Positions 1 through 64,000 of a DNA stretch of 64,000 nt are shown in pieces; the first letter of the stretch is position 1; each line of letters starts with the position of its first letter. The stretch is from Micromonospora sp. CP22. Lineage in GTDB: Bacteria; Actinomycetota; Actinomycetes; Mycobacteriales; Micromonosporaceae. The DNA lies in NCBI RefSeq assembly GCF_009712475.1, contig NZ_VCJO01000004.1:1-64000 (forward strand), given 5' to 3'. Below the pieces are notes generated by a model, which worked only from the letters and a program-made list of their open reading frames with translations, had not been told where the DNA came from and searched no databases. Made by a program: the position numbers and the translations under genes.

Positions 1-2
1 TG

Positions 3-83
3 CAGGTGTCGGCCTACCCGGACCACTACGCCCAGTGGGAACAGCAGGCCGCCGACCTGGTCGCCGAGCACTGGAACGCCTGA
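3..83 (+). CDS. C-terminal tail of an unidentified protein (partial)
   Basis: The last 26 codons of a gene that begins left of the window; the reading frame is open from base 3 and ends with TGA at 81-83. The visible tail includes YPDHYAQWEQQ and ends AEHWNA, which looks like an acidic amphipathic helix. I do not recognise the family and too little is present to assign one. A strong hairpin at 130-167 follows and probably ends its transcript, so it is likely not in an operon with the formate dehydrogenase genes downstream. Confidence 0.6.
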   Translation, partial: QVSAYPDHYAQWEQQAADLVAEHWNA

Positions 84-129
84 TCCCTGCTCTGAACAAT
101 CGAAGACTTTCCTCGACAGGGGGAACAAA

Positions 130-167
130 CCGCTGGCCGGCACCCGACCCAGGGTGCCGGCCAGCGG
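130..167 (+). terminator. Strong hairpin terminator
   Basis: A perfect 16-bp inverted repeat (arms 130-145 and 152-167, CCGCTGGCCGGCACCC and its complement) with a 6-nt loop, 47 bases after the stop codon at 83. There is no T-tract, which is usual for actinobacterial terminators. Confidence 0.8.
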
Positions 168-360
168 CATACCCACCCGGCCGCGACTGTGGCGGCGATC
201 ACGACAGGGGTAGGAAGAAGCGAAGCGGGTAACCTGTTGACTCGGGTGTCGGTGTGATCCAGTGTCCCCGGGCCTCACCTAAATTGCCTTCGCGGAATAC
301 CGTTCGGCTGGAGCCGCGTCGCGCCACTCGCCGAGAGGCGACCTGCACACCGGCACCCTC

Positions 361-394
361 GCCGCCCCCGGCCCGATCTCGGGCCGGGGGCGGC
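361..394 (+). other. GC-rich palindrome upstream of fdh
   Basis: Arms GCCGCCCCCGGCCCGA (361-376) and its exact complement (379-394) with only 2 nt between them; the real loop must be larger. It sits about 75 bp before the formate dehydrogenase start and upstream of the proposed -10 box, so it may be a second terminator or insulator. The rest of 168-442 shows no gene that I can support. Confidence 0.5.
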
Positions 395-442
395 GTCATG
401 TGCGGTTCCGGTAGGCGGGTCGCCGATCCCGGCGCGCTGTCC

Positions 443-448
443 TAAGGT
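443..448 (+). promoter_or_regulatory. Candidate -10 box for the fdh operon
   Basis: TAAGGT, 21 nt before the GTG at 470, followed by the Shine-Dalgarno GGGAGG at 456-461. No convincing -35 is seen. Assignment is by motif only. Confidence 0.35.
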
Positions 449-469
449 CGACATCGGGAGGTGTCGAGC

Positions 470-3400
470 GTGGGACTGCGGGACGTGATGCTGGGCTGGC
501 CGGTCTACCGGCAACTCACCGGCACCGACCCGCTGGGCCGGGGCGCGGCGGCACGCTCGACCCGCAGTGCCGAGCTGACCCCCCGCACGGAGGACGCCGA
601 CCGGGTCGCCAGGTCCGTCTGCCCCTACTGTGCGGTCGGCTGCGGGCAGCGGGTCTTCGTCACCGACGGCCAGGTCACGCAGATCGAGGGCGACCCGGAC
701 AGCCCCATCTCGCGAGGGCGGCTCTGCCCAAAGGGCGCCGCCAGTCGGAGCCTGGTCACCAGCCCGCTGCGGCAGACCAAGGTCCGCTACCGGCGGCCGT
801 ACGGCACCGAGTGGGAGGACCTGGACCTCGACACCGCGCTCGACATGATCGCCGACCGGGTGCTCGCCGCCCGGGACGAGACGTGGGAGGACGTCGATGC
901 CGAGGGTCGGCCCCTGAACCGCACGCTGGGGATCGCCAGCCTGGGCGGGGCCACCCTGGACAACGAGGAGAACTACCTCATCAAGAAGCTGTTCACCGCG
1001 ATGGGGGCGCTTCAGATCGAGAACCAGGCCCGTATTTGACACTCCGCCACCGTCCCCGGTCTGGGGGCCAGCTTCGGTCGCGGTGGCGCGACGGACTTTC
1101 AGCAGGACGTGGCGAACGCCGACGTCATCGTCATCCAGGGCTCCAACATGGCCGAGGCTCATCCGGTGGGCTTCCAGTGGGTGATGGAGGCGAAACGGCG
1201 CGGGGCCAAGGTCTTCCACATCGATCCGCGCTTCACGCGTACCAGCGCGGTCGCTGACGCGCACCTGCCGATCCGGGCGGGCACCGACATCGCGTTGCTG
1301 GGCGCGGTGGTGAACTACATCCTCACCAACGAGTTGGACTTCCGGGAGTACGTGCTGGCGTACACCAACGCCGCGACCATCATCAGCGAGGACTTCGTCG
1401 ACGCCGAGGAGAGCGACGGGTTCTTCTCCGGTTTCGACCCGGCCACCGCCAGCTACGTGCAGGACAGTTGGCAGTACGCGGGCCACGAGCGGGACTCCGG
1501 CGGTGGCTCCACGGTCGAGGAGCGCGACGCTGCGGCCGGGCTGCGGCACGAGTCGCACGGCGCTCCGATCGACGGCCATCCGCTGCGGGACGAGACGCTG
1601 CGGCATCCGCGTTGCGTGTACCAGATCCTCAAGCGGCACTTCGCCCGCTACACGCCGGAGATGGTGGAACGCGTCTGCGGCGTGCCGCAGGAGAAGTTCC
1701 TGGAGCTGGCGCGCGCCTGGACGGAGAACTCCGGGCGGGAACGGACCGGCTGCCTGATCTACTCGGTCGGGTGGACCCAGCACACCGTCGGGGTGCAGTA
1801 CATCCGCACCGGGGCGATCATCCAACTGCTGCTGGGCAACATGGGTCGCCCCGGCGGTGGGGTGATGGCGTTGCGCGGGCACGCCAGCATCCAGGGCTCC
1901 ACCGACATTCCGACCCTGTTCAACCTGCTGCCCGGCTATCTGCCGATGCCGCACCACGCCAAGCATCCCGACTTCGACGCCTGGGTGGACCGCATCCGGC
2001 ATCCCGGCCAGAAGGGGTTCTGGGGCGACGCCCGCGCCTACGCCGCCAGCCTGCTGAAGGCGTACTGGGGTGACGCGGCGACCGAGGAGAACGACTTCTG
2101 CTACGGCCACCTACCCCGGATGACCGGCGACCACGGCACCTACCAGCAGGTGCTGAACATGATCGACGGCAAGGTGAAGGGTTACTTCCTGCTCGGGCAG
2201 AACCCGGCGGTCGGTTCGGCGCATGGCCGGGCCCAGCGGTTGGGCATGGCCAACCTCGACTGGCTGGTGGTACGCGACCTCTTCATGATCGAAAGTGCGA
2301 CGTTCTGGCAGCGTGGCCCCGAGGTCGCCACCGGGGAGATCCTGCCGCAGGAGTGCGCCACCGAGGTGTTCTTCCTGCCGGCCGCCTCCCACGTGGAGAA
2401 GGAGGGCACGTTCACCCAGACCCAGCGGTTGGTGCAGTGGCGGGAGAAGGCCGTGGAGCCGCCCGGCGACGCCCGCTCCGAGCTGTGGTTCTTCTACCAC
2501 CTGGGGCGCCGGCTGCGGGAGAAGCTGGCCGGCTCGACCCGCCCACGTGACCGCGCGTTGCTGGATCTGACCTGGGACTATCCCACGCACGGCCGACACG
2601 CCGAGCCGGATGCCGAGGCGGTGCTGCGGGAGATCAACGGGTTCGACACGACCAGCGGTGCCCCGTTGTCGACGTTCACCCAGGCCCGCGACGACGGCAC
2701 GACCGCGATCGGTTGCTGGATCTACACCGGGGTGTACGCCGACGGGGTGAACCAGGCGGCCCGCCGTCGGCCCGGTCACGAGCAGGACTGGGTCGCCGCC
2801 GAGTGGGGCTGGGCCTGGCCGGCGAACCGGCGGATGCTCTACAACCGGGCCTCCGCCGACCCGCAGGGCCGCCCGTGGAGTGAGCGCAAACGCTACGTCT
2901 GGTGGGACGCCGAGGCCGGCCGGTGGACCGGTCACGACGTGCCGGACTTCGAGGTGACGAAACCGCCGTCGTACCGGCCACCGGAGGGTGCCACCGGTCC
3001 GGCCGCGCTGGCCGGGGACGACCCGTTCATCATGCAGGCAGACGGCAAGGGCTGGCTGTACGCGCCCAGCGGGGTGTTGGACGGCCCGCTGCCGACGCAC
3101 TACGAGCCGGCCGAGTCGCCGGTGCGTAACCCGCTCTACGGGCAGCAGGCCAACCCGACCCGCAAGATGTACGCCGACCCGGTGAACTCGACGAATCCGA
3201 GCCCGCCGCAGCAGCACGACCAGGTCTTCCCGTACGTGTTCACGGTCAGCCGGCTCACCGAGCACCACACCGCGGGCGCGATGAGCCGCACCGTCGCGCC
3301 GTTGGCGGAGTTGCAGCCGGAGATGTTCGTGGAGGTATCCCCGGACCTGGCGGCGCTGGCCGGGTTGACCCACCTCGGGTGGGCGCACCTGATCAGCGCC

Positions 3401-3754
3401 CGCGCGGCGATCGAGGCCCGGGTGCTGGTCACCGATCGGCTGGTGCCGCTGACGGTGGACGGTCGGGTGATCCACCAGGTGTGGTTGCCGTACCACTTCG
3501 GCTTCGAGGGGCTGGTCACCGGGGACTCGGCCAACGACCTGTTCGGCATCACCCTGGACCCGAACGTCCTGATCCAGGAGAGCAAGGTCGGCACCTGTGA
3601 CGTGCGGCCGGGGCGTCGGCCCACCGGCGCGGCGCTGCGTGATCTCGTGCAGGATTACCGCACCCGGGCCGGCATCGTGCCGGGTGTCCTGCCGCCGGCG
3701 GTCACCCCCGGCGTGCCGGTCGAGTCCACCGGCGACGCAGAGAGGAACAGCTGA
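470..3754 (+). CDS. Formate dehydrogenase, selenocysteine-containing catalytic subunit
   Basis: Oxidises formate to CO2 at a molybdenum or tungsten bis-pterin centre. The TGA at 1037-1039 is in frame and reads as selenocysteine: residues before it are NQARI and after it HSATV, the same context as Sec in FdnG-type enzymes. Read through, the protein has 1094 residues with Sec190. The N-terminal [4Fe-4S] site is Cys51, Cys54, Cys58 and Cys86 (CPYCAVGC...CPKG); the C-terminal third matches the molydopterin dinucleotide-binding domain. No Tat signal is visible, unlike E. coli FdnG, so the enzyme probably faces the cytoplasm. I chose the GTG at 470 because GGGAGG at 456-461 is well spaced from it; the GTG at 461 overlaps that site. 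A SECIS-like hairpin follows the TGA, and selC, selA and selB lie downstream. The stop overlaps the next start (TGATG). Confidence 0.93.
1037..1088 (+). promoter_or_regulatory. Selenocysteine UGA codon and SECIS hairpin
   Basis: Directly after the TGA (1037-1039) the RNA can fold with an outer stem CGCCACCG (1045-1052) with CGGTGGCG (1081-1088) and an apical stem CCCC (1054-1057) with GGGG (1063-1066) closing the loop GGTCT (1058-1062). The loop sequence GGUCU and its 18-nt distance from the UGA are, as far as I recall, the same as in E. coli fdhF, where they bind SelB. The T at 1053 is a candidate for the bulged U below the apical stem. Confidence 0.85.
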
Positions 3755-4788
3755 TGGTCGATTCGCGCGGCCGGCCCGCCGTCCCCGCGCCGTCGACGGC
3801 CGGGGCGGCTGATCCGGCGACCGCCGCCGGCTGGGTCGACGCGCCGCCGAGGATGGGTTTCTTCACCGACACCAGCGTCTGCATCGGCTGTAAGGCGTGC
3901 GAGGTCGCCTGCAAGGAGTGGAACGGGGTGCCTACCTCCGGGCTGGACCTGCTCGGCATGTCCTACGACAACACCGGCGCGTTGACGGCGAACTCCTGGC
4001 GGCACGTCGCCTTCGTCGAACAGCACCGCCCCGCCGGTGACGGCTCGTCCCCGGTCGCGGAACACCCGACCGGCACGTCCTGCGCCGCCGGCACCACCAC
4101 GGCGACCGGCACCGAGCCGGGCCTGCTGCCCGGTCGCCCGGACGCCGCCCGGGCGCCCGAGTTCCTCGGCATGCCGGCGGCCGGGCCACCCGGGCGCACC
4201 GGCAGCGCCGAGGGGCGCGGTGACTTCCGCTGGCTGATGATGTCGGACGTGTGTAAGCACTGCACCCGGGCCGGTTGCCTCGACGTCTGCCCGACCGGGG
4301 CGCTGTTCCGCACCGAGTTCGGCACCGTGGTGGTGCAGGAGGACATCTGCAACGGCTGCGGTTACTGCGTGTCGGCCTGCCCGTACGGGGTGATCGACCG
4401 GCGGGTCGGGGACGGGCGGGCGTGGAAGTGCACGCTCTGCTACGACCGGATCGGCGCCGGGCTGACCCCGGCGTGCGCCCAGGCGTGCCCGACCGAGTCC
4501 ATCCAGTACGGCCCCCTCGACGAGCTGCGGGAACGGGCCGCCGCGCGGGTCGACACGTTGCGGGCGCGGGGGGAGTCGCAGGCCCGGCTCTACGGCCACG
4601 ACCCGAACGACGGTGTCGGCGGTGACGGCGCGTTCTTCCTGCTGCTCGACGAGCCGGAGGTGTACGGCCTGCCACCGGATCCGCAGGTCACCACCACGGA
4701 TCTGCCGGCGATGTGGCGGCGGGCGGGGCTGGCCGCGTTGGCCATGACGGCGGCGGCGGTCGGTGCGTTCCTCGGCGGTCGGCGGTGA
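3754..4788 (+). CDS. Formate dehydrogenase iron-sulfur subunit
   Basis: A 344-residue electron-transfer subunit of the FdnH/HybA ferredoxin family that carries electrons from the catalytic subunit towards the membrane. Four cysteine groups are visible: CIGCKACEVAC near residue 44, CKHCTRAGCLDVCPTG near 166, CNGCGYCVSACPYG near 202, and CTLCYDRI...CAQACP near 228, as expected for four [4Fe-4S] clusters. A roughly 70-residue Gly/Pro/Thr-rich insert lies between the first and second groups. One hydrophobic segment near the C-terminus (AGLAALAMTAAAVGAFL) may anchor it in the membrane. The start overlaps the stop of the large subunit by one base and its own stop overlaps the next start as GTGA, indicating translational coupling. 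Confidence 0.92.
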   Translation: MVDSRGRPAVPAPSTAGAADPATAAGWVDAPPRMGFFTDTSVCIGCKACEVACKEWNGVPTSGLDLLGMSYDNTGALTANSWRHVAFVEQHRPAGDGSSPVAEHPTGTSCAAGTTTATGTEPGLLPGRPDAARAPEFLGMPAAGPPGRTGSAEGRGDFRWLMMSDVCKHCTRAGCLDVCPTGALFRTEFGTVVVQEDICNGCGYCVSACPYGVIDRRVGDGRAWKCTLCYDRIGAGLTPACAQACPTESIQYGPLDELRERAAARVDTLRARGESQARLYGHDPNDGVGGDGAFFLLLDEPEVYGLPPDPQVTTTDLPAMWRRAGLAALAMTAAAVGAFLGGRR

Positions 4789-5804
4789 ACCCGGACCGGG
4801 CGGCCGTCGGGGACCGGTTCCGCCGTTTCCGAGCCGGGCGTCGCGGCGGTGAGGAACTGGCCGTGCCACCGGCGGAGTTCACCTCCTACTACGGCCGACC
4901 GATCCTGAAGCCGCCGGTGTGGACCTGGGAGATCGCCGCCTACCTGTTCACCGGTGGGGTGGCCGCCGGTTCGTCGTTGCTGGCGGCGGGCGGGCAGGTC
5001 ACCGGGCGGCCCCGGGTCCGCCGTGCCGGGCGGGTCGCCGCGCTGGCCGCGATCACCGCCAGCGCCGGGCTGCTGGTCAAGGACCTGGGGCGGCCGGAGC
5101 GGTTCCACCACATGTTGCGGGTGGCGAAACCGACCTCGCCGATGTCGATGGGCACCTGGGTCCTCACCGCGTACGGTCCGGCCGCCGGGTTGGCCGCGGT
5201 GGCCGAGGCGGCGTCGCTGCTGCCCACTAGGGGCCCGCTCGGGCTGGCCCGCCGGGTGTTGCCGCCGACGGGGCGGGCCGCCGGGCTGACCGCCGCGGCG
5301 CTCGCACCGGCCCTGGGCACGTACACGGCGGTGCTGCTGGCCGACACCGCCGTGCCCTCCTGGCACGAGGCGTACGCCGACCTGCCGTTCGTCTTCGCGG
5401 GCAGCGCGTTGGCCAGCGGCGCGGGAGTCGGCCTGCTCGCCGTGCCGGCGGCCGAGGCGGGACCGGCGCGGCGGATGGCGGTGGCCGGTGCCGGGCTGGA
5501 ACTGTTCGGCGCGCACCGGTTGGAGAACCGCCTCGGCCTGCTGAGCGAGCCCTACCGGAGTGGTCGGGCCGGTGCTCTGCTGCGGGCCGGGCGGGCACTG
5601 ACCGTCGCCGGGGTGGCCGGGGCGGTGCTGGGTCGGCGGAGCCGACTGGTGTCGGCGCTCTCCGGTGCCGCGTTGCTGGCCGCGTCGGTCGCGACCCGCT
5701 TCGGTGTCTTCCAGGCCGGGGTCGCCTCGGCCCGCGATCCGAAGTACACGGTGGTGCCGCAGCGGGAACGCCTCGACCGGCGGGCGGCCGAGTCCGACCG
5801 GTAG
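4785..5804 (+). CDS. NrfD/PsrC-type membrane subunit of formate dehydrogenase
   Basis: A 339-residue integral membrane protein of the NrfD (polysulfide reductase) family, which passes electrons between an iron-sulfur subunit and the quinone pool without heme. The sequence EFTSYYGRPILKPPVW before the first membrane span and LLVKDLGRPERFHHMLR after the second are typical of the family; about eight hydrophobic segments follow. The GTG at 4785 forms a GTGA overlap with the end of the iron-sulfur gene and is preferred to an upstream ATG inside that gene. With the two genes before it this makes a complete three-subunit, membrane-bound, quinone-linked formate dehydrogenase. Translation ends 55 bp before selC. 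Confidence 0.9.
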   Translation: MNPDRAAVGDRFRRFRAGRRGGEELAVPPAEFTSYYGRPILKPPVWTWEIAAYLFTGGVAAGSSLLAAGGQVTGRPRVRRAGRVAALAAITASAGLLVKDLGRPERFHHMLRVAKPTSPMSMGTWVLTAYGPAAGLAAVAEAASLLPTRGPLGLARRVLPPTGRAAGLTAAALAPALGTYTAVLLADTAVPSWHEAYADLPFVFAGSALASGAGVGLLAVPAAEAGPARRMAVAGAGLELFGAHRLENRLGLLSEPYRSGRAGALLRAGRALTVAGVAGAVLGRRSRLVSALSGAALLAASVATRFGVFQAGVASARDPKYTVVPQRERLDRRAAESDR

Positions 5805-5859
5805 CCGGGGTGTCGGCTCGGCCGCACACCCGCCGCCCGACTGTGATCCAATGGCCGGT

Positions 5860-5955
5860 GGAGGCGTTCAGGCGGCTGGTGCCCCTCCCGGTCTTCAAAA
5901 CCGGTGTGGTCCGGGATCCGGGCCAGGCGGGTTCGATTCCCGTCCGTCTCCGCCA
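5860..5955 (+). tRNA. selC: tRNA-Sec (anticodon UCA)
   Basis: About 96 nt with the 3' CCA encoded (5953-5955). The anticodon stem CCGGT (5888-5892) with ACCGG (5900-5904) encloses the loop CTTCAAA, anticodon TCA at 5895-5897. A long variable arm follows (GGTCCGGGATCCGGGCC), then the T arm with TTCGATT. The acceptor stem starts GGAGGCG and pairs with CGTCTCC near the 3' end with one G-U pair. Length, long variable arm and UCA anticodon are diagnostic of tRNA-Sec. Confidence 0.95.
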
Positions 5956-5975
5956 GGCTACGAGGAGATGACCTG

Positions 5976-7280
5976 ATGAGCGACGGCGGCGCGGACCCGC
6001 GACGCCGGGTGCCGCGTACCGACGTGCTGTTGGCCGAGCCGCCGCTGGTCGCGGCCGCCGCCGCCGTCGGCCGTGACCGGGTGCGCAGCGCGGTACGCCA
6101 GGCCCAGGAACGGGCCCGTCGGGGTGAGATCGACCCCGCCGAGGTACGCGACGCCGCGTTGGCCGCGTTGCCGTCGCCGGTGCCCCGGGTCGTGCTCAAC
6201 GCCACCGGGGTGGTGCTGCACACCAACCTGGGGCGGGCCGCACTCTCCCCGGCGGCGCTGGCCGCGGTGACCGCCGCCGCCGGGTACACCGACGTCGAGT
6301 TGGATCTGGGCACCGGGCGGCGGGCCCGCCGTGGGCGTGACGCGTTGGATGCCCTGGCCGCCGCCGTACCGGACGCCGAGGCGGTGCACGTGGTCAACAA
6401 CGGGGCCGCCGCGCTGGTGCTGGCGGCCACCGCGCTCGCCGCCGACGCGGAGATCGTGGTCAGTCGGGGCGAGTTGGTGGAGATCGGTGACGGGTTCCGG
6501 CTGCCCGATCTGCTCACCAGCACCGGTGCCCGGCTGCGGGAGGTCGGCACCACCAACCGGACCACCCTCGCCGACTACGCCGCGGCGGTCGGGCCGCGTA
6601 CCGGCTTCGTGTTGAAGGTGCACCCGTCCAACTTCCGGGTCACCGGCTTCACCTCGGCGGTGCCGGTGCGGCGGCTGGCCGGGCTCGGTGTGCCGGTCGT
6701 CGCCGACATCGGTTCCGGGCTGCTGGCTCCCGATCCGCTGCTGCCGGACGAACCGGATGCCGCCAGCACGCTGCGGGCCGGGGCGGCGCTGGTCACCGCC
6801 AGCGGCGACAAGCTGCTCGGTGGCCCGCAGGCCGGGCTGCTGCTCGGCACCGCCGACCTGGTCCAGCGGCTGCGCCGACACCCGCTCGCGCGGGCGCTGC
6901 GGGTGGACAAGCTGACCCTGGCCGCCCTGGCGGGGACGCTCGCTGATCCGGCCACGCCCACCCGCCGGGCGTTGCACGCCGACGGGGCGGTGCTGCGCGA
7001 GCGGACCGAACGGCTGCGGGAGGCGCTGACCGCCGACGGCCGCAAGGTCGAGGTGGTGCCGTCCGTGGCGGTGGTCGGTGGTGGCGGCGCGCCCGGGGTC
7101 GAGCTGGACTCGTGGGCGTTGAGCCTGCCCGAACGGTACGCGGGTCCGCTGCGCGTCGGTGACCCGCCGGTGCTGGGGCGGGTGGTTCGGGGCCGGCTGC
7201 TGCTCGACCTGCGTTGCGTGCCGGAACAAGCCGACGATCTCGTACGCCTCGCGGTGCTGGCCGTGCCGGAGGACGACTGA
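5976..7280 (+). CDS. selA: L-seryl-tRNA(Sec) selenium transferase
   Basis: A PLP enzyme of 434 residues that converts seryl-tRNA(Sec) to selenocysteyl-tRNA(Sec) using selenophosphate. The family signature VVLNATGVVLHTNLGRA lies near residue 72 and the PLP-binding lysine is Lys279 in SGDKLLGGPQAG. The length is slightly below that of E. coli SelA (463). The ATG at 5976 has a GAGGAG site at 5962-5967; an earlier in-frame start would fall inside the tRNA gene. selB follows after 2 bases, so both enzymes are made from one transcript, probably together with selC. Confidence 0.95.
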   Translation: MSDGGADPRRRVPRTDVLLAEPPLVAAAAAVGRDRVRSAVRQAQERARRGEIDPAEVRDAALAALPSPVPRVVLNATGVVLHTNLGRAALSPAALAAVTAAAGYTDVELDLGTGRRARRGRDALDALAAAVPDAEAVHVVNNGAAALVLAATALAADAEIVVSRGELVEIGDGFRLPDLLTSTGARLREVGTTNRTTLADYAAAVGPRTGFVLKVHPSNFRVTGFTSAVPVRRLAGLGVPVVADIGSGLLAPDPLLPDEPDAASTLRAGAALVTASGDKLLGGPQAGLLLGTADLVQRLRRHPLARALRVDKLTLAALAGTLADPATPTRRALHADGAVLRERTERLREALTADGRKVEVVPSVAVVGGGGAPGVELDSWALSLPERYAGPLRVGDPPVLGRVVRGRLLLDLRCVPEQADDLVRLAVLAVPEDD

Positions 7281-7282
7281 CC

Positions 7283-9037
7283 ATGCTGGTGGTGGCCACG
7301 GCCGGGCACGTCGACCACGGCAAGTCCACGCTGGTGCGGGCGCTGACCGGGATGGAACCGGACCGCTGGGCGGAGGAACACCGCCGGGGCATGACCATCG
7401 ACCTCGGGTTCGCCTGGACGGCGCTGCCGTCAGGTCGTACCGTCGCGTTCGTCGACGTGCCCGGGCACGAGCGGTTCGTGTCGAACATGCTGGCCGGGGT
7501 GGGCCCGGTCCCGGCCGCGGTCATGGTGGTGGCGGCCGACGCGGGCTGGATGCCGCAGTCGGCCGAGCATCTCGCCGCCCTGGACGCGCTCGGCGTCGGG
7601 TACGGCCTGCTGGTGGTGACCCGCGCGGACCTGGCTGATCCGGCGGAGGCCCTGGCCGAGGCGCGCGCGGAGCTGGCGGCGACCCCGCTGCGTGACGTGG
7701 AGGCGGTGACGGTCAGCGCCGTCACCGGCGCGGGCCTGCCGCAGTTGCGGGCCGCGTTGGACCGGTTGGCCGACCGGATGCCCGCCCCGGCGCCAGACGG
7801 CGCGGTCCGGTTCTGGATCGACAGGTGTTTCACGGTCCGGGGCAGCGGCACCGTGGTCACCGGCACCCTCGGTGCCGGTCGGCTGCGGGTCGGCGACGAA
7901 CTGGAGCTGGCCGGCAGCGACGAGCCGGTGCGGATCCGGGGCCTGCACCGGCTCGGTGTCGGGTGCGGCGAGGCGGTGCCGGTGGCCCGGGTGGCGGTGA
8001 ACCTGCGCGGTGTGGCCCGGGAGCGGATCGGTCGTGGTGACGCCCTGCTCACCCCCGGCCGGTTCCGTGTCACCGACGTGGTCGACGTGCGACTGACCGG
8101 GGTGCCGGTGGCCGAGCTGCCGCTGACGTTGACGCTGCACATCGGTTCGGCCGCGGTGCCGGTGCGGGTCCGCCCACTGGGCGCGGACACCGCCCGGCTC
8201 CGGCTGGGCCGGGCGTTACCGCTGCTGGTGGGGGACCGGGCGGTGCTGCGCGATCCGGGCCGCCGCTACGTCGCCGGTGGGGTGACCGTGCTGGACGTGG
8301 TGCCGCCGCCGCTGACCCGTCGGGGCGCCGCTGCGGCCCGGGCGGCGGTGCTGGCCACCCTGGACGGTCGCCCCGACGCCGCCGGTGAGCTGCGCCGTCG
8401 AGGGTTGGCCCGGGTCACCGACCTGGTCACGGCGGGCGTGCCGGTGACGGTCGACCCGGTGGCCGGGGAGTGGCTGGCCGACCCGCACCACTGGCAGCGG
8501 CTCGGCGACCGGCTCACCCGCGCCGTCACCGAGTACGCCCGCACGAATCCGCTGGCGGCGGGCGCTCCGGTCGAGCACCTGCGCCGCCAGCTGGACCTGC
8601 CCGACCGGGCCCTGGTCGAGGCCCTGGTCCGACCACCGTTGCGGCTGGTCGCCGGTCGGGTCGTGGCCCCCGGCACGGCGGCGTTGCCCGAGCCGGTGGC
8701 CCGCGCGCTGGCCCTGGTGAGTGAGGACTTCGCGGCGCATCCGTTCCGTGCCCCCGACGCCGACCGGCTCGCGGCCGTCGGGCTCGGCACCCGCGAGATC
8801 GGTGCGGCGGTGCGGGCCGGGGCGTTGCTGCGGCTGACCGGGAACGTGGTGCTGCTGCCGGGCGCGCCGCAGCAGGCGGTGCGGGTGCTGACCGGGCTGC
8901 CGCAGCCGTTCACGCTCAGTGCCGCCCGGCAGGCGTTGGACACCACCCGCCGGGTGGCGGTGCCGCTGTTGGAACTGCTGGACCAGCGCGGACTCACCCG
9001 TCGCCTACCCGACGACGCGCGGGTGGTGGTGGATTGA
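7283..9037 (+). CDS. selB: Selenocysteine-specific elongation factor SelB
   Basis: A 584-residue GTPase that delivers selenocysteyl-tRNA to UGA codons marked by a SECIS hairpin. The P-loop GHVDHGKS is at residues 8-15, the G3 motif DVPGH at 58-62, and the G4 position reads TRAD (113-116) instead of the usual NKxD. EF-Tu-like beta-barrel domains follow, and the C-terminal third has the alpha-helical winged-helix repeats that bind the SECIS RNA (about residues 380-584). The gene starts 2 bases after selA. Its presence next to an fdh gene with a SECIS-like hairpin supports true UGA recoding here. selD is not in this window. Confidence 0.95.
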   Translation: MLVVATAGHVDHGKSTLVRALTGMEPDRWAEEHRRGMTIDLGFAWTALPSGRTVAFVDVPGHERFVSNMLAGVGPVPAAVMVVAADAGWMPQSAEHLAALDALGVGYGLLVVTRADLADPAEALAEARAELAATPLRDVEAVTVSAVTGAGLPQLRAALDRLADRMPAPAPDGAVRFWIDRCFTVRGSGTVVTGTLGAGRLRVGDELELAGSDEPVRIRGLHRLGVGCGEAVPVARVAVNLRGVARERIGRGDALLTPGRFRVTDVVDVRLTGVPVAELPLTLTLHIGSAAVPVRVRPLGADTARLRLGRALPLLVGDRAVLRDPGRRYVAGGVTVLDVVPPPLTRRGAAAARAAVLATLDGRPDAAGELRRRGLARVTDLVTAGVPVTVDPVAGEWLADPHHWQRLGDRLTRAVTEYARTNPLAAGAPVEHLRRQLDLPDRALVEALVRPPLRLVAGRVVAPGTAALPEPVARALALVSEDFAAHPFRAPDADRLAAVGLGTREIGAAVRAGALLRLTGNVVLLPGAPQQAVRVLTGLPQPFTLSAARQALDTTRRVAVPLLELLDQRGLTRRLPDDARVVVD

Positions 9038-9047
9038 GCACATCGCC

Positions 9048-9067
9048 GCCCGGCGGCCACGCCGGGC
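9048..9067 (+). terminator. Terminator after selB
   Basis: A 7-bp stem GCCCGGC (9048-9054) and GCCGGGC (9061-9067) with a 6-nt loop, ten bases after the selB stop codon. Confidence 0.55.
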
Positions 9068-9070
9068 ACC

Positions 9071-9076
9071 TACCGT
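9071..9076 (+). promoter_or_regulatory. Leaderless -10 box
   Basis: TACCGT ends 6 nt before the ATG at 9083; no Shine-Dalgarno is present, so the transcript probably starts at the start codon. Confidence 0.5.
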
Positions 9077-9082
9077 GACGGC

Positions 9083-9280
9083 ATGGATCCCTCCGCGATC
9101 TGGCGGGACCGGCAGCACAGGTGGCGGATCGAGGCGTACCGTGCGCCGGATCTGCGGTTCGCCGTCTACGCGACCAACGGCACCACCGAGTCCGCGCCGT
9201 TGTGGCTGTTCGGCATGGCGGCGCTGGCCCGGTGGCTGATGAGTCACAAGATCTCCCTCGACGACCTGGAAGTCGACTGA
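9083..9280 (+). CDS. Small hypothetical protein
   Basis: A 65-residue protein of unknown function that begins MDPSAIWRDRQHRWR and ends LDDLEVD. The composition is normal for a folded soluble protein: aromatic and basic at the N-terminus, a hydrophobic stretch with LWLFGMAALARWL in the middle, acidic at the end. I do not recognise a family. The case for a real gene rests on strong third-position GC bias in this frame and a well-placed leaderless -10 box. Confidence 0.6.
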   Translation: MDPSAIWRDRQHRWRIEAYRAPDLRFAVYATNGTTESAPLWLFGMAALARWLMSHKISLDDLEVD

Positions 9281-9350
9281 GCGGGCGGCTGAGGTCACCC
9301 GATCGAGGGGACGCGGACCGGTAACCGCGGGCCGGCACCGTCGCCGTCCG

Positions 9351-9356
9351 TACGGT
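9351..9356 (+). promoter_or_regulatory. Leaderless -10 box
   Basis: TACGGT ends 6 nt before the GTG at 9363, the same arrangement as at 9071. Confidence 0.5.
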
Positions 9357-9362
9357 GCCCCT

Positions 9363-9548
9363 GTGAAGGACCGAGGTACCCGGAAGGTGGTGGCGGCGCT
9401 GGCCGGCCTCGCCGTGATCTACTTCGGCACCACCGGCCGTTCCGCGGAGGAGGGGCGCGGCCTCTCCGGCGGGCTGGTGGTGTTGGCGCTGCTGGCGGCG
9501 CTGCTGGTGTGGCACCTGACCAAACCCGGTGGTGACGCGGCGAAGTGA
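9363..9548 (+). CDS. Small membrane protein
   Basis: A 61-residue protein with two predicted membrane segments: VVAALAGLAVIYFG near residue 9 and GLVVLALLAALLVWHL near residue 37, joined by a short polar turn (TTGRSAEEGRG). Both ends are basic and polar, so a hairpin in the membrane with both termini inside is likely. No family is recognised. It has a leaderless -10 box and ends a few bases before the stop of the convergent glycosylase gene. Confidence 0.55.
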   Translation: MKDRGTRKVVAALAGLAVIYFGTTGRSAEEGRGLSGGLVVLALLAALLVWHLTKPGGDAAK

Positions 9549-9554
9549 CCACCC

Positions 9555-10202
9555 TCAGCGGGCGGCCACGGCACGGCTGATCTGCCCGGCCGACTCCTCG
9601 CCGAGGGCGACCCGGACCAGCGTGGAGGCGAGTCGGCCGAAGTCGGCGTCGTCGACGAGTTCGGCCAGCCGGTCCGTCGTGGTGGGCAGCCCGAGTCGCC
9701 GCGCGCCGGCCACCGCCCGCTGGTCGACGTACGGGCGCACGTCCGGCCAGACCTGCTGCACCTCCCGCAGGAAGATGTCCGCGCCGGTCGGTCCGATCCC
9801 GGGGAACGCGGTGAGCAGCCGACGCAGCTGACCCGGATCGCCGTCCGCCTCCCGGTGCAGCCGACGCAGGTCGCCGTGCCAGCGGTCCAGGCAGAGTCGG
9901 GCACCGGAGCCGAGCATCGTCGCGGTCCGCTCGTCGTAGCGGCGGTAGTGGCCACGCCCCAACGCGTCGACCCGTTCCTGCCAGCTCGCCGCCTCCATGG
10001 CCTGCGGGGTACGCAGCCCGGCCGCGAAGAGTTCCCGGGCCGCCGCCACGGCCACCGACGCGCGGATCCGGGTGCTGAGCAGGGTGGCCAGCACCAGCAA
10101 CTGGTACAGCGGAGCCGGTCGGTCGGCCAGCGTGATGCCGGCCTCCTCGGCGTACGTGCGGCGGGTCAGCAGGGTCCGCGCCAGCGTCCGTTGGTCACCC
10201 AT
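9555..10202 (-). CDS. HhH-GPD-type DNA glycosylase / endonuclease III-like protein
   Basis: A 215-residue protein resembling the endonuclease III superfamily. The helix-hairpin-helix is LLTAFPGIGPTGADIFLREV near residue 135, followed by a region with PYVDQRAVAGARRLG where the catalytic Asp of such enzymes would lie. The N-terminal part (LYQLLVLATLLSTRIRA) matches the first helices of the fold, but there is no C-terminal [4Fe-4S] cysteine cluster. A role in base excision repair is likely; the substrate base is not evident. The ATG at 10202 was chosen over a long upstream extension of the frame because similarity begins there. Read on the minus strand, TACTCC lies 6 nt before the ATG. Confidence 0.7.
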   Translation of the reverse strand: MGDQRTLARTLLTRRTYAEEAGITLADRPAPLYQLLVLATLLSTRIRASVAVAAARELFAAGLRTPQAMEAASWQERVDALGRGHYRRYDERTATMLGSGARLCLDRWHGDLRRLHREADGDPGQLRRLLTAFPGIGPTGADIFLREVQQVWPDVRPYVDQRAVAGARRLGLPTTTDRLAELVDDADFGRLASTLVRVALGEESAGQISRAVAAR

Positions 10203-10330
10203 CCTCGGGGAGTACCCAGCAGCGGCCCGGATAGCCCTCGCCGTGGGTGACTCGGAATGCCGGCGACGGCGGCGGGTAAGCCGCAGGTTGAGCGCGGTGT
10301 CGTGCCGCGTACCGGCGAAGGGAGAGGACT

Positions 10331-10531
10331 GTGACGAACCCGCAGCAGCAGGAGTTCCGGCGCAACGCCCTCGGCGGGACCAGCCAGGACAACAAGGGCC
10401 CCGATCCGGCGGGCCATCCCGGCCACCGTGGCTCGTCGCGGGGCGACGCCGGGCGTCCGGTGCCGCACGGGCAGGTGTCACCGTACGGTCCCAGCGGTCG
10501 ACCGGTGGCCGAGGACGACAGCGACTCCTGA
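10331..10531 (+). CDS. Small hydrophilic hypothetical protein
   Basis: A 66-residue protein rich in Gly, Pro, Ser and charged residues, beginning MTNPQQQEFRRNALGG and ending AEDDSDS. It is probably disordered, and I recognise no enzyme motif. The GTG start at 10331 has a good Shine-Dalgarno (GGGAGAGG) 5 bases upstream, which is the main evidence that it is translated. It is convergent with the membrane protein gene at 10538. Confidence 0.55.
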   Translation: MTNPQQQEFRRNALGGTSQDNKGPDPAGHPGHRGSSRGDAGRPVPHGQVSPYGPSGRPVAEDDSDS

Positions 10532-10537
10532 CCGGCC

Positions 10538-11002
10538 CTAATCCGGCTGCCGCAGCCAGTTCCAGGTGGCTGCGGCAGCCAACCCGTAGGCGAGGTGCGG
10601 GACGATGTCGGCGATCCAGTCGGCGCGCCGCCAGGTGCGCGGGTCGGTGACCCCGAGCAGGGTCAGCGACCCGTCCGCCAGGGTCATCAGACCGCCACCG
10701 AGCAGCATCGAAGCCCGCAGCACCGGCTGTCGGCGGCCTCGGGCCAGCAGCGCGAAACCGACCGTGGCCGCAGCGCCGAGCCCGTAGCCCATCAGGGCGC
10801 CCAGGCCGGAGCGTCGGTTGTCCGCCTGCTCCGGTGGCCCCAGGGACACGTGGCCGACCTGGGCCAGTCTTCCGGCGCTGCGCTCCGGTGTCTGGCTGGC
10901 CGGCCTGGCCCGAGCCGTCATGTCCAGATAGGTGACCACGTTCAGCGCGGTCGTGCCGACGGCCCCGGCGATGAGGCCGTCGGCCAGGTCGGCCGCCCTC
11001 AC
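10538..11002 (-). CDS. Hypothetical membrane protein
   Basis: A 154-residue protein with about four hydrophobic segments: LIAGAVGTTALNVVTYLDM near residue 9, a glycine-rich GYGLGAAATVGFALLA near 72, LLGGGLMTLADGSLTLLG near 100, and HLAYGLAAAATWNWL at the C-terminus. No family is assigned. Its GTG start overlaps the stop of the upstream gene as GTGA, so the two are translationally coupled and transcribed together. Confidence 0.65.
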   Translation of the reverse strand: MRAADLADGLIAGAVGTTALNVVTYLDMTARARPASQTPERSAGRLAQVGHVSLGPPEQADNRRSGLGALMGYGLGAAATVGFALLARGRRQPVLRASMLLGGGLMTLADGSLTLLGVTDPRTWRRADWIADIVPHLAYGLAAAATWNWLRQPD

Positions 11003-11211
11003 TTCGGATCTCCGGGCTCGCGGTTGCCCTTCGGGCCGTAGGTGCGGTCGCCCCGCACGATGCCGCGTCGGCCCTGTTCCTCCTGCAGAATCCGGTTGGC
11101 CGCGTCGTCGGCCTTCTGGTCCGGTGTGCGTCGGCCCGAGCCGTCGATGGCGTTGCGCAGGCGGGCGCGTTGCTTGTCGTAGGCGTTACTGCCGGGGCGA
11201 GGTCCTGGCAT
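10999..11211 (-). CDS. Small charged hypothetical protein
   Basis: A 70-residue, strongly charged protein (MPGPRPGSNAYDKQRARLRN at the start, GNREPGDPK at the end) that is probably helical in the middle (RTPDQKADDAANRILQEEQ). It has no recognised domain. The ATG at 11211 has GAGGAG just upstream; the open frame extends further but through a short repeat with low-quality codons, so the downstream start is preferred. It is the first gene of a two-gene unit with the membrane protein at 10538. Confidence 0.6.
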   Translation of the reverse strand: MPGPRPGSNAYDKQRARLRNAIDGSGRRTPDQKADDAANRILQEEQGRRGIVRGDRTYGPKGNREPGDPK

Positions 11212-11229
11212 CGTGGTCTCCTCCTGGTC

Positions 11230-11306
11230 GTCGCCGGTGGCGTCGGTACCCCTCCTGGTGTTCGCCGGTGGCGTCGGTACCCGTCTTTGGTCATCACCGG
11301 TGGCGT
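11230..11306. repeat. Three short tandem repeats between divergent genes
   Basis: The unit TCGCCGGTGGCGTCGGTACC occurs at 11230 and 11261, and a degenerate third copy (TCACCGGTGGCGTA) begins at 11293, giving a period of 31-32 bp. It lies between the divergent genes at 11211 and 11441 and may hold regulator sites or simply be a minisatellite. Confidence 0.6.
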
Positions 11307-11440
11307 ACGCGGCCCGTCTACCCGCCTGGACCGCCGTCAACCGCGCCGACCGGTCACCGGCCGCCGTGACCGGCGGGGTGATACCGCCCAGCCGGTCCCA
11401 TCGCTACCCTTTCGGAGAGCGCCTGGGAGGAACGTCGCCG

Positions 11441-11863
11441 ATGGTGGAGCCTGAGCAGCCGAGTACCGCCCGGATGATCGACTTCTGGCTCGGCGGGGCG
11501 CACCACCATCCGGTGGACGTGGCCGCCGCCCACGCCTTCGAGCAGGCGTACGGCCCGTGCGCTCCGGTCTTCCGGGAGCTGCGCGCCTTTCTCGGCCGTG
11601 CCGTACGCGCGATCGCCGCCACCGGGGTGGACGGGTTCCTGGTGTTCGGCGCCGGGGTGCCGACGATGGGCAACGTGCACGAGGTGGCGATGATGGGCCC
11701 GACGTTTCGGATGCGACCGCCCGCCGCGTTCGCCCCGTTGCTCGGTCGGTGGACGCCCACCCCGGACGGGATCGTGCCGGTGACCCACTGGCGGCCCGAG
11801 GGCGAGCCGACGCAGGTGCCGGACGCCTTCCACGGTGCGGTGGCGGTGCGTTCGGCCGGGTGA
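11441..11863 (+). CDS. Shortened DUF574-type S-adenosylmethionine methyltransferase
   Basis: A 140-residue protein. Residues 1-80 match the N-terminal part of the DUF574 (SAM-dependent methyltransferase, PF04672) family: TARMIDFWLGGAHHHPVD corresponds to the ARVYDYLLGG signature, and FLVFGAGVPTMGNVHEVA to FLDIGTGLPTxxNVHEVA. The family normally continues for another 170 or so residues. Here about 120 residues seem to be missing and the sequence jumps to the family's C-terminal end (GIVPVTHWRPEGEP). The frame is clean, with a good GGGAGG site, so this looks like an in-frame deletion derivative rather than a frameshift. Methyltransferase activity is doubtful. Confidence 0.65.
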   Translation: MVEPEQPSTARMIDFWLGGAHHHPVDVAAAHAFEQAYGPCAPVFRELRAFLGRAVRAIAATGVDGFLVFGAGVPTMGNVHEVAMMGPTFRMRPPAAFAPLLGRWTPTPDGIVPVTHWRPEGEPTQVPDAFHGAVAVRSAG

Positions 11864-11999
11864 GCACGGAGCCCCTTCAACCGACCCAACCCCACACCAT
11901 TATCCTAGGATGCCCTACACGTGGTGACGCCCGTCACAGACGCACTGACCGACATCCGCCACGAGCCCGCTGGGCAGCGAAAGCACGAAAGCGACCCGT

Positions 12000-12005
12000 T
12001 ATAGT
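12000..12005 (+). promoter_or_regulatory. -10 box upstream of the pgsA-DUF881 operon
   Basis: TATAGT, a near-perfect -10, 168 bp before the GTG at 12174. The remaining part of 11864-12173 holds no gene that I can support; it includes this promoter and the hairpins at 12063-12103. Confidence 0.55.
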
Positions 12006-12062
12006 GGCAGCGCGTTCGACCCGGCCCGTGATCATCGACGATGGACGACGGGTCAGGGGATC

Positions 12063-12103
12063 GCTCCCGCAGGGGAGCACAGGGGGTGCCGGCGTCAGCC
12101 GGC
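12063..12103 (+). other. Two adjacent hairpins in the 5' leader of the pgsA-like operon
   Basis: GCTCCC-GCAG-GGGAGC (12063-12078) is followed 9 nt later by GCCGGC-GTCA-GCCGGC (12088-12103). They sit about 60 and 85 nt inside a leader of roughly 160 nt starting after the -10 at 12000. No known riboswitch class is recognised. They could be an attenuator or a leader RNA. Confidence 0.4.
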
Positions 12104-12173
12104 TGGACAACGCGTACGACGCCACATGGCGGATGGGGGCTGCGGCGCCCGAGCGCGTCGCGGAGGAGGTTCG

Positions 12174-12791
12174 GTGTCGGGTCGGGCGGAGCAACCGCAG
12201 GCCCGTGCGGGTGACGGCCGGGTGCTCACCTGGCCGAACCTGATCAGCTTCCTCCGTCTACTCGGTGTCCCGCTCTTCCTCTACCTGCTCCTGGTGGCCC
12301 GTGCCGACGTCGCCGCGATCGTGGTGTTGACCGTCGGTGGCACCAGCGACTGGGTGGACGGCTGGATCGCCCGGCGGCTGGGACAGGTCAGTCGGCTGGG
12401 CGAGTTGCTCGACCCCCTCGCCGACCGGCTCTACATCCTCGCCACCCTCGTCGCGTTCACCGCCCGTGAGGTGGTGCCCTGGCAGTTCACCGCCGCGCTG
12501 CTGGCCCGGGAACTGCTGCTGCTGGGCTCGCTCGGGGTGCTGCGACGGCACGGATACGGGCCGCCGCCGGTGCACTACGTCGGCAAGACGGCGACCTTCC
12601 TGCTGTTGGCCGCCTTCCCGATCCTGTTGCTGGCCACGGTGGTGCCGTCGGCAACGGCGGTGGCCGGCGCGATGGGCTGGGCGCTGGCCTGGTGGGGGCT
12701 GGCGCTCTACTGGGTCGCCGGCGCGCTGTACGTGGTCCAGGCCCGGCAGCTGGTGCAAGCGGTGCGCGGTCGGCAAGGAGCGGCGGCATGA
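12174..12791 (+). CDS. CDP-alcohol phosphatidyltransferase (Rv1822/PgsA2-like)
   Basis: A 205-residue integral membrane enzyme that transfers a phosphatidyl group from CDP-diacylglycerol to an alcohol. The family motif DGxxAR(x8)GxxxDxxxD is intact (Asp62, Gly63, Ala66, Arg67, Gly76, Asp80, Asp84), and four or more hydrophobic segments surround it. The acceptor alcohol cannot be read from the sequence; phosphatidylglycerophosphate synthase is the usual annotation of the homologue at this position. The GTG at 12174 has GGAGGAGG 4 bases upstream. It begins the conserved actinobacterial block equivalent to M. tuberculosis Rv1822-Rv1832 and overlaps the next gene by ATGA. Confidence 0.85.
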   Translation: MSGRAEQPQARAGDGRVLTWPNLISFLRLLGVPLFLYLLLVARADVAAIVVLTVGGTSDWVDGWIARRLGQVSRLGELLDPLADRLYILATLVAFTAREVVPWQFTAALLARELLLLGSLGVLRRHGYGPPPVHYVGKTATFLLLAAFPILLLATVVPSATAVAGAMGWALAWWGLALYWVAGALYVVQARQLVQAVRGRQGAAA

Positions 12792-13708
12792 GCGACGATC
12801 CCGGTCAGGGCCGGCGCGTGGGGCGTGGCTTCACCCCGGACTTCCTCACCGAGCTGTTCAGCAATCCGTTGGATCCGGGTTATGCCGACGCGGCGGCCCG
12901 GCGGGCGAAGACCGGCCAGCCGGCCCGCTCCGGCTGGTCGGTGGGGCCGGTCGGCCTGGTGGTCATCGTGCTGCTCGGCTTCCTGTTCGCGGTGGCCTAT
13001 CGGCAGACGGTGGCCGAGGAGCCGGGGCGGGCGCAGGCCCGGTCGGGGCTGGTGGCGCAGATCAAGCAGCGGCAGGGTGAGACCGACGCCTTGTCGGCGC
13101 GGGCCGACGAGTTGCGCGAGGAGGTCAACCGGCAGCGGGAGGCCGCGTTGGGTGGTTCCCGCGCGGCCCGGTTGCGGGAGTTGGAGGCGAGCACCGGGCT
13201 GGGGCGGGTGCACGGTGACGGTGTGGTGGTGGAGTTGGCGGACGGCCCGGGTGGGCAGGGTTCGCTCAACGGTGGTGATGTCGGCCCGGCGCAGGTGATC
13301 TACCTCGATCTGCAGAGCGTGGCCAACGATCTGTGGGGTGCCGGTGCGGAGGCGATCGCGATCAACGGGCAGCGGTTGACGTCGACGTCGACGATCCGGT
13401 CCGCGGGTAAGGCGATCCTGGTGGATTTCCGTCCGGTGACCGGGCCGTACGAGGTGGCCGCGATCGGGCCGCGTGGGATGCGCAAGCGCTACGAGTCGAG
13501 CTACAGCGCGTTGACGATGCGGAAGGTGGCGAAGGTGAACGGGTTGTCGTTCGCGGTGCGTGACGCCGATGACCTCACCCTGCCTGCTGCTCCGGAGCCG
13601 CGGCTACGCTACGCGGAAGCCGCGGTGAGTCCGAGTGTGTCGCCGTCGGGCGGTGGTGAGTCGTCCGGCTCGGGTACGTCCCCCAGTCCCTCCGGAGGTG
13701 GTCGATGA
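12788..13708 (+). CDS. DUF881 membrane-anchored protein (Rv1823-like)
   Basis: A 306-residue protein with one membrane anchor near residue 56 (VGLVVIVLLGFLFAVAY), a coiled-coil stretch (residues about 75-120, rich in Gln, Arg, Glu) and the extracytoplasmic DUF881 domain, with motifs such as GDGVVVELADGPGG and AEAIAINGQRLT. The last 40 residues are Ser/Pro/Gly-rich. The family is widespread in Gram-positives next to divisome or cell-envelope genes, but its biochemical function is unknown. It overlaps its neighbours on both sides by ATGA, within one operon. Confidence 0.85.
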   Translation: MSDDPGQGRRVGRGFTPDFLTELFSNPLDPGYADAAARRAKTGQPARSGWSVGPVGLVVIVLLGFLFAVAYRQTVAEEPGRAQARSGLVAQIKQRQGETDALSARADELREEVNRQREAALGGSRAARLRELEASTGLGRVHGDGVVVELADGPGGQGSLNGGDVGPAQVIYLDLQSVANDLWGAGAEAIAINGQRLTSTSTIRSAGKAILVDFRPVTGPYEVAAIGPRGMRKRYESSYSALTMRKVAKVNGLSFAVRDADDLTLPAAPEPRLRYAEAAVSPSVSPSGGGESSGSGTSPSPSGGGR

Positions 13709-14037
13709 TCGCGGTGCTGGCCCTGTTGGCCGGGGTGCTGCTCGGGCTGTGGCTGGATCCCACGGTGCCGGCGGCGTTGCAGCCGTATCTGCCGATCGCG
13801 GTGGTGGCCGCGTTGGACGCGGTGTTCGGTGGGGTCCGGGCGAAGCTGGACCGCATCTTCGACGACAAGCAGTTCGTGGTGTCGTTCATCTCGAACGTGC
13901 TGGTCGCCGCGCTGATCGTGTATCTGGGTGACCAGTTGGGGGTGGGCGGTCAGTTGTCCACCGGTGTGGTGGTCGTGTTGGGTGTTCGCATCTTCGGGAA
14001 CGTGGCGGCGATCCGTCGGCACCTGTTCCGGGCGTAG
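13705..14037 (+). CDS. DUF1290 small membrane protein (Rv1824/Sbp-like)
   Basis: A 110-residue membrane protein of the DUF1290 small basic protein family: three hydrophobic segments (residues about 2-16, 25-40, 62-80) and the conserved stretch AALDAVFGGVRAKLDRIFDDK between the second and third. It is always found between two DUF881 genes in actinobacteria, as here. Function unknown; partnership with the flanking DUF881 proteins is likely from gene order and ATGA overlap. Confidence 0.85.
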   Translation: MIAVLALLAGVLLGLWLDPTVPAALQPYLPIAVVAALDAVFGGVRAKLDRIFDDKQFVVSFISNVLVAALIVYLGDQLGVGGQLSTGVVVVLGVRIFGNVAAIRRHLFRA

Positions 14038-14046
14038 GTTTGTGCC

Positions 14047-14982
14047 GTGAGTGACGAGCACACGCAGACGGGTACGGGTTGGCCGCAGCCGGCGGGTCCG
14101 GCGCGGCCGGACGGCCCTGCGGGGGAGCCGGATCCTCGTCCGGACGCGCCTGATCCGGACGAGTTGAGTCCGTTGTCGCCGCAGGGGAGTCCGCCGGGTC
14201 CGGACGAGGACGAGGCTGCGTCGGGGGAGCCCGCTGAGGGGGTCGCCGCGGTGGCGCAGCCGGCGGCGACGGTGTCGCCGTGGCGGCGGCTCAGTTCGGC
14301 CACGGTGATGATCGGCGTGCTGCTGGGTCTGTTGGGTTTCACCCTGGTGGTGCAGTTGAAGACGACGTCGACGGATTCGTCGTTGACGGCGGCGCGGCAG
14401 GAGGACCTGGTCCGGATCCTGTATGACCTGGAGGCGCGGGAGATCCGGTTGCGGCAGGACATCGCGGCGCTGGAGGAGAGCCAGCGGCAGTTGCGTTCGG
14501 GTGAGCAGGGGCGTCAGGCGGCGTTGGAGGAGGCGACCCGGCGGGCGGACGAGTTGGGGATCCTGGCGGGGACGTTGCCGGCGCGTGGTCCGGGTTTGAC
14601 GGTGCGGTTCGAGGCGGGTGCGGCGAAGCCGATCTCGGCGATGCGGGTGCTGGACGCGGTGCAGGAGTTGCGGGGTGCCGGGGCCGAGGCGATGCAGATC
14701 TCCGGTGGTGATCGGGCGACGGTGCGGATCGTGGCGTCGACGTACTTCCTGGACGGGGAGAACGGGTCGTTGGTGGTGGACGGGCGGCGGTTGACGGGTC
14801 CGTACACGATCACGGTGTTGGGTGATCCGGCGACGATGCGTACGGCGCTGAACATTCCTGGTGGGGTGGTCGCGTCGGTGGCCGGCGACGGCGGTAACGT
14901 GATCGTTGAGGATCGTGAGGTTGCCGAGGTCTCGGCGCTGCACAAGCCCCGCCCGCTGGAACATGCCCGTCCGGTCTCCTGA
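14047..14982 (+). CDS. Second DUF881 protein (Rv1825-like)
   Basis: A 311-residue protein. The first 75 residues are a Pro/Asp/Glu-rich, probably disordered cytoplasmic tail; one membrane span follows near residue 92 (VMIGVLLGLLGFTLVVQL), then a coiled coil (EDLVRILYDLEAREIRLRQD) and the DUF881 domain with MRVLDAVQELRGAGAEAMQI. It differs from the first DUF881 protein in its long acidic N-terminus and may be its heteromeric partner (inference). The GTG start at 14047 lies 9 bases after the DUF1290 gene. Confidence 0.85.
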   Translation: MSDEHTQTGTGWPQPAGPARPDGPAGEPDPRPDAPDPDELSPLSPQGSPPGPDEDEAASGEPAEGVAAVAQPAATVSPWRRLSSATVMIGVLLGLLGFTLVVQLKTTSTDSSLTAARQEDLVRILYDLEAREIRLRQDIAALEESQRQLRSGEQGRQAALEEATRRADELGILAGTLPARGPGLTVRFEAGAAKPISAMRVLDAVQELRGAGAEAMQISGGDRATVRIVASTYFLDGENGSLVVDGRRLTGPYTITVLGDPATMRTALNIPGGVVASVAGDGGNVIVEDREVAEVSALHKPRPLEHARPVS

Positions 14983-15037
14983 AGGTCGGTGGGCCGGCAC
15001 CGGTCGTCCGGTGTCGCGATGGATGAGGACGCTGCTG

Positions 15038-15418
15038 GTGATTCCTGAGGACCTGCGTTACACCGCCGAGCATGAGTGGGTGGCCGCTGCGGACGGTGGG
15101 GCCGTCCGGGTGGGGGTGACCCATTTCGCGCAGGATGCTCTCGGCGACATCGTGTATGTGCAGTTGCCGGAGGTGGGTGCGACGGTGGCGGCCGGTGAGT
15201 CGTTGGGTGAGATCGAGTCGACCAAGAGTGTGTCGGAGCTCTACGCCCCGGTGGCGGGTACGGTGTCGGCGCGCAATGAGGCGCTGGTCGACACCCCTGA
15301 GGTGATCAATGGTGATCCGTACGGGGCGGGTTGGTTGGTGGAGCTCACCGTGTCGGATCCGGCGGCGGTGGACGGGTTGTTGAGTGCGGACGCGTACCGC
15401 GAGTTGACCGAGAGCTGA
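15038..15418 (+). CDS. gcvH: Glycine cleavage system H protein
   Basis: A 126-residue lipoyl carrier that shuttles the aminomethyl group between the P, T and L proteins of the glycine cleavage system. The N-terminus (IPEDLRYTAEHEWV) is typical, and the lipoylated lysine is Lys63 in IESTKSVSE. I chose the GTG at 15038 because GAGGA at 15025-15029 is well spaced and family members begin at this residue; an ATG at 15023 would add five residues. In the window gcvP follows 4 kb downstream; gcvT and lpd are absent. Confidence 0.93.
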   Translation: MIPEDLRYTAEHEWVAAADGGAVRVGVTHFAQDALGDIVYVQLPEVGATVAAGESLGEIESTKSVSELYAPVAGTVSARNEALVDTPEVINGDPYGAGWLVELTVSDPAAVDGLLSADAYRELTES

Positions 15419-15461
15419 TCGTTTTGCTGTGTGGGCGTGGCGGTGTCTGCCGCGCGTCCGG

Positions 15462-15490
15462 TTGCCCTGCTTTTCGGCGCTGGCTAGGCT
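15462..15490 (+). promoter_or_regulatory. Promoter of the garA-like gene
   Basis: TTGCCC (15462-15467), a 17-nt spacer and TAGGCT (15485-15490) form a sigma-70-type promoter about 145 nt before the ATG at 15637. The long leader between them contains no other recognised element. Confidence 0.55.
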
Positions 15491-15636
15491 CGCCCAGTCG
15501 ACCGAGAACCCATTAGTTGAGCGTCGCGGACAGCCTTCAGGGGCACGGAGAGCCAGCCGCCGGGTGGATGAGAGCCCGGCGGCCAGACCCGCCGTCTCCC
15601 GACGCCGACCGAAACAGATTCCGTGAGGTGGTCCCC

Positions 15637-16089
15637 ATGACTCGCCCAGGCGACGAGTTCCCCCCGCTCGACGTCACGTCGACGCTCAATCTCGGTTCGC
15701 TCGAGGAAGCGCTGGAGGGCCCGGACACCGATGTGGTGCCGAGCCGGATGTCTGGTTCGCTGCCGCCGGGGATGGCGCTGCTGGTGGTCCGGCGGGGGCC
15801 GAACGCGGGTGCCCGGTTCCTGTTGGATCATGATGTGACGACCAGTGGGCGGCATCCGGACAGTGACATCTTCCTTGATGATGTGACGGTGTCGCGGCGG
15901 CACGCGGAGTTCCACCGGGATGGTGGGACGTTCACGGTGCGGGACGTGGGCAGTTTGAACGGCACGTACGTGAACCGGGAGCGGGTCGAGGCGGCGACGT
16001 TGAGCAACGGTGACGAGGTGCAGATCGGCAAGTTCCGGGTGGTGTTCATCGCCGGTCCGCGCCCGGAGGGTGAGGCCGGCCGGGGGTGA
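15637..16089 (+). CDS. FHA-domain protein, GarA/OdhI-like metabolic regulator
   Basis: A 150-residue protein with an N-terminal Thr-containing segment (DVTSTLNLGSLEEAL, residues 12-26) and a C-terminal forkhead-associated domain with the phosphothreonine-binding residues SGRH (70-73), SRRH (86-89) and GSLNG (105-109). In mycobacteria GarA, and in corynebacteria OdhI, bind and inhibit 2-oxoglutarate dehydrogenase and glutamate dehydrogenase until a Ser/Thr kinase phosphorylates the N-terminal Thr. The same position next to gcvH and a MerR gene (Rv1826-Rv1828) supports orthology. The ATG at 15637 is preceded by GTGAGGTGG. It overlaps the next gene by GTGA. Confidence 0.88.
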   Translation: MTRPGDEFPPLDVTSTLNLGSLEEALEGPDTDVVPSRMSGSLPPGMALLVVRRGPNAGARFLLDHDVTTSGRHPDSDIFLDDVTVSRRHAEFHRDGGTFTVRDVGSLNGTYVNRERVEAATLSNGDEVQIGKFRVVFIAGPRPEGEAGRG

Positions 16090-16844
16090 ACGAGCCTGCG
16101 GCCTCCAGGCCGTCCGGGGCGGGTGGCGCCCAGCCGTTGATGAGTATCGGCGAGGTGCTGGCTCAGCTGCGGGCGGATTTTCCCGACGTGACGATTTCGA
16201 AGTTGCGGTTTCTCGAGGCCGAGGGCCTGGTGGAGCCGCAACGTACGGCGGCGGGTTACCGGAAGTACAGCTGGGATGATGTGGCGCGGTTGCGGTTTGT
16301 GCTGACCGCGCAGCGGGACCAGTATCTGCCGTTGCGGGTGATCCGGGAGCAGTTGGCGCGGTGGGACGCCGATGACGGTGCGGCGCCGGAGTGGTCGCGG
16401 CCGGCGTTGGTGGCGGTGGGGCCCGATGGTGAGGTGCCGGGTCGTGACGCGGTGTCGTCGGGTGAGTCGGCGCAGGTCCGGTTGGATCGCACCGAGCTGG
16501 TGGCGCGCAGCGGGTTGGACGAGTCGACGTTGGGCGAGTTGGAGCGGCTCGGGTTGGTGGTGTCGGATCCGCCGGGGTGGTATGACGGCGATGCGTTGAT
16601 CATCGCGCGGGCGGTGGCGGGTCTGGCGGCGTACGGGTTCCAGCCGCGTCATCTGCGGGGTTACCGGACGGCGGCGGATCGTGAGGTCGGCTTGTTCGAG
16701 CAGTTGGTGGCGCCGTTGGCGCGGCAGAGTGATCCGGCGGCGCGGGCGCGGGCGGCGGAGACGGCGCGGGAGTTGGTGGCGTTGTCGCAGCAGTTGCACG
16801 CGGCGTTGGTGCGGGTGGGTTTGCGCTCGACGTTGGGGCGGTGA
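16086..16844 (+). CDS. MerR-family regulator, FtsR-like (Rv1828 homologue)
   Basis: A 252-residue DNA-binding protein. The winged helix at residues about 18-75 (MSIGEVLAQL...TISKLRFLEAEGLV...RKYSWDDVARL) is of MerR type; it is followed by a second helical domain instead of a short metal-binding loop. The orthologues Rv1828 and corynebacterial FtsR are atypical MerR proteins; FtsR activates ftsZ, so a role in cell division control is likely by orthology. No FtsR target is visible in the window. The GTG start overlaps the FHA gene stop, so the two are coupled. Confidence 0.85.
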   Translation: MNEPAASRPSGAGGAQPLMSIGEVLAQLRADFPDVTISKLRFLEAEGLVEPQRTAAGYRKYSWDDVARLRFVLTAQRDQYLPLRVIREQLARWDADDGAAPEWSRPALVAVGPDGEVPGRDAVSSGESAQVRLDRTELVARSGLDESTLGELERLGLVVSDPPGWYDGDALIIARAVAGLAAYGFQPRHLRGYRTAADREVGLFEQLVAPLARQSDPAARARAAETARELVALSQQLHAALVRVGLRSTLGR

Positions 16845-17017
16845 GGTGCGGTTGCGTGCTGATCGGCGTCGTGGTGAGTGGCGTAGGCTTGCGGGGGTAA
16901 CCCCTCTTCTGGCGCGGGCGTGGGTGCGTGTAGCGCGTGAGACGGCCGTGTCGCGGTCCGTGTACCGTGCAGAGAAGGGCGCGGTGCGGCGTAGGTGACA
17001 ACGACACGGAGGCGGCG

Positions 17018-17482
17018 GTGCGCGAGCTGAGCGTGGTCGGGGTTCGGGTGGAGTTGCCGAGCAACCAGCCGATCGTCCTGCTCAGGGAGGTCGAGGGTGA
17101 CCGCTATCTGCCGATTTGGATCGGCGCGGTCGAGGCGACGGCGATCGCTTACGAGCAGCAGGGTGTCAAGCCGGCGCGTCCGTTGACCCATGATCTTCTG
17201 CGGGATGTGTTGTCGGCCTTGAAGGCGCCGTTGCAGGCGGTGGAGATCACCGAGTTGAAGGAGAACGTGTTCTTCGCTGATCTGTTGATCGGCGATGGGG
17301 TGCGGGTCTCGGCTCGGCCGAGTGATTCGATCGCTTTGGCGTTGCGGGTTGGTGCGCCGATTCGTTGTGCGGAGCAGGTCCTCAGTGAGGCGGGGATCGT
17401 GATTCCCGACGAGCAGGAGGACGAGGTGGAGAAGTTCCGGGAGTTCTTGGAGCAGGTGCGCCCGGAGGATTTCGCCGGCTGA
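17018..17482 (+). CDS. DUF151 bifunctional nuclease family protein (Rv1829-like)
   Basis: A 154-residue protein of the bifunctional nuclease domain family (DUF151). Typical stretches are NQPIVLLREVEGDRYLPIWI (residues 13-32), PLTHDLLRDVL and ARPSDSIALALR near residue 105. Plant and mycobacterial relatives have been described as nucleases, but the physiological role in actinobacteria is unsettled. The GTG at 17018 has CGGAGG 5 bases upstream and yields the family's usual start (VRELSVVGVRVELP). It lies between the two MerR genes as in mycobacteria. Confidence 0.85.
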   Translation: MRELSVVGVRVELPSNQPIVLLREVEGDRYLPIWIGAVEATAIAYEQQGVKPARPLTHDLLRDVLSALKAPLQAVEITELKENVFFADLLIGDGVRVSARPSDSIALALRVGAPIRCAEQVLSEAGIVIPDEQEDEVEKFREFLEQVRPEDFAG

Positions 17483-17686
17483 GTGCCGGCTGTGCCGGTG
17501 TCGGTGGTGTTTCTGCCGCCGCGCGGGCGGTGACTGTCGGTGATGGTGACGGTCATCGCTGTCGTTGCGCGGCGTGTCGCGACGGTTTCTCCGTGGTAAC
17601 TCCTGGCGGTCGCTATAGGGTTGCCGTGTCGAGGGGTGCGCGTTCCGGAAACGGGGTGTCACCGCACGGACGGGGAGGTTGTCCGG

Positions 17687-18277
17687 ATGTACGAGCCGCG
17701 AAATTCCGATGCGGTGTCGGGTGAGCCGGGTGGGATGCCCGGGTCGGCAACTGACAGTGACGGTGCGGTGGGGTACCGGGGTGTGACGGCCTGCCACGCG
17801 GTGGGGATCAGCTACCGCCAGTTGGATTACTGGGCGCGTACGTCGCTGGTGGTGCCGAGTGTGCGTGACGCGTCGGGTTCCGGTACGCAGCGGTTGTACT
17901 CGTTTCGCGACCTGGTGGTGTTGAAGGTGGTGAAGCGGCTGCTGGACGCCGGGGTGTCGTTGCAGAACATCCGGAAGGCGATCGAGGCGTTGCGGTCGCG
18001 TGGGGTGGACGATCTGGCCGGCATCACGTTGATCTCCGATGGGACGACGGTGTACGAGTGTCGTTCGCCGGAGGAGGTGGTCGACCTGTTGCAGGGCGGC
18101 CAGGGGGTGTTCGGCATCGCGATCGGTGGCGCGTTCAAGGAGATCCAGGGTTCGTTGTCGCATCTTCCGGCGGAGCCGGCGGCGGTGTCGGCCGAGCAGG
18201 GGTCGCCGGAGGTTGTCGAGGGTGGCGCGGTGGCCGACGAGTTGGCGGCGCGGCGGGCCCGGCGGCGGGCGGGTTGA
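17687..18277 (+). CDS. MerR-family regulator (Rv1830/McdR-like)
   Basis: A 196-residue protein with a disordered N-terminus of about 28 residues, then a MerR-type winged helix (ACHAVGISYRQLDYWARTSLV, near residues 35-56, then YSFRDLVVLKVVKRLLDAGV) and a C-terminal helical region rich in Ala, Glu and Arg. The M. tuberculosis orthologue Rv1830 controls cell-cycle and resuscitation genes (established for mycobacteria; inferred here). The ATG at 17687 has GGGGAGG 9 bases upstream. A candidate -10, TATAGG, is at 17614-17619. It is separated from the nuclease gene by 204 bp and so probably has its own promoter. Confidence 0.85.
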   Translation: MYEPRNSDAVSGEPGGMPGSATDSDGAVGYRGVTACHAVGISYRQLDYWARTSLVVPSVRDASGSGTQRLYSFRDLVVLKVVKRLLDAGVSLQNIRKAIEALRSRGVDDLAGITLISDGTTVYECRSPEEVVDLLQGGQGVFGIAIGGAFKEIQGSLSHLPAEPAAVSAEQGSPEVVEGGAVADELAARRARRRAG

Positions 18278-18392
18278 GCTGTTCCACTGTGGCGCTCCGG
18301 TGAGGTCACGCGTCCGTTGAGGTGCCCCGGCACCCGCCGGTGGTGGGGTGGGTCACCGCCAAGGGCGGTCGTCGTCGACGGTGGGGCTGGGG

Positions 18393-18398
18393 CACGAT
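18393..18398 (+). promoter_or_regulatory. Possible leaderless -10 box
   Basis: CACGAT ends 6 nt before the GTG at 18405. The first base departs from TAnnnT, so this is weaker than the other examples in the window. Confidence 0.35.
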
Positions 18399-18404
18399 GG
18401 GTGG

Positions 18405-19265
18405 GTGCAGGAGCTGGTCGAGCCGTTGGCGGGCCTGGTGGCCGCCGGTGAGGTGGTGGTCCTCAGCGGCGCCGGGTTGTCCACCGAGTCGGGCATTCCC
18501 GACTATCGCGGGCCGAGTGGGGTCGCTCGCCGGCACACGCCGATGACGTACCAGATGTTCGTGGCGGACCCGGTGGCGCGTCGACGCTACTGGGCGCGTA
18601 GTCATCTGGGGTGGCGGTTGATCGCTCGGGCGACGCCCAACTCGGGGCATCACGCGGTGGCGCGCCTGCAGCAGGCGGGGCTGGTCAGCGGGATCATCAC
18701 GCAGAACGTCGACGGGTTGCACTCGGCTGCGGGTAGCCGGGCGGTGACGGAGCTGCACGGGCGGCTCGACGTGGTGGTGTGCCTGGGGTGTGGGGGTCGC
18801 ACGTCTCGGGCGGAGTTGGACGGGCGGCTGCGGGCGGCCAATCCCGGGTTCGGTGGGCAGGCGGTCGCGGTCAACCCGGACGGTGACGTGGCGTTGGCGG
18901 AGGAGCAGGTCGCGGCGTTCCGTACGGTCGACTGCCTGGCTTGCGGCGGGTTACTCAAGCCCGATGTGGTGTTCTTCGGTGAGACGGTGCCGGCGGCGCG
19001 GGTGCAGTCGTGCTTCGCGATGGTGGAGCGGGCCCGGTTGCTGCTGGTGTTGGGGTCGTCGTTGACGGTGATGTCGGGGCGTCGGTTCGTGGTGCGGGCG
19101 GCGCGGCGGGGCCTGCCGGTGGTGATCGTCAACCAGGGGCCGACGCGTGGTGACGGGTACGCGTGTCTGCGGGTGGACGCTCCGTTGGGGCGGCTGTTGC
19201 CGGCGGTGGCCGACCGGCTACTCGGTGCCCTCGCGCCGGTGGTGTCGCCCGCTGTGCGCGGGTGA
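18405..19265 (+). CDS. NAD-dependent protein deacylase (sirtuin)
   Basis: A 286-residue sirtuin that removes acyl groups from lysine using NAD. Visible motifs are GAGLSTESGIPDYRG (NAD site, from residue 22), TQNVDGLH (99-106), the catalytic His118 in TELHGRL, and two zinc-binding Cys pairs, CLGCG (126-130) and CLACGG about 60 residues later. The spacing between the pairs is long compared with the E. coli enzyme. The GTG at 18405 was preferred over an ATG 57 bp upstream because the upstream residues do not resemble family N-termini. In mycobacteria the gcv block lacks a sirtuin at this point, so this is a local insertion; by position it might regulate acylation of glycine-cleavage proteins (speculation). 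Confidence 0.88.
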   Translation: MQELVEPLAGLVAAGEVVVLSGAGLSTESGIPDYRGPSGVARRHTPMTYQMFVADPVARRRYWARSHLGWRLIARATPNSGHHAVARLQQAGLVSGIITQNVDGLHSAAGSRAVTELHGRLDVVVCLGCGGRTSRAELDGRLRAANPGFGGQAVAVNPDGDVALAEEQVAAFRTVDCLACGGLLKPDVVFFGETVPAARVQSCFAMVERARLLLVLGSSLTVMSGRRFVVRAARRGLPVVIVNQGPTRGDGYACLRVDAPLGRLLPAVADRLLGALAPVVSPAVRG

Positions 19266-19300
19266 CCAGGGGCTTCGCTGCGGGGCGTCGGGGCCGCTGG

Positions 19301-19306
19301 TAGCGT
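19301..19306 (+). promoter_or_regulatory. Candidate -10 box for the gcvP riboswitch transcript
   Basis: TAGCGT lies 17 nt before the first paired base of the riboswitch, the distance expected for a transcript that begins just ahead of the aptamer. The -35 is weak. Confidence 0.4.
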
Positions 19307-19323
19307 TGATCGTGCCGGTAACA

Positions 19324-19411
19324 CCGACGTGGGAGAGACCGTCTGGCAGTACGGGCGGCGCCGAAGGGGCAAATCCTCCCCGGAACCTCTCAGGCAGAAG
19401 GACCGCGTCGG
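19324..19411 (+). ncRNA. Glycine riboswitch aptamer
   Basis: The conserved core is present in order: GGGAGAGACC (19331-19340), GGCGCCGAAGGGGCAAATCC (from 19356), then AACCTCTCAGGCA and AAGGACCG. The closing stem CCGACG (19324-19329) pairs with CGTCGG (19406-19411). Only one aptamer is recognisable; the usual second glycine aptamer is absent or degenerate in the 80 nt that follow. It precedes gcvP, a classic target, and would raise glycine cleavage when glycine is plentiful. Confidence 0.93.
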
Positions 19412-19422
19412 GTCAGGCACTG

Positions 19423-19495
19423 TGGAGCGCCCGTGGGGTGTGACAGAGGGGGAGGGCCGACCTGTCGACCCCCGCCTGTCGCTGGAGCGCCCATG
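19423..19495 (+). promoter_or_regulatory. Duplicated translation start with intervening hairpin (riboswitch expression platform?)
   Basis: The 13-mer TGGAGCGCCC-RTG occurs twice exactly 60 bp apart: 19423-19435 ending in GTG and 19483-19495 ending in the gcvP ATG. Both starts are in the same frame, 20 codons apart. Between them a hairpin, GACAG-GGGGG with CCCCC-CTGTC (arms 19442-19452 and 19469-19480), abuts the second Shine-Dalgarno (GGAG at 19484-19487). This arrangement may let the glycine aptamer choose between ribosome sites. Confidence 0.5.
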
Positions 19496-22315
19496 AGCAC
19501 AGAGCAGTTCGCTGACCGTCACATCGGTCCCGGCCCGGACGACGAGCGCCGCATGTTGGACGCCGTCGGGTACGCCTCGATCGACGAGTTGATGGATGCG
19601 GCGATCCCTGAGGTGATCCGCTGGCACGGCCGGTTGGATCTGCCGCCGCCGGCTTCCGAGCAGGAGGCGTTGGCGCAGCTGCGGGCGTTGGCGGGCCGTA
19701 ACACGGTGGCCGTGTCGATGATCGGGTTGGGGTATTACGGCACGTACACGCCGGCGGTGATCCGTCGCAACGTGTTGGAGAACCCGGCCTGGTACACGGC
19801 GTACACGCCGTATCAGCCGGAGATCAGCCAGGGGCGGCTGGAGGCGTTGCTGAACTTCCAGACGATGGTGTCCGACCTGACCGGGTTGGGCACCGCGAAC
19901 GCGTCGATGCTGGATGAGGCCACCGCGGCGGCGGAGGCGATGACGTTGGCGCGGCGGGCGTCGAAGACCGGCAGCCGGGTGTACGTGGTCGACGCGGACA
20001 CGCTGCCGCAGACCATCGCGGTGATCGCCGGGCGGGCTGAGCCGCTGGGTGTCGAGGTGCGGGTGCTCGACGTGGATGTGGAGCCGTTGCCGGCGGAGTT
20101 CTTCGGTCTGCACCTGCAGTATCCGGGGGCGAGTGGGGCGGTGCGTGACCATGCGCCGCTGGTCGAGGCCGCCCACGCGGTGGGTGCGCAGGTGACGGTG
20201 GCGGCGGATCTGCTGGCGTTGACGTTGTTGCGGCCGCCGGGGGAGATCGGCGCGGACATCGCGGTCGGCACCACCCAACGGTTCGGGGTGCCGATGGGCT
20301 TCGGTGGGCCGCACGCCGGTTATCTGGCGGTGCGGGCGGGGTTGGAGCGGATGTTGCCGGGCCGGCTGGTCGGGGTGTCCCGGGATGCCGACGGCGCCCC
20401 GGCGTACCGGTTGGCGTTGCAGACCCGTGAGCAGCACATCCGGCGGGAGCGGGCGACCAGCAACATCTGCACCGCGCAGGTGTTGCTGGCGGTGATGGCC
20501 GGCATGTACGCCGTCTACCACGGCCCGGACGGGCTGCGGGAGATCGCGGCGCGTACCCACCGGTCGGCGGCCCGGTTGGCGGCCGGGTTGCGCGCCGGTG
20601 GGGTCGAGGTCGCCGATGTGGCGTTCTTCGACACGGTGGTGGCGCGGGTGCCGGGGCGGGCCGAGCGGGTGGTGGCGCAGGCGCGTCAGCGTGGGGTGAA
20701 CCTGCGGCTGGTCGACGCCGACCGGGTGGGGGTGTCCTGCGACGAGACGACCACGGCGGAGCATCTGGCGGCGGTGTGGGCGGCGTTCGGGGTCGACGGG
20801 GTCGACGGTGAGGTGCCCGAGGGGTTGCCGGCGGGGTTGGCCCGCACCGGTGACTTCCTGACCCATCCGGTGTTCCGTACGCACCGGTCGGAGACGGCGA
20901 TGCTGCGGTACCTGCGTCGTCTGGCGGACTTCGACTACGCCCTGGACCGGGGCATGATCCCGTTGGGGTCGTGCACGATGAAGCTGAACGCCACCGCGGA
21001 GATGGAGCCGGTGAGCTGGCCGGAGTTCGCGCACATCCATCCGTTGGCTCCGGCGGAGCAGACCGTCGGCTACCGGGAGTTGGTCGCCGAGTTGGAGGGG
21101 TGGCTGGCGGAGGTCACCGGCTACGACGCGGTGAGTGTGCAACCCAACGCGGGGTCGCAGGGGGAGTTGGCGGGGCTGTTGGCGATCCGTGCCTGGCATC
21201 GCAGTCGGGGTGAGCGGCATCGGGACGTGTGTCTGATTCCGTCGTCGGCGCATGGCACCAACGCGGCCAGCGCGGTGATGGCCGGGATGCGGGTGGTGGT
21301 GGTCGGCTGTGACGCCGACGGCAACGTCGACCTGGTGGACCTGGACGCGAAGATCGACGCGCATCGGGACTCCCTGGCGGCGATCATGGTGACGTATCCG
21401 TCGACGCACGGGGTGTACGAGACGGGTATCGCGTCGTTGTGCGCGAAGGTGCACGACGCGGGTGGGCAGGTGTATGTCGACGGGGCGAACCTCAACGCGT
21501 TGGTGGGGTTCGCCCGGCCGGGCCGGTTCGGGGCGGACGTGTCGCATCTGAACCTGCACAAGACGTTCTGCATTCCGCACGGTGGTGGCGGGCCGGGGGT
21601 GGGTCCGGTGGCGGTGCGGGCGCATCTGGCGCCGTTCCTGCCGGGTGATCCGGCTGGGGTGCCGGTCGAGGGGCGGCCGGCGATCGCGGCGGCCCGGTAC
21701 GGGTCGGCGGGGATCCTGCCGATTCCGTGGGCGTATCTGCGGATGATGGGTGCCGACGGGTTGGCTCGGGCGACCGGGGTGGCGGTGTTGGCGGCGAACT
21801 ATGTGGCGGCGCGGCTGCGGGATCACTTCCCGGTGCTGTATGCGGGCAACAAGGGTCTCGTCGCGCACGAGTGCATCCTGGATCTGCGGCCGTTGACGAA
21901 GGCGACCGGGGTGAGTGTCGACGATGTGGCCAAGCGGCTCATCGACTACGGGTTCCACGCGCCGACGATGTCGTTCCCGGTGGCGGGGACGTTGATGGTG
22001 GAGCCGACGGAGAGTGAGGACCTGGCCGAGTTGGACCGGTTCTGCGATGCGATGATCGCGATCCGGGCGGAGATCGACATGGTGGGTTCCGGCCAGTGGC
22101 CGGCCGGGGACAATCCGCTGCGCAACGCGCCGCACACGGCGGCGATGGTCGGCGGTGACGACTGGTCGCACCCGTATCCGAGGTCGGTGGGTGGGTGGCC
22201 GGCCGGGGTGAACCGGGTGGGGAAGTACTGGCCGCCGGTGCGCCGGGTCGACGGCGGGTACGGCGACCGGAACCTGGTCTGCTCGTGCCCGTCACCGCAG
22301 GCGTACGAGAGCTGA
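19493..22315 (+). CDS. gcvP: Glycine dehydrogenase (decarboxylating), P protein
   Basis: A 940-residue PLP enzyme that decarboxylates glycine and transfers the aminomethyl group to the lipoyl arm of GcvH. It is the single-chain form, N- and C-terminal halves fused. The start [18 protein letters not shown] is typical; the N-half contains [20 protein letters not shown] and the PLP lysine in the C-half is Lys690 in [17 protein letters not shown]. Expression is probably controlled by the glycine riboswitch just upstream. The ATG at 19493 is preferred, although an in-frame GTG 60 bp upstream has an identical ribosome-binding context. A large terminator-like structure follows at 22330. Confidence 0.96.
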
Positions 22316-22329
22316 CCGGGGTCGGTACC

Positions 22330-22382
22330 GCGCCGACCTGGTCGCGGCGGCCTCCGTCGGGGAGGTTAGCCTGGGTCGGCGC
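22330..22382. terminator. Terminator between convergent gcvP and DUF5999 gene
   Basis: A 9-bp perfect outer stem GCGCCGACC (22330-22338) with GGTCGGCGC (22374-22382) and an inner stem CCTCC (22351-22355) with GGAGG (22361-22365). It is placed between converging genes, so it can act in both directions. Confidence 0.65.
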
Positions 22383-22414
22383 GGGAAGACGTCGTGACGG
22401 ATCGTGATGTCGGG

Positions 22415-22615
22415 TCAGGCGGCGAGTGCGTGTCGGGCGGGGCCTCGGTGCGGTGCGATGCTGCTGCCGTCGGGCAGCAGTTCGCCGGTGTCCTCGAAGA
22501 CGATGACTCCGTTGCAGAGCAGGCTCCAGCCCTGTTCACGGAAGCAGGCGATGACCCTGGCGGCTTCCCGGTCGGTCGCTTCGGCGGAGGGGCAGGTGGG
22601 TTGGTGCTGGCACAT
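22415..22615 (-). CDS. DUF5999 family small protein
   Basis: A 66-residue actinobacterial protein of the DUF5999 family, recognised by the start MCQHQPTCPSAEATDREAA and the strongly conserved core QGWSLLCNGVIVFEDTGELL, ending with a short basic tail. Three cysteines (CQHQ, C in TCPS, LLCNG) could bind metal, but this is inference. The function is unknown. I use the ATG at 22615, which has GGAG 7 bases upstream and matches the usual family N-terminus; an in-frame ATG at 22648 would add 11 residues including another Cys. Confidence 0.75.
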   Translation of the reverse strand: MCQHQPTCPSAEATDREAARVIACFREQGWSLLCNGVIVFEDTGELLPDGSSIAPHRGPARHALAA

Positions 22616-22738
22616 CGGGTTCTCCGGACTGTGGGGGCACTGTGTCATGGTTCACATGACCAGTGACGCACAGTACCAAGCGGAAGCGCGCCGCATCGAC
22701 CAGTTGTCCGCGTGGTGCGTGGGAAATCCGCTGAACGG

Positions 22739-23920
22739 ATGAGCATGAACCGCCCAGACGTCGTGGAAGCGCTCCCACGGATGGTTGTCGATCCACCCGG
22801 CGTTCCCGCCGCATGCCGTGGCCGACTCACCGAACACGCCCGCTGGCAGTGGCGCCCCGCCGACGGCGGCGACCCCGCCACACACGTCGAACAGTTCCTC
22901 GCCGACCACGGCCTGCACCCGACGGACCAGAGCCGCCCCGCACGCCCCCACCCCCACGGCATCTGCGGGGCCGCCCTCTACGTCTCCGCCGCCGCCGGAG
23001 CCGTCCTCGCCGGCGGCGCACCCGGCGCACCCAACCCCGCCGACCTGCCCGAGGTCGCCGTCGTCGTCTACGAACACACCGACCCACCCACCCACCACCG
23101 GCTGCCACCACCACCCTGGTGGCACGGCCCCTGGACCGAGAGCTGGAGCCCCCGCCAACACGCCGAGGCCGTCACCGCGATCCGCCGAGCCATCGGCCAC
23201 GGCGACGTCTACCAGGTCAACCTCGTCGGACACGCCAGCGCCCCCTACACCGGCGACCCGCTGCCCGCCCTGACCCGCCTCGGCCACCTACCCGGAGCCC
23301 GCTACGGCGGCGTGCTCACCGGACCCGGCTGGGCCATCGGCTGCGCCAGCCCCGAAACCCTCATCGAACTACGCCACCGCACCCTCACCACCCGCCCCAT
23401 CAAAGGCACCCGCCCCGCCACCACCGCCGGCCGCGTCGACCTGCTCACCTCCGCCAAGGAACGCGCCGAACACATCATGATCGTCGACCTGGAACGCAAC
23501 GACCTGGCCCGCGTCGCCCGCACCGGCAGCGTCCGCGTCGACGACCTGTTCGCCGTACGCCGCTGGTGTGACCTGTGGCAGGCCGAATCCACCATCCGCG
23601 CCGACATCGCCGACGGACTCGGCCTGGCCGACCTGCTACGCGCCGTGTGCCCCGGCGGCTCGGTCACCGGCGCACCCAAACTGGCCGCCCTGGACCACAT
23701 CGCCGCCCTGGAACCCGTCGGCCGAGGCGCCGGCATGGGCGCCCTCGGCTGGGTCGGCCCCGACCACCTCGACCTCGGCCTGACCATCCGCACCGCCGCC
23801 GTCGACGGCACCGCCGTGCACGTGTGGGCCGGCGGCGGCATCACCTGGGACAGCGACCCGGACGCCGAAGTCGCCGAAGCCGCCGCCAAGACCACCCCGG
23901 TACGCGCCGCCCTCACCTGA
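22739..23920 (+). CDS. Chorismate-binding enzyme, aminodeoxychorismate synthase component I-like
   Basis: A 393-residue member of the anthranilate synthase/PabB/isochorismate synthase family. The C-terminal two thirds carry the signature: HGDVYQVNLVGHA, GCASPETLIELR, TRPIKGTRPA, KERAEHIMIVDLERNDLARV and PGGSVTGAPKLAAL. The PIKGT with a Lys suggests a PabB-type enzyme that forms an aminated chorismate (the Lys acts as nucleophile in PabB), so a role in folate synthesis is most likely. It is shorter than E. coli PabB, with a reduced N-terminal domain. No partner amidotransferase (PabA) is in the window. The start is uncertain: ATG at 22739 or 22745. Confidence 0.8.
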   Translation: MSMNRPDVVEALPRMVVDPPGVPAACRGRLTEHARWQWRPADGGDPATHVEQFLADHGLHPTDQSRPARPHPHGICGAALYVSAAAGAVLAGGAPGAPNPADLPEVAVVVYEHTDPPTHHRLPPPPWWHGPWTESWSPRQHAEAVTAIRRAIGHGDVYQVNLVGHASAPYTGDPLPALTRLGHLPGARYGGVLTGPGWAIGCASPETLIELRHRTLTTRPIKGTRPATTAGRVDLLTSAKERAEHIMIVDLERNDLARVARTGSVRVDDLFAVRRWCDLWQAESTIRADIADGLGLADLLRAVCPGGSVTGAPKLAALDHIAALEPVGRGAGMGALGWVGPDHLDLGLTIRTAAVDGTAVHVWAGGGITWDSDPDAEVAEAAAKTTPVRAALT

Positions 23921-23960
23921 GCACACACCGCCGGTCCCGCACCCGACACCGTCGACCCGA

Positions 23961-23966
23961 TAGCCT
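23961..23966 (+). promoter_or_regulatory. Leaderless -10 box
   Basis: TAGCCT ends 7 nt before the ATG of the deformylase gene at 23974; no Shine-Dalgarno is present. Confidence 0.5.
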
Positions 23967-23973
23967 TGCCGAC

Positions 23974-24480
23974 ATGACCATGCGGGACATCCGAATCATC
24001 GGCGACCCGGTGCTACGCACCCCCAGCGAAGCGGTCACCAGCTTCGACGCGGAACTGCGTACGCTGGTCACCGACCTGATGGACACCCTGCTCGGCGCAC
24101 CCGGCCGCGCCGGGGTCGCCGCCCCCCAGATCGGCGTCAACGTCCAGGTCTTCGTCTACGACGCCGACGGCCACCGCGGCCACATGGTCAACCCCACGCT
24201 CGAACTGTCCGACGAACTCCAGGACGACGACGAGGGCTGCCTGTCCATCCCCGGCCTCTACTTCCCGACCCCCCGCGCCCTGCACGCCACCGCCCACGGC
24301 TTCGACCAACACGGCGAACCGTTGACCATCGCCGGCAGCGGCTTCCTCGCCCGCGCCCTGCAACACGAGACCGACCACCTGCACGGCCGGCTCTACGTCG
24401 ACGCCCTGCGAGGCGAGGTCCGCCGCCGCGCCCTGCGGGAGATCCGCGCCGGACGCTTCGACTCACCCCGCCGCCGCTGA
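23974..24480 (+). CDS. def: Peptide deformylase
   Basis: A 168-residue metalloenzyme that removes the formyl group from new polypeptides. Motif 1 reads RAGVAAPQ (45-52), with Arg where most enzymes have the first Gly of GxGxAAxQ; motif 2 is EGCLSIPG with metal ligand Cys89; motif 3 is HETDH (131-135). Arg45 is a departure worth noting, though the catalytic residues are intact. The gene is probably transcribed leaderless. Its last 18 bases overlap the end of the convergent acetyltransferase gene. Confidence 0.92.
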   Translation: MTMRDIRIIGDPVLRTPSEAVTSFDAELRTLVTDLMDTLLGAPGRAGVAAPQIGVNVQVFVYDADGHRGHMVNPTLELSDELQDDDEGCLSIPGLYFPTPRALHATAHGFDQHGEPLTIAGSGFLARALQHETDHLHGRLYVDALRGEVRRRALREIRAGRFDSPRRR

Positions 24481-25032
24481 CTCCTCCCACTGCTGCCGGG
24501 TGATCTCGTACTCCACCTCACCGTGCTCCATGCCGGGCAGCGGATCCGGCCACGACTGGTGGAAGGTCCGCACATGGCGCATCCCCACCGCCGCCATCGT
24601 CGCCCGCGACGCCACGTTCACCGCCATCGTCTCCGCGAAGATCCGCCCCAGCCCCAGGTCGACGAAACCGTGCCGGATCAACTCCCGGGCCCCCTCGCTG
24701 CCCAACCCACGCCGCCACCACTTACGCGCCAACCGGTAACCCAACTCGGCCTGACCCTCCACCGGCCCCTGGTCGGCACGCCGCGGCGGCTCCAACAACC
24801 ACCAGCCGACGAACTCACCATCGACCAGACCAGCCCAGAACCCCAACCCCGGCGCCTGCTCGGCCAACGCCAACCGTCGCCGATGCGACCGGCGAACCTG
24901 CTCAGCCGAACACACCGGCCCCAGAAAACGCATCACCTCCGGGTCCGCGTCCAACGCGATCTCACCGTCCAGGTGCTCATCCGCCAACGGCACCAGCGAA
25001 AGCCGGGCGGTCCGCAACGTCGCCTGAGTCAT
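24463..25032 (-). CDS. GNAT acetyltransferase, RimJ/RimL type
   Basis: A 189-residue N-acetyltransferase of the type that acetylates N-termini or small amines. The opening TLRTARLSLVPLADEHLDGE, the central ELGYRLARKWWRRGLGSEGA (acetyl-CoA-binding loop) and the closing AVNVASRATMAAVGMRHVR are characteristic. The true substrate is unknown. The ATG at 25032 is chosen because similarity begins there; CAGAAT 6 nt upstream is a possible leaderless -10. Its 3' end overlaps def by 18 bp tail to tail. Confidence 0.8.
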   Translation of the reverse strand: MTQATLRTARLSLVPLADEHLDGEIALDADPEVMRFLGPVCSAEQVRRSHRRRLALAEQAPGLGFWAGLVDGEFVGWWLLEPPRRADQGPVEGQAELGYRLARKWWRRGLGSEGARELIRHGFVDLGLGRIFAETMAVNVASRATMAAVGMRHVRTFHQSWPDPLPGMEHGEVEYEITRQQWEESAAAG

Positions 25033-25038
25033 CCGCGC

Positions 25039-25044
25039 ATTCTG
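25039..25044 (-). promoter_or_regulatory. Possible leaderless -10 box
   Basis: CAGAAT (minus strand) lies 6 nt before the ATG at 25032. It keeps the A and final T of the motif but not the first T. Confidence 0.3.
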
Positions 25045-25079
25045 CCCACCACCGCCGCGCCGACGCGACCGAAAAACCG

Positions 25080-25856
25080 TCACCCGCCGACCGCGCTCAG
25101 GTCGAACTCCTCGTAGTCGGCGACCCGAAGGAAACCCAACCGCTCATACAGCCGCACCGCCGCGACATTGTCCGCCTTCACGTTCAACGTCACATGCTCC
25201 ACCTCGGACCGCAGCAACCCACACAGCCGCGCCACCGCCGCCGCGGCCAACCCCCGCCCACGCCACGCCGGATGCGTCGTCACATTCCCCAACGCCGCCA
25301 CCCGATAGGTGGGGGAGTACACATGCACCCCCGCCACCGCCACCAACCCGCCACCGGCCCACACACCCACATACCGGCCCGTGTCGACCATCCGGGCGTC
25401 GAACCAGTTACCCGGATACGCCACCTCGTACAGCTCACGCAACGCCGGCAGATGCGCCCGACCGAGCACCTCCCCGGCGGCCTCCACCGCCGCCAACCGG
25501 TCCGCACGCGTCAACGCCATCTTCAGATGCACCCCCGCCGACGCCACCCGGAACACGCCCGCCAACGCGGCGTCCAACCCGGGGGACAGATGCGCCCACA
25601 ACCGCGCCGGCAACACCGGCGCCACCTCACCCAACAGCGCGGCCACCTCGGCGAGACCCTCCGGCCCCGCCAACGCCACCAACGTCGGTGGCCGCGCCCC
25701 GTGATACAGCAACGCCACCGCATCACCCCGACGAAACCACGAGGTGTACGGCCAGAAGAACTCGTCCAGATCACCCAACTCGTAGGCGTGCAACTGCGGA
25801 TCCTTGCCCAGCAGCCCCGCCAACACGCTGCGATCGTGTTCCGCGCGTACCAGCAT
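25080..25856 (-). CDS. GNAT acetyltransferase with N-terminal extension
   Basis: A 258-residue protein whose C-terminal half is a GNAT domain: GLVAVAGVHVYSPTYRVAAL, the acetyl-CoA loop THPAWRGRGLAAAAVARL and the closing NVKADNVAAVRLYERLGF. The N-terminal half (residues 1-130) has no GNAT motifs of its own but begins with HAYELGDLDEFFWPYTSWF, as in a known actinobacterial subgroup. The substrate is unknown. It lies 47 bp upstream of the other acetyltransferase on the same strand, and GACGAT sits 6 nt before its ATG. Confidence 0.78.
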   Translation of the reverse strand: MLVRAEHDRSVLAGLLGKDPQLHAYELGDLDEFFWPYTSWFRRGDAVALLYHGARPPTLVALAGPEGLAEVAALLGEVAPVLPARLWAHLSPGLDAALAGVFRVASAGVHLKMALTRADRLAAVEAAGEVLGRAHLPALRELYEVAYPGNWFDARMVDTGRYVGVWAGGGLVAVAGVHVYSPTYRVAALGNVTTHPAWRGRGLAAAAVARLCGLLRSEVEHVTLNVKADNVAAVRLYERLGFLRVADYEEFDLSAVGG

Positions 25857-25862
25857 CCGTCG

Positions 25863-25868
25863 ATCGTC
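25863..25868 (-). promoter_or_regulatory. Possible leaderless -10 box
   Basis: GACGAT (minus strand) lies 6 nt before the ATG at 25856. Confidence 0.35.
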
Positions 25869-25889
25869 ACACGATCGACCAGCCCACCC

Positions 25890-26669
25890 TCAACCGGCCA
25901 GCCACTGGTCGTAGCCGAGCCTCGCCACCAACGCCACCACCACCAGCAGCAGCACCACCCGCACGAACCCGGCACCACGACGCACCGCCATCCGCGCCCC
26001 CACCATCGCCCCCGCGATGTTGCACACCGCCATCGCCGCGCCCAACAGCCACCACACATGCCCGTTCACCGCGAACACCACCAACGCGCCCGCGTTCGTA
26101 CCCGCGTTGACCACCTTCGCCATCGCCGAACCGTGCAGGAAATCCGCCCCCACCAGCGCGGTGAACGCCAACACCAGGAACGTGCCCGTACCCGGACCGA
26201 TCAACCCGTCGTAGGCGGCGATACCCACCCCGGCCACCAGCACCGCCACCGCCACCCGCCCCCGGGTCCGCCGATGCGGCACCGCCAACACCCCCAGGCT
26301 CGGCCGCAGCACCACGAACAGCGCCACCGACACCAACACCACCAGCAGCACCGGCCGGTACGCCGCCGGAGGCACCGCCCCGGCCAGCGCCGCACCCGCC
26401 CCCGCACACACCACCGCCAACGCCGCCGCCGGACCCGCCACCGGCCAGTCGATCTTCGTACGGCGGGCGAACGTCACCGCCGCCGTCGACGTACCAGCGA
26501 TCGCCGCCAACTTGTTCGTACCCAACGCAGTCGCCGGCGGCATCCCCGGGGCCGCCACCAGCAACGCCGGCAACAGCAGCAACCCACCACCACCCACCAC
26601 CGCGTCCACCCACCCCGCCAGGGCGGCCACCGTCAGCAGGGTCACCACGGTCGTCGGCTCCAACTCCAC
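25890..26669 (-). CDS. TauE/SafE family membrane permease
   Basis: A 259-residue integral membrane protein of the TauE/SafE (sulfite or organosulfur anion exporter) family, with about eight hydrophobic segments. The repeat motifs WVDAVVGGGGLLLLPALL near residue 20 and YDGLIGPGTGTFLVLAF near 155 are the two family signatures. The transported anion is not known; DUF81-type proteins are often annotated as sulfite exporters. The start is a GTG. It is on the minus strand, ahead of the two acetyltransferase genes. Confidence 0.82.
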   Translation of the reverse strand: MELEPTTVVTLLTVAALAGWVDAVVGGGGLLLLPALLVAAPGMPPATALGTNKLAAIAGTSTAAVTFARRTKIDWPVAGPAAALAVVCAGAGAALAGAVPPAAYRPVLLVVLVSVALFVVLRPSLGVLAVPHRRTRGRVAVAVLVAGVGIAAYDGLIGPGTGTFLVLAFTALVGADFLHGSAMAKVVNAGTNAGALVVFAVNGHVWWLLGAAMAVCNIAGAMVGARMAVRRGAGFVRVVLLLVVVALVARLGYDQWLAG

Positions 26670-26723
26670 GACCAGGCATTCTTCCCACCAGCGACCCGCC
26701 CACGCCGACAGCTGTGGCCAGCC

Positions 26724-26810
26724 TCACCGGCCCCGACGACGCCGCACCCAGACCCCCACCCCGGCCACCGCCACGAACACCAGCATCGAACAGCACAACA
26801 CCCGCAGCAT
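26724..26810 (-). CDS. Short membrane peptide (28 aa)
   Basis: An ORF of 28 codons that begins MLRVLCCSM, continues with a hydrophobic stretch (LVFVAVAGVGVWV) and ends in RRRRGR. It has the best Shine-Dalgarno in the area (GGGAGGG, 7 bases before the ATG). One membrane span with a strongly basic cytoplasmic end fits a small membrane regulator or a stabilising peptide. No family is recognised and no proteomic support is available from sequence alone. Its start lies 36 bp from the divergent EEP gene. Confidence 0.4.
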   Translation of the reverse strand: MLRVLCCSMLVFVAVAGVGVWVRRRRGR

Positions 26811-26834
26811 CGGGCAACCCTCCCACAACGTGGC

Positions 26835-26840
26835 TAAGGT
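26835..26840 (+). promoter_or_regulatory. Leaderless -10 box
   Basis: TAAGGT ends 6 nt before the GTG at 26847. Confidence 0.5.
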
Positions 26841-26846
26841 GACAGC

Positions 26847-27626
26847 GTGCGCCTGGCCACGTTCAACCTCCTGCACGGCCGATCCCTCACCGACGGCCTG
26901 GTCGACCCGGCCCGGCTCACCGCCGCGGTAGGCGCCCTCGACGCCGACATCCTCGCCCTTCAAGAAGTCGACCGCGACCAGTCCCGCAGCGGCAACCTCG
27001 ACCAGACCGCCATCGCCGCCCAAGCCCTCGACGCACCCGAACACCGATTCGCCGCCGCCGTCGTCGGCACCCCCGGCGAAGTGTTCCGCCCCCTCACCCA
27101 CGACGACGACGGCCACGGCGAACCCTGCTACGGCGTCGGACTGATCTCCCGCCACCCGGTCACCAGCTGGCAGGTCACCCGACTACACCCCGCCCCGGTA
27201 CGCTCCCCGGTCTACGTGCCCGGCCCCGGCGGCGGCCTCATCCTGCTCCGCGACGAACCCCGCGTCGTCCTCGCCGCCGTCCTGAACACCCCCCACGGCC
27301 AGGTGACCGTCGCCGCCACCCACCTGTCCTTCGTCGCCGGCTGGAACGTCCGCCAACTCCGCCAGGTCATCCGCGCCCTACGCGCCCTGCCCGCCCCACG
27401 CATCCTGCTCGGCGACCTCAACCTGCCCGCCTGGGCCACCCGGGCCGTCTCCGGCTGGCACCCACTGGCCCGCCGACCGACCTACCCGGCCGCCCAACCC
27501 CGCGTCCAACTCGACCACATCCTCGCCGACCGACACGGCCTCGCCGCCCTGCCCGCCGTCACCGCCGTCGCCACCCCACCGTCGACCATCTCCGACCACC
27601 GGCCCCTGGTCATCGACCTCGGCTAG
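26847..27626 (+). CDS. Endonuclease/exonuclease/phosphatase family protein
   Basis: A 259-residue enzyme of the EEP superfamily, which cleaves phosphodiester or phosphomonoester bonds. The fold's residues are visible: the N-terminal TFNLLHGR (Asn7), Glu in ILALQEVDRDQSR, THLSF, GDLNLPAW and the C-terminal SDHRPLVIDL. Members act on DNA, lipids or nucleotides and this one cannot be assigned further. Its last 17 bases overlap folD tail to tail. Confidence 0.85.
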   Translation: MRLATFNLLHGRSLTDGLVDPARLTAAVGALDADILALQEVDRDQSRSGNLDQTAIAAQALDAPEHRFAAAVVGTPGEVFRPLTHDDDGHGEPCYGVGLISRHPVTSWQVTRLHPAPVRSPVYVPGPGGGLILLRDEPRVVLAAVLNTPHGQVTVAATHLSFVAGWNVRQLRQVIRALRALPAPRILLGDLNLPAWATRAVSGWHPLARRPTYPAAQPRVQLDHILADRHGLAALPAVTAVATPPSTISDHRPLVIDLG

Positions 27627-28482
27627 ACCGGGCAGCCCGCAACGCGTTGCGGAACAACATCGCCACCGTCACCGGCCCCACCCCACCGACCCTCGGCGTG
27701 ACCGCCCCCGCCACCCGCGCCACCGACTCGTCCACATCCGGCAACAACCGCCGCCCCGCGTACCGCACCCCACCACCGATCACCACCGCGCCCGGCCGCA
27801 CATGCTCCGGCCGTACGATGCCCGGCACCCCGGCCGCCGCCACCAGGATCTCCGCCCGACGCGTGTAACGCGGCCAATCCGCCACCCCGGTGTGCACCAC
27901 CGTCACCGCCGCATTGGCCGTCGCCCGCTTCTGCGCCAGCAACATCGCCAACGGCCGCCCCAACGTCGCCCCACGCCCCAGGATCACCACCTCACGGCCG
28001 GCCACCGGCACCCCGTGGTAGGCCAACAACTCCTCGATCGCCGCCGGAGTGCACGGCAGCGGCCCCGGCAACCCCAACGCCAGCCGCCCCATGTTCACCG
28101 GATGCATCCCGTCCACATCCGAATCCGGATCGATGGTCTGCAACGCCCGGTCATAGTCCAGACCAGCGGGGACCGGATACTGCAACAACACCCCGTGCAC
28201 CCCCGGATCGGTGTTGAAGTCGGCCAGCACCGCGTGCACGTCAGCCTGCGACGCCGACACCGGCAACCGCACGTGCGGCGACGCGAAACCCAGCTCCGCC
28301 GCCTGCCGCTGCTTGATCCGGATGTAGCCGGCACTGGCCTCGTCGTCACCCACCAGCACCGTCGCCAACGTCGGAGTCACCCCGACCGCCCGCAACTCGG
28401 CCACACCCTCGGCCACCTCGGCCAGAATCGCCTCCGCCACCGGGACACCCGGCAACAACCGCGCACTCGTCATCGTCGACAT
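27610..28482 (-). CDS. folD: Methylenetetrahydrofolate dehydrogenase / cyclohydrolase
   Basis: A 290-residue bifunctional enzyme that interconverts methylene-, methenyl- and formyl-tetrahydrofolate. Seen are YIRIKQRQAAELG with the catalytic Tyr and Lys, GVLLQYPVPAGLD, DPDSDVDGMHPVNMGRL and PCTPAAIEELLAYHGV, and the NAD(P)-binding segment VVILGRGATLGRPLAMLL. Several positions differ from the consensus (for example PVNMGRL for PxNxGxL, and GRGATLGRP for GRSxxVGxP). The gene belongs functionally with glycine cleavage, since GcvT makes methylene-THF. GCGAGGTGAG precedes the ATG at 28482. Confidence 0.92.
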   Translation of the reverse strand: MSTMTSARLLPGVPVAEAILAEVAEGVAELRAVGVTPTLATVLVGDDEASAGYIRIKQRQAAELGFASPHVRLPVSASQADVHAVLADFNTDPGVHGVLLQYPVPAGLDYDRALQTIDPDSDVDGMHPVNMGRLALGLPGPLPCTPAAIEELLAYHGVPVAGREVVILGRGATLGRPLAMLLAQKRATANAAVTVVHTGVADWPRYTRRAEILVAAAGVPGIVRPEHVRPGAVVIGGGVRYAGRRLLPDVDESVARVAGAVTPRVGGVGPVTVAMLFRNALRAARSSRGR

Positions 28483-28632
28483 GGCTCACCTCGCCCGTGG
28501 CGGGCCCAGGCGGACGACCCTCCACGACGAAGCTTCCCGATGGTCGATCCCATCCCCGATGCCGCCAGTCGCGTCACGGACAGCCTGCCACACCGCCGCC
28601 CGGCAAGCGACACACCAGAAACCCGCGCCCGC

Positions 28633-29631
28633 TCAATTCCGTGCCGACAGCAGCCCGGCCAACGCCCGGTACGTACGGTTGGCCCGCACCGCCTCCCGCT
28701 GCTGCCCCGACGTCACCTCGATGTACGTCTGCGACGACGCCAACGACGCGTGCCCCAACAGCCGCATGATCTCCGCCGCCCCGGCGCCGTCCTCGGCCAA
28801 CCGAGTCGCGAACGTGTGCCGCAGCGCGTGCAGCCGCGCCCCACGCGGCACCCGGTCAGCGATCCCGGCCCGCCGATAACAGGACTCCACCAGATACTGC
28901 AGACCACCCCGGCGCAGCGGCTCACCGCGACGATCCACCAGCAGCGGCGACACCGGCCGCACCGTACGCGAACCGAACCGGCGGGCCCGACTGTCCAGAT
29001 AGCTCGCCAGCACCGCGTCCAGATCCGGCTCGACCGGCAACACCCGGGGACGCCCACCCTTACCGGTCACCTCCAGCCGCCGCTCACCGGGCCGACCACC
29101 CAGCGACCCGACCCGCAACGCCAACAACTCCGACAGGCGCAACCCCGCGCACAGCGCCAACGCCAACACCGCGACGTCCCGCTCCGGCCACGGATCCCGC
29201 TGCCGACCCTCGGCTCGCGCGGCCGAGGCGAGCAGGTGCTCCGGGGTGTCCTCGCCCCGCAACGGCTTGGGCGTCGGCAGGGGAGTGCGGGGACGCCCCA
29301 CCGCCGGCATCGGATTGCCGGGCACCACCTGCTCGGCGACCAGGAACGAGAAGAAACCGTTCCAGGTGGACCAGGCCCGACCGACGGAGCTGGCCGCCCT
29401 ACCGGCGGCGAACCGGGCGAACGCCGCCCGCATCAGCCTGGGGGACAGGGCGGTGACCGGCAGGTCGGCGAGGGACAGGGGAGGGGAGGACAGCTCGGCG
29501 GCGAGCGCGGCGAGCGCGGTCAGGTCCCGCCGGTAGGCCGCCTGGGTGTGGGGGGACGGCTTGCGGGTCGCGCGAGCCGTCAGGAACTCCTCAATCAGGA
29601 CGGCCACCGAATCGTCCTTTTTGTCATGCAT
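28633..29631 (-). CDS. Tyrosine recombinase (XerC/XerD-like) next to dif-type sites
   Basis: A 332-residue site-specific recombinase. The N-terminal SAM-like DNA-binding domain spans residues about 8-105; the catalytic domain has all six residues: Arg165 (GLRLSELLALR), Lys191 (TGKGGRP), His268 and Arg271 (HALRHTFATRL), His294 (LLGHASLASSQ) and the nucleophile Tyr303 (TYIEV). It is slightly longer than XerC/XerD (about 300). The start codon lies inside a palindromic Xer-like site (29623-29650) that also contains the likely -10 box TAATAT, so the protein may control its own promoter. A second, dif-like site is 375 bp upstream. It might be the housekeeping XerC or XerD or a dedicated one, like XerS in streptococci, whose gene sits beside its dif site. 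Confidence 0.88.
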   Translation of the reverse strand: MHDKKDDSVAVLIEEFLTARATRKPSPHTQAAYRRDLTALAALAAELSSPPLSLADLPVTALSPRLMRAAFARFAAGRAASSVGRAWSTWNGFFSFLVAEQVVPGNPMPAVGRPRTPLPTPKPLRGEDTPEHLLASAARAEGRQRDPWPERDVAVLALALCAGLRLSELLALRVGSLGGRPGERRLEVTGKGGRPRVLPVEPDLDAVLASYLDSRARRFGSRTVRPVSPLLVDRRGEPLRRGGLQYLVESCYRRAGIADRVPRGARLHALRHTFATRLAEDGAGAAEIMRLLGHASLASSQTYIEVTSGQQREAVRANRTYRALAGLLSARN

Positions 29632-29650
29632 AAGGGATATTATGCATGAA
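29623..29650. promoter_or_regulatory. Palindromic Xer-like site overlapping the recombinase start
   Basis: A 10-bp perfect inverted repeat TCATGCATAA (29624-29633) and TTATGCATGA (29640-29649) with a 6-nt spacer GGGATA. The 11-6-11 layout and the inner ATAA-N6-TTAT are those of dif sites. On the minus strand it includes TAATAT (-10) and the recombinase ATG (29631-29629). It may be a recombination site, an autoregulatory operator, or both. Confidence 0.65.
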
Positions 29651-29745
29651 TTTCGCGTTCGATGCCCGGTGGGAGGGGAGCGGTTCGGCGACTCGTTCGA
29701 GAGCACTGGCCCGGAGGCGGTGCTCGCCGAGCGTGCACCGCTCGG

Positions 29746-29937
29746 CTGGTCGTCACCGGCGCGCAGACCGGCGCACGCATCCGGACGACCCCGCACGGCG
29801 CGTTCGTCCATGGCTACGACGCCACTGGTCGGTGACGCACGGAAGGCCTGATCGCCAACGGTGCGCCGCCGACCCGGGTCATCGCCCACGCCGACCGGGA
29901 ACTTCCAGAGCGCGCCCGGCCGTGCCGGGACGGTTGA
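29746..29937 (+). pseudogene. Decayed coding fragment of unknown family
   Basis: In one frame the translation reads TGARIRTTPHGAFVHGYDATGR, then TGA (29833-29835), then TEGLIANGAPPTRVIAHADR and a stop at 29935. Third-position GC and residue composition look coding on both sides of the TGA, but no start and no upstream extension exist. A remnant cut by stop codons is the simplest reading. Confidence 0.3.
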
Positions 29938-30005
29938 CACCAGCGAGGTCACCGACCGCCCGCGAGCGGGTCCCCGAGCGGTCGGGGCAGGGCTCAATCC
30001 GGTTA

Positions 30006-30033
30006 ACTTGACATAATGCACATTATCGAATCT
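30006..30033 (-). other. Chromosomal dif-like XerCD recombination site
   Basis: Read on the minus strand, the site has a left arm AGATTCGATAA, a 6-nt centre TGTGCA and a right arm TTATGTCAAGT. As I recall the actinobacterial dif consensus, the right arm matches 11 of 11, the centre 5 of 6 and the inner half of the left arm (CGATAA) fully; the outer left arm differs. It lies in a gene-poor stretch beside a tyrosine recombinase gene. If it is the chromosomal dif, the window is at the replication terminus. Confidence 0.75.
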
Positions 30034-30358
30034 TCGTGATCCCGGCTGGAAGTCCTGGTCGAGCTGGTGCTGTCGGGCTGGTGCTGTCGGCACTTACGCG
30101 AGCCGTGGGCCGCTTTGGACCTGTCTCCCCACGCCCGCAACGGGCGGTGGATCGAGCCGCCCACGCGCAGAACTCCGTGCGCGGTCGGGTCGGCGGAGGT
30201 GCCCGATCCGCCGTGCGTACATCATGATGAACGACGCCGATCCTCTGACCTCAGGAGCCGTCGCATGGCTGAGACCTGTCTACGGCGGTGGCGGCAATCT
30301 ACGGCGGTGGCGGCATTTGCCAGGACGAGATGCGTGCCAGCAGGCAGGGAACTGACCG

Positions 30359-30775
30359 GTGGGCAAGATCGATAAAAAGCGGAAACTATTCGGCGAATGC
30401 GTGGAAGAGTACTACCGCTTCTTGTTGAGTGAACCGGGATTCACTGGCCCGGAAGTGACGGAGGACGCGATCTTCTTCCACTCCCCTGGGTTGTCCGTCG
30501 AAATCCTGCAGGGCAGACACTTCAAAGAGGTGAACACGATGGTATGCGGCACCGTGGCGGGGCTGAGCCTCCGCGCACGGGTCACCTGCCTGTATGTGAG
30601 CAGCGGAGTCGGGCCGGCGCAGGACGTGTCGACCGGAGCGCTGACCAATCATGCCTTGCAGAAATCTCTCCGCTCCCAGGCCGAGGCATTACGGCGGGTG
30701 CTTCCGTACCTCACCGGAAGCAGCAGGGACGAGATGCTGCGCGACTGTCACGGGAATCTTCTACCTCAGCGGTAA
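30359..30775 (+). CDS. Hypothetical protein of likely foreign origin
   Basis: A 138-residue protein of unknown family, beginning MGKIDKKRKLFGECVEEYYR and ending RDCHGNLLPQR. It has an alpha/beta look, with a helix at each end and strands in the middle (DAIFFHSPGLSVEILQ, SLRARVTCLYVSS). Codon use is clearly less GC-rich than the neighbours (many AAA, GAA, TTC, ATT), suggesting recent transfer. The GTG start has AGGGA 8 bases upstream. It lies just right of the dif-like site, a common integration point for mobile DNA, and could be cargo from such an element. Confidence 0.55.
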   Translation: MGKIDKKRKLFGECVEEYYRFLLSEPGFTGPEVTEDAIFFHSPGLSVEILQGRHFKEVNTMVCGTVAGLSLRARVTCLYVSSGVGPAQDVSTGALTNHALQKSLRSQAEALRRVLPYLTGSSRDEMLRDCHGNLLPQR

Positions 30776-30852
30776 GTTCGCCGTCTCAGCAACAAACCCC
30801 GGTTCTGTTGGCTGCGGAGGTTCTGCACAGCACTGCGTGCTCTCGGCTTGGT

Positions 30853-32166
30853 CTAGCCGCAGCAGCCACCGGTCGCCTCCACCGGGGTCGGTTCGCAGCA
30901 GCTGTCGGTGGTGCCGGTGGGGTTGCTGCTGCAGACCCCGGTGGCGGGCAGGTCGAGCTGGACGTCGCGGGCGGCCTCCCAGTCTCCGGCGAGGGCGGCG
31001 ACGACGGAGCGGACCTGCTCGTACCCGGTGGCCATCAGGAAGGTCGGTGCGCGGCCGTAGCTCTTCATGCCGACGGCGTAGTAGCCGATCTCCGGGTGGG
31101 CGAGTTCGTCGACGCCGTGTGGTGGCACGGTGCCGCAGGAGTGCTCGTTCGGATCGATCAGCGGTGCGAGGGCGCGGGTGGCGCCCAGGATCGGATCGAG
31201 GTCCAGTCGCAGCTCGGTGGTGATCGAGTGGTCGGGGCGGAATCCGGTGGCGGCGACGACCCGGTCCACCACGATCGACTCCTCCCCGCCGTCGACGTGC
31301 CGGACGAGGACGGCGATCTTGCCGTGCGCCGGGTGGAGCGCGTGCACGGAGAAGCCGGTGAGCAGGCGGATCCGACCGGCGTCCACGTGCTCGCGGAGTC
31401 GGGTGCCGAGCGCGCCACGGGCGGGTAGGGCGTCGGCGTCGCCGCCGCCGTAGGTGCGGGTCGGGCTGGCCGAGCGGATCGCCCAGGTCACCTTGGTGTC
31501 CGGTGCCGTGGTGGCCAGCTCGGTCAGGGCGAGCAGGGTGTTCGCGGCCGAGTGGCCGGCGCCCACGACCAGGGTGTGTTGGTCGGCGAACCGGTCGCGG
31601 TCGGTGTCGAGCACGTCCGGTAGGGCGTGGTCGAGGTGCGCGCCGAGGTCCTTCTCTCCTCGTGCGGGCAGGCCGCAGGCGCCGAGGACGTTGGGGGTGC
31701 CCCAGGTGCCGGAGGCGTCGATGACGGCTCGGGCGAGCAGGTCTTCGCCGTCGGTGAGGCGGATCAGGAACGGTGTGTGCTCGCGGCCGGCGGTGCGGAG
31801 CCGGTCCATGCCGAGGCGGCTGATGGCCGTGACCCGGGCGCCGTAGCGCAGGTGGGGTTTGAGCTGCGGCAGTTCCGCGAGGGGCTGGAGGTAGTCGGTG
31901 GCCAGTTGCGTGCCGGTGGGCAGGGTGTCCTCGGCGGGGATGATCCAGCCGGCGTCGTCGAGTAGTCGGCGTGCGGCGGGGTCGATGTTGTAGCGCCATG
32001 GTGAGAACAGGCGTACGTGTCCCCACTGTCGTACGGCCGCGCCGGCGGTGTGCCCGGCTTCCAGGACGAGGAAGGGCAGCCCACGTTCGTGTAGGTGGGC
32101 GGCGGCGGCCAGGCCGACCGGACCTGCGCCGATCACCACGATGGGCGACGTTTCGGGGGTGCTCAT
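30853..32166 (-). CDS. FAD-dependent oxidoreductase with Cys-rich tail (arsenic-associated)
   Basis: A 437-residue flavoprotein monooxygenase-like protein with two dinucleotide-binding motifs: GAGPVG at residues 13-18 (FAD) and VVGAGHSAANT near residue 190 (NADPH), plus ATGFRPD near the C-terminal third. The last 27 residues hold five cysteines, single then two CC pairs (DSCCEP and GGCCG), a pattern suited to binding arsenite or another soft metal. The divergent neighbour is an ArsR repressor with arsenic-type cysteines. Related flavoproteins occur in actinobacterial ars operons; the reaction is not established. There is no arsenite pump or arsenate reductase nearby. The ATG at 32166 has GAGGAG 6 bases upstream. 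Confidence 0.75.
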   Translation of the reverse strand: MSTPETSPIVVIGAGPVGLAAAAHLHERGLPFLVLEAGHTAGAAVRQWGHVRLFSPWRYNIDPAARRLLDDAGWIIPAEDTLPTGTQLATDYLQPLAELPQLKPHLRYGARVTAISRLGMDRLRTAGREHTPFLIRLTDGEDLLARAVIDASGTWGTPNVLGACGLPARGEKDLGAHLDHALPDVLDTDRDRFADQHTLVVGAGHSAANTLLALTELATTAPDTKVTWAIRSASPTRTYGGGDADALPARGALGTRLREHVDAGRIRLLTGFSVHALHPAHGKIAVLVRHVDGGEESIVVDRVVAATGFRPDHSITTELRLDLDPILGATRALAPLIDPNEHSCGTVPPHGVDELAHPEIGYYAVGMKSYGRAPTFLMATGYEQVRSVVAALAGDWEAARDVQLDLPATGVCSSNPTGTTDSCCEPTPVEATGGCCG

Positions 32167-32240
32167 CGAAAACTCCTCTGTCTTGATGTGTATCGAATCA
32201 GAGGCTTGCACATTGTTTAGAGGAACGTCAACCTAGAGGC
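32167..32240. promoter_or_regulatory. Divergent promoter/operator region of the arsR pair
   Basis: A 74-bp AT-richer region between the two start codons. It contains TTGATGTGTATCGAATC, TTGCAC (32203-32208) and two copies of TAGAGG. These are plausible ArsR operator and promoter elements, but the operator boundaries cannot be fixed by eye. Confidence 0.4.
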
Positions 32241-32609
32241 ATGTCGAATCAAGAGGTGCCTTTCGACGCCGCCGCGCCGTGCTGTCCCCCGCTGGTTCAG
32301 CGCCGGGTCTCGGGCGAGACGGCTGCGGCGCTCGCTCCTGCGTTCAAGGCCCTCGGTGATCCGGTGCGGCTGCGCCTGATGTCGATGATCGCTTCCGCCG
32401 AGGGTGGGGAGGTGTGCGTGTGTGATCTGACGCCGGAGTTCGACCTGACCGGGCCGACGATCTCGCATCACCTCAAGACGCTGCGCGAGGCGGGTCTGGT
32501 GGATGCGCAACGGCGGGGCACCTGGGTCTACTACCGGGCGCGCCGGGAGGTCCTGCGTCAGCTCGCCGGCTTGCTGTCGGTGGAGTCGGTTCCCGTCTCG
32601 CGGGTCTGA
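32241..32609 (+). CDS. arsR: ArsR-family arsenical repressor
   Basis: A 122-residue winged-helix repressor of the ArsR/SmtB family. The helix-turn-helix is SHHLKTLREAGLVDAQRRG (residues about 77-95). Metal-sensing cysteines are Cys59 and Cys61 in the EVCVCDLT motif on the recognition-proximal helix, with an extra Cys14-Cys15 pair at the N-terminus, as in some actinobacterial As(III) sensors with a third ligand. It should derepress itself and the divergent flavoprotein when arsenite is present. Confidence 0.88.
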   Translation: MSNQEVPFDAAAPCCPPLVQRRVSGETAAALAPAFKALGDPVRLRLMSMIASAEGGEVCVCDLTPEFDLTGPTISHHLKTLREAGLVDAQRRGTWVYYRARREVLRQLAGLLSVESVPVSRV

Positions 32610-32636
32610 CGCCGTGCGGTGTCGACCACTCCCCTC

Positions 32637-32668
32637 CCCTCGGCCGTCGCAGCGGCGGCCGCCGAGGG
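32637..32668 (+). terminator. Terminator after arsR
   Basis: An 8-bp stem CCCTCGGC (32637-32644) with GCCGAGGG (32661-32668) and a GC-rich 16-nt loop that can pair further, 28 bases after the arsR stop. Confidence 0.6.
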
Positions 32669-32720
32669 ACCGGTAGCGGGCGCTTCGATCGCGTACCGGC
32701 TGGTCAAGATCGTGACACCG

Positions 32721-32726
32721 TAGGAT
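32721..32726 (+). promoter_or_regulatory. Leaderless -10 box
   Basis: TAGGAT ends 6 nt before the ATG at 32733; this is one of the best examples of the arrangement in the window. Confidence 0.55.
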
Positions 32727-32732
32727 CGGGTC

Positions 32733-33485
32733 ATGCCCGATCAGCAGCCGGTTCCGCGGTTCCGTCAGCGTGCGGCGAAGATGAGTGAGCTGGTGGCGCG
32801 GCAGATCCTGGCGGACATCGTCGAGCAGGGCTTGTCGGCGGGCGCGGCGTTGCCGACCGAGGCGCAGATGGTGCAGGGGTACGGGGTCAGTCGCGGCACG
32901 TTGCGGGAGGCGTTGCGCATCCTGGAGACCAGCGGTCTGGTGCGGGTACGGCCGGGTCGTGGTGGTGGGCCGGTGGTGGGGTCGGTGGACCCGCACACGT
33001 TCGGTCGGACGATGGCGTTGTTCATGCAGCTGGGGCGGACCAGGTTCGGTGAGCTGGTCGAGGCGCGCGTGATCATGGAGCCGTTGATGGCCCGGTTGGC
33101 GGCCGAGCGGCGCGACGCGGGGCGGCTGCGGGAGCTGGCGGAGTCGATGCGGGAGCACCGCAGCCTGGAGGAACGTGACGAGGCCAGTTATCTGGCGGTG
33201 ATGCAGCGGTTCCACGGGGTGCTGGCGGGGTTGTCGGGCAACGGGGTGTTGGACCTGTTCGGGCGGGCGTTGAAGGAGATCTACACCGAGCGGGTGGTGG
33301 CCGCGGAGCGGCGGCCGGAACGGTGGGAGGAGGTGCGGCGGGAGCACGAGGCGGTGGCGGCGGCGATCGTGGCCGGTGACGGGGCTGAGGCGGAACGGTT
33401 GATGCGGGAGCACATGGTGGCGTTGGCGGCTCATCTGGAGCGGGACTACGCCGGTGTGCAGGACGAGGTGGTGGGTTGGTGGTGA
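32733..33485 (+). CDS. GntR-family regulator, FadR (FCD) subfamily
   Basis: A 250-residue regulator: an N-terminal winged helix (LPTEAQMVQGYGVSRGTLRE, residues 40-59) followed by a helical FCD effector domain with the metal-binding His positions (LAVMQRFHGVLAGLSGN and REHMVALAAHL). Such proteins sense organic acids or metabolites. It is convergent with the flavin monooxygenase operon, ending 8 bp from it, and is the likely regulator of that operon through the palindrome at 37692-37713 (inference). Confidence 0.85.
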   Translation: MPDQQPVPRFRQRAAKMSELVARQILADIVEQGLSAGAALPTEAQMVQGYGVSRGTLREALRILETSGLVRVRPGRGGGPVVGSVDPHTFGRTMALFMQLGRTRFGELVEARVIMEPLMARLAAERRDAGRLRELAESMREHRSLEERDEASYLAVMQRFHGVLAGLSGNGVLDLFGRALKEIYTERVVAAERRPERWEEVRREHEAVAAAIVAGDGAEAERLMREHMVALAAHLERDYAGVQDEVVGWW

Positions 33486-33492
33486 GCCCCGG

Positions 33493-34704
33493 TCAGGACA
33501 GGGCGCTGGAGAGTACGGCGCGCACCGGGGTGTGGTCGCGGTCGACGCGCCAGGTGGTGTCCTGGTCGCGCCAGTCGGTGCCGAGGGGGGTGACGGCGGG
33601 CATGACCTCGCGGGCGAACAGGGTGAGGTGGTCGCGTACCTCGTTGCTGGTCATGTCACCGGCGTGGTTCATCAGGATGAGGTGTCCGGCGCCGGTGTGT
33701 TCGTAGAGGCGGCGGATCTGTGCGGTGACCTGGTCGGGGGTGCCGACGAGCAGGATGCCCGCGTCGATGAGGTCCTCGTAGCTCATGCGGCGTACGGCGC
33801 CGAGGCGGCCCTGGAGGGCGGCGACGGCGGAGGCGGGTGGGAAGTAGCCGGGTGGGCTGGCCGCGCCGAGGCGGAGTCGGCCGGGCTTGAGGTAGTACAT
33901 GAGTTTGCGGCCGATGTCGCGGGCCTGTTGTTCGGTGGGTGCGACGTGGCACAGGGCCATGTAGGCGAACCGGTCGGGTCCGGGTTCGGGGTGTCCGGCG
34001 GCGGTGGCGGTGCGGCGGTAGAGCCGGAACGAGGTGGCGGTGTCGTCGTAGGTGCCGAGCAGGTTGCACAGGGTGTAGCCGTGTCGGGCGGTCCATTCGA
34101 CCAGGCGGGTGGAGGTGCCGCTGATCCAGATGGGTGGGTGGGGTCGCTGGTAGGGGCGCGGCCAGACGCTGACGTAGCGGTAGTGGTAGTGGGTGCCTTC
34201 CCAGGAGAAGACGTCGTCGCGGGTCCAGGCCTGGGTGATGAGGTCGTGTGCCTCGATGAACATGTCCATGTTGTGGACGGGGTTCTGGTTGGAGGGGAAG
34301 GTCTCCCCCTGGACTCCTCGGACGAAGCCGCAGTCGATGCGTCCGCCGCTGACGGCGTCGAGGTAGGCGATCTCCTCGGCGACGCGGATGGGGCTTTCCC
34401 GGTGCGGTAGTGGGGTGCCGAGGACGAGTACCCGGCCGCGGCGGGTGCGGTGCACCACGGAGGCGGCGCTGAGGGTGGCGGAGACCTGGAGGGTGGAGGC
34501 GGACTGGTGGTGTTCGTTGACCATCAGGTCGAAGCCGAGTTCGTCGGCGAGTTCGTACTCGTCGAGGTAGCGCTGGTAGAGCTGGTGGCCGAGGACCGGG
34601 TCGTAGTAGCGGTTGGGCATGAAGTATTTGAGTCCCCGGTGGGCGTGTTCGGCCTCGGGGGGCACGAAGGGGTACGGCATCTCGGTGAAGTGGTAGAGCC
34701 TCAT
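33493..34704 (-). CDS. Luciferase-like flavin-dependent monooxygenase
   Basis: A 403-residue enzyme of the bacterial luciferase-like (LLM) family, which uses reduced FMN and O2. Clear landmarks are YELADELGFDLMVNEHHQS (residues 51-69), RVLVLGTPLPHRESPIRVAEEIAYLD and GRIDCGFVRGVQGETF. Relatives open N-heterocycle or alkyl rings (for example RutA acts on pyrimidines and PyrA on pyridine). The flavin reductase that supplies FMNH2 is in the same operon (36303), with two alpha/beta hydrolases between, which suggests ring opening followed by hydrolysis. It overlaps the upstream hydrolase by ATGA. The substrate is unknown. Confidence 0.85.
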   Translation of the reverse strand: MRLYHFTEMPYPFVPPEAEHAHRGLKYFMPNRYYDPVLGHQLYQRYLDEYELADELGFDLMVNEHHQSASTLQVSATLSAASVVHRTRRGRVLVLGTPLPHRESPIRVAEEIAYLDAVSGGRIDCGFVRGVQGETFPSNQNPVHNMDMFIEAHDLITQAWTRDDVFSWEGTHYHYRYVSVWPRPYQRPHPPIWISGTSTRLVEWTARHGYTLCNLLGTYDDTATSFRLYRRTATAAGHPEPGPDRFAYMALCHVAPTEQQARDIGRKLMYYLKPGRLRLGAASPPGYFPPASAVAALQGRLGAVRRMSYEDLIDAGILLVGTPDQVTAQIRRLYEHTGAGHLILMNHAGDMTSNEVRDHLTLFAREVMPAVTPLGTDWRDQDTTWRVDRDHTPVRAVLSSALS

Positions 34705-35435
34705 CGGGTCTCTCCCTTCAGGAAGGACCGGACCAGCCGGTGGAATTCGTCGGGGCGTTCCAGGTAGGGGTAGTGCCCGGTGTGTGGCAGTTCGACGTAG
34801 CGGGCGGCCGGGAGCAGGTCGGCCAGGGCGGCGCTGTGTCGGGGTGGGACGAGGCGGTTGTGGCTGCCGGCGATGACGAGGGTGGGGATGGTGATGAGGT
34901 GGAGCCATCGGCGCAGGCGGGGGTCGTGCAGGAAGGGTTTCCAGGCGTATCGGGCCAGGGCGGCCCGGTCGGCGAAGGCGCGTTCGTAGTCGCTGTCGGG
35001 CAGGCCGGCGGGGTAGCCGGGCATCCGTAGGTCGTGGCAGGTGGTGGGGTCGGCCCAGCCGAGTTCGACGATTTCGGTGGGGTCGAGGAGCAGGATGTCG
35101 GCGAAGTCGGGTTCGGTGGGGCCGGAGAGTTTGACGCCGTACGGGGAGACGAGGGTCAGGGTGGTGAAGCGGTGGGGTGCGCGTACCGCCATCTCCAGGG
35201 CGATCCAGCCGCCGAAGCCGGCTCCGGCGAGGTGGCGTGGGGTGTCGTCGGTGGTGGTGAGGTAGTGCTGGGCGAGGTCGCCGACGCTGTCCCATGCGGT
35301 GGCGGCTTCGTCGAGGTCGGTGCCGAAGCCGGGGTGGCGGGGCACGTCGACGTGGAGGTCGTGGGCGAGTGGGCGCAGCGCGCCGACGGGTCCGGGTAGG
35401 ACGTCGGCGTCGTGGAGGAACAGCAGGCTGTTCAT
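34701..35435 (-). CDS. Alpha/beta hydrolase
   Basis: A 244-residue alpha/beta hydrolase, small for the fold: it starts directly with the strand preceding the oxyanion region (SLLFLHDADVLPGPVG). The nucleophile position reads GAGFGGW, so the usual Ser of GxSxG is Phe or is shifted; the His is in HTGHYPYLERPDEF. The family HG motif is HD here. If the nucleophile is truly absent this is not an ordinary hydrolase; it may instead act as a cofactor-free lyase or oxygenase, or be inactive. It is translationally coupled to both neighbours by ATGA overlaps. Confidence 0.75.
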   Translation of the reverse strand: MNSLLFLHDADVLPGPVGALRPLAHDLHVDVPRHPGFGTDLDEAATAWDSVGDLAQHYLTTTDDTPRHLAGAGFGGWIALEMAVRAPHRFTTLTLVSPYGVKLSGPTEPDFADILLLDPTEIVELGWADPTTCHDLRMPGYPAGLPDSDYERAFADRAALARYAWKPFLHDPRLRRWLHLITIPTLVIAGSHNRLVPPRHSAALADLLPAARYVELPHTGHYPYLERPDEFHRLVRSFLKGETR

Positions 35436-36274
35436 GGTGTGGTCCGGGTGGTGAGGAAGGTGAGCAGCAGGTCGGTGAGGGTGTCGGGTTGGTCGAGGTT
35501 GGGGGCGTGTCGGGCGTTCATGCGGTGGCTGTGGATGTGGGGTGCGAGGTCGTCGAAGTGGTGGCTCCAGCCGGGTTGGAGCAGGTCGTCGCGGGTGCCT
35601 TCGACGACGTGTACGGGGATCGGGCTGTGGCGGAGCGGGGCGGGCCAGGTGTCGTCGCTGGTGGGGGCGGCCATGGTGGGGTGGCGTAGCCGGGCCGCCA
35701 GGCAGGCGGTGACGTGGCCGGGTTTGCGGGTGTTGGCGTAGCGGGCGCGGATGGTGTCGTCGAGGCCGGGATAGTCGTCGACCATGGTGGTGACGAGGCG
35801 GCGCATGTCTTCTTCGGTGCCGTCGTAGCGGCCGAGTTCGGTGATGCCTTTCTCGGTGCGCCATGGGCCGCCGGTGCCGCAGATGCTCACGACGGTGCGG
35901 GCGGGCAGGGCGGGGGTGGTGGTCGCCACGGCTCGTAGCAGCAGTGATCCGCCGAAGGACTGGCCGATGAAGTGTGCGGTGTCGACGCCGACGGCTGCGC
36001 AGAACGCGGCGAGGTGGGTGGTGCGGAAGGCGTACGGGGATCGGTCGAGGTAGACGGCCTTGTCGGTGTCGCCGTAGCCGAGCAGGTCGGGGGCGAGGAC
36101 CCGGTGGTGTCGGGCGAGCAGCGGCATGACGTGTGCCCAGCTGCTGATGGCGTCGCCGCCGAAGGCGCCGTCGTGGACGAGGACGATGGTGCCTCGGGGG
36201 GTGTGGGGTGGGGTGCTTTCCCAGTAGCGGGTGGTGAAGCCGCCGGCGTTGACGGTGTGTGGGCGTGGGTCCAT
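35432..36274 (-). CDS. Alpha/beta hydrolase (MhpC/RutD-like)
   Basis: A 280-residue hydrolase of the meta-cleavage product/esterase group, with the oxyanion segment VLVHDGAFGGDAISSW, the nucleophile Ser in GQSFGGSLL (near residue 107) and a C-terminal His in HAPNLDQPDTL. It probably hydrolyses a C-C, ester or amide bond in the product of the monooxygenase, as in related ring-degradation operons (inference). AGGAGG precedes the ATG at 36274, and its stop overlaps the next hydrolase start (ATGA). Confidence 0.85.
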   Translation of the reverse strand: MDPRPHTVNAGGFTTRYWESTPPHTPRGTIVLVHDGAFGGDAISSWAHVMPLLARHHRVLAPDLLGYGDTDKAVYLDRSPYAFRTTHLAAFCAAVGVDTAHFIGQSFGGSLLLRAVATTTPALPARTVVSICGTGGPWRTEKGITELGRYDGTEEDMRRLVTTMVDDYPGLDDTIRARYANTRKPGHVTACLAARLRHPTMAAPTSDDTWPAPLRHSPIPVHVVEGTRDDLLQPGWSHHFDDLAPHIHSHRMNARHAPNLDQPDTLTDLLLTFLTTRTTP

Positions 36275-36302
36275 GTCCGGGCTGCCTCCTGGGTGGGGGG
36301 CG

Positions 36303-36818
36303 TCAGTGGTCGTGGGGGTGGAAGGTGCCGTAGCGGCCGTTGAGGTAGAGCAGGGGTGGCGCGTCGGGTTGGGCGCGGGCGTGGAGGACCTCGCCGCAGA
36401 GGATCCAGTGGTCGCCGCCGGGGTGTACGGCGGTGGTGCGGCATTCGAGGACGGCGGTGGTGCCGGTGGCGAGGGTGGGTACGCGGGTGTGGCCGGGTAC
36501 GACGGCGGCGGCGAGGTCGTCGAGGTGTCGGTTGCGGCCGGCGAAGGCTCGTGCCCATCCGGCGCGGTCGGCGGCGAGGTAGTTGATGCTGAAGTGGCCG
36601 GCCTTCTGGGCCAGTGGTGCGAGGTTGGTCTTGTGGTCGACGGCGAGCATGGCCATGGGTGGGCTGCCGGACAGTGAGGTGGCGGAGGTGCAGGTGAGGC
36701 CGGTGATGCCGGCTGGTCCGCCGGGTACGAGCAGGACCGCCACGGCGGCGGGGACCTGTCGGTAGGCGGCGCGGAAGCGGGCGGTTTCGACCAGGCGGTC
36801 GGTGCCGGTGTGGGTCAT
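36303..36818 (-). CDS. Flavin reductase
   Basis: A 171-residue FMN reductase of the split-barrel (HpaC/RutF) family. The motif GITGLTCTSATSLSGSPPM (residues 37-55) binds FMN; AGHFSINYLAADRA and a C-terminal YLNGRYGTF follow. It uses NAD(P)H to make FMNH2 for the luciferase-like monooxygenase 1.6 kb downstream in the operon. Its start overlaps the stop of the ApbE gene by ATGA. Confidence 0.88.
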   Translation of the reverse strand: MTHTGTDRLVETARFRAAYRQVPAAVAVLLVPGGPAGITGLTCTSATSLSGSPPMAMLAVDHKTNLAPLAQKAGHFSINYLAADRAGWARAFAGRNRHLDDLAAAVVPGHTRVPTLATGTTAVLECRTTAVHPGGDHWILCGEVLHARAQPDAPPLLYLNGRYGTFHPHDH

Positions 36819-37660
36819 CGGGGTGTCCCGGTCAGCCAGAGGTGGTGGACGTCGGTGCGGGTGGCGAGTCGGTCGGCTGCTGGTTGGCCGCCGACGACGA
36901 TGGCGGTGGCGATCCAGTCGGCGCTGGTGCCGGTGCGGGCCAGGACGGTGGCCTGGGTGATGTCGGAGGTGGCGGGGTGTCCGGTGCGGGGGTCGATGAG
37001 GTGGTGGCAGTCGGTGCCCCAGCGTCGTTTGCCGGTGCCGCTGGTGGCGACGCCGCCGTCGCGTACCAGCAGGGTGTGGCCGTCGGGTAGGCCGATGGGC
37101 CAGCCGTCGCCGTGGGGGCCGGGGCCGCGGCAGGCCACGTCTCCCCCGATGCTGGCGGCGGAGTTGGGTCCGAGCCAGGTGGTCACGTCGTCGGCCCAGC
37201 GTCCTTTGGCGAGGGCGCCGAGGTCGATGTGGTGTCCGGGGGCGAGTCGGGCGGCGTGCGGGCGCAGCCGCAGCACGGTGTGCAGTGGTGGCACCGGTGC
37301 CGGTGGAGCGGTCGTCGGTGGGGTGGGTGGGGTGCCGGTGGCCCAGGAGTGGGTGTAGCCGGCGGCGCGTAGCCGGGGCAGGACCGCCACGTTGACCAGG
37401 TCGTCGCTGGCGGTGGCCACGTCGAGGGCGTGGCGGAGCAGGGCGTGCAGGTCGGTGGAGATGTCGTGCCAGCGGCCAGCGGCGGCGTTGAGGCGGGACA
37501 GTTCGCTGTCGGGGCGGAAGCGGGAGAAGCGTCGGTCCAGGTCGGCCAGTCGGCGTTCCACCTCGGCGAACGGTGTGCGGGGTGGTCCGTGGCTGGCGAG
37601 GGTCACCTCGCAGGTGAAGACCTGGCAGGTGTGGCGGTGCAGGGTGGCGGCGACGGTCAT
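36815..37660 (-). CDS. FAD:protein FMN transferase (ApbE family)
   Basis: A 281-residue ApbE-like enzyme. It has FSRFRPDSELSRLN near residue 45, GHHIDLGALAKGRWADDV near 142, ASIGGDVACRG near 168, and the C-terminal GTGKRRWGTDCHHLIDPRTG, the flavin- and Mg-binding part. ApbE attaches FMN covalently to Ser/Thr residues of target proteins. Finding it as the first gene of an operon for a two-component flavin monooxygenase is unusual, and its target is not obvious. GGGAGG precedes the ATG at 37660. A palindromic operator lies just upstream. Confidence 0.85.
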   Translation of the reverse strand: MTVAATLHRHTCQVFTCEVTLASHGPPRTPFAEVERRLADLDRRFSRFRPDSELSRLNAAAGRWHDISTDLHALLRHALDVATASDDLVNVAVLPRLRAAGYTHSWATGTPPTPPTTAPPAPVPPLHTVLRLRPHAARLAPGHHIDLGALAKGRWADDVTTWLGPNSAASIGGDVACRGPGPHGDGWPIGLPDGHTLLVRDGGVATSGTGKRRWGTDCHHLIDPRTGHPATSDITQATVLARTGTSADWIATAIVVGGQPAADRLATRTDVHHLWLTGTPR

Positions 37661-37691
37661 GGGTACCTCCCTTCACCACCAGCACTAACAT

Positions 37692-37713
37692 GCTAAACAT
37701 TATCATGTTTAGC
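37692..37713. promoter_or_regulatory. Palindromic operator of the ApbE-monooxygenase operon
   Basis: GCTAAACAT (37692-37700), a 4-nt spacer TATC and ATGTTTAGC (37705-37713): a perfect 9-bp inverted repeat, very AT-rich for this genome. On the minus strand it includes GATAAT/TAATGT, a probable -10. It differs from the CGTTC-N9-GAACG operators of the other operons and is a good candidate for the GntR regulator at 32733. Confidence 0.7.
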
Positions 37714-37737
37714 GGTGGGAGGGCACCGCCTGGCTGG

Positions 37738-38604
37738 TCAGCCGTCCACGGCGGCCCGGTCGAGGATCTCCCGGGCGCTGCGCGCGACCGCCGCGTCGAT
37801 GAACCGGCCGTCGCCGGTGACCGCCACACCGGAACCGTGCCGTTCGGCGTCGGCCAGCCGGTCGACGACGTCGCGGGCGGCGGCCACCTCCTCGTCGGTC
37901 GGCGCGAACACCCGGTTGACCACCGGCACCTGGGCGGGGTGGATCGCGGTGCGGCCTCGGAAGCCCTGCCGCAGCAACAGGCGGCTGGTCTGCTCCAGCC
38001 GGTCCGGGTCGCGCAGGGTCGTCTCGGTCGGGCCGACCGGTGGGGCGAGACCGGCGGCGGCCGCGGCGAGCACCACACGGGATCGCAGCGGCCACAGTTC
38101 GGCCTTGTCCGGTCCGGGTTGCAGGCGCAGTTCGGCGGCCAGGTCGGCCTCGCCCAGGCCGAGGCGCACCACCCGGCCGGCGGCGGCCACGGCGTCGGCG
38201 CGCCACACCCCGCCGGCGGTCTCCAGCAGGGCGAACACCACCAGCGCACCGGCCGGTAGCCGGTGGGCGCGTTCGGCGTCGCCGAGCAGGCGGTCCACCC
38301 GCGCCAGCAGGTCGACGTCGGCCTTGGGTACCACCACGCCGGTCAGGTGCGCGCCGGCCACCGCGGTGATGTCGACGTCCGGGGTGTCGGCGTTGACGCG
38401 TACCCACCATTGGCAGCCGGTGGGCGCGTCGGCGAGGAACGTGGCGACGGTGTCCCGGGCGGCGGGCTTGTTCGCCGCCGCGACCGCGTCCTCCAGGTCG
38501 AGGATGCAGGCGTCGGCGCCGCGGCTCGCCGCCCGGGCAAGTTTGTCCGGCTGGTCCCCCGGCACGTAGAGGTAGCTGCGGGCGGCCGTGACGGAGGCGG
38601 TCAC
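37738..38604 (-). CDS. CitE/HpcH-type aldolase or CoA lyase
   Basis: A 288-residue TIM-barrel enzyme of the HpcH/HpaI aldolase and citrate lyase beta-subunit family. It begins RSYLYVPGDQPDKLARA and has DACILDLEDAVAAANKPAAR (metal-binding Glu/Asp), VNADTPDVDITAV (normally RVN) and LLETAGGVWRADAV with the second Glu. Members cleave acyl-CoA substrates such as malyl-, citramalyl- or citryl-CoA. With the CoA transferase at 42417 it could form a CoA-dependent cleavage pathway. The GTG start overlaps the stop of the amidohydrolase gene by GTGA. Confidence 0.85.
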   Translation of the reverse strand: MTASVTAARSYLYVPGDQPDKLARAASRGADACILDLEDAVAAANKPAARDTVATFLADAPTGCQWWVRVNADTPDVDITAVAGAHLTGVVVPKADVDLLARVDRLLGDAERAHRLPAGALVVFALLETAGGVWRADAVAAAGRVVRLGLGEADLAAELRLQPGPDKAELWPLRSRVVLAAAAAGLAPPVGPTETTLRDPDRLEQTSRLLLRQGFRGRTAIHPAQVPVVNRVFAPTDEEVAAARDVVDRLADAERHGSGVAVTGDGRFIDAAVARSAREILDRAAVDG

Positions 38605-40067
38605 GGGCGCGTCGGGCGGGACAGGTACCGGCCGCGTGGCTGGCCGACGACGGTGCCGTCGCGCAGGATCTGCTCGCCGCGCAGGAACGTGTCGGTGACC
38701 CGGGCGGTCAGCTCCATGCCCTCGAACGGCGTGTACTCCTGGGTCGAGAGCGAATCGTCGGCGCGTACCGTCCAGGTGTGGTCGTCCTCGACCAGGCAGA
38801 AGTCGGCGTCCAGGCCCTCGGCGATGGCGCCCTTGGTGGCCAGGCCGAAGCGGCGGGCCGGTGCCCACGAGGTCAGCTCGGCGACCCGGGCGTAGGACAG
38901 GCCACGTTTGGCGCCCTCGCTGATCAGGCCGGGCAGCAGGTACTCGGCGCCGCCGAAGCCGGACTTGGCGACGAAGATGTCGTCGGCGGGGTCGCCGAAC
39001 TTGACCTCGGCGCGGCAGCAGGCGTGGTCGCTGACGACCCAGTCGAGTTGGCCGTCGAGCAGGTGGGCCCAGAGCGCCTCGACGTCCTCGCGGGGGCGCA
39101 ACGGCGGGTTGACCTTGCCGCCGAGGCCGTAGGCGGTGTCGATGTCGGCCAGCAGGTGGCCGATGGTGACCTCGCGGCGGAAGTCGACGTGCGGGAACGC
39201 CCGGGCCATGCGGATCGCCGCGTCGACGGCCTTGGCCGAGGACAGGTGCAGCAGGTTGATGGTGGGCAGGCCGGTCTCGTGCGCCAGGTAGGCGGCGATG
39301 CTGACCGCCAGCCCTTCGGAGTGTGGTGGGCGGGAGGCGCTGTAGGCGGCCAGGCCGGTCAGCGAGCCGTCCTGTTCGACCATCCGGGTGTACGCAGACA
39401 TGATCTCCGCGGTCTCGCAGTGCAGCGACAGGGAGATCTGGTCGGCCAGTTCGGGGAACTGTTCGCGGGCGGCCTGCACGCCGCGCATGACGAACTCGAA
39501 GTGCGCGTAGTCGTAGCGGGCGTCGGGCGGGATCATCAGGAAGGAGCTCTGGTCGCTGGAGCGTCCGTGCAGGCCGTGGCCACCGTAGAACATGAAGATC
39601 TTGAACGAGGTGATGCCGTGTTCGCGGACCAGGTCGGGGATCTCGTCGATGTGCTCGGTGGTCATCGGCGCCACGTGGAAGGCGTAGTCGACGTAGGAGC
39701 TCTGGTCGGTGGCGGCAAGTACCTCGGGGAAGAACTCGCCGTAGGGTCCGCCCCGGTTGAGGTAGTACTGGCCGGTGCGGATGTAGTTGATGGCGGAGGT
39801 GACACCGCCCTGCGCGCAGGCGCGGCTCTCGGTGCTGGTGTCCTCGGCGAGCGGGTGGTAGATGCCCCAGTGCTGGTGGGCGTCGACGACGCCGGGGAAG
39901 GCGAGCTTGCCGCCGCCGTCGACGACGGTGGTCGCGTCGGTGGCGGGGATGTTCGGGGCGAGCCGGGCCACCCGGCCGTCGCGTACGCCGATGTCCAGCG
40001 TCGACGGCTCCGCCTGGTCGTGTCGCACCACGCGGACGTTGCGCACTACGAGATCGAAGGGTTGCAT
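38601..40067 (-). CDS. Hydantoinase/dihydropyrimidinase-type amidohydrolase
   Basis: A 488-residue binuclear metal amidohydrolase that opens a cyclic amide ring. It has the DAHQHWG metal motif (residues 62-68), a Lys in GITSFKIFMFYGG that would be the carboxylated bridging ligand, SLHCET (His near 225), LLHLSSAK and the catalytic Asp in VVSDHAC. It resembles dihydropyrimidinase and allantoinase more than dihydroorotase. HQH instead of HTH is a mild deviation. The reaction is probably hydrolysis of a cyclic imide or ureide made during ring degradation (inference). AGGAG precedes the ATG. Confidence 0.85.
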   Translation of the reverse strand: MQPFDLVVRNVRVVRHDQAEPSTLDIGVRDGRVARLAPNIPATDATTVVDGGGKLAFPGVVDAHQHWGIYHPLAEDTSTESRACAQGGVTSAINYIRTGQYYLNRGGPYGEFFPEVLAATDQSSYVDYAFHVAPMTTEHIDEIPDLVREHGITSFKIFMFYGGHGLHGRSSDQSSFLMIPPDARYDYAHFEFVMRGVQAAREQFPELADQISLSLHCETAEIMSAYTRMVEQDGSLTGLAAYSASRPPHSEGLAVSIAAYLAHETGLPTINLLHLSSAKAVDAAIRMARAFPHVDFRREVTIGHLLADIDTAYGLGGKVNPPLRPREDVEALWAHLLDGQLDWVVSDHACCRAEVKFGDPADDIFVAKSGFGGAEYLLPGLISEGAKRGLSYARVAELTSWAPARRFGLATKGAIAEGLDADFCLVEDDHTWTVRADDSLSTQEYTPFEGMELTARVTDTFLRGEQILRDGTVVGQPRGRYLSRPTRP

Positions 40068-40108
40068 GATGGGCTCCTGAGGTCGGCGGGCGACGGGTCG
40101 TGGGCGGG

Positions 40109-41533
40109 TCAGTCGGTGGCGGTCCGCAGTCGGGTCAACGGGCGCATCAGGTCGGCCACGTCGGTGACGTCGGCGAGGCCGAGGACCGCGGCGACCGTCT
40201 CGTCGGCGGTGTGCGGGTCGAGGCGACCGGCGACGTTGTCGCGGAACTTCATCGCCAGTTCCGCGTCGGACAGGGGTCGTTGCGGGCTACCACGGTTGGT
40301 CAGGACCTCTTCGCGCCAGGTCCGGCCGTCGTCGGTGCGTACCGACACCACGGCCGGGAACTGGTAGGGGAAGATCTTGTTGCACTCGTCGTCGGGGACC
40401 ACGTCCACCCGGGCCATCAGGGCCCGGCGTGCCGGGTCGCGGGCCAACTCGTCGGTGAAGTCGCCCAGGCCGAGGCCCAGTCCACCGCCGCCGAGCAGCC
40501 CGGCGACCACCGCGTACGGGCCGCTGAACTGGGCCTGGTAGCCGGTTTCCGGGGTGCGTTTGGTGTCGATGGGCTGTCCGATGGTGCGGATCACCGCGGC
40601 GGGTACCCGCAGTTCGATGTGGTCGATCCGGTCGACCGGCACGCCCTGCGCGCGCAGCGCCAGACCGGCGTCGATGGCGGCGTGGGTGAAGTGGTTGGCC
40701 GGGTACGGCTTGAAGAAGATGTCCGGCACCGTCCACCGTCGACCGAGGCCGTCGGTGACCTGGTCGTGGTCGGCCTCGCCGCGCAGGAAGGCGGTGAAGA
40801 AGCCGAACCGGCCCTCCAGCACGGTCGGTGGCCCGGTGAAGCCGCGCCGCACCAGGTCGGCGGCGGTGACGGCGCTGTGCGCGGCCCAGCCGCAGTGCAG
40901 CCGTTTGACGGTGCCGCCGGTGCGGTTGGCCTCGATCACCCCGGCGGCCATCGAGGCGGTCACGCCGAGCACGTCGCGCAGGCCGTCGGCGTCCAGGCCG
41001 GTCAGCATCCCGGCGGCCACGGCGGCGCCCATCGCCCCGCAGATGGAGGTGGCGTGCTGGCCGTGTTCGAAGAACACCGAGTTGTTCAGCGTCGGGTCGT
41101 AGCCGGCCATGCCCAGCCGGACGGTGACCTCGATGCCGACCGCGACGGCGGTGGTGAGCGCGACGCCGTCGGCGCCGGCGGCCTGCGCGGCGGCCAGGGC
41201 GGCCGGCACCACCGCGGCGCTGGGGTGCAGCACCGAGGGCAGGTGGGTGTCGTCGTAGTCGAGGGAGTGGGCCAGCACGCCGTTGCCGAACGCGGCCTGC
41301 GCCGCGGGCACCGCGTCGGGCAGCCCGACGACGTAAGCCTGGGCGCGTCCACCCTGGTCGGCGACGTGGGCCAGGGCCGCCTGGCTGGTCGGTAGCCGGT
41401 GCGCGGCGACGCACAGGCCGAGGATGTCCAGGACCCGCTGGCGCACGCTGGTGGCGACCGGGTCGGGCAGGGCCTCGGTGCGGGCGTGGTCGGCGAACGC
41501 GGCGAGCTGTTCGGCGAGGGTCGGTTCACTCAT
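40109..41533 (-). CDS. MmgE/PrpD family protein
   Basis: A 474-residue member of the MmgE/PrpD family, which includes 2-methylcitrate dehydratase and cis-aconitate decarboxylase. It shows the family's helical N-terminus with FGNGVLAHSLDYDDTHLPSV near residue 80, GGTVKRLHCGWAAHSAV near 205 and FKPYPANHFTHAAIDAG near 275. The substrate is probably a di- or tricarboxylic acid but cannot be read from the sequence. It overlaps the cyclase gene by 8 bp and belongs to the CoA transferase operon. Confidence 0.85.
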   Translation of the reverse strand: MSEPTLAEQLAAFADHARTEALPDPVATSVRQRVLDILGLCVAAHRLPTSQAALAHVADQGGRAQAYVVGLPDAVPAAQAAFGNGVLAHSLDYDDTHLPSVLHPSAAVVPAALAAAQAAGADGVALTTAVAVGIEVTVRLGMAGYDPTLNNSVFFEHGQHATSICGAMGAAVAAGMLTGLDADGLRDVLGVTASMAAGVIEANRTGGTVKRLHCGWAAHSAVTAADLVRRGFTGPPTVLEGRFGFFTAFLRGEADHDQVTDGLGRRWTVPDIFFKPYPANHFTHAAIDAGLALRAQGVPVDRIDHIELRVPAAVIRTIGQPIDTKRTPETGYQAQFSGPYAVVAGLLGGGGLGLGLGDFTDELARDPARRALMARVDVVPDDECNKIFPYQFPAVVSVRTDDGRTWREEVLTNRGSPQRPLSDAELAMKFRDNVAGRLDPHTADETVAAVLGLADVTDVADLMRPLTRLRTATD

Positions 41534-42386
41534 CGACGACCACCGCCAGCGGGCGTACCGGCGAGCCGGTGGCCCCGAAGATGGCCAGCGGCGAGAGCAC
41601 GAACAGGAACTCGTGCACTGCGGCGGCGGCCAGTTCCTCCAGCGCCATCGTCTCGATGATGTAGACGCCGCGTTCGACCAGCAGCACCCGGTGTGCGGGC
41701 AGGACGCTGTGTCCGGCGCCGGGACGCAGGCACTCGAAGGCGATGGTGTCCGCCCCGGCGGCGTGGACCCGCTGGTCGGCCAGCCAGGTGGCGCCGGCCT
41801 CACCGACGCCGGGTACGCCGGTGTGGTGCCCGACGAAGCGGGTGCGGTCCGGGTCGTCGAAGTGGCGTCCCCAGCCGCTGCGGATCAGCGCCACGTCGCC
41901 CGGGTTCAGCGGGGTGCCCTGCCGGTCGACGGTGCGGGTCAGGTCCTGCGGGGTGATCTCGTAGCCCGCCGGGCAGCCGTCGGGGGTGCCGAGGGCGGCC
42001 GGCACGTCGAGCAGCACTCCACGGCGCACCATCGGGGCGATGGTGTGGGCGCCCAGTTCGGTGAAGCGTCCACCGCGTCCGGCGGCGGCGGCGTCGGAGC
42101 CGTCGTGGAGGCGACCGTCGTGGGAGACGTGGGAGAAGGCGTCGATGTGGGTGCCGACGTGGGTGCCCATGGTGATGATGTCGTTGGCGGCGGAGCCGCC
42201 GTCGGCGCGGACCGCGTCGCCGTGCCGACGCGGCAGGGCGTGCCAGAACGGCGGATGGTTCGGCGACTGGGGCATGCCGATGCTCAGCCGGCGACCCAGG
42301 TCGTACACCCGGGTTCCGGCGGAGAGGGCGGCCAGCAGCGTCTGCGTCCGGCTCGTCGGGCTGGTGGTGGTGTTCATGGTGGTCAC
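41526..42386 (-). CDS. Cyclase-family hydrolase (kynurenine formamidase-like)
   Basis: A 286-residue member of the putative cyclase family (PF04199), metal hydrolases that include bacterial kynurenine formamidase and isatin hydrolase. The metal motif HxGTHxDxxxH is intact in the HVGTHIDAFSHV segment near residue 77, and GDVALIRSGWGRHF and the closing VHEFLFVLSPLAIFGATGSP are typical of the isatin hydrolase branch. It may open or deformylate a cyclic amide intermediate. The GTG at 42386 has AAGGA 6 bases before it; an ATG 9 bp later is the alternative. Confidence 0.83.
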   Translation of the reverse strand: MTTMNTTTSPTSRTQTLLAALSAGTRVYDLGRRLSIGMPQSPNHPPFWHALPRRHGDAVRADGGSAANDIITMGTHVGTHIDAFSHVSHDGRLHDGSDAAAAGRGGRFTELGAHTIAPMVRRGVLLDVPAALGTPDGCPAGYEITPQDLTRTVDRQGTPLNPGDVALIRSGWGRHFDDPDRTRFVGHHTGVPGVGEAGATWLADQRVHAAGADTIAFECLRPGAGHSVLPAHRVLLVERGVYIIETMALEELAAAAVHEFLFVLSPLAIFGATGSPVRPLAVVVDE

Positions 42387-42416
42387 GGCATTCCTTACCT
42401 TTGGTGGTGCGGGCCG

Positions 42417-43628
42417 TCAGGCCACGATCTCCCGGGAGCGCAGGTCGGCGACGGTGGTGGGGGTGCAGCCGAGTTCGTTGACGAGGAGATCGTCGGTGTC
42501 GGCGCCGAGGGCCCGGCCGGTGAAGCGGATCCGACCGGGGTTCTCGGACATCCGCCACAGGACGTTGTGCATCAGGACCCGACCGAGGTCGGGGTCGGGG
42601 ACGTCGACGAGCATCTCGGCGGCGCGGACGTGTTCGTCGGTGACGATGTCGCGGGCGTCGTAGACGGGGGCGACGGCGGCGCCGGCGGCGTCGAAGGCCC
42701 GGATGACCTCCTCGCGGGTGCGTTCGGCGATCCACCCGCCGACGTAGGAGTCGAGCAGGTCGGCGTGTTCGGCACGCTCGCGTCCGGAGGCGAACCACGG
42801 TTCGTCGACGACCTCGGGATGTCCGACGAGACGCAGCACCCGTTCGGCGATGGACTGGGCGCTGGTGGAGATGGCCACCCAGGAGCCGTCGCGGGTGCGG
42901 TAGGTGTTGCGGGGGGCGTTGTTGGTGGAACGGTTGCCGTGGCGGTGGCCGATCACGCCGAGCTGGTCGTAGACGGTGGGTCCGGGACCGACCGCCATCA
43001 TGATCGGTTCGAGCAGGCTGAGGTCGACGACCTGTCCCTTGCCGCCGTTCTTCTCGCGGGCCCACAGCGCGACCATGGTGGCCGAGGAGGCGGCGATGCC
43101 GCAGATGCTGTCGGCCAGGCCGAACGCCGGCAGGGTCGGAGGGCCGTTCTCGTCGCCGGTGAGGTGGGCGAAGCCGCTCATCGCCTCGGCGAGGGTGCCG
43201 AAGCCGGGCCGGTGCGCGTAGGGGCCCTGTTGGCCGAAGCCGGAGATGCGGACGATCACCAGCGCCGGGTTGATCTCCAGGAGCTTGTCGGGGCCGATCC
43301 CCCACCGTTCCAGGGTGCCGGGGCGGAAGTTCTCCACCAGCACGTCGGCGGTGGCGGCCAGACGGCACAGCAGGTCGGCGCCTTCCGGTGTGGACAGCTT
43401 GAGACCGAGCGTGCGCTTGTTGCGGGAGATCTCCTTCCACCACAGCGGTACGCCGTCCTTGGCGTGGCCGTGTCCGCGCATGCTGTCCCCGGCGACGGGG
43501 TGTTCGACCTTGATGACGTCGGCACCGAAGTCGCCGAGGATCTGGCAGCACAGCGGGCCGGCCAGGATCGTCGAGGCGTCGATGACGCGCAGGCCGGTCA
43601 GCGGTCCGTCGTGCACGGGAGCCCCCAT
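42417..43628 (-). CDS. Class III CoA transferase (CaiB/BaiF family)
   Basis: A 403-residue enzyme that moves CoA between carboxylic acids. The first part has LRVIDASTILAGPLCCQILG and ADVIKVEHP, and the catalytic Asp is expected in the segment around GLADSICGIAAS (near residue 170). The C-terminal half (TSAQSIAERVLRLVGHPE) fits the family. It heads an operon with the cyclase, MmgE/PrpD, amidohydrolase and CitE-like genes, and would activate an acid intermediate for the lyase at 37738. The promoter has an IclR-type operator (43635-43653) between a -10 (TATTCT) and the ATG. Confidence 0.87.
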   Translation of the reverse strand: MGAPVHDGPLTGLRVIDASTILAGPLCCQILGDFGADVIKVEHPVAGDSMRGHGHAKDGVPLWWKEISRNKRTLGLKLSTPEGADLLCRLAATADVLVENFRPGTLERWGIGPDKLLEINPALVIVRISGFGQQGPYAHRPGFGTLAEAMSGFAHLTGDENGPPTLPAFGLADSICGIAASSATMVALWAREKNGGKGQVVDLSLLEPIMMAVGPGPTVYDQLGVIGHRHGNRSTNNAPRNTYRTRDGSWVAISTSAQSIAERVLRLVGHPEVVDEPWFASGRERAEHADLLDSYVGGWIAERTREEVIRAFDAAGAAVAPVYDARDIVTDEHVRAAEMLVDVPDPDLGRVLMHNVLWRMSENPGRIRFTGRALGADTDDLLVNELGCTPTTVADLRSREIVA

Positions 43629-43634
43629 TCATTT

Positions 43635-43653
43635 CGTTCGCATCATGCGAACG
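43635..43653. promoter_or_regulatory. Operator 1 of the IclR regulon
   Basis: CGTTCGCATCATGCGAACG is an interrupted palindrome (9-bp arms around one C) between the CoA transferase start and its likely -10 (TATTCT at 43667-43672, minus strand). It shares the CGTTC-N9-GAACG frame with the sites at 51024 and 54715. Confidence 0.75.
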
Positions 43654-43714
43654 GTGTTTCGCTCAGCAGAATAGTTTGTTCTCTGGTGCGAGGTCAACGC
43701 AGGTACGCAGACCG

Positions 43715-44959
43715 TCACCTGCCCATCCGCGCGGCCCGTCGACCGCGCAGCACCAGCGCGGCGGCCACCGAGGCCACCACCGCCACGAGCGCGCCGGTCC
43801 GCGCGGAGAAGGCGTCACCCAGCCAGCCGTGCAGGATCGCCGCCGCCGGACGGATGCCCAGGAAACACATCGACCACAGCGCCATCACCCGGCCCCGCAC
43901 CGCGTCGGCCAGGCCCTGCTGCATGGTGGCGTTGACGTCGCTGACCGCCAGCAGGTAACCCGCCCCGCCGACGGCGATGCCCACCGTGGCCACCACCGGC
44001 CCCGGACTGGCCGCCAACACCGCCATCCCGACGCCGAGCGCGGCCACCCCGACCGCGCCGGTACGACCACTGCCCATCAGCCGCCGCAACCTGCCGACCC
44101 AACCGGCGACCAACGCCGACCCGAGCCCGAAACAGGTGATGAAGATGCCCACCATCAGCTCACCGCCGCCGAAACCCTCGGCGAACAACGGCGACAGGGT
44201 GTTGATCGGCTCCATCGCCAACCCGATCAGCGCCACCGCCACCAGACAGCGCACCAGCACCGGACGGTGCCGGACGTAGGCGACGCCGCCGAGCACCCCC
44301 AGTCGGCCCCGCCGACCGTCCGCGGGCCGGGTGCGGGGCAGCCGCACACCCGCCAACGCCAGCGCGAACACCAGGAAACTGGCGGCGTTGACGGCGAACG
44401 CGGCACCGGCGCCGGCCACCGCGTACGTGGCCGCCCCGGCCACCGGACCGATCGCGCGGGACAGGTTGAACGTCAGCGAGTGCAACGCGATGGCCTGCGG
44501 CACGTCGGCGCGTCCGACGATGTTCGGCACCAACGCCTGGGCCGCCGGACCGGTGACCGCCTGACCCACACCGGACAGTCCCACGAACGTCAGCAGCAGC
44601 GGCGCGTTGAGCGTGTCCAGCAACGCCAGGACCGCGAGCACCGCGGCGGCGGTCCCACCCACCGTCTGCCCGACGATGATCAGCAACCGTCGGTCGACCC
44701 GGTCGGCCACCGCCCCGATCACCGGAGCCAGCACCAACTGCATCGCGAACTGCAACGCGGTGACCAGCCCCACCATGAAGGCGGAGCGGGTCAACGCGAA
44801 GATGGTCAGGATCGCCGCGACGTTCTGGAACCAGGTGCCGGTGTTGGAGGCCAGCGACCCGAAGAAGTACGGGCCGAAACGGCGGTCCCGCAGCAACGCG
44901 AGCGCACCGCGACCGGCCTCCTCGACCGGCGTGTCGGGCGGGCGGTCAGCCTGCCGCAC
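43715..44959 (-). CDS. MFS transporter (DHA3/EntS-like)
   Basis: A 414-residue major facilitator with about 12 hydrophobic segments, of the EntS/DHA3 branch: NTGTWFQNVAAILTIFALT near residue 40, GAVADRVDRRLLIIV (the MFS loop 2-3 motif) near 83, and a second DAVRGRVMALWSMCF near 350. It may export a degradation intermediate or a toxic compound, or import the substrate. The GTG start overlaps the aldehyde dehydrogenase gene by 14 bp and it is the last gene of the operon that begins with the ABC ATPase. Confidence 0.82.
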   Translation of the reverse strand: MRQADRPPDTPVEEAGRGALALLRDRRFGPYFFGSLASNTGTWFQNVAAILTIFALTRSAFMVGLVTALQFAMQLVLAPVIGAVADRVDRRLLIIVGQTVGGTAAAVLAVLALLDTLNAPLLLTFVGLSGVGQAVTGPAAQALVPNIVGRADVPQAIALHSLTFNLSRAIGPVAGAATYAVAGAGAAFAVNAASFLVFALALAGVRLPRTRPADGRRGRLGVLGGVAYVRHRPVLVRCLVAVALIGLAMEPINTLSPLFAEGFGGGELMVGIFITCFGLGSALVAGWVGRLRRLMGSGRTGAVGVAALGVGMAVLAASPGPVVATVGIAVGGAGYLLAVSDVNATMQQGLADAVRGRVMALWSMCFLGIRPAAAILHGWLGDAFSARTGALVAVVASVAAALVLRGRRAARMGR

Positions 44960-46370
44960 CCGCACCACCCAGGCCGTACCCCTGCGGCGTGCCGGCGGCC
45001 AGCGACGTCCACACCGACTTCGGACGCAGGTACAGGCGGGCCGCCTCGGTGCCGTTCTCCCGCCCGTACCCGGACAGACCCACCCCACCGAAGGGCACCA
45101 GATCCGACAACACCCGGTACGTGTTGATCCACACCGTGCCGGCGCGTACCTGCCCGGCGAAACGGTGTGCCCGGGCGATGTCGGCGGTCCACACCCCGGC
45201 GGCGAGCCCGAAGTCGGTGTCGTCGGCCAGCCGCAGCGCCTCGGCGTCGTCGCGGAACGACGACACCGCCAACACCGGGCCGAAGACCTCCTCCCGCAGC
45301 AGCCGCGCCTGCGCGTCCAACCGGTCGAACACCGTCGGCGGCACGTAGAAGCCGTCCCGCAGCCGCTCGTCGTCCGGCAGGGCGGCCTGCGCGACCAGCC
45401 GACCGGCGTCCCGGGACTCGGCGATGAACTGCGCCGTCTTGTCCCGCTGCGCCGAGGTGATCTGCGGACCCAGGTCGGTGTCCTGGTCGAACGGGTCACC
45501 CACACGCAACCGGCGTACCCGCTCCGCCACCCGGTCCAGGACCTCGTCGTAGACCGACTCGTGCACCACCAGCCGGGAACCGGCGATGCACATCTGGCCG
45601 CAGGAGGCGAAGACACCCAGCACCACCGCGTCGACCGCCCGGTCCAGGTCGGCGTCGCCGAAGACGACCTGCGGCGACTTGCCCCCCAACTCCAGGGCGA
45701 CCGGGGTCAGGTGCTCCGCCGCCGCGCGGGCGATCGCCTTGCCGGTGTCGTGGTGACCGGTGAACACGATCAGGTCCACGTCCGGATGCGACACCAGCGC
45801 CGCGCCGGTCTCCCGGCCGCCCGGCAACACCCGCACCAGATCCTCGGGTACGCCCGCGGCGGCCAGCAGCCCGGCCAGCCGCAGCGCGGTCAGCGGGGTC
45901 TCCTCCGCCGGCTTGAGCAGGCAGGCGTTGCCGAAGGCGAGCGCCGGAGCGATCTTCTTGGCGGCGAAGAAGAACGGCACGTTCCACGGGATGACCCCGG
46001 CCACCACACCGTGCGGCTCCGGCACCGTGTAGGTGTGGTAGTCGGCGCTGACCGGGATCGTCTCACCGCGTACCTGCTCGGCCCAGCCGGCGTAGTAGCG
46101 GAAGCTGCCGGCCGCCCGACGCACCTCCCGCCGGGTGTCGCTGAGGATCTTGCCGGTGTTGCGGGTCTCGATCTCGGCCAGTTCCTCCACGGCGGCCTCG
46201 ATGAGGTCGGCGACCGCGTGCAGGATCCGGCCGCGTTCACCGCCGGTGCGGCGGGCCCAGGCCGGTTGGGCGGAGCGCGCCGCGCGGACCGCGGCGTGCA
46301 CCTCCTCCGGCGTGGCCGGTGCCACCCGGGCCAACACCCGGGCGTCGATCGGGGAGACGACCTCAGCCAT
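44946..46370 (-). CDS. Aldehyde dehydrogenase
   Basis: A 474-residue NAD(P)-dependent aldehyde dehydrogenase. It shows PHGVVAGVIPWNVPFFFAAK, LKPAEETPLTALRLA, the catalytic Glu in LELGGKSPQVVFGDADLD and the catalytic Cys261 in GQMCIAGSR; EEVFGPVLAV and FGGVGLSGYGREN follow. The NAD-loop reads FTGHHDTGK where most enzymes have FTGSxxxGx. It probably oxidises an aldehyde produced by the ThDP enzyme next to it. The ATG at 46370 has AAGGGA 6 bases upstream; it overlaps the ThDP gene by 8 bp. Confidence 0.9.
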   Translation of the reverse strand: MAEVVSPIDARVLARVAPATPEEVHAAVRAARSAQPAWARRTGGERGRILHAVADLIEAAVEELAEIETRNTGKILSDTRREVRRAAGSFRYYAGWAEQVRGETIPVSADYHTYTVPEPHGVVAGVIPWNVPFFFAAKKIAPALAFGNACLLKPAEETPLTALRLAGLLAAAGVPEDLVRVLPGGRETGAALVSHPDVDLIVFTGHHDTGKAIARAAAEHLTPVALELGGKSPQVVFGDADLDRAVDAVVLGVFASCGQMCIAGSRLVVHESVYDEVLDRVAERVRRLRVGDPFDQDTDLGPQITSAQRDKTAQFIAESRDAGRLVAQAALPDDERLRDGFYVPPTVFDRLDAQARLLREEVFGPVLAVSSFRDDAEALRLADDTDFGLAAGVWTADIARAHRFAGQVRAGTVWINTYRVLSDLVPFGGVGLSGYGRENGTEAARLYLRPKSVWTSLAAGTPQGYGLGGAGAAG

Positions 46371-48093
46371 CACTCGTCCCTTCGTCGGTGGCCGGGGTGC
46401 GCGCCCGGCGGCCCGGGTCCATCGACCCGGTGAGGTGTTCGGGTACCCAGACGTCCAGCACGGCCGGTACCCGGTCGCGCTGGACCGCGGTGCGGGCCCG
46501 GTCCAGGGCGGCGGACAGGTCGGCGGCGCGTACCACCCGCTCGCCGTAGCAGCCCTGCGCGCGGGCGTGCGCGGCGAAGTCCGGCGACGGGGTGAGGTGG
46601 CCGCCGATCACCGTGGGCTCGGCGACGGCCAGCCCGTCCGGATAGTGCGCCGCCAGGGTGGTGGTGCCGGTGCGGTAGCCACCGTTGTTCACCACGACGG
46701 TGACCACCGGCGCGTCGTGCTGCTGCTGCAACCACAGGCACGAGTCCGGTGAGCCGAACAGGTAGGAGCCGTCGCCGGTCACCGCGACCGCGTGCGCGCC
46801 ACCGGCGGCCATACTGGCGCCGGTGGCCGCCGCGACCGACCAGCCGAGGCTGGAGCCACCCTTCTCGAACAGGGTGCCCGGCTTCGTGCGACGCACCGCC
46901 GTGGTGTCGAACACCTCCCAGGTGAGCAGATCGTCGGGGTGCAGGTGCGCGTCCAGCGCCGCCGCGATCAGCGCGGGGGTGGGCACACCGCCGGCCGGTG
47001 CCGGGCCGGCGGTGTGCCGTCTGTCGCCGACCCCCGGTGGCCGCTGCCGACGCTGCCGGACCGCGTCGGCGTCACCGGAGCCGACCTCGCCCAGCAGCGC
47101 CTCCAGGAACATCGCCGGGTCGGCGGTGGTGCGGGCGTCGGCCCGCAACTCGTACAGCGGGACCCGGCTCTCGATCGGGTCGGGGCCGACCCAGCCGATC
47201 CACGCCTCGTCGCTCGGCTTCTCCACGGCCGGCATCCACGGCACCGGATGGTCGAGCACGACGACGACGTCGTACTGGTCCAGCGGCGCCGTGGCGTGCC
47301 ACGGGTTGTCGTCGGGCAGGTTCACCCGGTAGCGGGAGGCGCGTACCTCCACGCCCAGGGTGTCGGCGAGTTCGGCGAGCAGCTGCACCGCGCGGGGGTT
47401 CACGCCGACCCGGTCGGTGACCACGACCGGTCGCCGGGCGGTCCGCAGGCGGCGGGCCACCTCGCTGACCACGCCCGGGTCACCCGGGCCGAGGGTCGGC
47501 ACCCCGAGCGCCTGCGCGCTGGGCACCCGGTCGCGGCCGGGCACCGGGTGACGACCCACCTCCTCGGGCATCGCCAGGTAGACGGGGCCACACCGGGGGG
47601 CCAGGGCGACCTGCAGGCCGCGCGCCACGACCAGACCGGCGTCGTCGAGCGCGGACAGCTTGTAGTCCCACTTGACGTACTGGCGCACGATCGCGCCCTG
47701 GTCCCAGCGTTGCTGTTTCCAGAACACCGGTGAGGTGCGCGACTGCTCACGGGTCGGCGGATACCCCGACATGATCATGATGGGGTGGTCGCCCCACATC
47801 GCGTTGTGGATCGCGCCGCCGTGGTGCAGCAGTCCGAGGTCGGCGTGGGCGGCGGTCATGGACGGTCCACCCGAGACCATGGTCTCGCCCATCGCCGCGG
47901 TCAACGCGACGTGCTCGTGTGGGCAGGTGACGATCTCCGGGGTCGGCTCGCCCTTGTGCCGGGCCTGGGCGTTGGCCTCCTGGAAGGAGGTCAGCTCGGA
48001 GCCGCTGGTGAACCAGAGCCGCCGTACGCCGCTGGCCGAGGCCGCCGCCAGGATCGCGGCGGCCCCACCCACGGCGGCCGGGTCGGCCGTCAC
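46363..48093 (-). CDS. Thiamine diphosphate-dependent enzyme (decarboxylase/acetolactate synthase-like)
   Basis: A 576-residue member of the ThDP family. The N-terminal domain has the cofactor Glu60 in TCPHEHVAL; the C-terminal ThDP-binding motif is GDGSYLFGSPDSCLWL ending in NN (near residues 468-495). The middle domain (residues about 185-330) has no recognised FAD site. Together with the adjacent aldehyde dehydrogenase a 2-oxo acid decarboxylase role is plausible: acid to aldehyde to acid. It is preceded by GAGGGAG, and its start overlaps the binding protein gene by GTGA. Confidence 0.83.
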   Translation of the reverse strand: MTADPAAVGGAAAILAAASASGVRRLWFTSGSELTSFQEANAQARHKGEPTPEIVTCPHEHVALTAAMGETMVSGGPSMTAAHADLGLLHHGGAIHNAMWGDHPIMIMSGYPPTREQSRTSPVFWKQQRWDQGAIVRQYVKWDYKLSALDDAGLVVARGLQVALAPRCGPVYLAMPEEVGRHPVPGRDRVPSAQALGVPTLGPGDPGVVSEVARRLRTARRPVVVTDRVGVNPRAVQLLAELADTLGVEVRASRYRVNLPDDNPWHATAPLDQYDVVVVLDHPVPWMPAVEKPSDEAWIGWVGPDPIESRVPLYELRADARTTADPAMFLEALLGEVGSGDADAVRQRRQRPPGVGDRRHTAGPAPAGGVPTPALIAAALDAHLHPDDLLTWEVFDTTAVRRTKPGTLFEKGGSSLGWSVAAATGASMAAGGAHAVAVTGDGSYLFGSPDSCLWLQQQHDAPVVTVVVNNGGYRTGTTTLAAHYPDGLAVAEPTVIGGHLTPSPDFAAHARAQGCYGERVVRAADLSAALDRARTAVQRDRVPAVLDVWVPEHLTGSMDPGRRARTPATDEGTSDG

Positions 48094-49163
48094 AGCTCCC
48101 TCGCGCGGGCGAGGTAGTCCGGGTAGATCAGCTTCTCGATCGGCGCGGCGGAGTTGACCAGCTTGGCCTTGACCAGGCTCTCCTGACCGGACAGCCAGGT
48201 CTGCTCGTTCATCTGCAGGGCGTTCTCCGGGCCGGCGGCGAGCCAGCTCTCCACCAGCAGCGGCAGCTCGGCACGAGCCTGCTCCGGGTCCGCCTCCGGG
48301 TTGTACTTACGCAGGTCGTCGATGACCTGACCCCAGTTCTCCTCCTTGCTGGCGTAGTCGATGGCCTTGAGCACCCCGGCGAGGAAGCGCACCGGCATGT
48401 CACTGTCCGACTCGACCATCTTGAGGCTGGTGTTGTACGAGTCCGAGGGCATCGGGGCGTACTCGTCGGTGCTGAAGAAGACGACCTCGCCGATCTCCTT
48501 CTGGATGGTGGCCCGGTCGGTGTTCACGCAGACCCAGGCGTCGACCTCGCCCCGGCGCGCCAACTCGTACGCGGCGGTGCCGACGCCGGTGACCGGCCGC
48601 TTCACCGACTTGGGGTCGATGCCCGCGTTGATCAGCATGACGTCGAGCAGGTTCTCGGTGGCGCCGCCGGTGGAGACGATGCCGCAGGTGCGTCCGGCGA
48701 GCTGGGCCGGGTTACGGATCGGGTCGTCGGGCAGCGACACCACCTCGAACTGCGACTTCTGCCGCACGCTGGCGATGCTGACGAACGGGGCGTCCTCGTT
48801 GGCCACCGCGATGATCGCGTTGATGCCGTTGGCGCGGGTGAGGTCGGCCGAGCCGCCGAGCACCGCCTGGATGGCGGTGGCGGTGCCCTGCCCGCCCTTG
48901 ATGTCGAGGTTGAGGCCGTGCTCGGCGAAGAAGCCGCGCTCCTTGGCGACCATCGTCTCCACGAAGCTCAACGTCATGCCGGAGGCGGTCATGTACGAGC
49001 CGGAGAGGCTGCCGTCGGCGTTGACCTGGTCGTCGTCGCTGCCGCAGCCGCTGAGCATCAGGGTCATGCCGCCGGCGCTGGGCAGCAGCAGACCCGCGGT
49101 GGCACCGAGCCGGAGCAGTGAGCGCCGGGAGACCGGCGCGCCGTTGGAGGGGTTACGTGTCAC
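48090..49163 (-). CDS. ABC transporter substrate-binding lipoprotein (NMT1/TauA-like)
   Basis: A 357-residue periplasmic-type binding protein. The N-terminus has a twin-arginine signal (SRRSLLRLGATAGLLLP) followed by a lipobox-like LSGCGS, Cys near residue 41, so it is likely a Tat-exported lipoprotein. The mature part matches the NMT1/SsuA/ThiY family that binds sulfonates, nitrate or pyrimidines (VETMVAKERGFFAEHGLNLD, GQGTATAIQAVLGGSADLT). It is the recognition subunit of the importer made with the two genes upstream. GGGAG precedes the GTG start. Confidence 0.87.
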   Translation of the reverse strand: MTRNPSNGAPVSRRSLLRLGATAGLLLPSAGGMTLMLSGCGSDDDQVNADGSLSGSYMTASGMTLSFVETMVAKERGFFAEHGLNLDIKGGQGTATAIQAVLGGSADLTRANGINAIIAVANEDAPFVSIASVRQKSQFEVVSLPDDPIRNPAQLAGRTCGIVSTGGATENLLDVMLINAGIDPKSVKRPVTGVGTAAYELARRGEVDAWVCVNTDRATIQKEIGEVVFFSTDEYAPMPSDSYNTSLKMVESDSDMPVRFLAGVLKAIDYASKEENWGQVIDDLRKYNPEADPEQARAELPLLVESWLAAGPENALQMNEQTWLSGQESLVKAKLVNSAAPIEKLIYPDYLARAREL

Positions 49164-49280
49164 GGAAGACTCCCGGGGGTGAGTAACGGACGGATGAGGG
49201 CAAGGAGGGGTCCGCCAGTGCCGCGACGCGGCACCGACCAGGTCGTGTGTGGGGTTGTGGCAGGGAGGCCGGGCCGCCCG

Positions 49281-50153
49281 TCAGGGTCGGCGGCGCGGCT
49301 GCACGGATTCGTGCCAGGGGATCAGCAACCGGCGGGCGCCGGTGACGATGCTGTAGAGGGTGAACCCGAACAACGCCATGATGAGGATGGCGCCGAACAG
49401 CTTGTCGACCTGGAGGTTGTTCTGCAGGTTGACCGCGTAGCGGCCGAGGCCCTGGTCGCCGCCGAGGTACTCACCGACGATCGCGCCGATGGTCGCCTGG
49501 ACGACCGCCAGTTCCATGCCGGCGAGGATGAACGGCATCGTGTACGGCAGGTCGGCCCGCCAGAACCGTTCCCACCGGGACGCCTTGAGCGTCGTCATCA
49601 GGTCGTGCATGGAGCCCGGCACCGAGCGGACGCCGAACGAGGTGTTGATCAGCAGGGGGAAGAAGGCCAGCAGCGCGGCGATGACCACCTTGGACGAGGG
49701 GCCGAAGCCGAGCCAGAGGATGAACAGCGGTACCAGGGCGACCTTCGGCACCACCTGGGTGCCGACGATGAACGGTCGGACGATCCGGTCGAACAGCGGC
49801 GACTTGCCGATCATCAGACCGAGCCCGACGCCCAGCACGATCGCCAGCGCCAGACCCATCATGACCTCGTAGAAGGTCGTCCAGATGTGGGTCTGCCAGA
49901 CGAACGGGTCGGTGATCTGCGCGGCGAACGCCTTGAACACCGCCTCCGGTGGCGGCAGCACGAACCGGGACAGATCGGTGACCTCGACGTAGATCTTCCA
50001 CGCCACGAGGAACAACGCGATCAGCAGAGGGCTGGTGTAGAAGGACAGCCAGCGGTTGTTGCGGAGTCGCTGCGACCAGGTCGGTGGCGGGGGCCGCAGC
50101 AGCTCGTCGGTGGATGGTGTCGACGCCGGGCGGCGCTCTTTAGTGGCAGTCAC
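49281..50153 (-). CDS. ABC transporter permease (SsuC/TauC-like)
   Basis: A 290-residue permease with about six membrane segments and the BPD-transport EAA-type loop (SMHDLMTTLKASRWERFWRA). It belongs to the sulfonate/nitrate/thiamine-precursor importer class. A GTG start is used. It lies 22 bp after the ATPase gene and 117 bp before the binding-protein gene, so the three form one importer. Confidence 0.9.
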   Translation of the reverse strand: MTATKERRPASTPSTDELLRPPPPTWSQRLRNNRWLSFYTSPLLIALFLVAWKIYVEVTDLSRFVLPPPEAVFKAFAAQITDPFVWQTHIWTTFYEVMMGLALAIVLGVGLGLMIGKSPLFDRIVRPFIVGTQVVPKVALVPLFILWLGFGPSSKVVIAALLAFFPLLINTSFGVRSVPGSMHDLMTTLKASRWERFWRADLPYTMPFILAGMELAVVQATIGAIVGEYLGGDQGLGRYAVNLQNNLQVDKLFGAILIMALFGFTLYSIVTGARRLLIPWHESVQPRRRP

Positions 50154-50175
50154 TGTGCGGCACCTCGAGGTACGG

Positions 50176-50961
50176 TCAGGCCGAGACGGCGGATCGGTTG
50201 TCGGTGTCCTGCACCGCGCCGATCTGGCGACGCAGCTCGGCGGCGAGATGGCGGAACTCGGCGGACTCGGTCATGTCGACGGTGCGCGGCCGGGGCAGCG
50301 TCACCTCGGTGATGGAGTGGATGTGGCCGGGCTTGGTCCCCAGCATCACGATGCGGTCGGCGAGGAAGACCGCCTCGGAGACGGAGTGGGTCACGAAGAC
50401 GACCGTCTTGCGGTTCTCCAGCCAGATGCGTTGCAGCTCGGCGTTCATCATGTCGCGGGTCTGCGCGTCGAGCGCGCCGAACGGTTCGTCCATGAGCAAC
50501 ACCTGCGGGTCGTGCGCCAACGCCCGGGCGATGGAGACCCGCTGACGCATACCGCCGGACAGTTGGTGCGGGTACTTGCCCTCGGTCTCCGGCAGGCCGA
50601 CCAGTTCGAGCATCTCGCGGACCCGCTCGGTGCGTTCCCGGCGGGGTACGCCGGCCATCTCCAGCGGCAGGGCCACGTTGGCGGCGGTGGACCGCCAGGG
50701 CATCAGGGTGGCCTCCTGGAAGACGAACCCCAGGGGGCGGTCGCCGTTGTTGCCGTGGTCCAGGCTCACCCGACCGACGGTGGGGCTCTCCAGCTGGCCG
50801 ATGATGCGCAGCAGGGTGGTCTTTCCGCAGCCGGAGGGTCCGAGCAGCACGACGAACTCACCGTCGGCGATGTCGAGCGAGACATCGCTCAGCGCGAGCA
50901 TCGACTGCCCGCCGGCGCCGGCGAAGACCTTGCTGACGCCCTCCACTTTGATCGCACTCAT
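50176..50961 (-). CDS. ABC transporter ATP-binding protein (SsuB/TauB-like)
   Basis: A 261-residue ATPase with the Walker A motif LGPSGCGKTTLL (near residue 40), signature LSGGMRQRVSIARAL, Walker B VLLMDEPFGALDAQT and switch His in FVTHSVSEA. It powers import of the island's substrate. It is the first gene of an operon that continues with the permease, binding protein, ThDP enzyme, aldehyde dehydrogenase and MFS transporter, all on the minus strand. The operator at 51002-51042 lies about 40-80 bp before its ATG. Confidence 0.92.
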   Translation of the reverse strand: MSAIKVEGVSKVFAGAGGQSMLALSDVSLDIADGEFVVLLGPSGCGKTTLLRIIGQLESPTVGRVSLDHGNNGDRPLGFVFQEATLMPWRSTAANVALPLEMAGVPRRERTERVREMLELVGLPETEGKYPHQLSGGMRQRVSIARALAHDPQVLLMDEPFGALDAQTRDMMNAELQRIWLENRKTVVFVTHSVSEAVFLADRIVMLGTKPGHIHSITEVTLPRPRTVDMTESAEFRHLAAELRRQIGAVQDTDNRSAVSA

Positions 50962-51001
50962 GGGCTACCCCTGTCACCGACCGGCCCGCGTTAACCGCGA
51001 G

Positions 51002-51042
51002 ATTGTTCGCTTGTGCAGTACGCCGTTCTGTTGGTGCGAACG
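51002..51042. promoter_or_regulatory. Operator 2 of the IclR regulon (composite)
   Basis: Contains the 19-mer CGTTCTGTTGGTGCGAACG (51024-51042) and an extra half site ATTGTTCGC (51002-51010). It lies between divergent promoters of the ABC importer operon and the isochorismatase-fold gene. On the minus strand TAGCTT (51044-51049) adjoins the 19-mer. The spacing of half sites equals that at 54693-54733. Confidence 0.75.
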
Positions 51043-51133
51043 TAAGCTATGGTCTCCGGCAAGGTCAATGGCCTGTAGGACCCGACTTCATATCATCGAT
51101 TAGGATCAATCCCCCAATTCGGGAGGAAACGTC

Positions 51134-51754
51134 ATGAACTATCCACCGAAGCGGACTGCGGTGCTGGTCATCGACATGCAGAACGACTTCTGCTCCCCGG
51201 CTGGAGCGATGGCGGCGCTCGGTGCCGACGTCGAGGTCAACGCCGCCCTGGCCCGCCGGCTACCAGGCTTCCTCGACCCGGCCAGGGCCGCCGGTTGCCT
51301 CATCGTCTGGGTCCGACAGGCCGCCCACGGCCAGCTCGTCTCACCGGCCCGGCGGGCCCGCGCCGAGGCGATGGGCCGCAGCCCGCTCAGCGTGTGCGCG
51401 GCGGGCTCCTGGGGGGCCGAACTCGCCGACGGGCTGCGTCCCGCGCCGGGCGACTGCCACCTGGAGAAGACGCGCTACAGCGCCTTCGTCGGCACACCCC
51501 TGCACAACATGTTGCGGGCACACGAACGCGACCACGTGGTGGTGGTCGGCACGGCGGCCAACGTCTGCGTCGACTCGACCGTACGCGAGGCGTACATGGC
51601 CGACCTGGCCGTCACCCTGCCGACGGACATGCTCGGCTGGACCCGCCCCGACCTGGCCGAGCCGGCGATCCGCAACCTCGGTTTCTACTTCTGCGAGGCC
51701 ACGACCTCGACCGCGCTCCTGTCGGCCTGGTCGGCCGTCGAGGCGGTGGGCTGA
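51134..51754 (+). CDS. Isochorismatase-fold amidohydrolase
   Basis: A 206-residue cysteine hydrolase of the isochorismatase-like family. The triad is Asp14 (VIDMQNDFC), Lys112 (LEKTRYSAF) and Cys145 (GTAANVCVDSTV), indicating an active amidase rather than an isochorismatase. Relatives hydrolyse nicotinamide, ureidoacrylate, N-carbamoyl compounds or maleamate. In this context (a maleate isomerase relative, FAD hydroxylase) a maleamate- or ureidoacrylate-type amidase is plausible (inference). It is divergent from the importer operon with GGGAGG 6 bases upstream of the ATG. Its 3' end overlaps the IclR gene by 70 bp. Confidence 0.88.
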   Translation: MNYPPKRTAVLVIDMQNDFCSPAGAMAALGADVEVNAALARRLPGFLDPARAAGCLIVWVRQAAHGQLVSPARRARAEAMGRSPLSVCAAGSWGAELADGLRPAPGDCHLEKTRYSAFVGTPLHNMLRAHERDHVVVVGTAANVCVDSTVREAYMADLAVTLPTDMLGWTRPDLAEPAIRNLGFYFCEATTSTALLSAWSAVEAVG

Positions 51755-52623
51755 CGGCGGGCACCGCGACGGCGCACCGGTGGCACGGTCTCCGCCGGTG
51801 CGCCGTCGCCCTGTCCCACGGCGGGCTGGTAGCCCAGCTCGGCGCTGACCTGACGGGCCGCGTCGGCCACCAGTTCGCCGTACTCGGCCAGCAACCGTGA
51901 CGAGAAGCGGTCCTGCGGGCCGCACAGCGACAACGACCCGTAGACCTCGCCGGAGGCGAGCCGGATGGCCGCCGCCACGCTCGCCGCTCCCGCCTGCCGC
52001 TCCCCCCGGCTGACCGCGTAGCCCTGCCGACGCACCGTGCGCAGGTCCTCCCAGAGCCGCTCGATCGAGGTGATGGTCGCCGGCGTCACCGACACCAACT
52101 CGTGCGTGTTCAGGTACTCGGCCACCTCGGCGTCGGGCAGCGCCGCCAGGATCGCCTTGGACGACGAGCCGGCGACCAGGGAGTGCCGGGAGCCGAGCGT
52201 GACCGACATCCGGATCTCGTGCGGGGAGAGCACCTGGTCGGTGTAGACGCGCACCCAACCCTGCCGCATCGACAGCGTCGCCGTCTCACCGGTGATCTCC
52301 ACCAGCCGTCGCATGTGCCGGTTGGTGGTGGCCTGCACGTCGACGGCGCGCAGCGCGGCCAGGCCCGCGGCCAGCGCGCCCGGCCCCAGCCGGTACCGCC
52401 GGGTGCCCTCGTCGAAGGTGACGAACTGGTTGGCGGTCAGCTCCTTGAGGATGCGGTGGGCCACCGCCTTGGGCAGGCTCAGGTCCCGCGCGACGGTGGA
52501 CACACCGACCATCTCCGGGCTGCGTTCGGCGAGCAGGTCGATCACGGCGAGCGCGCGTCCCAGGCCGCTCGCGGTGTAACGGTGGCCGTCCGTTGGCTCA
52601 CTCACCGGCACCGCTGACTCCAT
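51685..52623 (-). CDS. IclR-family transcriptional regulator
   Basis: A 312-residue regulator: N-terminal winged helix (LAVIDLLAERSPEMVGVSTV and LPKAVAHRILKELTANQ), then the IclR effector domain (LVAGSSSKAILAALPDAEV and RQGYAVSRGERQAGAASVAAAI). The last 50 residues are a polar, likely disordered tail that runs antisense into the amidase gene; the real end may be functionally shorter. It is the natural candidate to bind the CGTTC-N9-GAACG operators at 43635, 51024 and 54715. The FAD hydroxylase gene ends 65 bp upstream on the same strand. Confidence 0.85.
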   Translation of the reverse strand: MESAVPVSEPTDGHRYTASGLGRALAVIDLLAERSPEMVGVSTVARDLSLPKAVAHRILKELTANQFVTFDEGTRRYRLGPGALAAGLAALRAVDVQATTNRHMRRLVEITGETATLSMRQGWVRVYTDQVLSPHEIRMSVTLGSRHSLVAGSSSKAILAALPDAEVAEYLNTHELVSVTPATITSIERLWEDLRTVRRQGYAVSRGERQAGAASVAAAIRLASGEVYGSLSLCGPQDRFSSRLLAEYGELVADAARQVSAELGYQPAVGQGDGAPAETVPPVRRRGARRQPTASTADQADRSAVEVVASQK

Positions 52624-52688
52624 TCGACCGTGACCTCTCGTGCGTGCCGTCGGGCGGCACTTCGCGGGTGGGCACCGGCATGCGTCGC

Positions 52689-53888
52689 CTAGTGCTGGAT
52701 CCCGAGCATACTGACCCGCCGCAGGTACGCACGGGCCTGCTCGGCGTCCTCGGCGACGGCTCGCAACCGCAGCAACCGTTCCCGGCGTCCGGCCAGGTCC
52801 ACCGCGTCCGCCGAGGTGCGGTTCTCGGTGGTGGCCGGCTGGACGAAGCGCTCGGCGATCGAACGCCGCCGTTGCGCGTACGCGGTGGTCGCGGTGTCCT
52901 GGTCGGACTCGGCCAACGCGGCGGCCACGGCCATCGCGTCGTGGATGCCGGAGTTCAGTCCCATGCCGCCGGTGGTGCTGCTCAGGTGGGCGGCGTCGCC
53001 GGCCAGCAGGACCCGACCGATCCGGAAGGAGTCGGCCAACCGCTGGTGGCTGCGGTACATCTGGTGCTGGTGCAGCGGCAGTAGCCCCTCCGGCGGGGTC
53101 GGTGACTTCAGCAGCAGCTCCACGGCGGCCAGGAAGTCCGGGTGGATGCCGGTCGGTGGTTCATCGTCGACCCCGGTGGTGGTGGACAGCGCGGCCCGCC
53201 AGATGTCCGGGGTGCGGATCAGCGAGAACCGGCCACGGGGGCCGGACCAGTAGCCGACCTCGCCCAGATCGGGCACCGCCTCCTCGAACCGGAACGGCGT
53301 GGCCACCACCAGGCTCAGCGACGGGTACGTGAAGCCGGGGAACGGCACGTCGAGCAGCTTGCGGGCGATGCTGTGCGCCCCGTCGGCGGCCACCGCCCAC
53401 CGGCACGCCACGCTCCGCCGCTCACCGTCGACGGCCACCTCCAGCTCGACCCGGGTGTCGTCCTGGCGCAGCCCGACCACCTCGTGCCCGAACCGCAGGT
53501 CCACGTTCGGCGTCTCGGCGACCGCGCGACGCAACTGCCGGACCAGCTTGTACTGCTCGTACTGGCAGCGGAACGGGTAGCGGGTCTCCCCCTCCAGCAG
53601 GTCGTAGGAGAAACACGCCGACTCGGTCAGCTCCAGGTCGCGGTAGTCCAGTCGGCGGACCCGGACGGCCTCCTTGAGCACCGGCGCGGCCAGGTCCAGT
53701 TCGTCGAGCAGTTCGAGCGTCGGCGGGTGCACGGTCGAGCCGCGCCACTCCGAGCGCACCTCGTCGTGGCCCTGTTCCAGGACGACCACGGGGATGTCGT
53801 GTCGGGCCAGCGCGAGGGCGGTCACCATACCCACCGGGCCGCCGCCGAGGACGACGACCGGTGCCTCCACCGAATGGCTTGGCGGCAC
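52689..53888 (-). CDS. FAD-dependent aromatic hydroxylase (class A monooxygenase)
   Basis: A 399-residue flavoprotein monooxygenase of the p-hydroxybenzoate hydroxylase type. It has the FAD motif GGGPVG near residue 14, the DG motif AVAADGAHSIARKLL near residue 165 and GDAAHLSSTTGGMGLNSGIHDA near residue 295, which binds FAD ribityl and NADPH. Such enzymes add hydroxyl groups to aromatic or heteroaromatic rings (NicC on 6-hydroxynicotinate is an example). I chose the GTG at 53888 because AAGGAG lies 5-6 bases before it; a GTG at 53894 is too close to that site. It lies 2 bases after the isomerase-like gene. Confidence 0.87.
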   Translation of the reverse strand: MPPSHSVEAPVVVLGGGPVGMVTALALARHDIPVVVLEQGHDEVRSEWRGSTVHPPTLELLDELDLAAPVLKEAVRVRRLDYRDLELTESACFSYDLLEGETRYPFRCQYEQYKLVRQLRRAVAETPNVDLRFGHEVVGLRQDDTRVELEVAVDGERRSVACRWAVAADGAHSIARKLLDVPFPGFTYPSLSLVVATPFRFEEAVPDLGEVGYWSGPRGRFSLIRTPDIWRAALSTTTGVDDEPPTGIHPDFLAAVELLLKSPTPPEGLLPLHQHQMYRSHQRLADSFRIGRVLLAGDAAHLSSTTGGMGLNSGIHDAMAVAAALAESDQDTATTAYAQRRRSIAERFVQPATTENRTSADAVDLAGRRERLLRLRAVAEDAEQARAYLRRVSMLGIQH

Positions 53889-53890
53889 GT

Positions 53891-54679
53891 TCACTCCTTC
53901 CCGCCGGCGGGACCGCCGGCGATCTGCGTCGTGGCGGGTTCGGCCACGGTGGCGGCCAGGTGCCGCAGCGCCGGGCTCGGCGACTGCGCCGCCAGGTGTG
54001 CGGCCCCGGCGGTGTGCAGCAACTGCCAGGCACCGGCCAGGTTCGAGGAGAGCACCGGCACGGACGCCTGGGGCACCACCTGGTCGAGCACGTCGAGGCT
54101 CGGTGCGCCGGTGCCGGTCAGCAGGACCGCGTGGCCGTCGGCGGCGCTCGCGTCGAGCGCGGCCAGGACGCGCTGCACGGTGTCGCCGACGGTGGTCGAG
54201 GTGAGGTCGTAGATGGCGCCGGTGCCGGGTACGGCCACCACCTCGGTGACCGTACGGCCGGTCGTCCGCCAGAACGCCGCCGCCTGTTCGGTGAGCCAGT
54301 CCGGGTACGGCGAGACCAGCGTCAGCGACCGTACGGCGAGCCGGTCGAGCACCTGCCCGACGGCGGTCGCGGCGCCGAAGACCGGGCTGCCGAGCTGGTC
54401 GGCGGCGCTGCGGTCGAGGTGTTCGGCGTCGTGGTGCCGGGGCCGGTAGTAGCAGCCGGTGCAGGCGACGTAGGTGGCGTGCAGGCCCAGCCCGCGTAGT
54501 GTGGCGGCGGTTTCCGCGAGCAGGTCGCCGTACCGGTCCAGGCGGTGCGCGAGTGACCCGTCGACGACCGGCAGGCGGGCCACGTGGTAGCGCATCCGGG
54601 GTGGCAGCAGGCGACGCAGTTCGGGCTCGACGGTCGGATTGGCCGGCGGGACGATGACGCCCAGAGCGGTATCGGTCAC
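53891..54679 (-). CDS. Maleate isomerase/arylmalonate decarboxylase family protein
   Basis: A 262-residue Asp/Glu racemase-fold protein. The start [20 protein letters not shown] is the maleate isomerase (Amdase) family signature. The first catalytic Cys region is present (Cys73 and Cys76 in VACTGCYYR), but the second Cys, expected near residue 189 in an SCT-type motif, is replaced: the segment reads [11 protein letters not shown]. Maleate isomerase needs both cysteines, arylmalonate decarboxylase only the second, so this protein may have a different chemistry. The GTG start has GGGGG 5 bases upstream. It heads an operon with the FAD hydroxylase and probably iclR. Confidence 0.8.
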
Positions 54680-54692
54680 GACACCCCCATCA

Positions 54693-54733
54693 ATTGTTCG
54701 ACTGAGCCGTACGCCGTTCGACGTACTGGAACG
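54693..54733. promoter_or_regulatory. Operator 3 of the IclR regulon (composite)
   Basis: Contains the 19-mer CGTTCGACGTACTGGAACG (54715-54733) and the extra half site ATTGTTCGA (54693-54701), 22 bases apart start to start as in operator 2. On the minus strand the -10 TATCGT (54732-54737) overlaps the 19-mer. It controls the isomerase-like/FAD hydroxylase operon. Confidence 0.75.
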
Positions 54734-54820
54734 ATAGGGGGTTTGGTGGGACGTGGTCAACCCAGCCGACGGGCGGGTCCGCGCACGTCAGTGGGGATGT
54801 CAGGAAGCGGAGCGGGCGGT

Positions 54821-55549
54821 TCAGAGACCGCCGCCGACGCGCAACACCGCGCCGGTGGTGTAGGAGGCGTCCGGACCGAGCAGCCAGGCCACGGCGGCGG
54901 CCACCTCGTCCGGTTCCCCGGGACGGCCCAGCGGAATCCGGCCGGCGGCCCGCTCGGGCCGGTCCGGCTGCCCGGACAGGGCGTGGATGTCGGTCCGGAT
55001 GATGCCCGGGGCCACCCCGTTGACCCGGATGCCACGCGGGGCCAGTTCCTTGGCCAGGCCCACGGTGAGCGCATCGGTGCCCGCCTTGACCGCGGCGTAG
55101 TGGACGTACTCGCCGGGACCACCGAGGGTGGCCGCGACCGAGGAGATGTTGACGATGGCGCCGCCTGAGGTCAACCTGCGGGCGGCCTGCTGGGCGCAGA
55201 GCAGGTAACCGACCAGGTTGACGTCGACCACCTCGCGCAGGTCGTCCAGCCGCAGCTCGGTGATCGGGCCGATCGGGCTGGTGACGCCGGCGTTGTTGAC
55301 CAGGCCGGTGAGGGGGCCGAGTTCCTCGGCGGCGTCGAACAGGGCGGCGACCTGATCGGGGTCGCGGGTGTCGGCGGGCACCGCGACGGCGCGTACCCCG
55401 GTGGCGTGCAGCTCGGCCACGACGGCGTCGGCGGCGGCGTGGTCGCGGCGATAGCCCAGGACGAGCTGGTGACCCGCGTGGGCCAGCCGCCGCGCGGCGG
55501 CCGCGCCGATGCCGCGCCCGCCGCCGGTGATGACGGTGACCGGTGCCAT
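54821..55549 (-). CDS. Short-chain dehydrogenase/reductase (FabG-like)
   Basis: A 242-residue SDR with the cofactor motif TGGGRGIG (8-15), NNAGV near residue 90, the catalytic Ser in IVNISSVAATLGG and Tyr/Lys in YVHYAAVKAG. It reduces a ketone or oxidises an alcohol using NAD(P). It lies upstream of the isomerase operon on the same strand, separated by 88 bp that include operator 3, so it may be outside the regulon. GGGGA precedes the ATG. Confidence 0.88.
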   Translation of the reverse strand: MAPVTVITGGGRGIGAAAARRLAHAGHQLVLGYRRDHAAADAVVAELHATGVRAVAVPADTRDPDQVAALFDAAEELGPLTGLVNNAGVTSPIGPITELRLDDLREVVDVNLVGYLLCAQQAARRLTSGGAIVNISSVAATLGGPGEYVHYAAVKAGTDALTVGLAKELAPRGIRVNGVAPGIIRTDIHALSGQPDRPERAAGRIPLGRPGEPDEVAAAVAWLLGPDASYTTGAVLRVGGGL

Positions 55550-55692
55550 CGACCATCCCCCTGCCCCGTGTCGGTGTCGCGGACGCTACCGGGGTCGCCG
55601 ACGGCGACGGAAGCCGAGTGTGGGCGAGGACACGGCCGCCGACCGGGCGTGGCATACGCTGCCTGATCGAGGGTGTCGATGAAGGAGCGGGC

Positions 55693-56154
55693 ATGGCGGG
55701 TGTTGGTGTCGGGGACCTGGTCGAGGACTTCGAGTTGCCGGACGAGACGGGACGACCACGGCGGCTGACGGAGTTCCTGGCGAACGGGCCGGTGGTGCTG
55801 TTCTTCTACCCGGCCGCGATGACGCGGGGATGTACTGCGGAGAGCTGCCACTTCCGGGACCTGGCGGCGGAGTTCGCGTCCGTCGGGGCACAGCGGGTCG
55901 GCATCAGCCGGGACTCGGTACAGCGCCAGGCGGAGTTCTCCCGGCAGCACGGGTTCGACTACCCGCTGCTGTCCGATCCGGACGGTGCGGTGGCGGACCG
56001 GTTCGGCGTGCGGCGGCGGCTGCCACTGGGGCCGTTGAGCACGCGGCGGATGACGTTCGTGATCGGCACCGACCGGCGGGTCGTCGAGGTGGTGCGCAGC
56101 GAGCTGAACATGAACGAGCACGCCGACCGGGCGTTGCGGGCGTTGGGGGGCTGA
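55693..56154 (+). CDS. Peroxiredoxin (Bcp/PrxQ-like)
   Basis: A 153-residue thiol peroxidase. The peroxidatic Cys47 and resolving Cys52 sit in TRGCTAESCHFRD, the CxxxxC spacing of atypical 2-Cys Bcp enzymes. Reduction by thioredoxin is expected. A GAAGGAG site precedes the ATG at 55693 by 5 bases. It marks the right border of the catabolic island. Confidence 0.9.
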   Translation: MAGVGVGDLVEDFELPDETGRPRRLTEFLANGPVVLFFYPAAMTRGCTAESCHFRDLAAEFASVGAQRVGISRDSVQRQAEFSRQHGFDYPLLSDPDGAVADRFGVRRRLPLGPLSTRRMTFVIGTDRRVVEVVRSELNMNEHADRALRALGG

Positions 56155-56226
56155 TCTTCGGGTTGTCGCCGGCGGCTGGTATCAAAGCAGGCGGCTGAAC
56201 ACGTGTACGAGAAATGGGGTAGGGCG

Positions 56227-56937
56227 ATGGGTGCCGCTGGTCAGGGACTGTCCGAGGACGAGGTACGCGGCATCCGGGAGGCGTTGGCCGCCGGGCGTAA
56301 GCCGAAGGTGGTGTTCACGGCGTCGGCCGGTCAGATCGCCGGTCAGCTGGGCCAGGTCGTGGAGCTGACCGATCCGGCCACCTCCGACGAGTTCGTGGTG
56401 GTGCGGTTCGGGCGCGACGAGTTGCCCTTCTCCCCCGCCGACGTGGCGATCGCGCCCAAGGGCGCGGGTCGTCGACCGGCGGAGTCGAAAGTGGAGTCGG
56501 CCCCGACCGAGCCGCAGGTGGCGGAGCCGGAGTTCGTGTTGGACCGGGTGCCGCAGCCTCGGCCGCAGGAGCAACCGAGTCGGGAGGAACCGAAGGTGGA
56601 GACGGTGGAGCCGAAGGCGGAGGTGAAGCCCGCGCGGCGGGCGGTCAAGGCGGCGAAGCCGAAGGGGCCGGCGGGACTGACGGTCACGTTGGCCTACGCC
56701 GACGGCGAGTGGACCGTGGCCGCGCAGCAGGGTGGCAAGGTGTTGGCCAAGCCGTACGTGCTCAAGCCGGCCGAGGCGCTGCGGATGGTGGCGCTGGTCG
56801 ACGTGCCGGGGGTGCACGAGGCGGTGGAGCAGATCCTGGCCGCCGAGCGGTCCGAGGCCGAGCGCCAGGCGGAGAAGTTGCGGGCCGAGCTGGCGGAGAT
56901 CGAGGCTCGGCTGGCGGAGTTGCGCGAAGCGGGCTGA
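56227..56937 (+). CDS. Hypothetical protein with Pro/Lys-rich linker and helical C-terminus
   Basis: A 236-residue cytosolic protein of unknown function. An N-terminal domain (residues 1-82, with PKVVFTASAGQIAGQLGQVV and DEFVVVRFGRDELPF) is followed by a disordered linker (about 85-150, rich in Pro, Glu and Lys) and a C-terminal part ending in a strong coiled coil (ERSEAERQAEKLRAELAE). The domain order, small basic domain, linker, coiled coil, suggests a scaffold or nucleic-acid-binding protein, but no family is recognised. The ATG at 56227 is preceded by GGGG; an in-frame GTG lies at 56203. Confidence 0.65.
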   Translation: MGAAGQGLSEDEVRGIREALAAGRKPKVVFTASAGQIAGQLGQVVELTDPATSDEFVVVRFGRDELPFSPADVAIAPKGAGRRPAESKVESAPTEPQVAEPEFVLDRVPQPRPQEQPSREEPKVETVEPKAEVKPARRAVKAAKPKGPAGLTVTLAYADGEWTVAAQQGGKVLAKPYVLKPAEALRMVALVDVPGVHEAVEQILAAERSEAERQAEKLRAELAEIEARLAELREAG

Positions 56938-56977
56938 CCCGGTGCCGTGGCCCGACCGCGCGTCACCGCCGTCGTGG

Positions 56978-58144
56978 TCAGAAGTAGTCGATCAGGTGGG
57001 CGGTGGGTCCGGCGGCGAGCAGGTCCAGCGCGCTCGGGTCGGGTGTGCGGTGGTGCAGCAGCCCGGTTTCGGCCAGCGCGCGGGCGGTGGCGGTGCCGGT
57101 GTAGAGGCGGGCGAAGCCGCGTACGGTCAGGTGCAGGTCGGCCTCGGCGGTGCTGCGGCGCAGGTCGGCGTGGCCGTCGGCGACGGTGAGCTGCCAGGTG
57201 CCGGTGTTCCAGTCGGCGAGGTCGTCGGTGAGGGCGAAGGTGACCTCGCCACGGGTGTGCGCGGGCCAGCCACGCGCCGGTACGGCCCGGACGATGTCGA
57301 CCGGCCGGTGCATCCAGGCGTGGCGTTCGTGTTCGCGGGTGCGTTCCAACGGCAGGTGGGTGCTGACCGCGTCGCCGGGCAGCAGGGTCAGCCGCAGGGT
57401 CGGGGCGACGCTGTACCAGCTGGCGAGGACGCCGACGAGCGCTCGGGCGGCAGCGGCGGTGGTGGCGAGGATGTCCTCGACGGTGAGCACCGCGTCCGGT
57501 CCGTAGCCTTGTCCCCGGTTCCAACCGGCGTAACCGACCAGGTGACCGTCGTGTTCGACGAGGGTGAGCCCGTCGTACGGCAGCTTGTCGGTGACGGTGA
57601 ACCGGCGCTGGGTGCGGGTGAGCAGGCCGTTGCGGTGACAGGCGACGCGTCGGTACAGCTCGGTGGTGGCGGGCAGGTCGGCGGGGGTGCCCGCGCGTAC
57701 GGTCAGCTGCGGGTCGCGTCGCTGTCGGGGCAGGCCCGCGGTGGGCAGGTCGAGGGTGCGCAGCTGACCGGTGACCTCCCAACCACAGGCGCGGTAGGGG
57801 GCGGTGGTGGTGGGAAACAGCGCACTGACCGCGGCGCCCCGGTCGCGGGCGCCGCGAAGCAGGGCGGTCAGCAGCGTACGGCCGACGCCGGTGCCGCGCG
57901 CCTCGGCGGCGACCGCGACTCCGGCAACGTCCGCGGCGGGTACCACGCGTCCGCTCCACCACTGCTCGTCGTGCAGGTCGACGGCCTTGCCGACGAGGTG
58001 TCCCGCCGGGTCGAAGGCCCCGTAGGCGGTGCGGCCGGTGGTGGCCGGTGGTGGGGGCGGTTGCGGGTCGTAGCCGAAGGCGAGCCGGCCGAGCTGCCAG
58101 GCGTCGTCCAGATCGTCGGGGGTGAGTTCACGTACGTCGGGCAC
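56978..58144 (-). CDS. Eis-like GNAT acetyltransferase
   Basis: A 388-residue protein with the three-part Eis layout: an N-terminal GNAT domain with the acetyl-CoA loop VAVAAEARGTGVGRTLL near residue 75, a second GNAT-like domain, and a C-terminal sterol-carrier-like domain. It ends in DYF; in mycobacterial Eis the C-terminal Phe carboxylate takes part in catalysis. Eis enzymes acetylate aminoglycosides and other polyamines at several positions, so this gene might affect aminoglycoside susceptibility (inference). The GTG start is preceded by TATCGT with 6 nt between, a leaderless arrangement. Confidence 0.83.
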   Translation of the reverse strand: MPDVRELTPDDLDDAWQLGRLAFGYDPQPPPPPATTGRTAYGAFDPAGHLVGKAVDLHDEQWWSGRVVPAADVAGVAVAAEARGTGVGRTLLTALLRGARDRGAAVSALFPTTTAPYRACGWEVTGQLRTLDLPTAGLPRQRRDPQLTVRAGTPADLPATTELYRRVACHRNGLLTRTQRRFTVTDKLPYDGLTLVEHDGHLVGYAGWNRGQGYGPDAVLTVEDILATTAAAARALVGVLASWYSVAPTLRLTLLPGDAVSTHLPLERTREHERHAWMHRPVDIVRAVPARGWPAHTRGEVTFALTDDLADWNTGTWQLTVADGHADLRRSTAEADLHLTVRGFARLYTGTATARALAETGLLHHRTPDPSALDLLAAGPTAHLIDYF

Positions 58145-58150
58145 CGGCCG

Positions 58151-58156
58151 ACGATA
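58151..58156 (-). promoter_or_regulatory. Leaderless -10 box
   Basis: TATCGT (minus strand) ends 6 nt before the GTG at 58144. Confidence 0.5.
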
Positions 58157-58197
58157 GCGGCCGTGGTACTGCTGTCCACCGAGTTTGATCGCGTGGG

Positions 58198-58665
58198 TCA
58201 GGTGGTGGTGACGGGGTCGTGGCGGACCGGGAAGTTCACCGAGTTGGCGATGAAGCAGGTGTGGTGGGCGTCGTCGTGCAACGCGGTGGCGATGTCCACG
58301 CTGGCCGGGTCGGCGACGGTGACCTGGGGCCGCAGCATCACCTCGGTGAAGTGCCCGTTCCCGGTGTGGTCGGTGGTCATGGTGCCGGTGGCGTGGTCGA
58401 CGTAGTCGGTGACGACCACGCCCTTGTCCGCACACAGGTGCAGGTAGGCGAGCATGTGGCACTGGGACAGCGAGGCCAGCAGGAGCTGCTCAGGGTTCCA
58501 GCGGGTCGGGTCACCGCGGAAGGTGGGATCGGAGCTGCCCTGGATCGTCGGTCGGCCGTCGGTGGTGACGTCGTGCTCGCGACGGTAGTCGCGGTAGCCG
58601 CTGGTGCCGGTGCCGAGGTTGCCGGTCCAGGTCACGGTGGTGGCGTAGTGGTGCTCGCGGGCCAT
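58198..58665 (-). CDS. OsmC family peroxidase-like protein
   Basis: A 155-residue OsmC/Ohr-fold protein that reduces organic hydroperoxides with paired cysteines. The first Cys is in LLLASLSQCHMLAYLHL (near residue 70) and the second in DDAHHTCFIANSVNFPV near residue 137. It is closer to the OsmC-like subgroup than to Ohr. The start at the ATG 58665 follows GAAAGAG; an in-frame GTG lies 6 bp upstream. It is on the same strand as cydAB, downstream of them. Confidence 0.83.
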   Translation of the reverse strand: MAREHHYATTVTWTGNLGTGTSGYRDYRREHDVTTDGRPTIQGSSDPTFRGDPTRWNPEQLLLASLSQCHMLAYLHLCADKGVVVTDYVDHATGTMTTDHTGNGHFTEVMLRPQVTVADPASVDIATALHDDAHHTCFIANSVNFPVRHDPVTTT

Positions 58666-58744
58666 GGTCACTCTTTCGGTTCGTCGGGTCGATCGGACAT
58701 GACGTCGATTCGTGTCAGCCGGGGATGATCTTACGTGCGAGCGG

Positions 58745-59743
58745 TCAGTTCCGTGGGATGTGCGCGACGCCGATGCGCTTGCGGAACACCCAGTACGTCC
58801 AACCCTGGTAGGCCAACACGATCGGGGTGAAGAACACCGCCACCCAGGTCATGATCGTGAGGGTGTACGGGGTGGACGCGGCGTTGGTGGCGGTGAGCGT
58901 GCCGGCCGGGTCCAACGTGGAGGGCAGCACGTTCGGGAACAGCGCGGCGAACAGCGTCGCCACGGCCAGGCCGATCGCGGCGGCGGTGCCGGTGAACGCC
59001 CAGCCCTCCCGGCGTACCGTGGCGGCCGCGAGAGCGCCGAGCAGGGCGAGCGCGGCACCGACGGCGAGCACGACGGCGGCCGTGCTGGATCGGATGTTCA
59101 ACGTCCAGGCCAGGAAGCCGACCGCCAGTGCCGCGGCGAGCACGCCCAGTCGGACGGCGAGCGCGGCGGCCCGGCCGCGGATGTCGCCGACGGTCTTGAG
59201 GGCGACGAAGACGGCCCCGTGGGTGGCGAACAGCGCCGCGGTGGTCGCGCCACCGAGCAGGGCGTACGGGCTCAGCAGGTCGAGCAGTCCGCCGACGTAC
59301 TCGTGCTCGGCGTCCAGGGGCACGCCGCGCAGGATGTTGGCGAACGCGACACCCCACAGGATCGCCGGGATCAGGGAGCCGACCACGATGGCGGTGTCCC
59401 AGCGCCGTTTCCAGGACGCCTCGGGTCGCTTGTGGCGGTACTCGAAGGCGACACCCCGGGCGATCAGGGCCAGCAGGATGAGCAGCAGGGGCAGGTAGAA
59501 ACCGGAGAAGAGGGTGGCGTACCACTCGGGGAAGGCGGCGAACATGGCGCCACCGGCGGTGATCAGCCAGACCTCGTTGCCGTCCCAGACCGGCCCGATG
59601 GTGTTGATCATCACGCGGCGTTCCCGGTCGTCGCGGCCGAGCACGGGCAGCAGCATGCCGACGCCGAAGTCGAAGCCCTCGAGGATGAAGTAGCCGGTGA
59701 ACAGCACGGCGACGAGGAGAAACCAGATGGTGGTCAGTTCCAC
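58745..59743 (-). CDS. cydB: Cytochrome bd oxidase subunit II
   Basis: A 332-residue subunit with about eight membrane segments that supports the heme-bearing subunit I. The start FLLVAVLFTGYFILEGFDFG and the segment GPVWDGNEVWLITAGGAMFAAFP near residue 50 are conserved. GGAG precedes the GTG at 59743. It follows cydA by 15 bp. No cydCD genes, needed for assembly in many bacteria, lie nearby; the adjacent gene is an OsmC-like protein. Confidence 0.93.
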   Translation of the reverse strand: MELTTIWFLLVAVLFTGYFILEGFDFGVGMLLPVLGRDDRERRVMINTIGPVWDGNEVWLITAGGAMFAAFPEWYATLFSGFYLPLLLILLALIARGVAFEYRHKRPEASWKRRWDTAIVVGSLIPAILWGVAFANILRGVPLDAEHEYVGGLLDLLSPYALLGGATTAALFATHGAVFVALKTVGDIRGRAAALAVRLGVLAAALAVGFLAWTLNIRSSTAAVVLAVGAALALLGALAAATVRREGWAFTGTAAAIGLAVATLFAALFPNVLPSTLDPAGTLTATNAASTPYTLTIMTWVAVFFTPIVLAYQGWTYWVFRKRIGVAHIPRN

Positions 59744-59758
59744 GGGATGCTCCGCAGG

Positions 59759-61162
59759 TCAGTAGGCGAAGGCGAGCGGGCGCTCGGCGTCGTCGGGTTC
59801 GGACGATGGCGTGACGTCGGGTACGCCGGCCTTGGCGTAGCGGATCAGCAGCTTCACCTCGATGACGGCCAGCACCGCGTAGATGAGGGTGAAGGCGGTG
59901 AACGAGGTGAGGACCTCGGTGAGCGAGACGCTGCGGGACACGCCGTCGCGGGTGAGCATCTCGCCGAAGACGATCCAGGGTTGCCGGCCCATCTCGGTGA
60001 AGATCCAGCCGAAGGAGTTGGCCAGCAACGGCAGGACTGGCATGGCCAGGCCGGCGCGGAGCAACCACCTGCTGCGGGGGGTGCGGCCCTTGCGTTGGCT
60101 CCAGAGCACCAGCAGGGCGATGGCGGCGGCGGCCAGCCCGAATCCGATCATGAATCGGAAGCTCCAGTAGGTGACCGGGATGATCGGGGTGTAGCTGCCG
60201 GGGCCGTACTGCGCGCTGTAGAGGGCCTGGAGGTCGTTGATGCCGTGCACCGTGCCGTTGGGGTCGCCGGTGCCCAGGTAGGACAGCAGGTACGGGATCT
60301 TGATGGCGAACAGTTCGCGGCTGCCGTCGAGGCTGCCGATGGTCAGCACGGAGAACGACGCGGGACTCTCGGTGGAGTAGAGGCCCTCGGCGGCGGCCAT
60401 CTTCATCGGCTGCACCTGCGTCATGATCTTGCCCTGGATGTCGCCGGTGATGACCACGACCACGGCGGAGATCAGCACGACCCAGGAGCCGAAGCGGGCG
60501 GCGAAGCGGTAGGCGGGGGTGTCGGCGCCGTCGCGGTTGCGGATCAGGTGCCACAGGGCGACCGCCACCAGCAGCGAACCGGCGACCAGGAAGGCACCGG
60601 CGATGGTGTGCGGGAAGGTGATCAGGGCGACCTTGTTGGTCAGCACGGCGACGAAGTCGGTCAGTTCCGCCCGGCCGGTCTCCGGGTTGTAGCGGTAGCC
60701 GACCGGGTTCTGCATGAACGAGTTCGCGGCGAGGATGAAGTACGCCGACAGGTTGGTGCCGATGGCGGCGGCCCAGATGCTGGCCAGGTGCAGGCGGGCG
60801 GGCAGCCGGTCCCACCCGAAGATCCACAGGCCGATGAAGGTGGATTCGAGGAAGAACGCGACCAGGGCCTCGATGGCCAGGGGTGCGCCGAAGATGTCCC
60901 CGACGAAGCGGGAGTAGTCGCTCCAGTTCATGCCGAACTGGAACTCCTGCACGATGCCGGTGACCACGCCCATGGCGAAGTTGATCAGGAAGAGCTTGCC
61001 GTAGAACTTGGTGAGCTTGAGGTATTTCTCGTCCCCGGTGCGGTGCCAGAGTGTCTGGAGGATGGCGACCAGGACGGACAGTCCGATGGTCAGCGGGACG
61101 AAGAGAAAGTGGTAGACGGTGGTGACACCGAACTGCCAGCGGGCGACGTCCAACGCGTCCAC
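59759..61162 (-). CDS. cydA: Cytochrome bd oxidase subunit I
   Basis: A 467-residue quinol oxidase subunit binding hemes b558, b595 and d. The N-terminal RWQFGVTTVYHFLFVPLTIG holds heme ligand His18, a distal Glu/His region follows (EALVAFFLESTFIGLWIFGW), and the b558 ligand Met and quinol loop are in the mid part (GWIFTEMGRQPWIVFGEMLT). The short length (E. coli has 522) indicates the short Q-loop type. It provides oxygen reduction at low oxygen or under respiratory stress, and could accept electrons from the formate dehydrogenase via quinol. The GTG at 61162 follows GGGGG by 8 bases. Confidence 0.94.
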   Translation of the reverse strand: MDALDVARWQFGVTTVYHFLFVPLTIGLSVLVAILQTLWHRTGDEKYLKLTKFYGKLFLINFAMGVVTGIVQEFQFGMNWSDYSRFVGDIFGAPLAIEALVAFFLESTFIGLWIFGWDRLPARLHLASIWAAAIGTNLSAYFILAANSFMQNPVGYRYNPETGRAELTDFVAVLTNKVALITFPHTIAGAFLVAGSLLVAVALWHLIRNRDGADTPAYRFAARFGSWVVLISAVVVVITGDIQGKIMTQVQPMKMAAAEGLYSTESPASFSVLTIGSLDGSRELFAIKIPYLLSYLGTGDPNGTVHGINDLQALYSAQYGPGSYTPIIPVTYWSFRFMIGFGLAAAAIALLVLWSQRKGRTPRSRWLLRAGLAMPVLPLLANSFGWIFTEMGRQPWIVFGEMLTRDGVSRSVSLTEVLTSFTAFTLIYAVLAVIEVKLLIRYAKAGVPDVTPSSEPDDAERPLAFAY

Positions 61163-61182
61163 CTGCGACCCCCAGCTAGTCG

Positions 61183-61207
61183 TACTACACGGCGTAGTAA
61201 ATACTAC
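61183..61207. promoter_or_regulatory. TACTAC/GTAGTA operator upstream of cydA
   Basis: TACTAC (61183-61188), ACGGC, GTAGTA (61194-61199), AA-spaced, then TACTAC again (61202-61207). The first two elements form an interrupted palindrome with a 5-nt spacer. Motifs of this kind are bound by BlaI/CopY-type repressors in actinobacteria (recollection; no such regulator is in the window). It sits 20-45 bp before the cydA start. Confidence 0.55.
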
Positions 61208-61326
61208 AGCCCGTCGTACGTGGGCGGGCAGGGGCAGGCGGCCCGAACCGGCCCGGGACCAATGACCCTGCTCACCTCTGCCGTACGGCCCGCCCTGGCC
61301 ACCGAGGTCCGCACCCGCCGTGCGAC

Positions 61327-61332
61327 TATGTC
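61327..61332 (+). promoter_or_regulatory. Candidate leaderless -10 box
   Basis: TATGTC lies 6 nt before the ATG of the acyltransferase gene at 61339. Confidence 0.4.
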
Positions 61333-61338
61333 CCGCTG

Positions 61339-62118
61339 ATGGAAGCAGCCCACCCCTCCTGGCGTCCGCCGCTGATCTGGCGCGTCGCACTGCTGCTGGC
61401 CCGCGTCGTCGTCGGGATGCTGGCCCGCCTTGAGGTCACCGGCGACATCCCGGCCCGGCTGCGTGGCGGGCCGCTGATCCTGGCCGCCAACCACATCAGC
61501 CCGTTCGACCCGATCGCGCTCGCCGCGGCGTGCCGCGCCCGCCGGTTGGCACCCAGGATCATGGCCACCGGCGGGCTGTTCCGCGCCCCGCTGATCGGTA
61601 CGGCGATGCGCAGCGCCGGGCACATCCGGGTCGACCGGGGCACCAGCGGCGTGCACCGGGCCCTGGATGACGCCGCCGCCGCGGTGGCCGTCGGCGCGCC
61701 GATCCTGGTCTATCCGGAGGGCCGCATCGGTCTGGACCCGGGCATGTGGCCCGAACGCGGCAAGACCGGCACCGCCCGGCTGGCCCTGGCCAGCGGCGCG
61801 CCCGTCATCCCGGTCGCCCAGTGGGGCTCACACGAGGTGCTGCCCTACGGTGCCCCGAAGGGGATGCTGCGCGGCATCGCCAGCGCCCTGGTGCGCCGGC
61901 CCACCGTGCGGGTGCACTTCGGTGACCCGGTGGACCTGGCCGAGGTGTCCCCCGCCGCGCCCGGCGCGGCCCGGCTGGCCACCGACCGGATCATCGACGC
62001 GCTCACCGACACCCTCGTCCCGCTGCGCCTGGACGAACCCGACCGGCCCCACCACGTCGACCCGAGTCGGCCGGTCGACACCCGACGCGCGCACCGACGC
62101 CGATCCGCCACCGACTGA
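61339..62118 (+). CDS. 1-acylglycerol-3-phosphate acyltransferase family protein
   Basis: A 259-residue membrane-associated acyltransferase of the PlsC family. Motif I reads NHISPFD (NHxxxxD), motif III YPEGRIGLD and motif IV region VIPVAQWGSHEVLPY are clear; a hydrophobic anchor lies at residues 13-30. It adds a fatty acyl chain to lysophosphatidic acid or a related lipid. The final 40 residues are polar and disordered. No Shine-Dalgarno is seen, in keeping with a leaderless start. Confidence 0.87.
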   Translation: MEAAHPSWRPPLIWRVALLLARVVVGMLARLEVTGDIPARLRGGPLILAANHISPFDPIALAAACRARRLAPRIMATGGLFRAPLIGTAMRSAGHIRVDRGTSGVHRALDDAAAAVAVGAPILVYPEGRIGLDPGMWPERGKTGTARLALASGAPVIPVAQWGSHEVLPYGAPKGMLRGIASALVRRPTVRVHFGDPVDLAEVSPAAPGAARLATDRIIDALTDTLVPLRLDEPDRPHHVDPSRPVDTRRAHRRRSATD

Positions 62119-62149
62119 CCTCAGGTCGCCTACCGCCACCGGGGCCGGG

Positions 62150-62155
62150 CATACT
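62150..62155 (+). promoter_or_regulatory. Candidate leaderless -10 box
   Basis: CATACT ends 7 nt before the GTG at 62163. Confidence 0.4.
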
Positions 62156-62162
62156 GCGCCGC

Positions 62163-62933
62163 GTGCCCACCACCACGCACCCCTACCTCGACGCGCCCGC
62201 CCCGCTGGCCTTCGCGCATCGCGGCGGCGCGGCCGACGGCGACGAGAACACCGCGGCGGCCTTCGCCCGGGCGGTCGAGTTGGGCTACCGGTACATCGAG
62301 ACGGACGTGCACGGCACCCGTGACGGGGTGGCCGTGGTGTTCCACGACGACACCCTGGAGCGGCTCACCGGGCAGCGTGGCCGGGTGGACGCGATGCGTT
62401 GGGCGGACCTGGCGACGGTACGCGTCGGCGGCTCCGCCGTGGTGCCCCGCCTGGACGAGGTGCTCGGCGCGTGGCCGCAGGTGCGGTTCAACATCGACGT
62501 CAAGTCCGACCGGGGCGTGACGCCCACGGTGACCACGGTCGATCGGCTCGACGCCGCCGAGCGGGTGCTGCTGGCCTCGTTCAGCGACGCCCGGCTGACC
62601 AGGCTGCGGGCGTTGACCGGCGGGCGGGTCGCCACCGGTCTCGGCATGCGCGGCGTGGCCCGGCTGCGGTGGGCCTCGTGGACCGGTCGGCCGCTGCGGC
62701 TGCCGCCGTCGGTGGTGGCCGCGCAGGTGCCGGTGCGCTACGGCCGGGTGCCGGTGGTGGACCGTCGGCTGCTGCGCACGGCCCACCGGCTCGGTCTCCA
62801 GGTGCACGTATGGACGATCGACGAACCCACCGAGATGCACGAGTTACTTGATCTTGGAGTTGATGGCATCATGACCGACCACGTCGGCGTGCTGCGCGAC
62901 GTCTACCGCAGCCGCGGCCACTGGGCCGCCTGA
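62163..62933 (+). CDS. Glycerophosphodiester phosphodiesterase
   Basis: A 256-residue GDPD-family TIM-barrel enzyme that cleaves glycerophosphodiesters to glycerol 3-phosphate and an alcohol. Signature segments are FAHRGGAADGDENT (residues 19-32), the metal site YIETDVHGTRDGVAVVFHDD and the C-terminal WTIDEPTEMHELLDLGVDGI. No signal peptide is visible, so it is probably cytoplasmic. A Shine-Dalgarno is absent; CATACT is 7 bases before the GTG. Confidence 0.92.
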   Translation: MPTTTHPYLDAPAPLAFAHRGGAADGDENTAAAFARAVELGYRYIETDVHGTRDGVAVVFHDDTLERLTGQRGRVDAMRWADLATVRVGGSAVVPRLDEVLGAWPQVRFNIDVKSDRGVTPTVTTVDRLDAAERVLLASFSDARLTRLRALTGGRVATGLGMRGVARLRWASWTGRPLRLPPSVVAAQVPVRYGRVPVVDRRLLRTAHRLGLQVHVWTIDEPTEMHELLDLGVDGIMTDHVGVLRDVYRSRGHWAA

Positions 62934-62953
62934 ACACCTGGGCGGAGGACCCC

Positions 62954-64000
62954 ATGGCCGAGACGGTCACCCCGGCGTCGCAGGACATCCCACCACCGCG
63001 AAGCACCCGACGCGAACGCACCGGCTGGTACTTCTACGACTGGGCCAACTCGGCCTTCCAGACCACCGTCATCACGGTCTTCCTCGGACCGTTCCTGACC
63101 AGCGTCGCGGAGGTGGCCGCCGGGTGTGAACTCGGCGCGGACGAGTGCGTCGGGTACGTGTACCCGCTGGGCATCAAGGTCGCCGCCGGCTCCTACTACC
63201 CGTACCTGATCTCCCTGTCGGTGCTGCTGACGGTCTTCGTGCTGCCGGTGATCGGCGCGATCGCCGACCGGTCACTGCACAAGAAGCGGCTCCTGGCCGC
63301 CACCGCGTTCACCGGTGCCGCCGCGACCATCGGGATGCTCTTCGTCACCGGGGACCGGTACCTGCTCGGCGGCGCGTTGTTCATGATCGCCAATATCAGC
63401 TTCGGCGCGGCGATCGTGGTGTACAACTCGTTCCTGCCGCAACTGGGCGGACCGGACGAGCGCGACGCGATATCCAGCCGGGGCTGGGCGTTGGGCTACC
63501 TGGGCGGCGGTCTGCTGCTGGCGTTGAACCTCGTCGCGGTGCAGTCGTTCGGCGACGGCACCGCCGAACGCACCCTGGATCTGGCCCGCTGGTCCATCGT
63601 CTCGGCCGGGCTGTGGTGGGCGGCGTTCACGCTGGTGCCGCTGCGCTGGCTGCGGGAGCACCCGACCGCCGCCGCGTTGGCCGCCGGCGGCGGGGGCAAC
63701 GTGCTCACCGACGGGTTCCGGCAGCTCGGTCGCACCCTGCGGGAGATCAAGGCGTACCCGTTGACGCTGTTCTTCCTGCTGGCGTTCCTGGTCTACAACG
63801 ACGGCATCCAGACCGTCATCACCCTGGCCAGCCAGTACGGCACCGAGGAACTGCGGCTGGGCCAGAGCACCCTGATCGTGACGATCCTGCTGGTGCAGTT
63901 CCTGGCCTTCGGCGGCGCGCTGGGGCTCGGTGCCCTGGCCGGGCGGATCGGGGCCTGGAAGACGGTCCTGCTCAGCCTGGTGCTGTGGACCGCCGTGATC
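62954..64000 (+). CDS. MFS transporter, Atg22/UMF1 family (partial)
   Basis: The first 349 residues of an MFS-type membrane protein that runs off the right edge. The family signature WYFYDWANSAFQTTVITVFL is at residues 25-44, and ADRSLHKKRLLAATAF near 98 is the loop 2-3 motif; about nine membrane segments are present. It resembles the vacuole effluxer Atg22-like (UMF1) family; the substrate is unknown. GGAGG lies 5 bases before the ATG at 62954. Confidence 0.85.
   Translation, partial: MAETVTPASQDIPPPRSTRRERTGWYFYDWANSAFQTTVITVFLGPFLTSVAEVAAGCELGADECVGYVYPLGIKVAAGSYYPYLISLSVLLTVFVLPVIGAIADRSLHKKRLLAATAFTGAAATIGMLFVTGDRYLLGGALFMIANISFGAAIVVYNSFLPQLGGPDERDAISSRGWALGYLGGGLLLALNLVAVQSFGDGTAERTLDLARWSIVSAGLWWAAFTLVPLRWLREHPTAAALAAGGGGNVLTDGFRQLGRTLREIKAYPLTLFFLLAFLVYNDGIQTVITLASQYGTEELRLGQSTLIVTILLVQFLAFGGALGLGALAGRIGAWKTVLLSLVLWTAVI

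Follow-up and report, generated by a model that had tools for sequence, protein, structure and literature searches.

A third Xer-type tyrosine recombinase and a probable palindromic site of its own next to dif at the actinobacterial replication terminus

Introduction

Chromosome dimer resolution is described as the work of one site, dif, together with either XerC and XerD or one recombinase that replaces them. What, then, would a further Xer-type recombinase gene be doing close to dif, with a second Xer-type site lying over its own start codon? This question is raised by a locus of Micromonospora sp. CP22, found in a stretch of 64,000 nucleotides (contig NZ_VCJO01000004.1, positions 1 to 64,000) that is called the window throughout. 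An earlier note, made from the letters of the window, had proposed a self-regulated, terminus-located recombination module. Here, we follow the gene and both sites through related genomes.

Results

A third Xer-type recombinase gene

The recombinase gene, provisionally named XerX, lies on the minus strand of the window at 28633–29631, with its ATG at 29631 and its stop at 28633, and encodes 332 amino acids. Pfam domains PF00589 (Phage_integrase) and PF02899 (SAM-like core-binding) were found in the protein. A full-length tyrosine recombinase with six catalytic residues had been claimed; all six (R165, K191, H268, R271, H294 and Y303) were present, and none of them varied among the 23 orthologues aligned. 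With the R-K-H-R-H/W-Y set and the Phage_integrase domain, XerX is a member of the Xer-type tyrosine recombinase superfamily. Its closest protein matches came from Micromonospora and Verrucosispora, and its top PDB sequence match was XerD. The structure model (pLDDT 75, pTM 0.56) had a weak fold match (TM ~0.4), with an archaeal Xer first and a phage integrase second, and was taken as evidence for the superfamily level alone. PADLOC gave no defence-system family for XerX, and a role as a defence system was rejected on this ground.

XerX scored far under the NCBIfam cut-offs for XerC (160 bits, cut-off 335) and XerD (134 bits, cut-off 330), cut-offs which the host's own XerC (305) and XerD (315) also slightly missed. 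The XerS model gave 64 bits, with a cut-off of 267. A search for other xerC/xerD genes, suggested in the earlier note, returned one XerC-like and one XerD-like protein elsewhere in the host genome, which makes XerX a third Xer. Each of the 13 gene-bearing genomes tested had, apart from XerX, exactly two matches to XerC/D at E≤1e-60. Past Tyr303, the XerX C-terminus reads SGQQREAVRANRT and does not have the ERLR...HPRA segment common to the host XerC and XerD, so contact with FtsK, if any, would be expected to differ.

Phylogenetic placement put XerX in a separate clade, distinct from XerC and XerD and sister to plasmid recombinases. In the tree of 74 rows, 35 third-Xer rows formed one branch (96/77) and 11 plasmid rows another (99/97), and a 100/100 branch set the two jointly apart from XerC and XerD. 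The tree has an arbitrary root and a long-branch warning (E. coli rows, L004, L301); it was built without XerS, XerH, XerL or phage rows, and the partial L328 and L329 were left out. Rows of group f15 were split between two parts of the tree, so descent was not wholly tree-like. The idea that XerX stands in for XerC and XerD was rejected by the presence of both in the host and in the 13 genomes, and by the separate branch. Another Xer-like tyrosine recombinase (L004, on a very long branch) was noticed just outside the window, at G000:C43:76474-77001, ~47 kb from XerX.

The site at 30006–30033 is very probably dif

On the minus strand at 30006–30033, GATTCGATAA (XerC-arm side), the spacer TGTGCA and TTATGTCAAGTT (XerD-arm side) make up a 28-bp site that reads GATTCGATAATGTGCATTATGTCAAGTT. 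It matches the predicted dif of Frankia alni, CACGCCGATAATGCACATTATGTCAAGT, which served as seed in predicting dif sites of actinobacteria (Kono et al. 2011, PMC3025954). Our dif pattern, CGATAANNNNNATTATGTNAA, matched the window at 30008–30028 on the minus strand. It also matched 206 of the 394 genomes of the class, once in each except G424 and G455, and was unmatched in the other 188, which include all 39 genomes of group f33. In all 20 genomes placed, the dif-bearing locus lay 0.455–0.537 of the replicon away from dnaA, a position at the terminus (six replicon lengths are known only to 0.1 Mb). The Frankia match and this position make it very probable that the likely dif of the earlier note is indeed the chromosomal dif; it has the 28-bp actinobacterial consensus, a single copy and a place at the terminus. 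Just past it, at 30279–30315, there is a perfect 18-bp direct repeat of two copies with a spacing of 19.

A palindrome over the XerX start codon

The other site, TCATGCATAA-GGGATA-TTATGCATGA, had been described as a perfect 10-bp palindrome with a 6-nt spacer over the start codon, and this proved correct, its exact extent being 29624–29649. The ATG of the recombinase lies inside one of the two 10-bp arms. The 6-bp spacer (29634–29639) is asymmetric, reads TATCCC on the gene strand and is the expected exchange region.

The core ATAA-N6-TTAT occurred twice in the window, with none expected from 100 shuffles. In the whole 5.85-Mb genome it was found only in this palindrome and in the site at 30006. 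A reversed control pattern was also found twice in the 5.85-Mb genome; therefore, the 383-bp distance between the two sites, and not their number, is beyond chance. In the window, a CATAAT motif ends 7 nt ahead of the XerX ATG, so binding to the palindrome could possibly also shut off a leaderless promoter, an arrangement that is not general.

Conservation in the Micromonosporaceae

The pair of sites is kept in the family. Both were strict in 73 of 80 named Micromonosporaceae loci and had one or two mismatches in six (Actinoplanes, Paractinoplanes); the remaining locus (L079) ends at a contig edge. The palindrome covers the XerX start codon in this family. Its spacer was TATCCC in 42, TATGCC in 17 and another sequence in 20 of 79 loci. 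The interval between the sites (29650–30005 in the window) varied in length among relatives, from 277 to 1417 bp with a median of 621 in 73 loci. Among seven close relatives, the gene region was 85–93% identical; the interval was 75–82% identical in part, or unalignable. The gene folD, seen in the flanking sequence retrieved for only 27 of 80 loci, was rejected as a conserved neighbour.

All 23 genomes of the genus had exactly one TGCATAA-N6-TTATGCA site (reversed control, 0), and 22 of them have the XerX gene. In the remaining one, G084, the palindrome is present without a gene match on a contig that ends ~145 bases into the expected gene, and it was not counted as gene-less. A genome of the same family (G157) has the palindrome and dif 285 bp apart and the gene ~10 kb off. 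One genus of the family (f1 g3: G070, G105, G119, G169) had neither the XerX gene (0/4) nor the TGCATAA palindrome (0/4). Three genomes of that genus (L330, L331, L333) share a perfect palindrome of a different form, GTCAAGATGATAAT-N4-ATTATCATCTTGAC.

Besides a normal trio of gene, palindrome and dif on contig C14, G168 holds a second palindrome and a degenerate dif (~2118 and 3441, 1.3 kb apart) on the 176-kb contig C55 (L142). This pair of sites may perhaps belong to a second replicon or to an element using both.

The palindrome remains near dif in genomes where the gene is distant

With the XerX protein profile A1, the gene was detected in 45 of 200 genomes of the order (E≤1e-60) and in 33 of 394 genomes of the class (E≤1e-65). 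The XerX system is thus a minority trait, and most genomes with dif do without the gene.

In group f15, gene, palindrome and dif were together in 13 of 18 gene-bearing genomes, with the palindrome shortly upstream of the gene and dif reversed relative to the Micromonosporaceae. In the other five, the gene was 143 kb (G111), ~650 kb (G196) or ~1.08 Mb (G104) off, or on another contig (G062, G180), and the palindrome was still 335–503 bp from dif. The palindrome–dif pair was therefore kept in all 18. In group f31, a recognisable dif was present in 19 of 26 gene-bearing genomes (that of G463 with one mismatch to the pattern), and the palindrome was less than 1 kb from it in all 19. The gene was 1.7–6.9 kb from the palindrome in 15 of these and ~0.3–0.5 kb in four. 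No standard dif was recognised in the remaining seven; six of them have the palindrome, and in G477 it is only degenerate. In group f9, the gene and the palindrome are present in G008 together with a dif (up to two mismatches); another genome of that genus, G022, lacks the XerX gene and any ATAA-N6-TTAT site.

Genomes with dif and without the gene gave the reverse picture. A second ATAA-N6-TTAT site near dif was found in 0 of 30 gene-less loci from many families, in fetched flanks of up to 1.5 kb (gene-less by E≤1e-65; six loci shorter than 3,021 bases owing to contig ends). It was also absent from 10 of 11 further genomes (ten of f31 and one of f15; gene-less by E≤1e-35). Pooled, the palindrome was absent in 40 of 41 genomes with dif and without the gene; thus, the second site occurs in genomes that have the gene, be it adjacent or distant. 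The exception, G234, has a palindrome–dif pair and no gene found; it is a 470-contig assembly, and its gene-free dif contig is 4.9 kb long.

The side of dif on which the palindrome lies, relative to dif orientation, varies by lineage, while the distance stays at 0.3–1.4 kb. A kept distance with a changing side argues for selection on proximity rather than simple linkage.

Half-sites covary

Palindrome spacers were always 6 bp long and in most cases asymmetric, and other lineages carry other spacers. The two half-sites covaried across 82 distinct sites, which include at most seven plasmid rows and leave out the truncated L079. At arm positions 5, 6, 8 and 9, the observed value was reached in 0, 0, 4 and 0 of 5000 shuffles, which ignore relatedness; at position 7, the observed agreement was reached in 135 of 5000. 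No covariation was seen at positions 10–13. An example is GGATAA-N6-TTATCC in several f15 genera, with GCATAA-N6-TTATGC elsewhere. Positions 5, 6, 8 and 9 still stood out with 38 representatives, a set in which at least two Micromonosporaceae rows were mis-assigned to another palindrome. When protein columns were compared with arm position 5, none switched cleanly with the arm sequence, in a test with at least two mis-assigned Micromonosporaceae rows.

Such covariation, together with 6-bp, mostly asymmetric spacers, is as expected of a site that is bound by two copies of one recombinase and exchanges only with its own sister copy. Because the palindrome goes with dif and not with the gene, its arms covary and its spacers are always 6 bp, we read it as most likely the recombination site of XerX itself, and not primarily its operator.

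Relatives on plasmids and in phages

XerX homologues of 36–42% identity were found in 39 plasmid records: 19 of Mycobacterium, 15 of Rhodococcus, three of Mycolicibacterium and one each of Prescottella and Dietzia. The eight records that were opened were circular. A palindromic ATAA-N6-TTAT was present at most 0.7 kb upstream of the gene in seven of 11 plasmid loci examined, in five of them within ~0.1 kb. These homologues presumably resolve plasmid multimers. Since the relatives are on large plasmids and several have their own palindrome just upstream, the data suggest that XerX originated in, or shares an ancestor with, a plasmid multimer-resolution module. At a plasmid-type homologue in G130, a dif-like site was seen 1.8 kb from the ATAA-N6-TTAT palindrome.

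Against 50,697 phage records, XerX had no tblastn match at E≤1e-15, which speaks against a phage origin. The top PHROGs integrase profile gave 120 bits, below the 160 bits of the NCBIfam XerC model. As for a phage module or an IMEX (an element that integrates at dif), the interval between the sites is short and variable, but integrase profiles do match.

A second type of palindrome near dif

A different palindrome, ACCGGACAGAA-N6-TTCTGTCCGGT or close to it, was found ~370–770 bp from dif in f31 genera without the XerX gene. It has an ACAGAA-N6-TTCTGT core and arms of ~13 bp, and was near dif in seven of eight scored loci (L275–L279, L290 and L291; not L292). The pattern was present in 11 of 22 chosen genomes, with two copies in G396, and was absent genome-wide in G302. 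In a scan for palindromes with 12-bp arms around dif in the 41 gene-less loci, 6-bp spacers were not in excess (10, compared with 6–12 for other lengths); five of these ten were of the ACAGAA type. The six f31 genomes that have XerX and its palindrome without a standard dif carry both types, ~430–700 bp apart. The observations on this palindrome also cover L357–L362 and L365–L381.

In G521, the ACAGAA-type palindrome is directly ahead of the frame of another Xer-like gene. This type of gene was found in six of 16 loci with the palindrome and in one without it, in fetched stretches of 8–20 kb. The link between gene and palindrome is only a lead. G419 and G521 each have two Xer-like genes near terminus palindromes (L373, 8321–9562 and 12595–13929; L374, 8517–9920 and 9998–11155). 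The first of these genes has a palindrome-like site with a GGATAA-N6-TTATCC core inside its frame near the start (L373; imperfect in L374).

We tentatively propose that sites are paired at the terminus in several lineages of actinobacteria. XerCD would have dif, and a palindrome no more than ~1.5 kb away would serve a dedicated, additional recombinase of the Xer type. Two or more unrelated types of palindrome would take this same place in different lineages, TGCATAA-N6-TTATGCA with XerX and ACAGAA-N6-TTCTGT in genera without it. If this is true, the paired sites would mark a second terminus-recombination step, working with or beside XerCD.

Discussion

What does XerX do next to dif?

Our preferred reading, for which the comparisons incline us somewhat more to belief than to doubt, is that XerX, the third Xer, and its palindrome make up a dedicated system of the replication terminus that supplements XerCD at dif. 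XerX would bind the two palindrome arms symmetrically, as a pair, and exchange strands across the 6-bp spacer. It would act on two palindrome copies at the terminus, carried by sister chromosomes or by a chromosome dimer. It would thereby unlink or resolve chromosomes beside XerCD, which would act at dif, 0.3–1.4 kb away. Binding, catalysis, the purpose of dimer resolution and dependence on FtsK or another translocase are all predicted here from sequence comparison.

The nearest alternative gives XerX an accessory role. It would bind the palindrome and influence XerCD at dif, a few hundred bases off, through synapsis, as a topological filter or in timing. The spacing that persists across lineages although the palindrome changes side speaks for this role, as does the presence of dif next to the palindrome wherever a standard dif was recognised in the gene-bearing genomes examined. 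Neither spacing nor side is fixed here, however, unlike in known accessory sites of fixed geometry. XerX also keeps all its catalytic residues, and the asymmetric 6-bp spacers, largely alike within lineages and different between them, resemble exchange regions. We therefore hold an accessory role to be unlikely, if still worth keeping in mind. That XerX is simply the XerC or XerD of its lineage, acting at dif, would fit its top NCBIfam profile, XerC; the two separate XerC/XerD-type genes in the same genomes and the separate tree branch make this highly improbable.

A relic would need no present function at all: a past insertion at dif, of a plasmid or of an element that exploits dif, could have left a recombinase and its att site that persist by linkage, without a current chromosomal role. 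The sister branch on large plasmids and the phage integrase profiles that match XerX at up to 120 bits would suit such a history, and a review names dif as an integration site of IMEX elements (PMC5357621). A single copy kept over several families with its catalytic residues intact does not suit it, nor does the persistence of both gene and site once they have separated, nor the lack of a match in phage records at E≤1e-15; we consider a relic improbable. We give slightly less credence still to the palindrome being chiefly the operator or promoter of the gene, as the earlier note had it. In the Micromonosporaceae, where it covers the start codon and the CATAAT motif lies just ahead, self-regulation is possible; the upstream palindromes of the 13 f15 genomes and of the seven plasmid genes also agree with it. 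As a general function, an operator alone was rejected, because the palindrome stays beside dif where the gene is kilobases to ~1 Mb away (15 of 19 f31 and five of 18 f15 genomes). Thus, the proposed module stands as dif-adjacent, terminus-located and equipped with a second Xer-type site, both sites being conserved in the family. General self-regulation does not stand, because in other lineages the palindrome keeps its place beside dif at distances of tens of bases to ~1 Mb from the gene.

For the dedicated third system, the short distance from palindrome to dif may mean that XerX is coupled to dif and not independent of it, because a dimer-resolution site that works by itself could well lie farther away. 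The kept proximity could mean that a translocase serves a single narrow zone of the terminus, or that XerX co-operates directly with XerCD.

Comparison with known systems

The nearest systems in logic are XerS, XerH and XerL. XerS/difSL of streptococci and XerH/difH of epsilonproteobacteria are described in a review as alternatives to XerCD with a single recombinase whose gene adjoins its site (PMC5357621). XerL/dif of Legionellales also acts in place of XerCD, with a single recombinase, a palindromic site and a link to plasmid-borne copies (PMC9765430). XerX resembles the former two in being one tyrosine recombinase with a proposed site of its own, and XerL in having, in addition, a palindromic site and plasmid-borne kin. 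Each of the three stands in for XerCD. XerX, unlike them, occurs where XerC, XerD and dif are also present, and its site lies beside dif. XerL also belongs to another phylum and has another site. XerX is not a sole Xer, since all 13 genomes tested have the XerC and XerD types as well. The site presumed to be its own mapped to the terminus in all 20 genomes placed and is near the gene in the Micromonosporaceae and in 13 of 18 f15 genomes, but not in all lineages.

With XerCD/dif, XerX shares the superfamily, the 6-bp spacing and the TTAT core of the inner half-site. A broad classification of tyrosine recombinases places chromosomal Xer proteins in one subgroup (PMC8138268). XerX is no orthologue of XerC or XerD by the equivalog cut-offs and the separate 100/100 branch. 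Its palindrome differs from dif in that the arms are alike on both sides and, beyond TTAT, differ from both dif arms, so one protein is expected there and not two. The recombinases of large actinobacterial plasmids are homologous and share the upstream palindrome in seven of 11 loci, but form a separate sister branch.

Meaning for the actinobacterial terminus

The open-licence literature, the scope of our search (subscription papers and preprints lay outside it), yielded no description of such an arrangement of recombinase, palindrome and dif. What the comparisons bring out is a conserved additional recombinase with a probable site of its own, held next to dif across several families. XerX and its palindrome could provide an orthogonal recombinase/site pair for genetics. 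A third recombinase with a palindrome within ~1.5 kb of dif suggests a second recombination system for finishing chromosome separation, and it raises a testable question: why would one terminus require two recombination systems? The answers would bear on chromosome segregation in actinobacteria and on how plasmid resolution modules become chromosomal.
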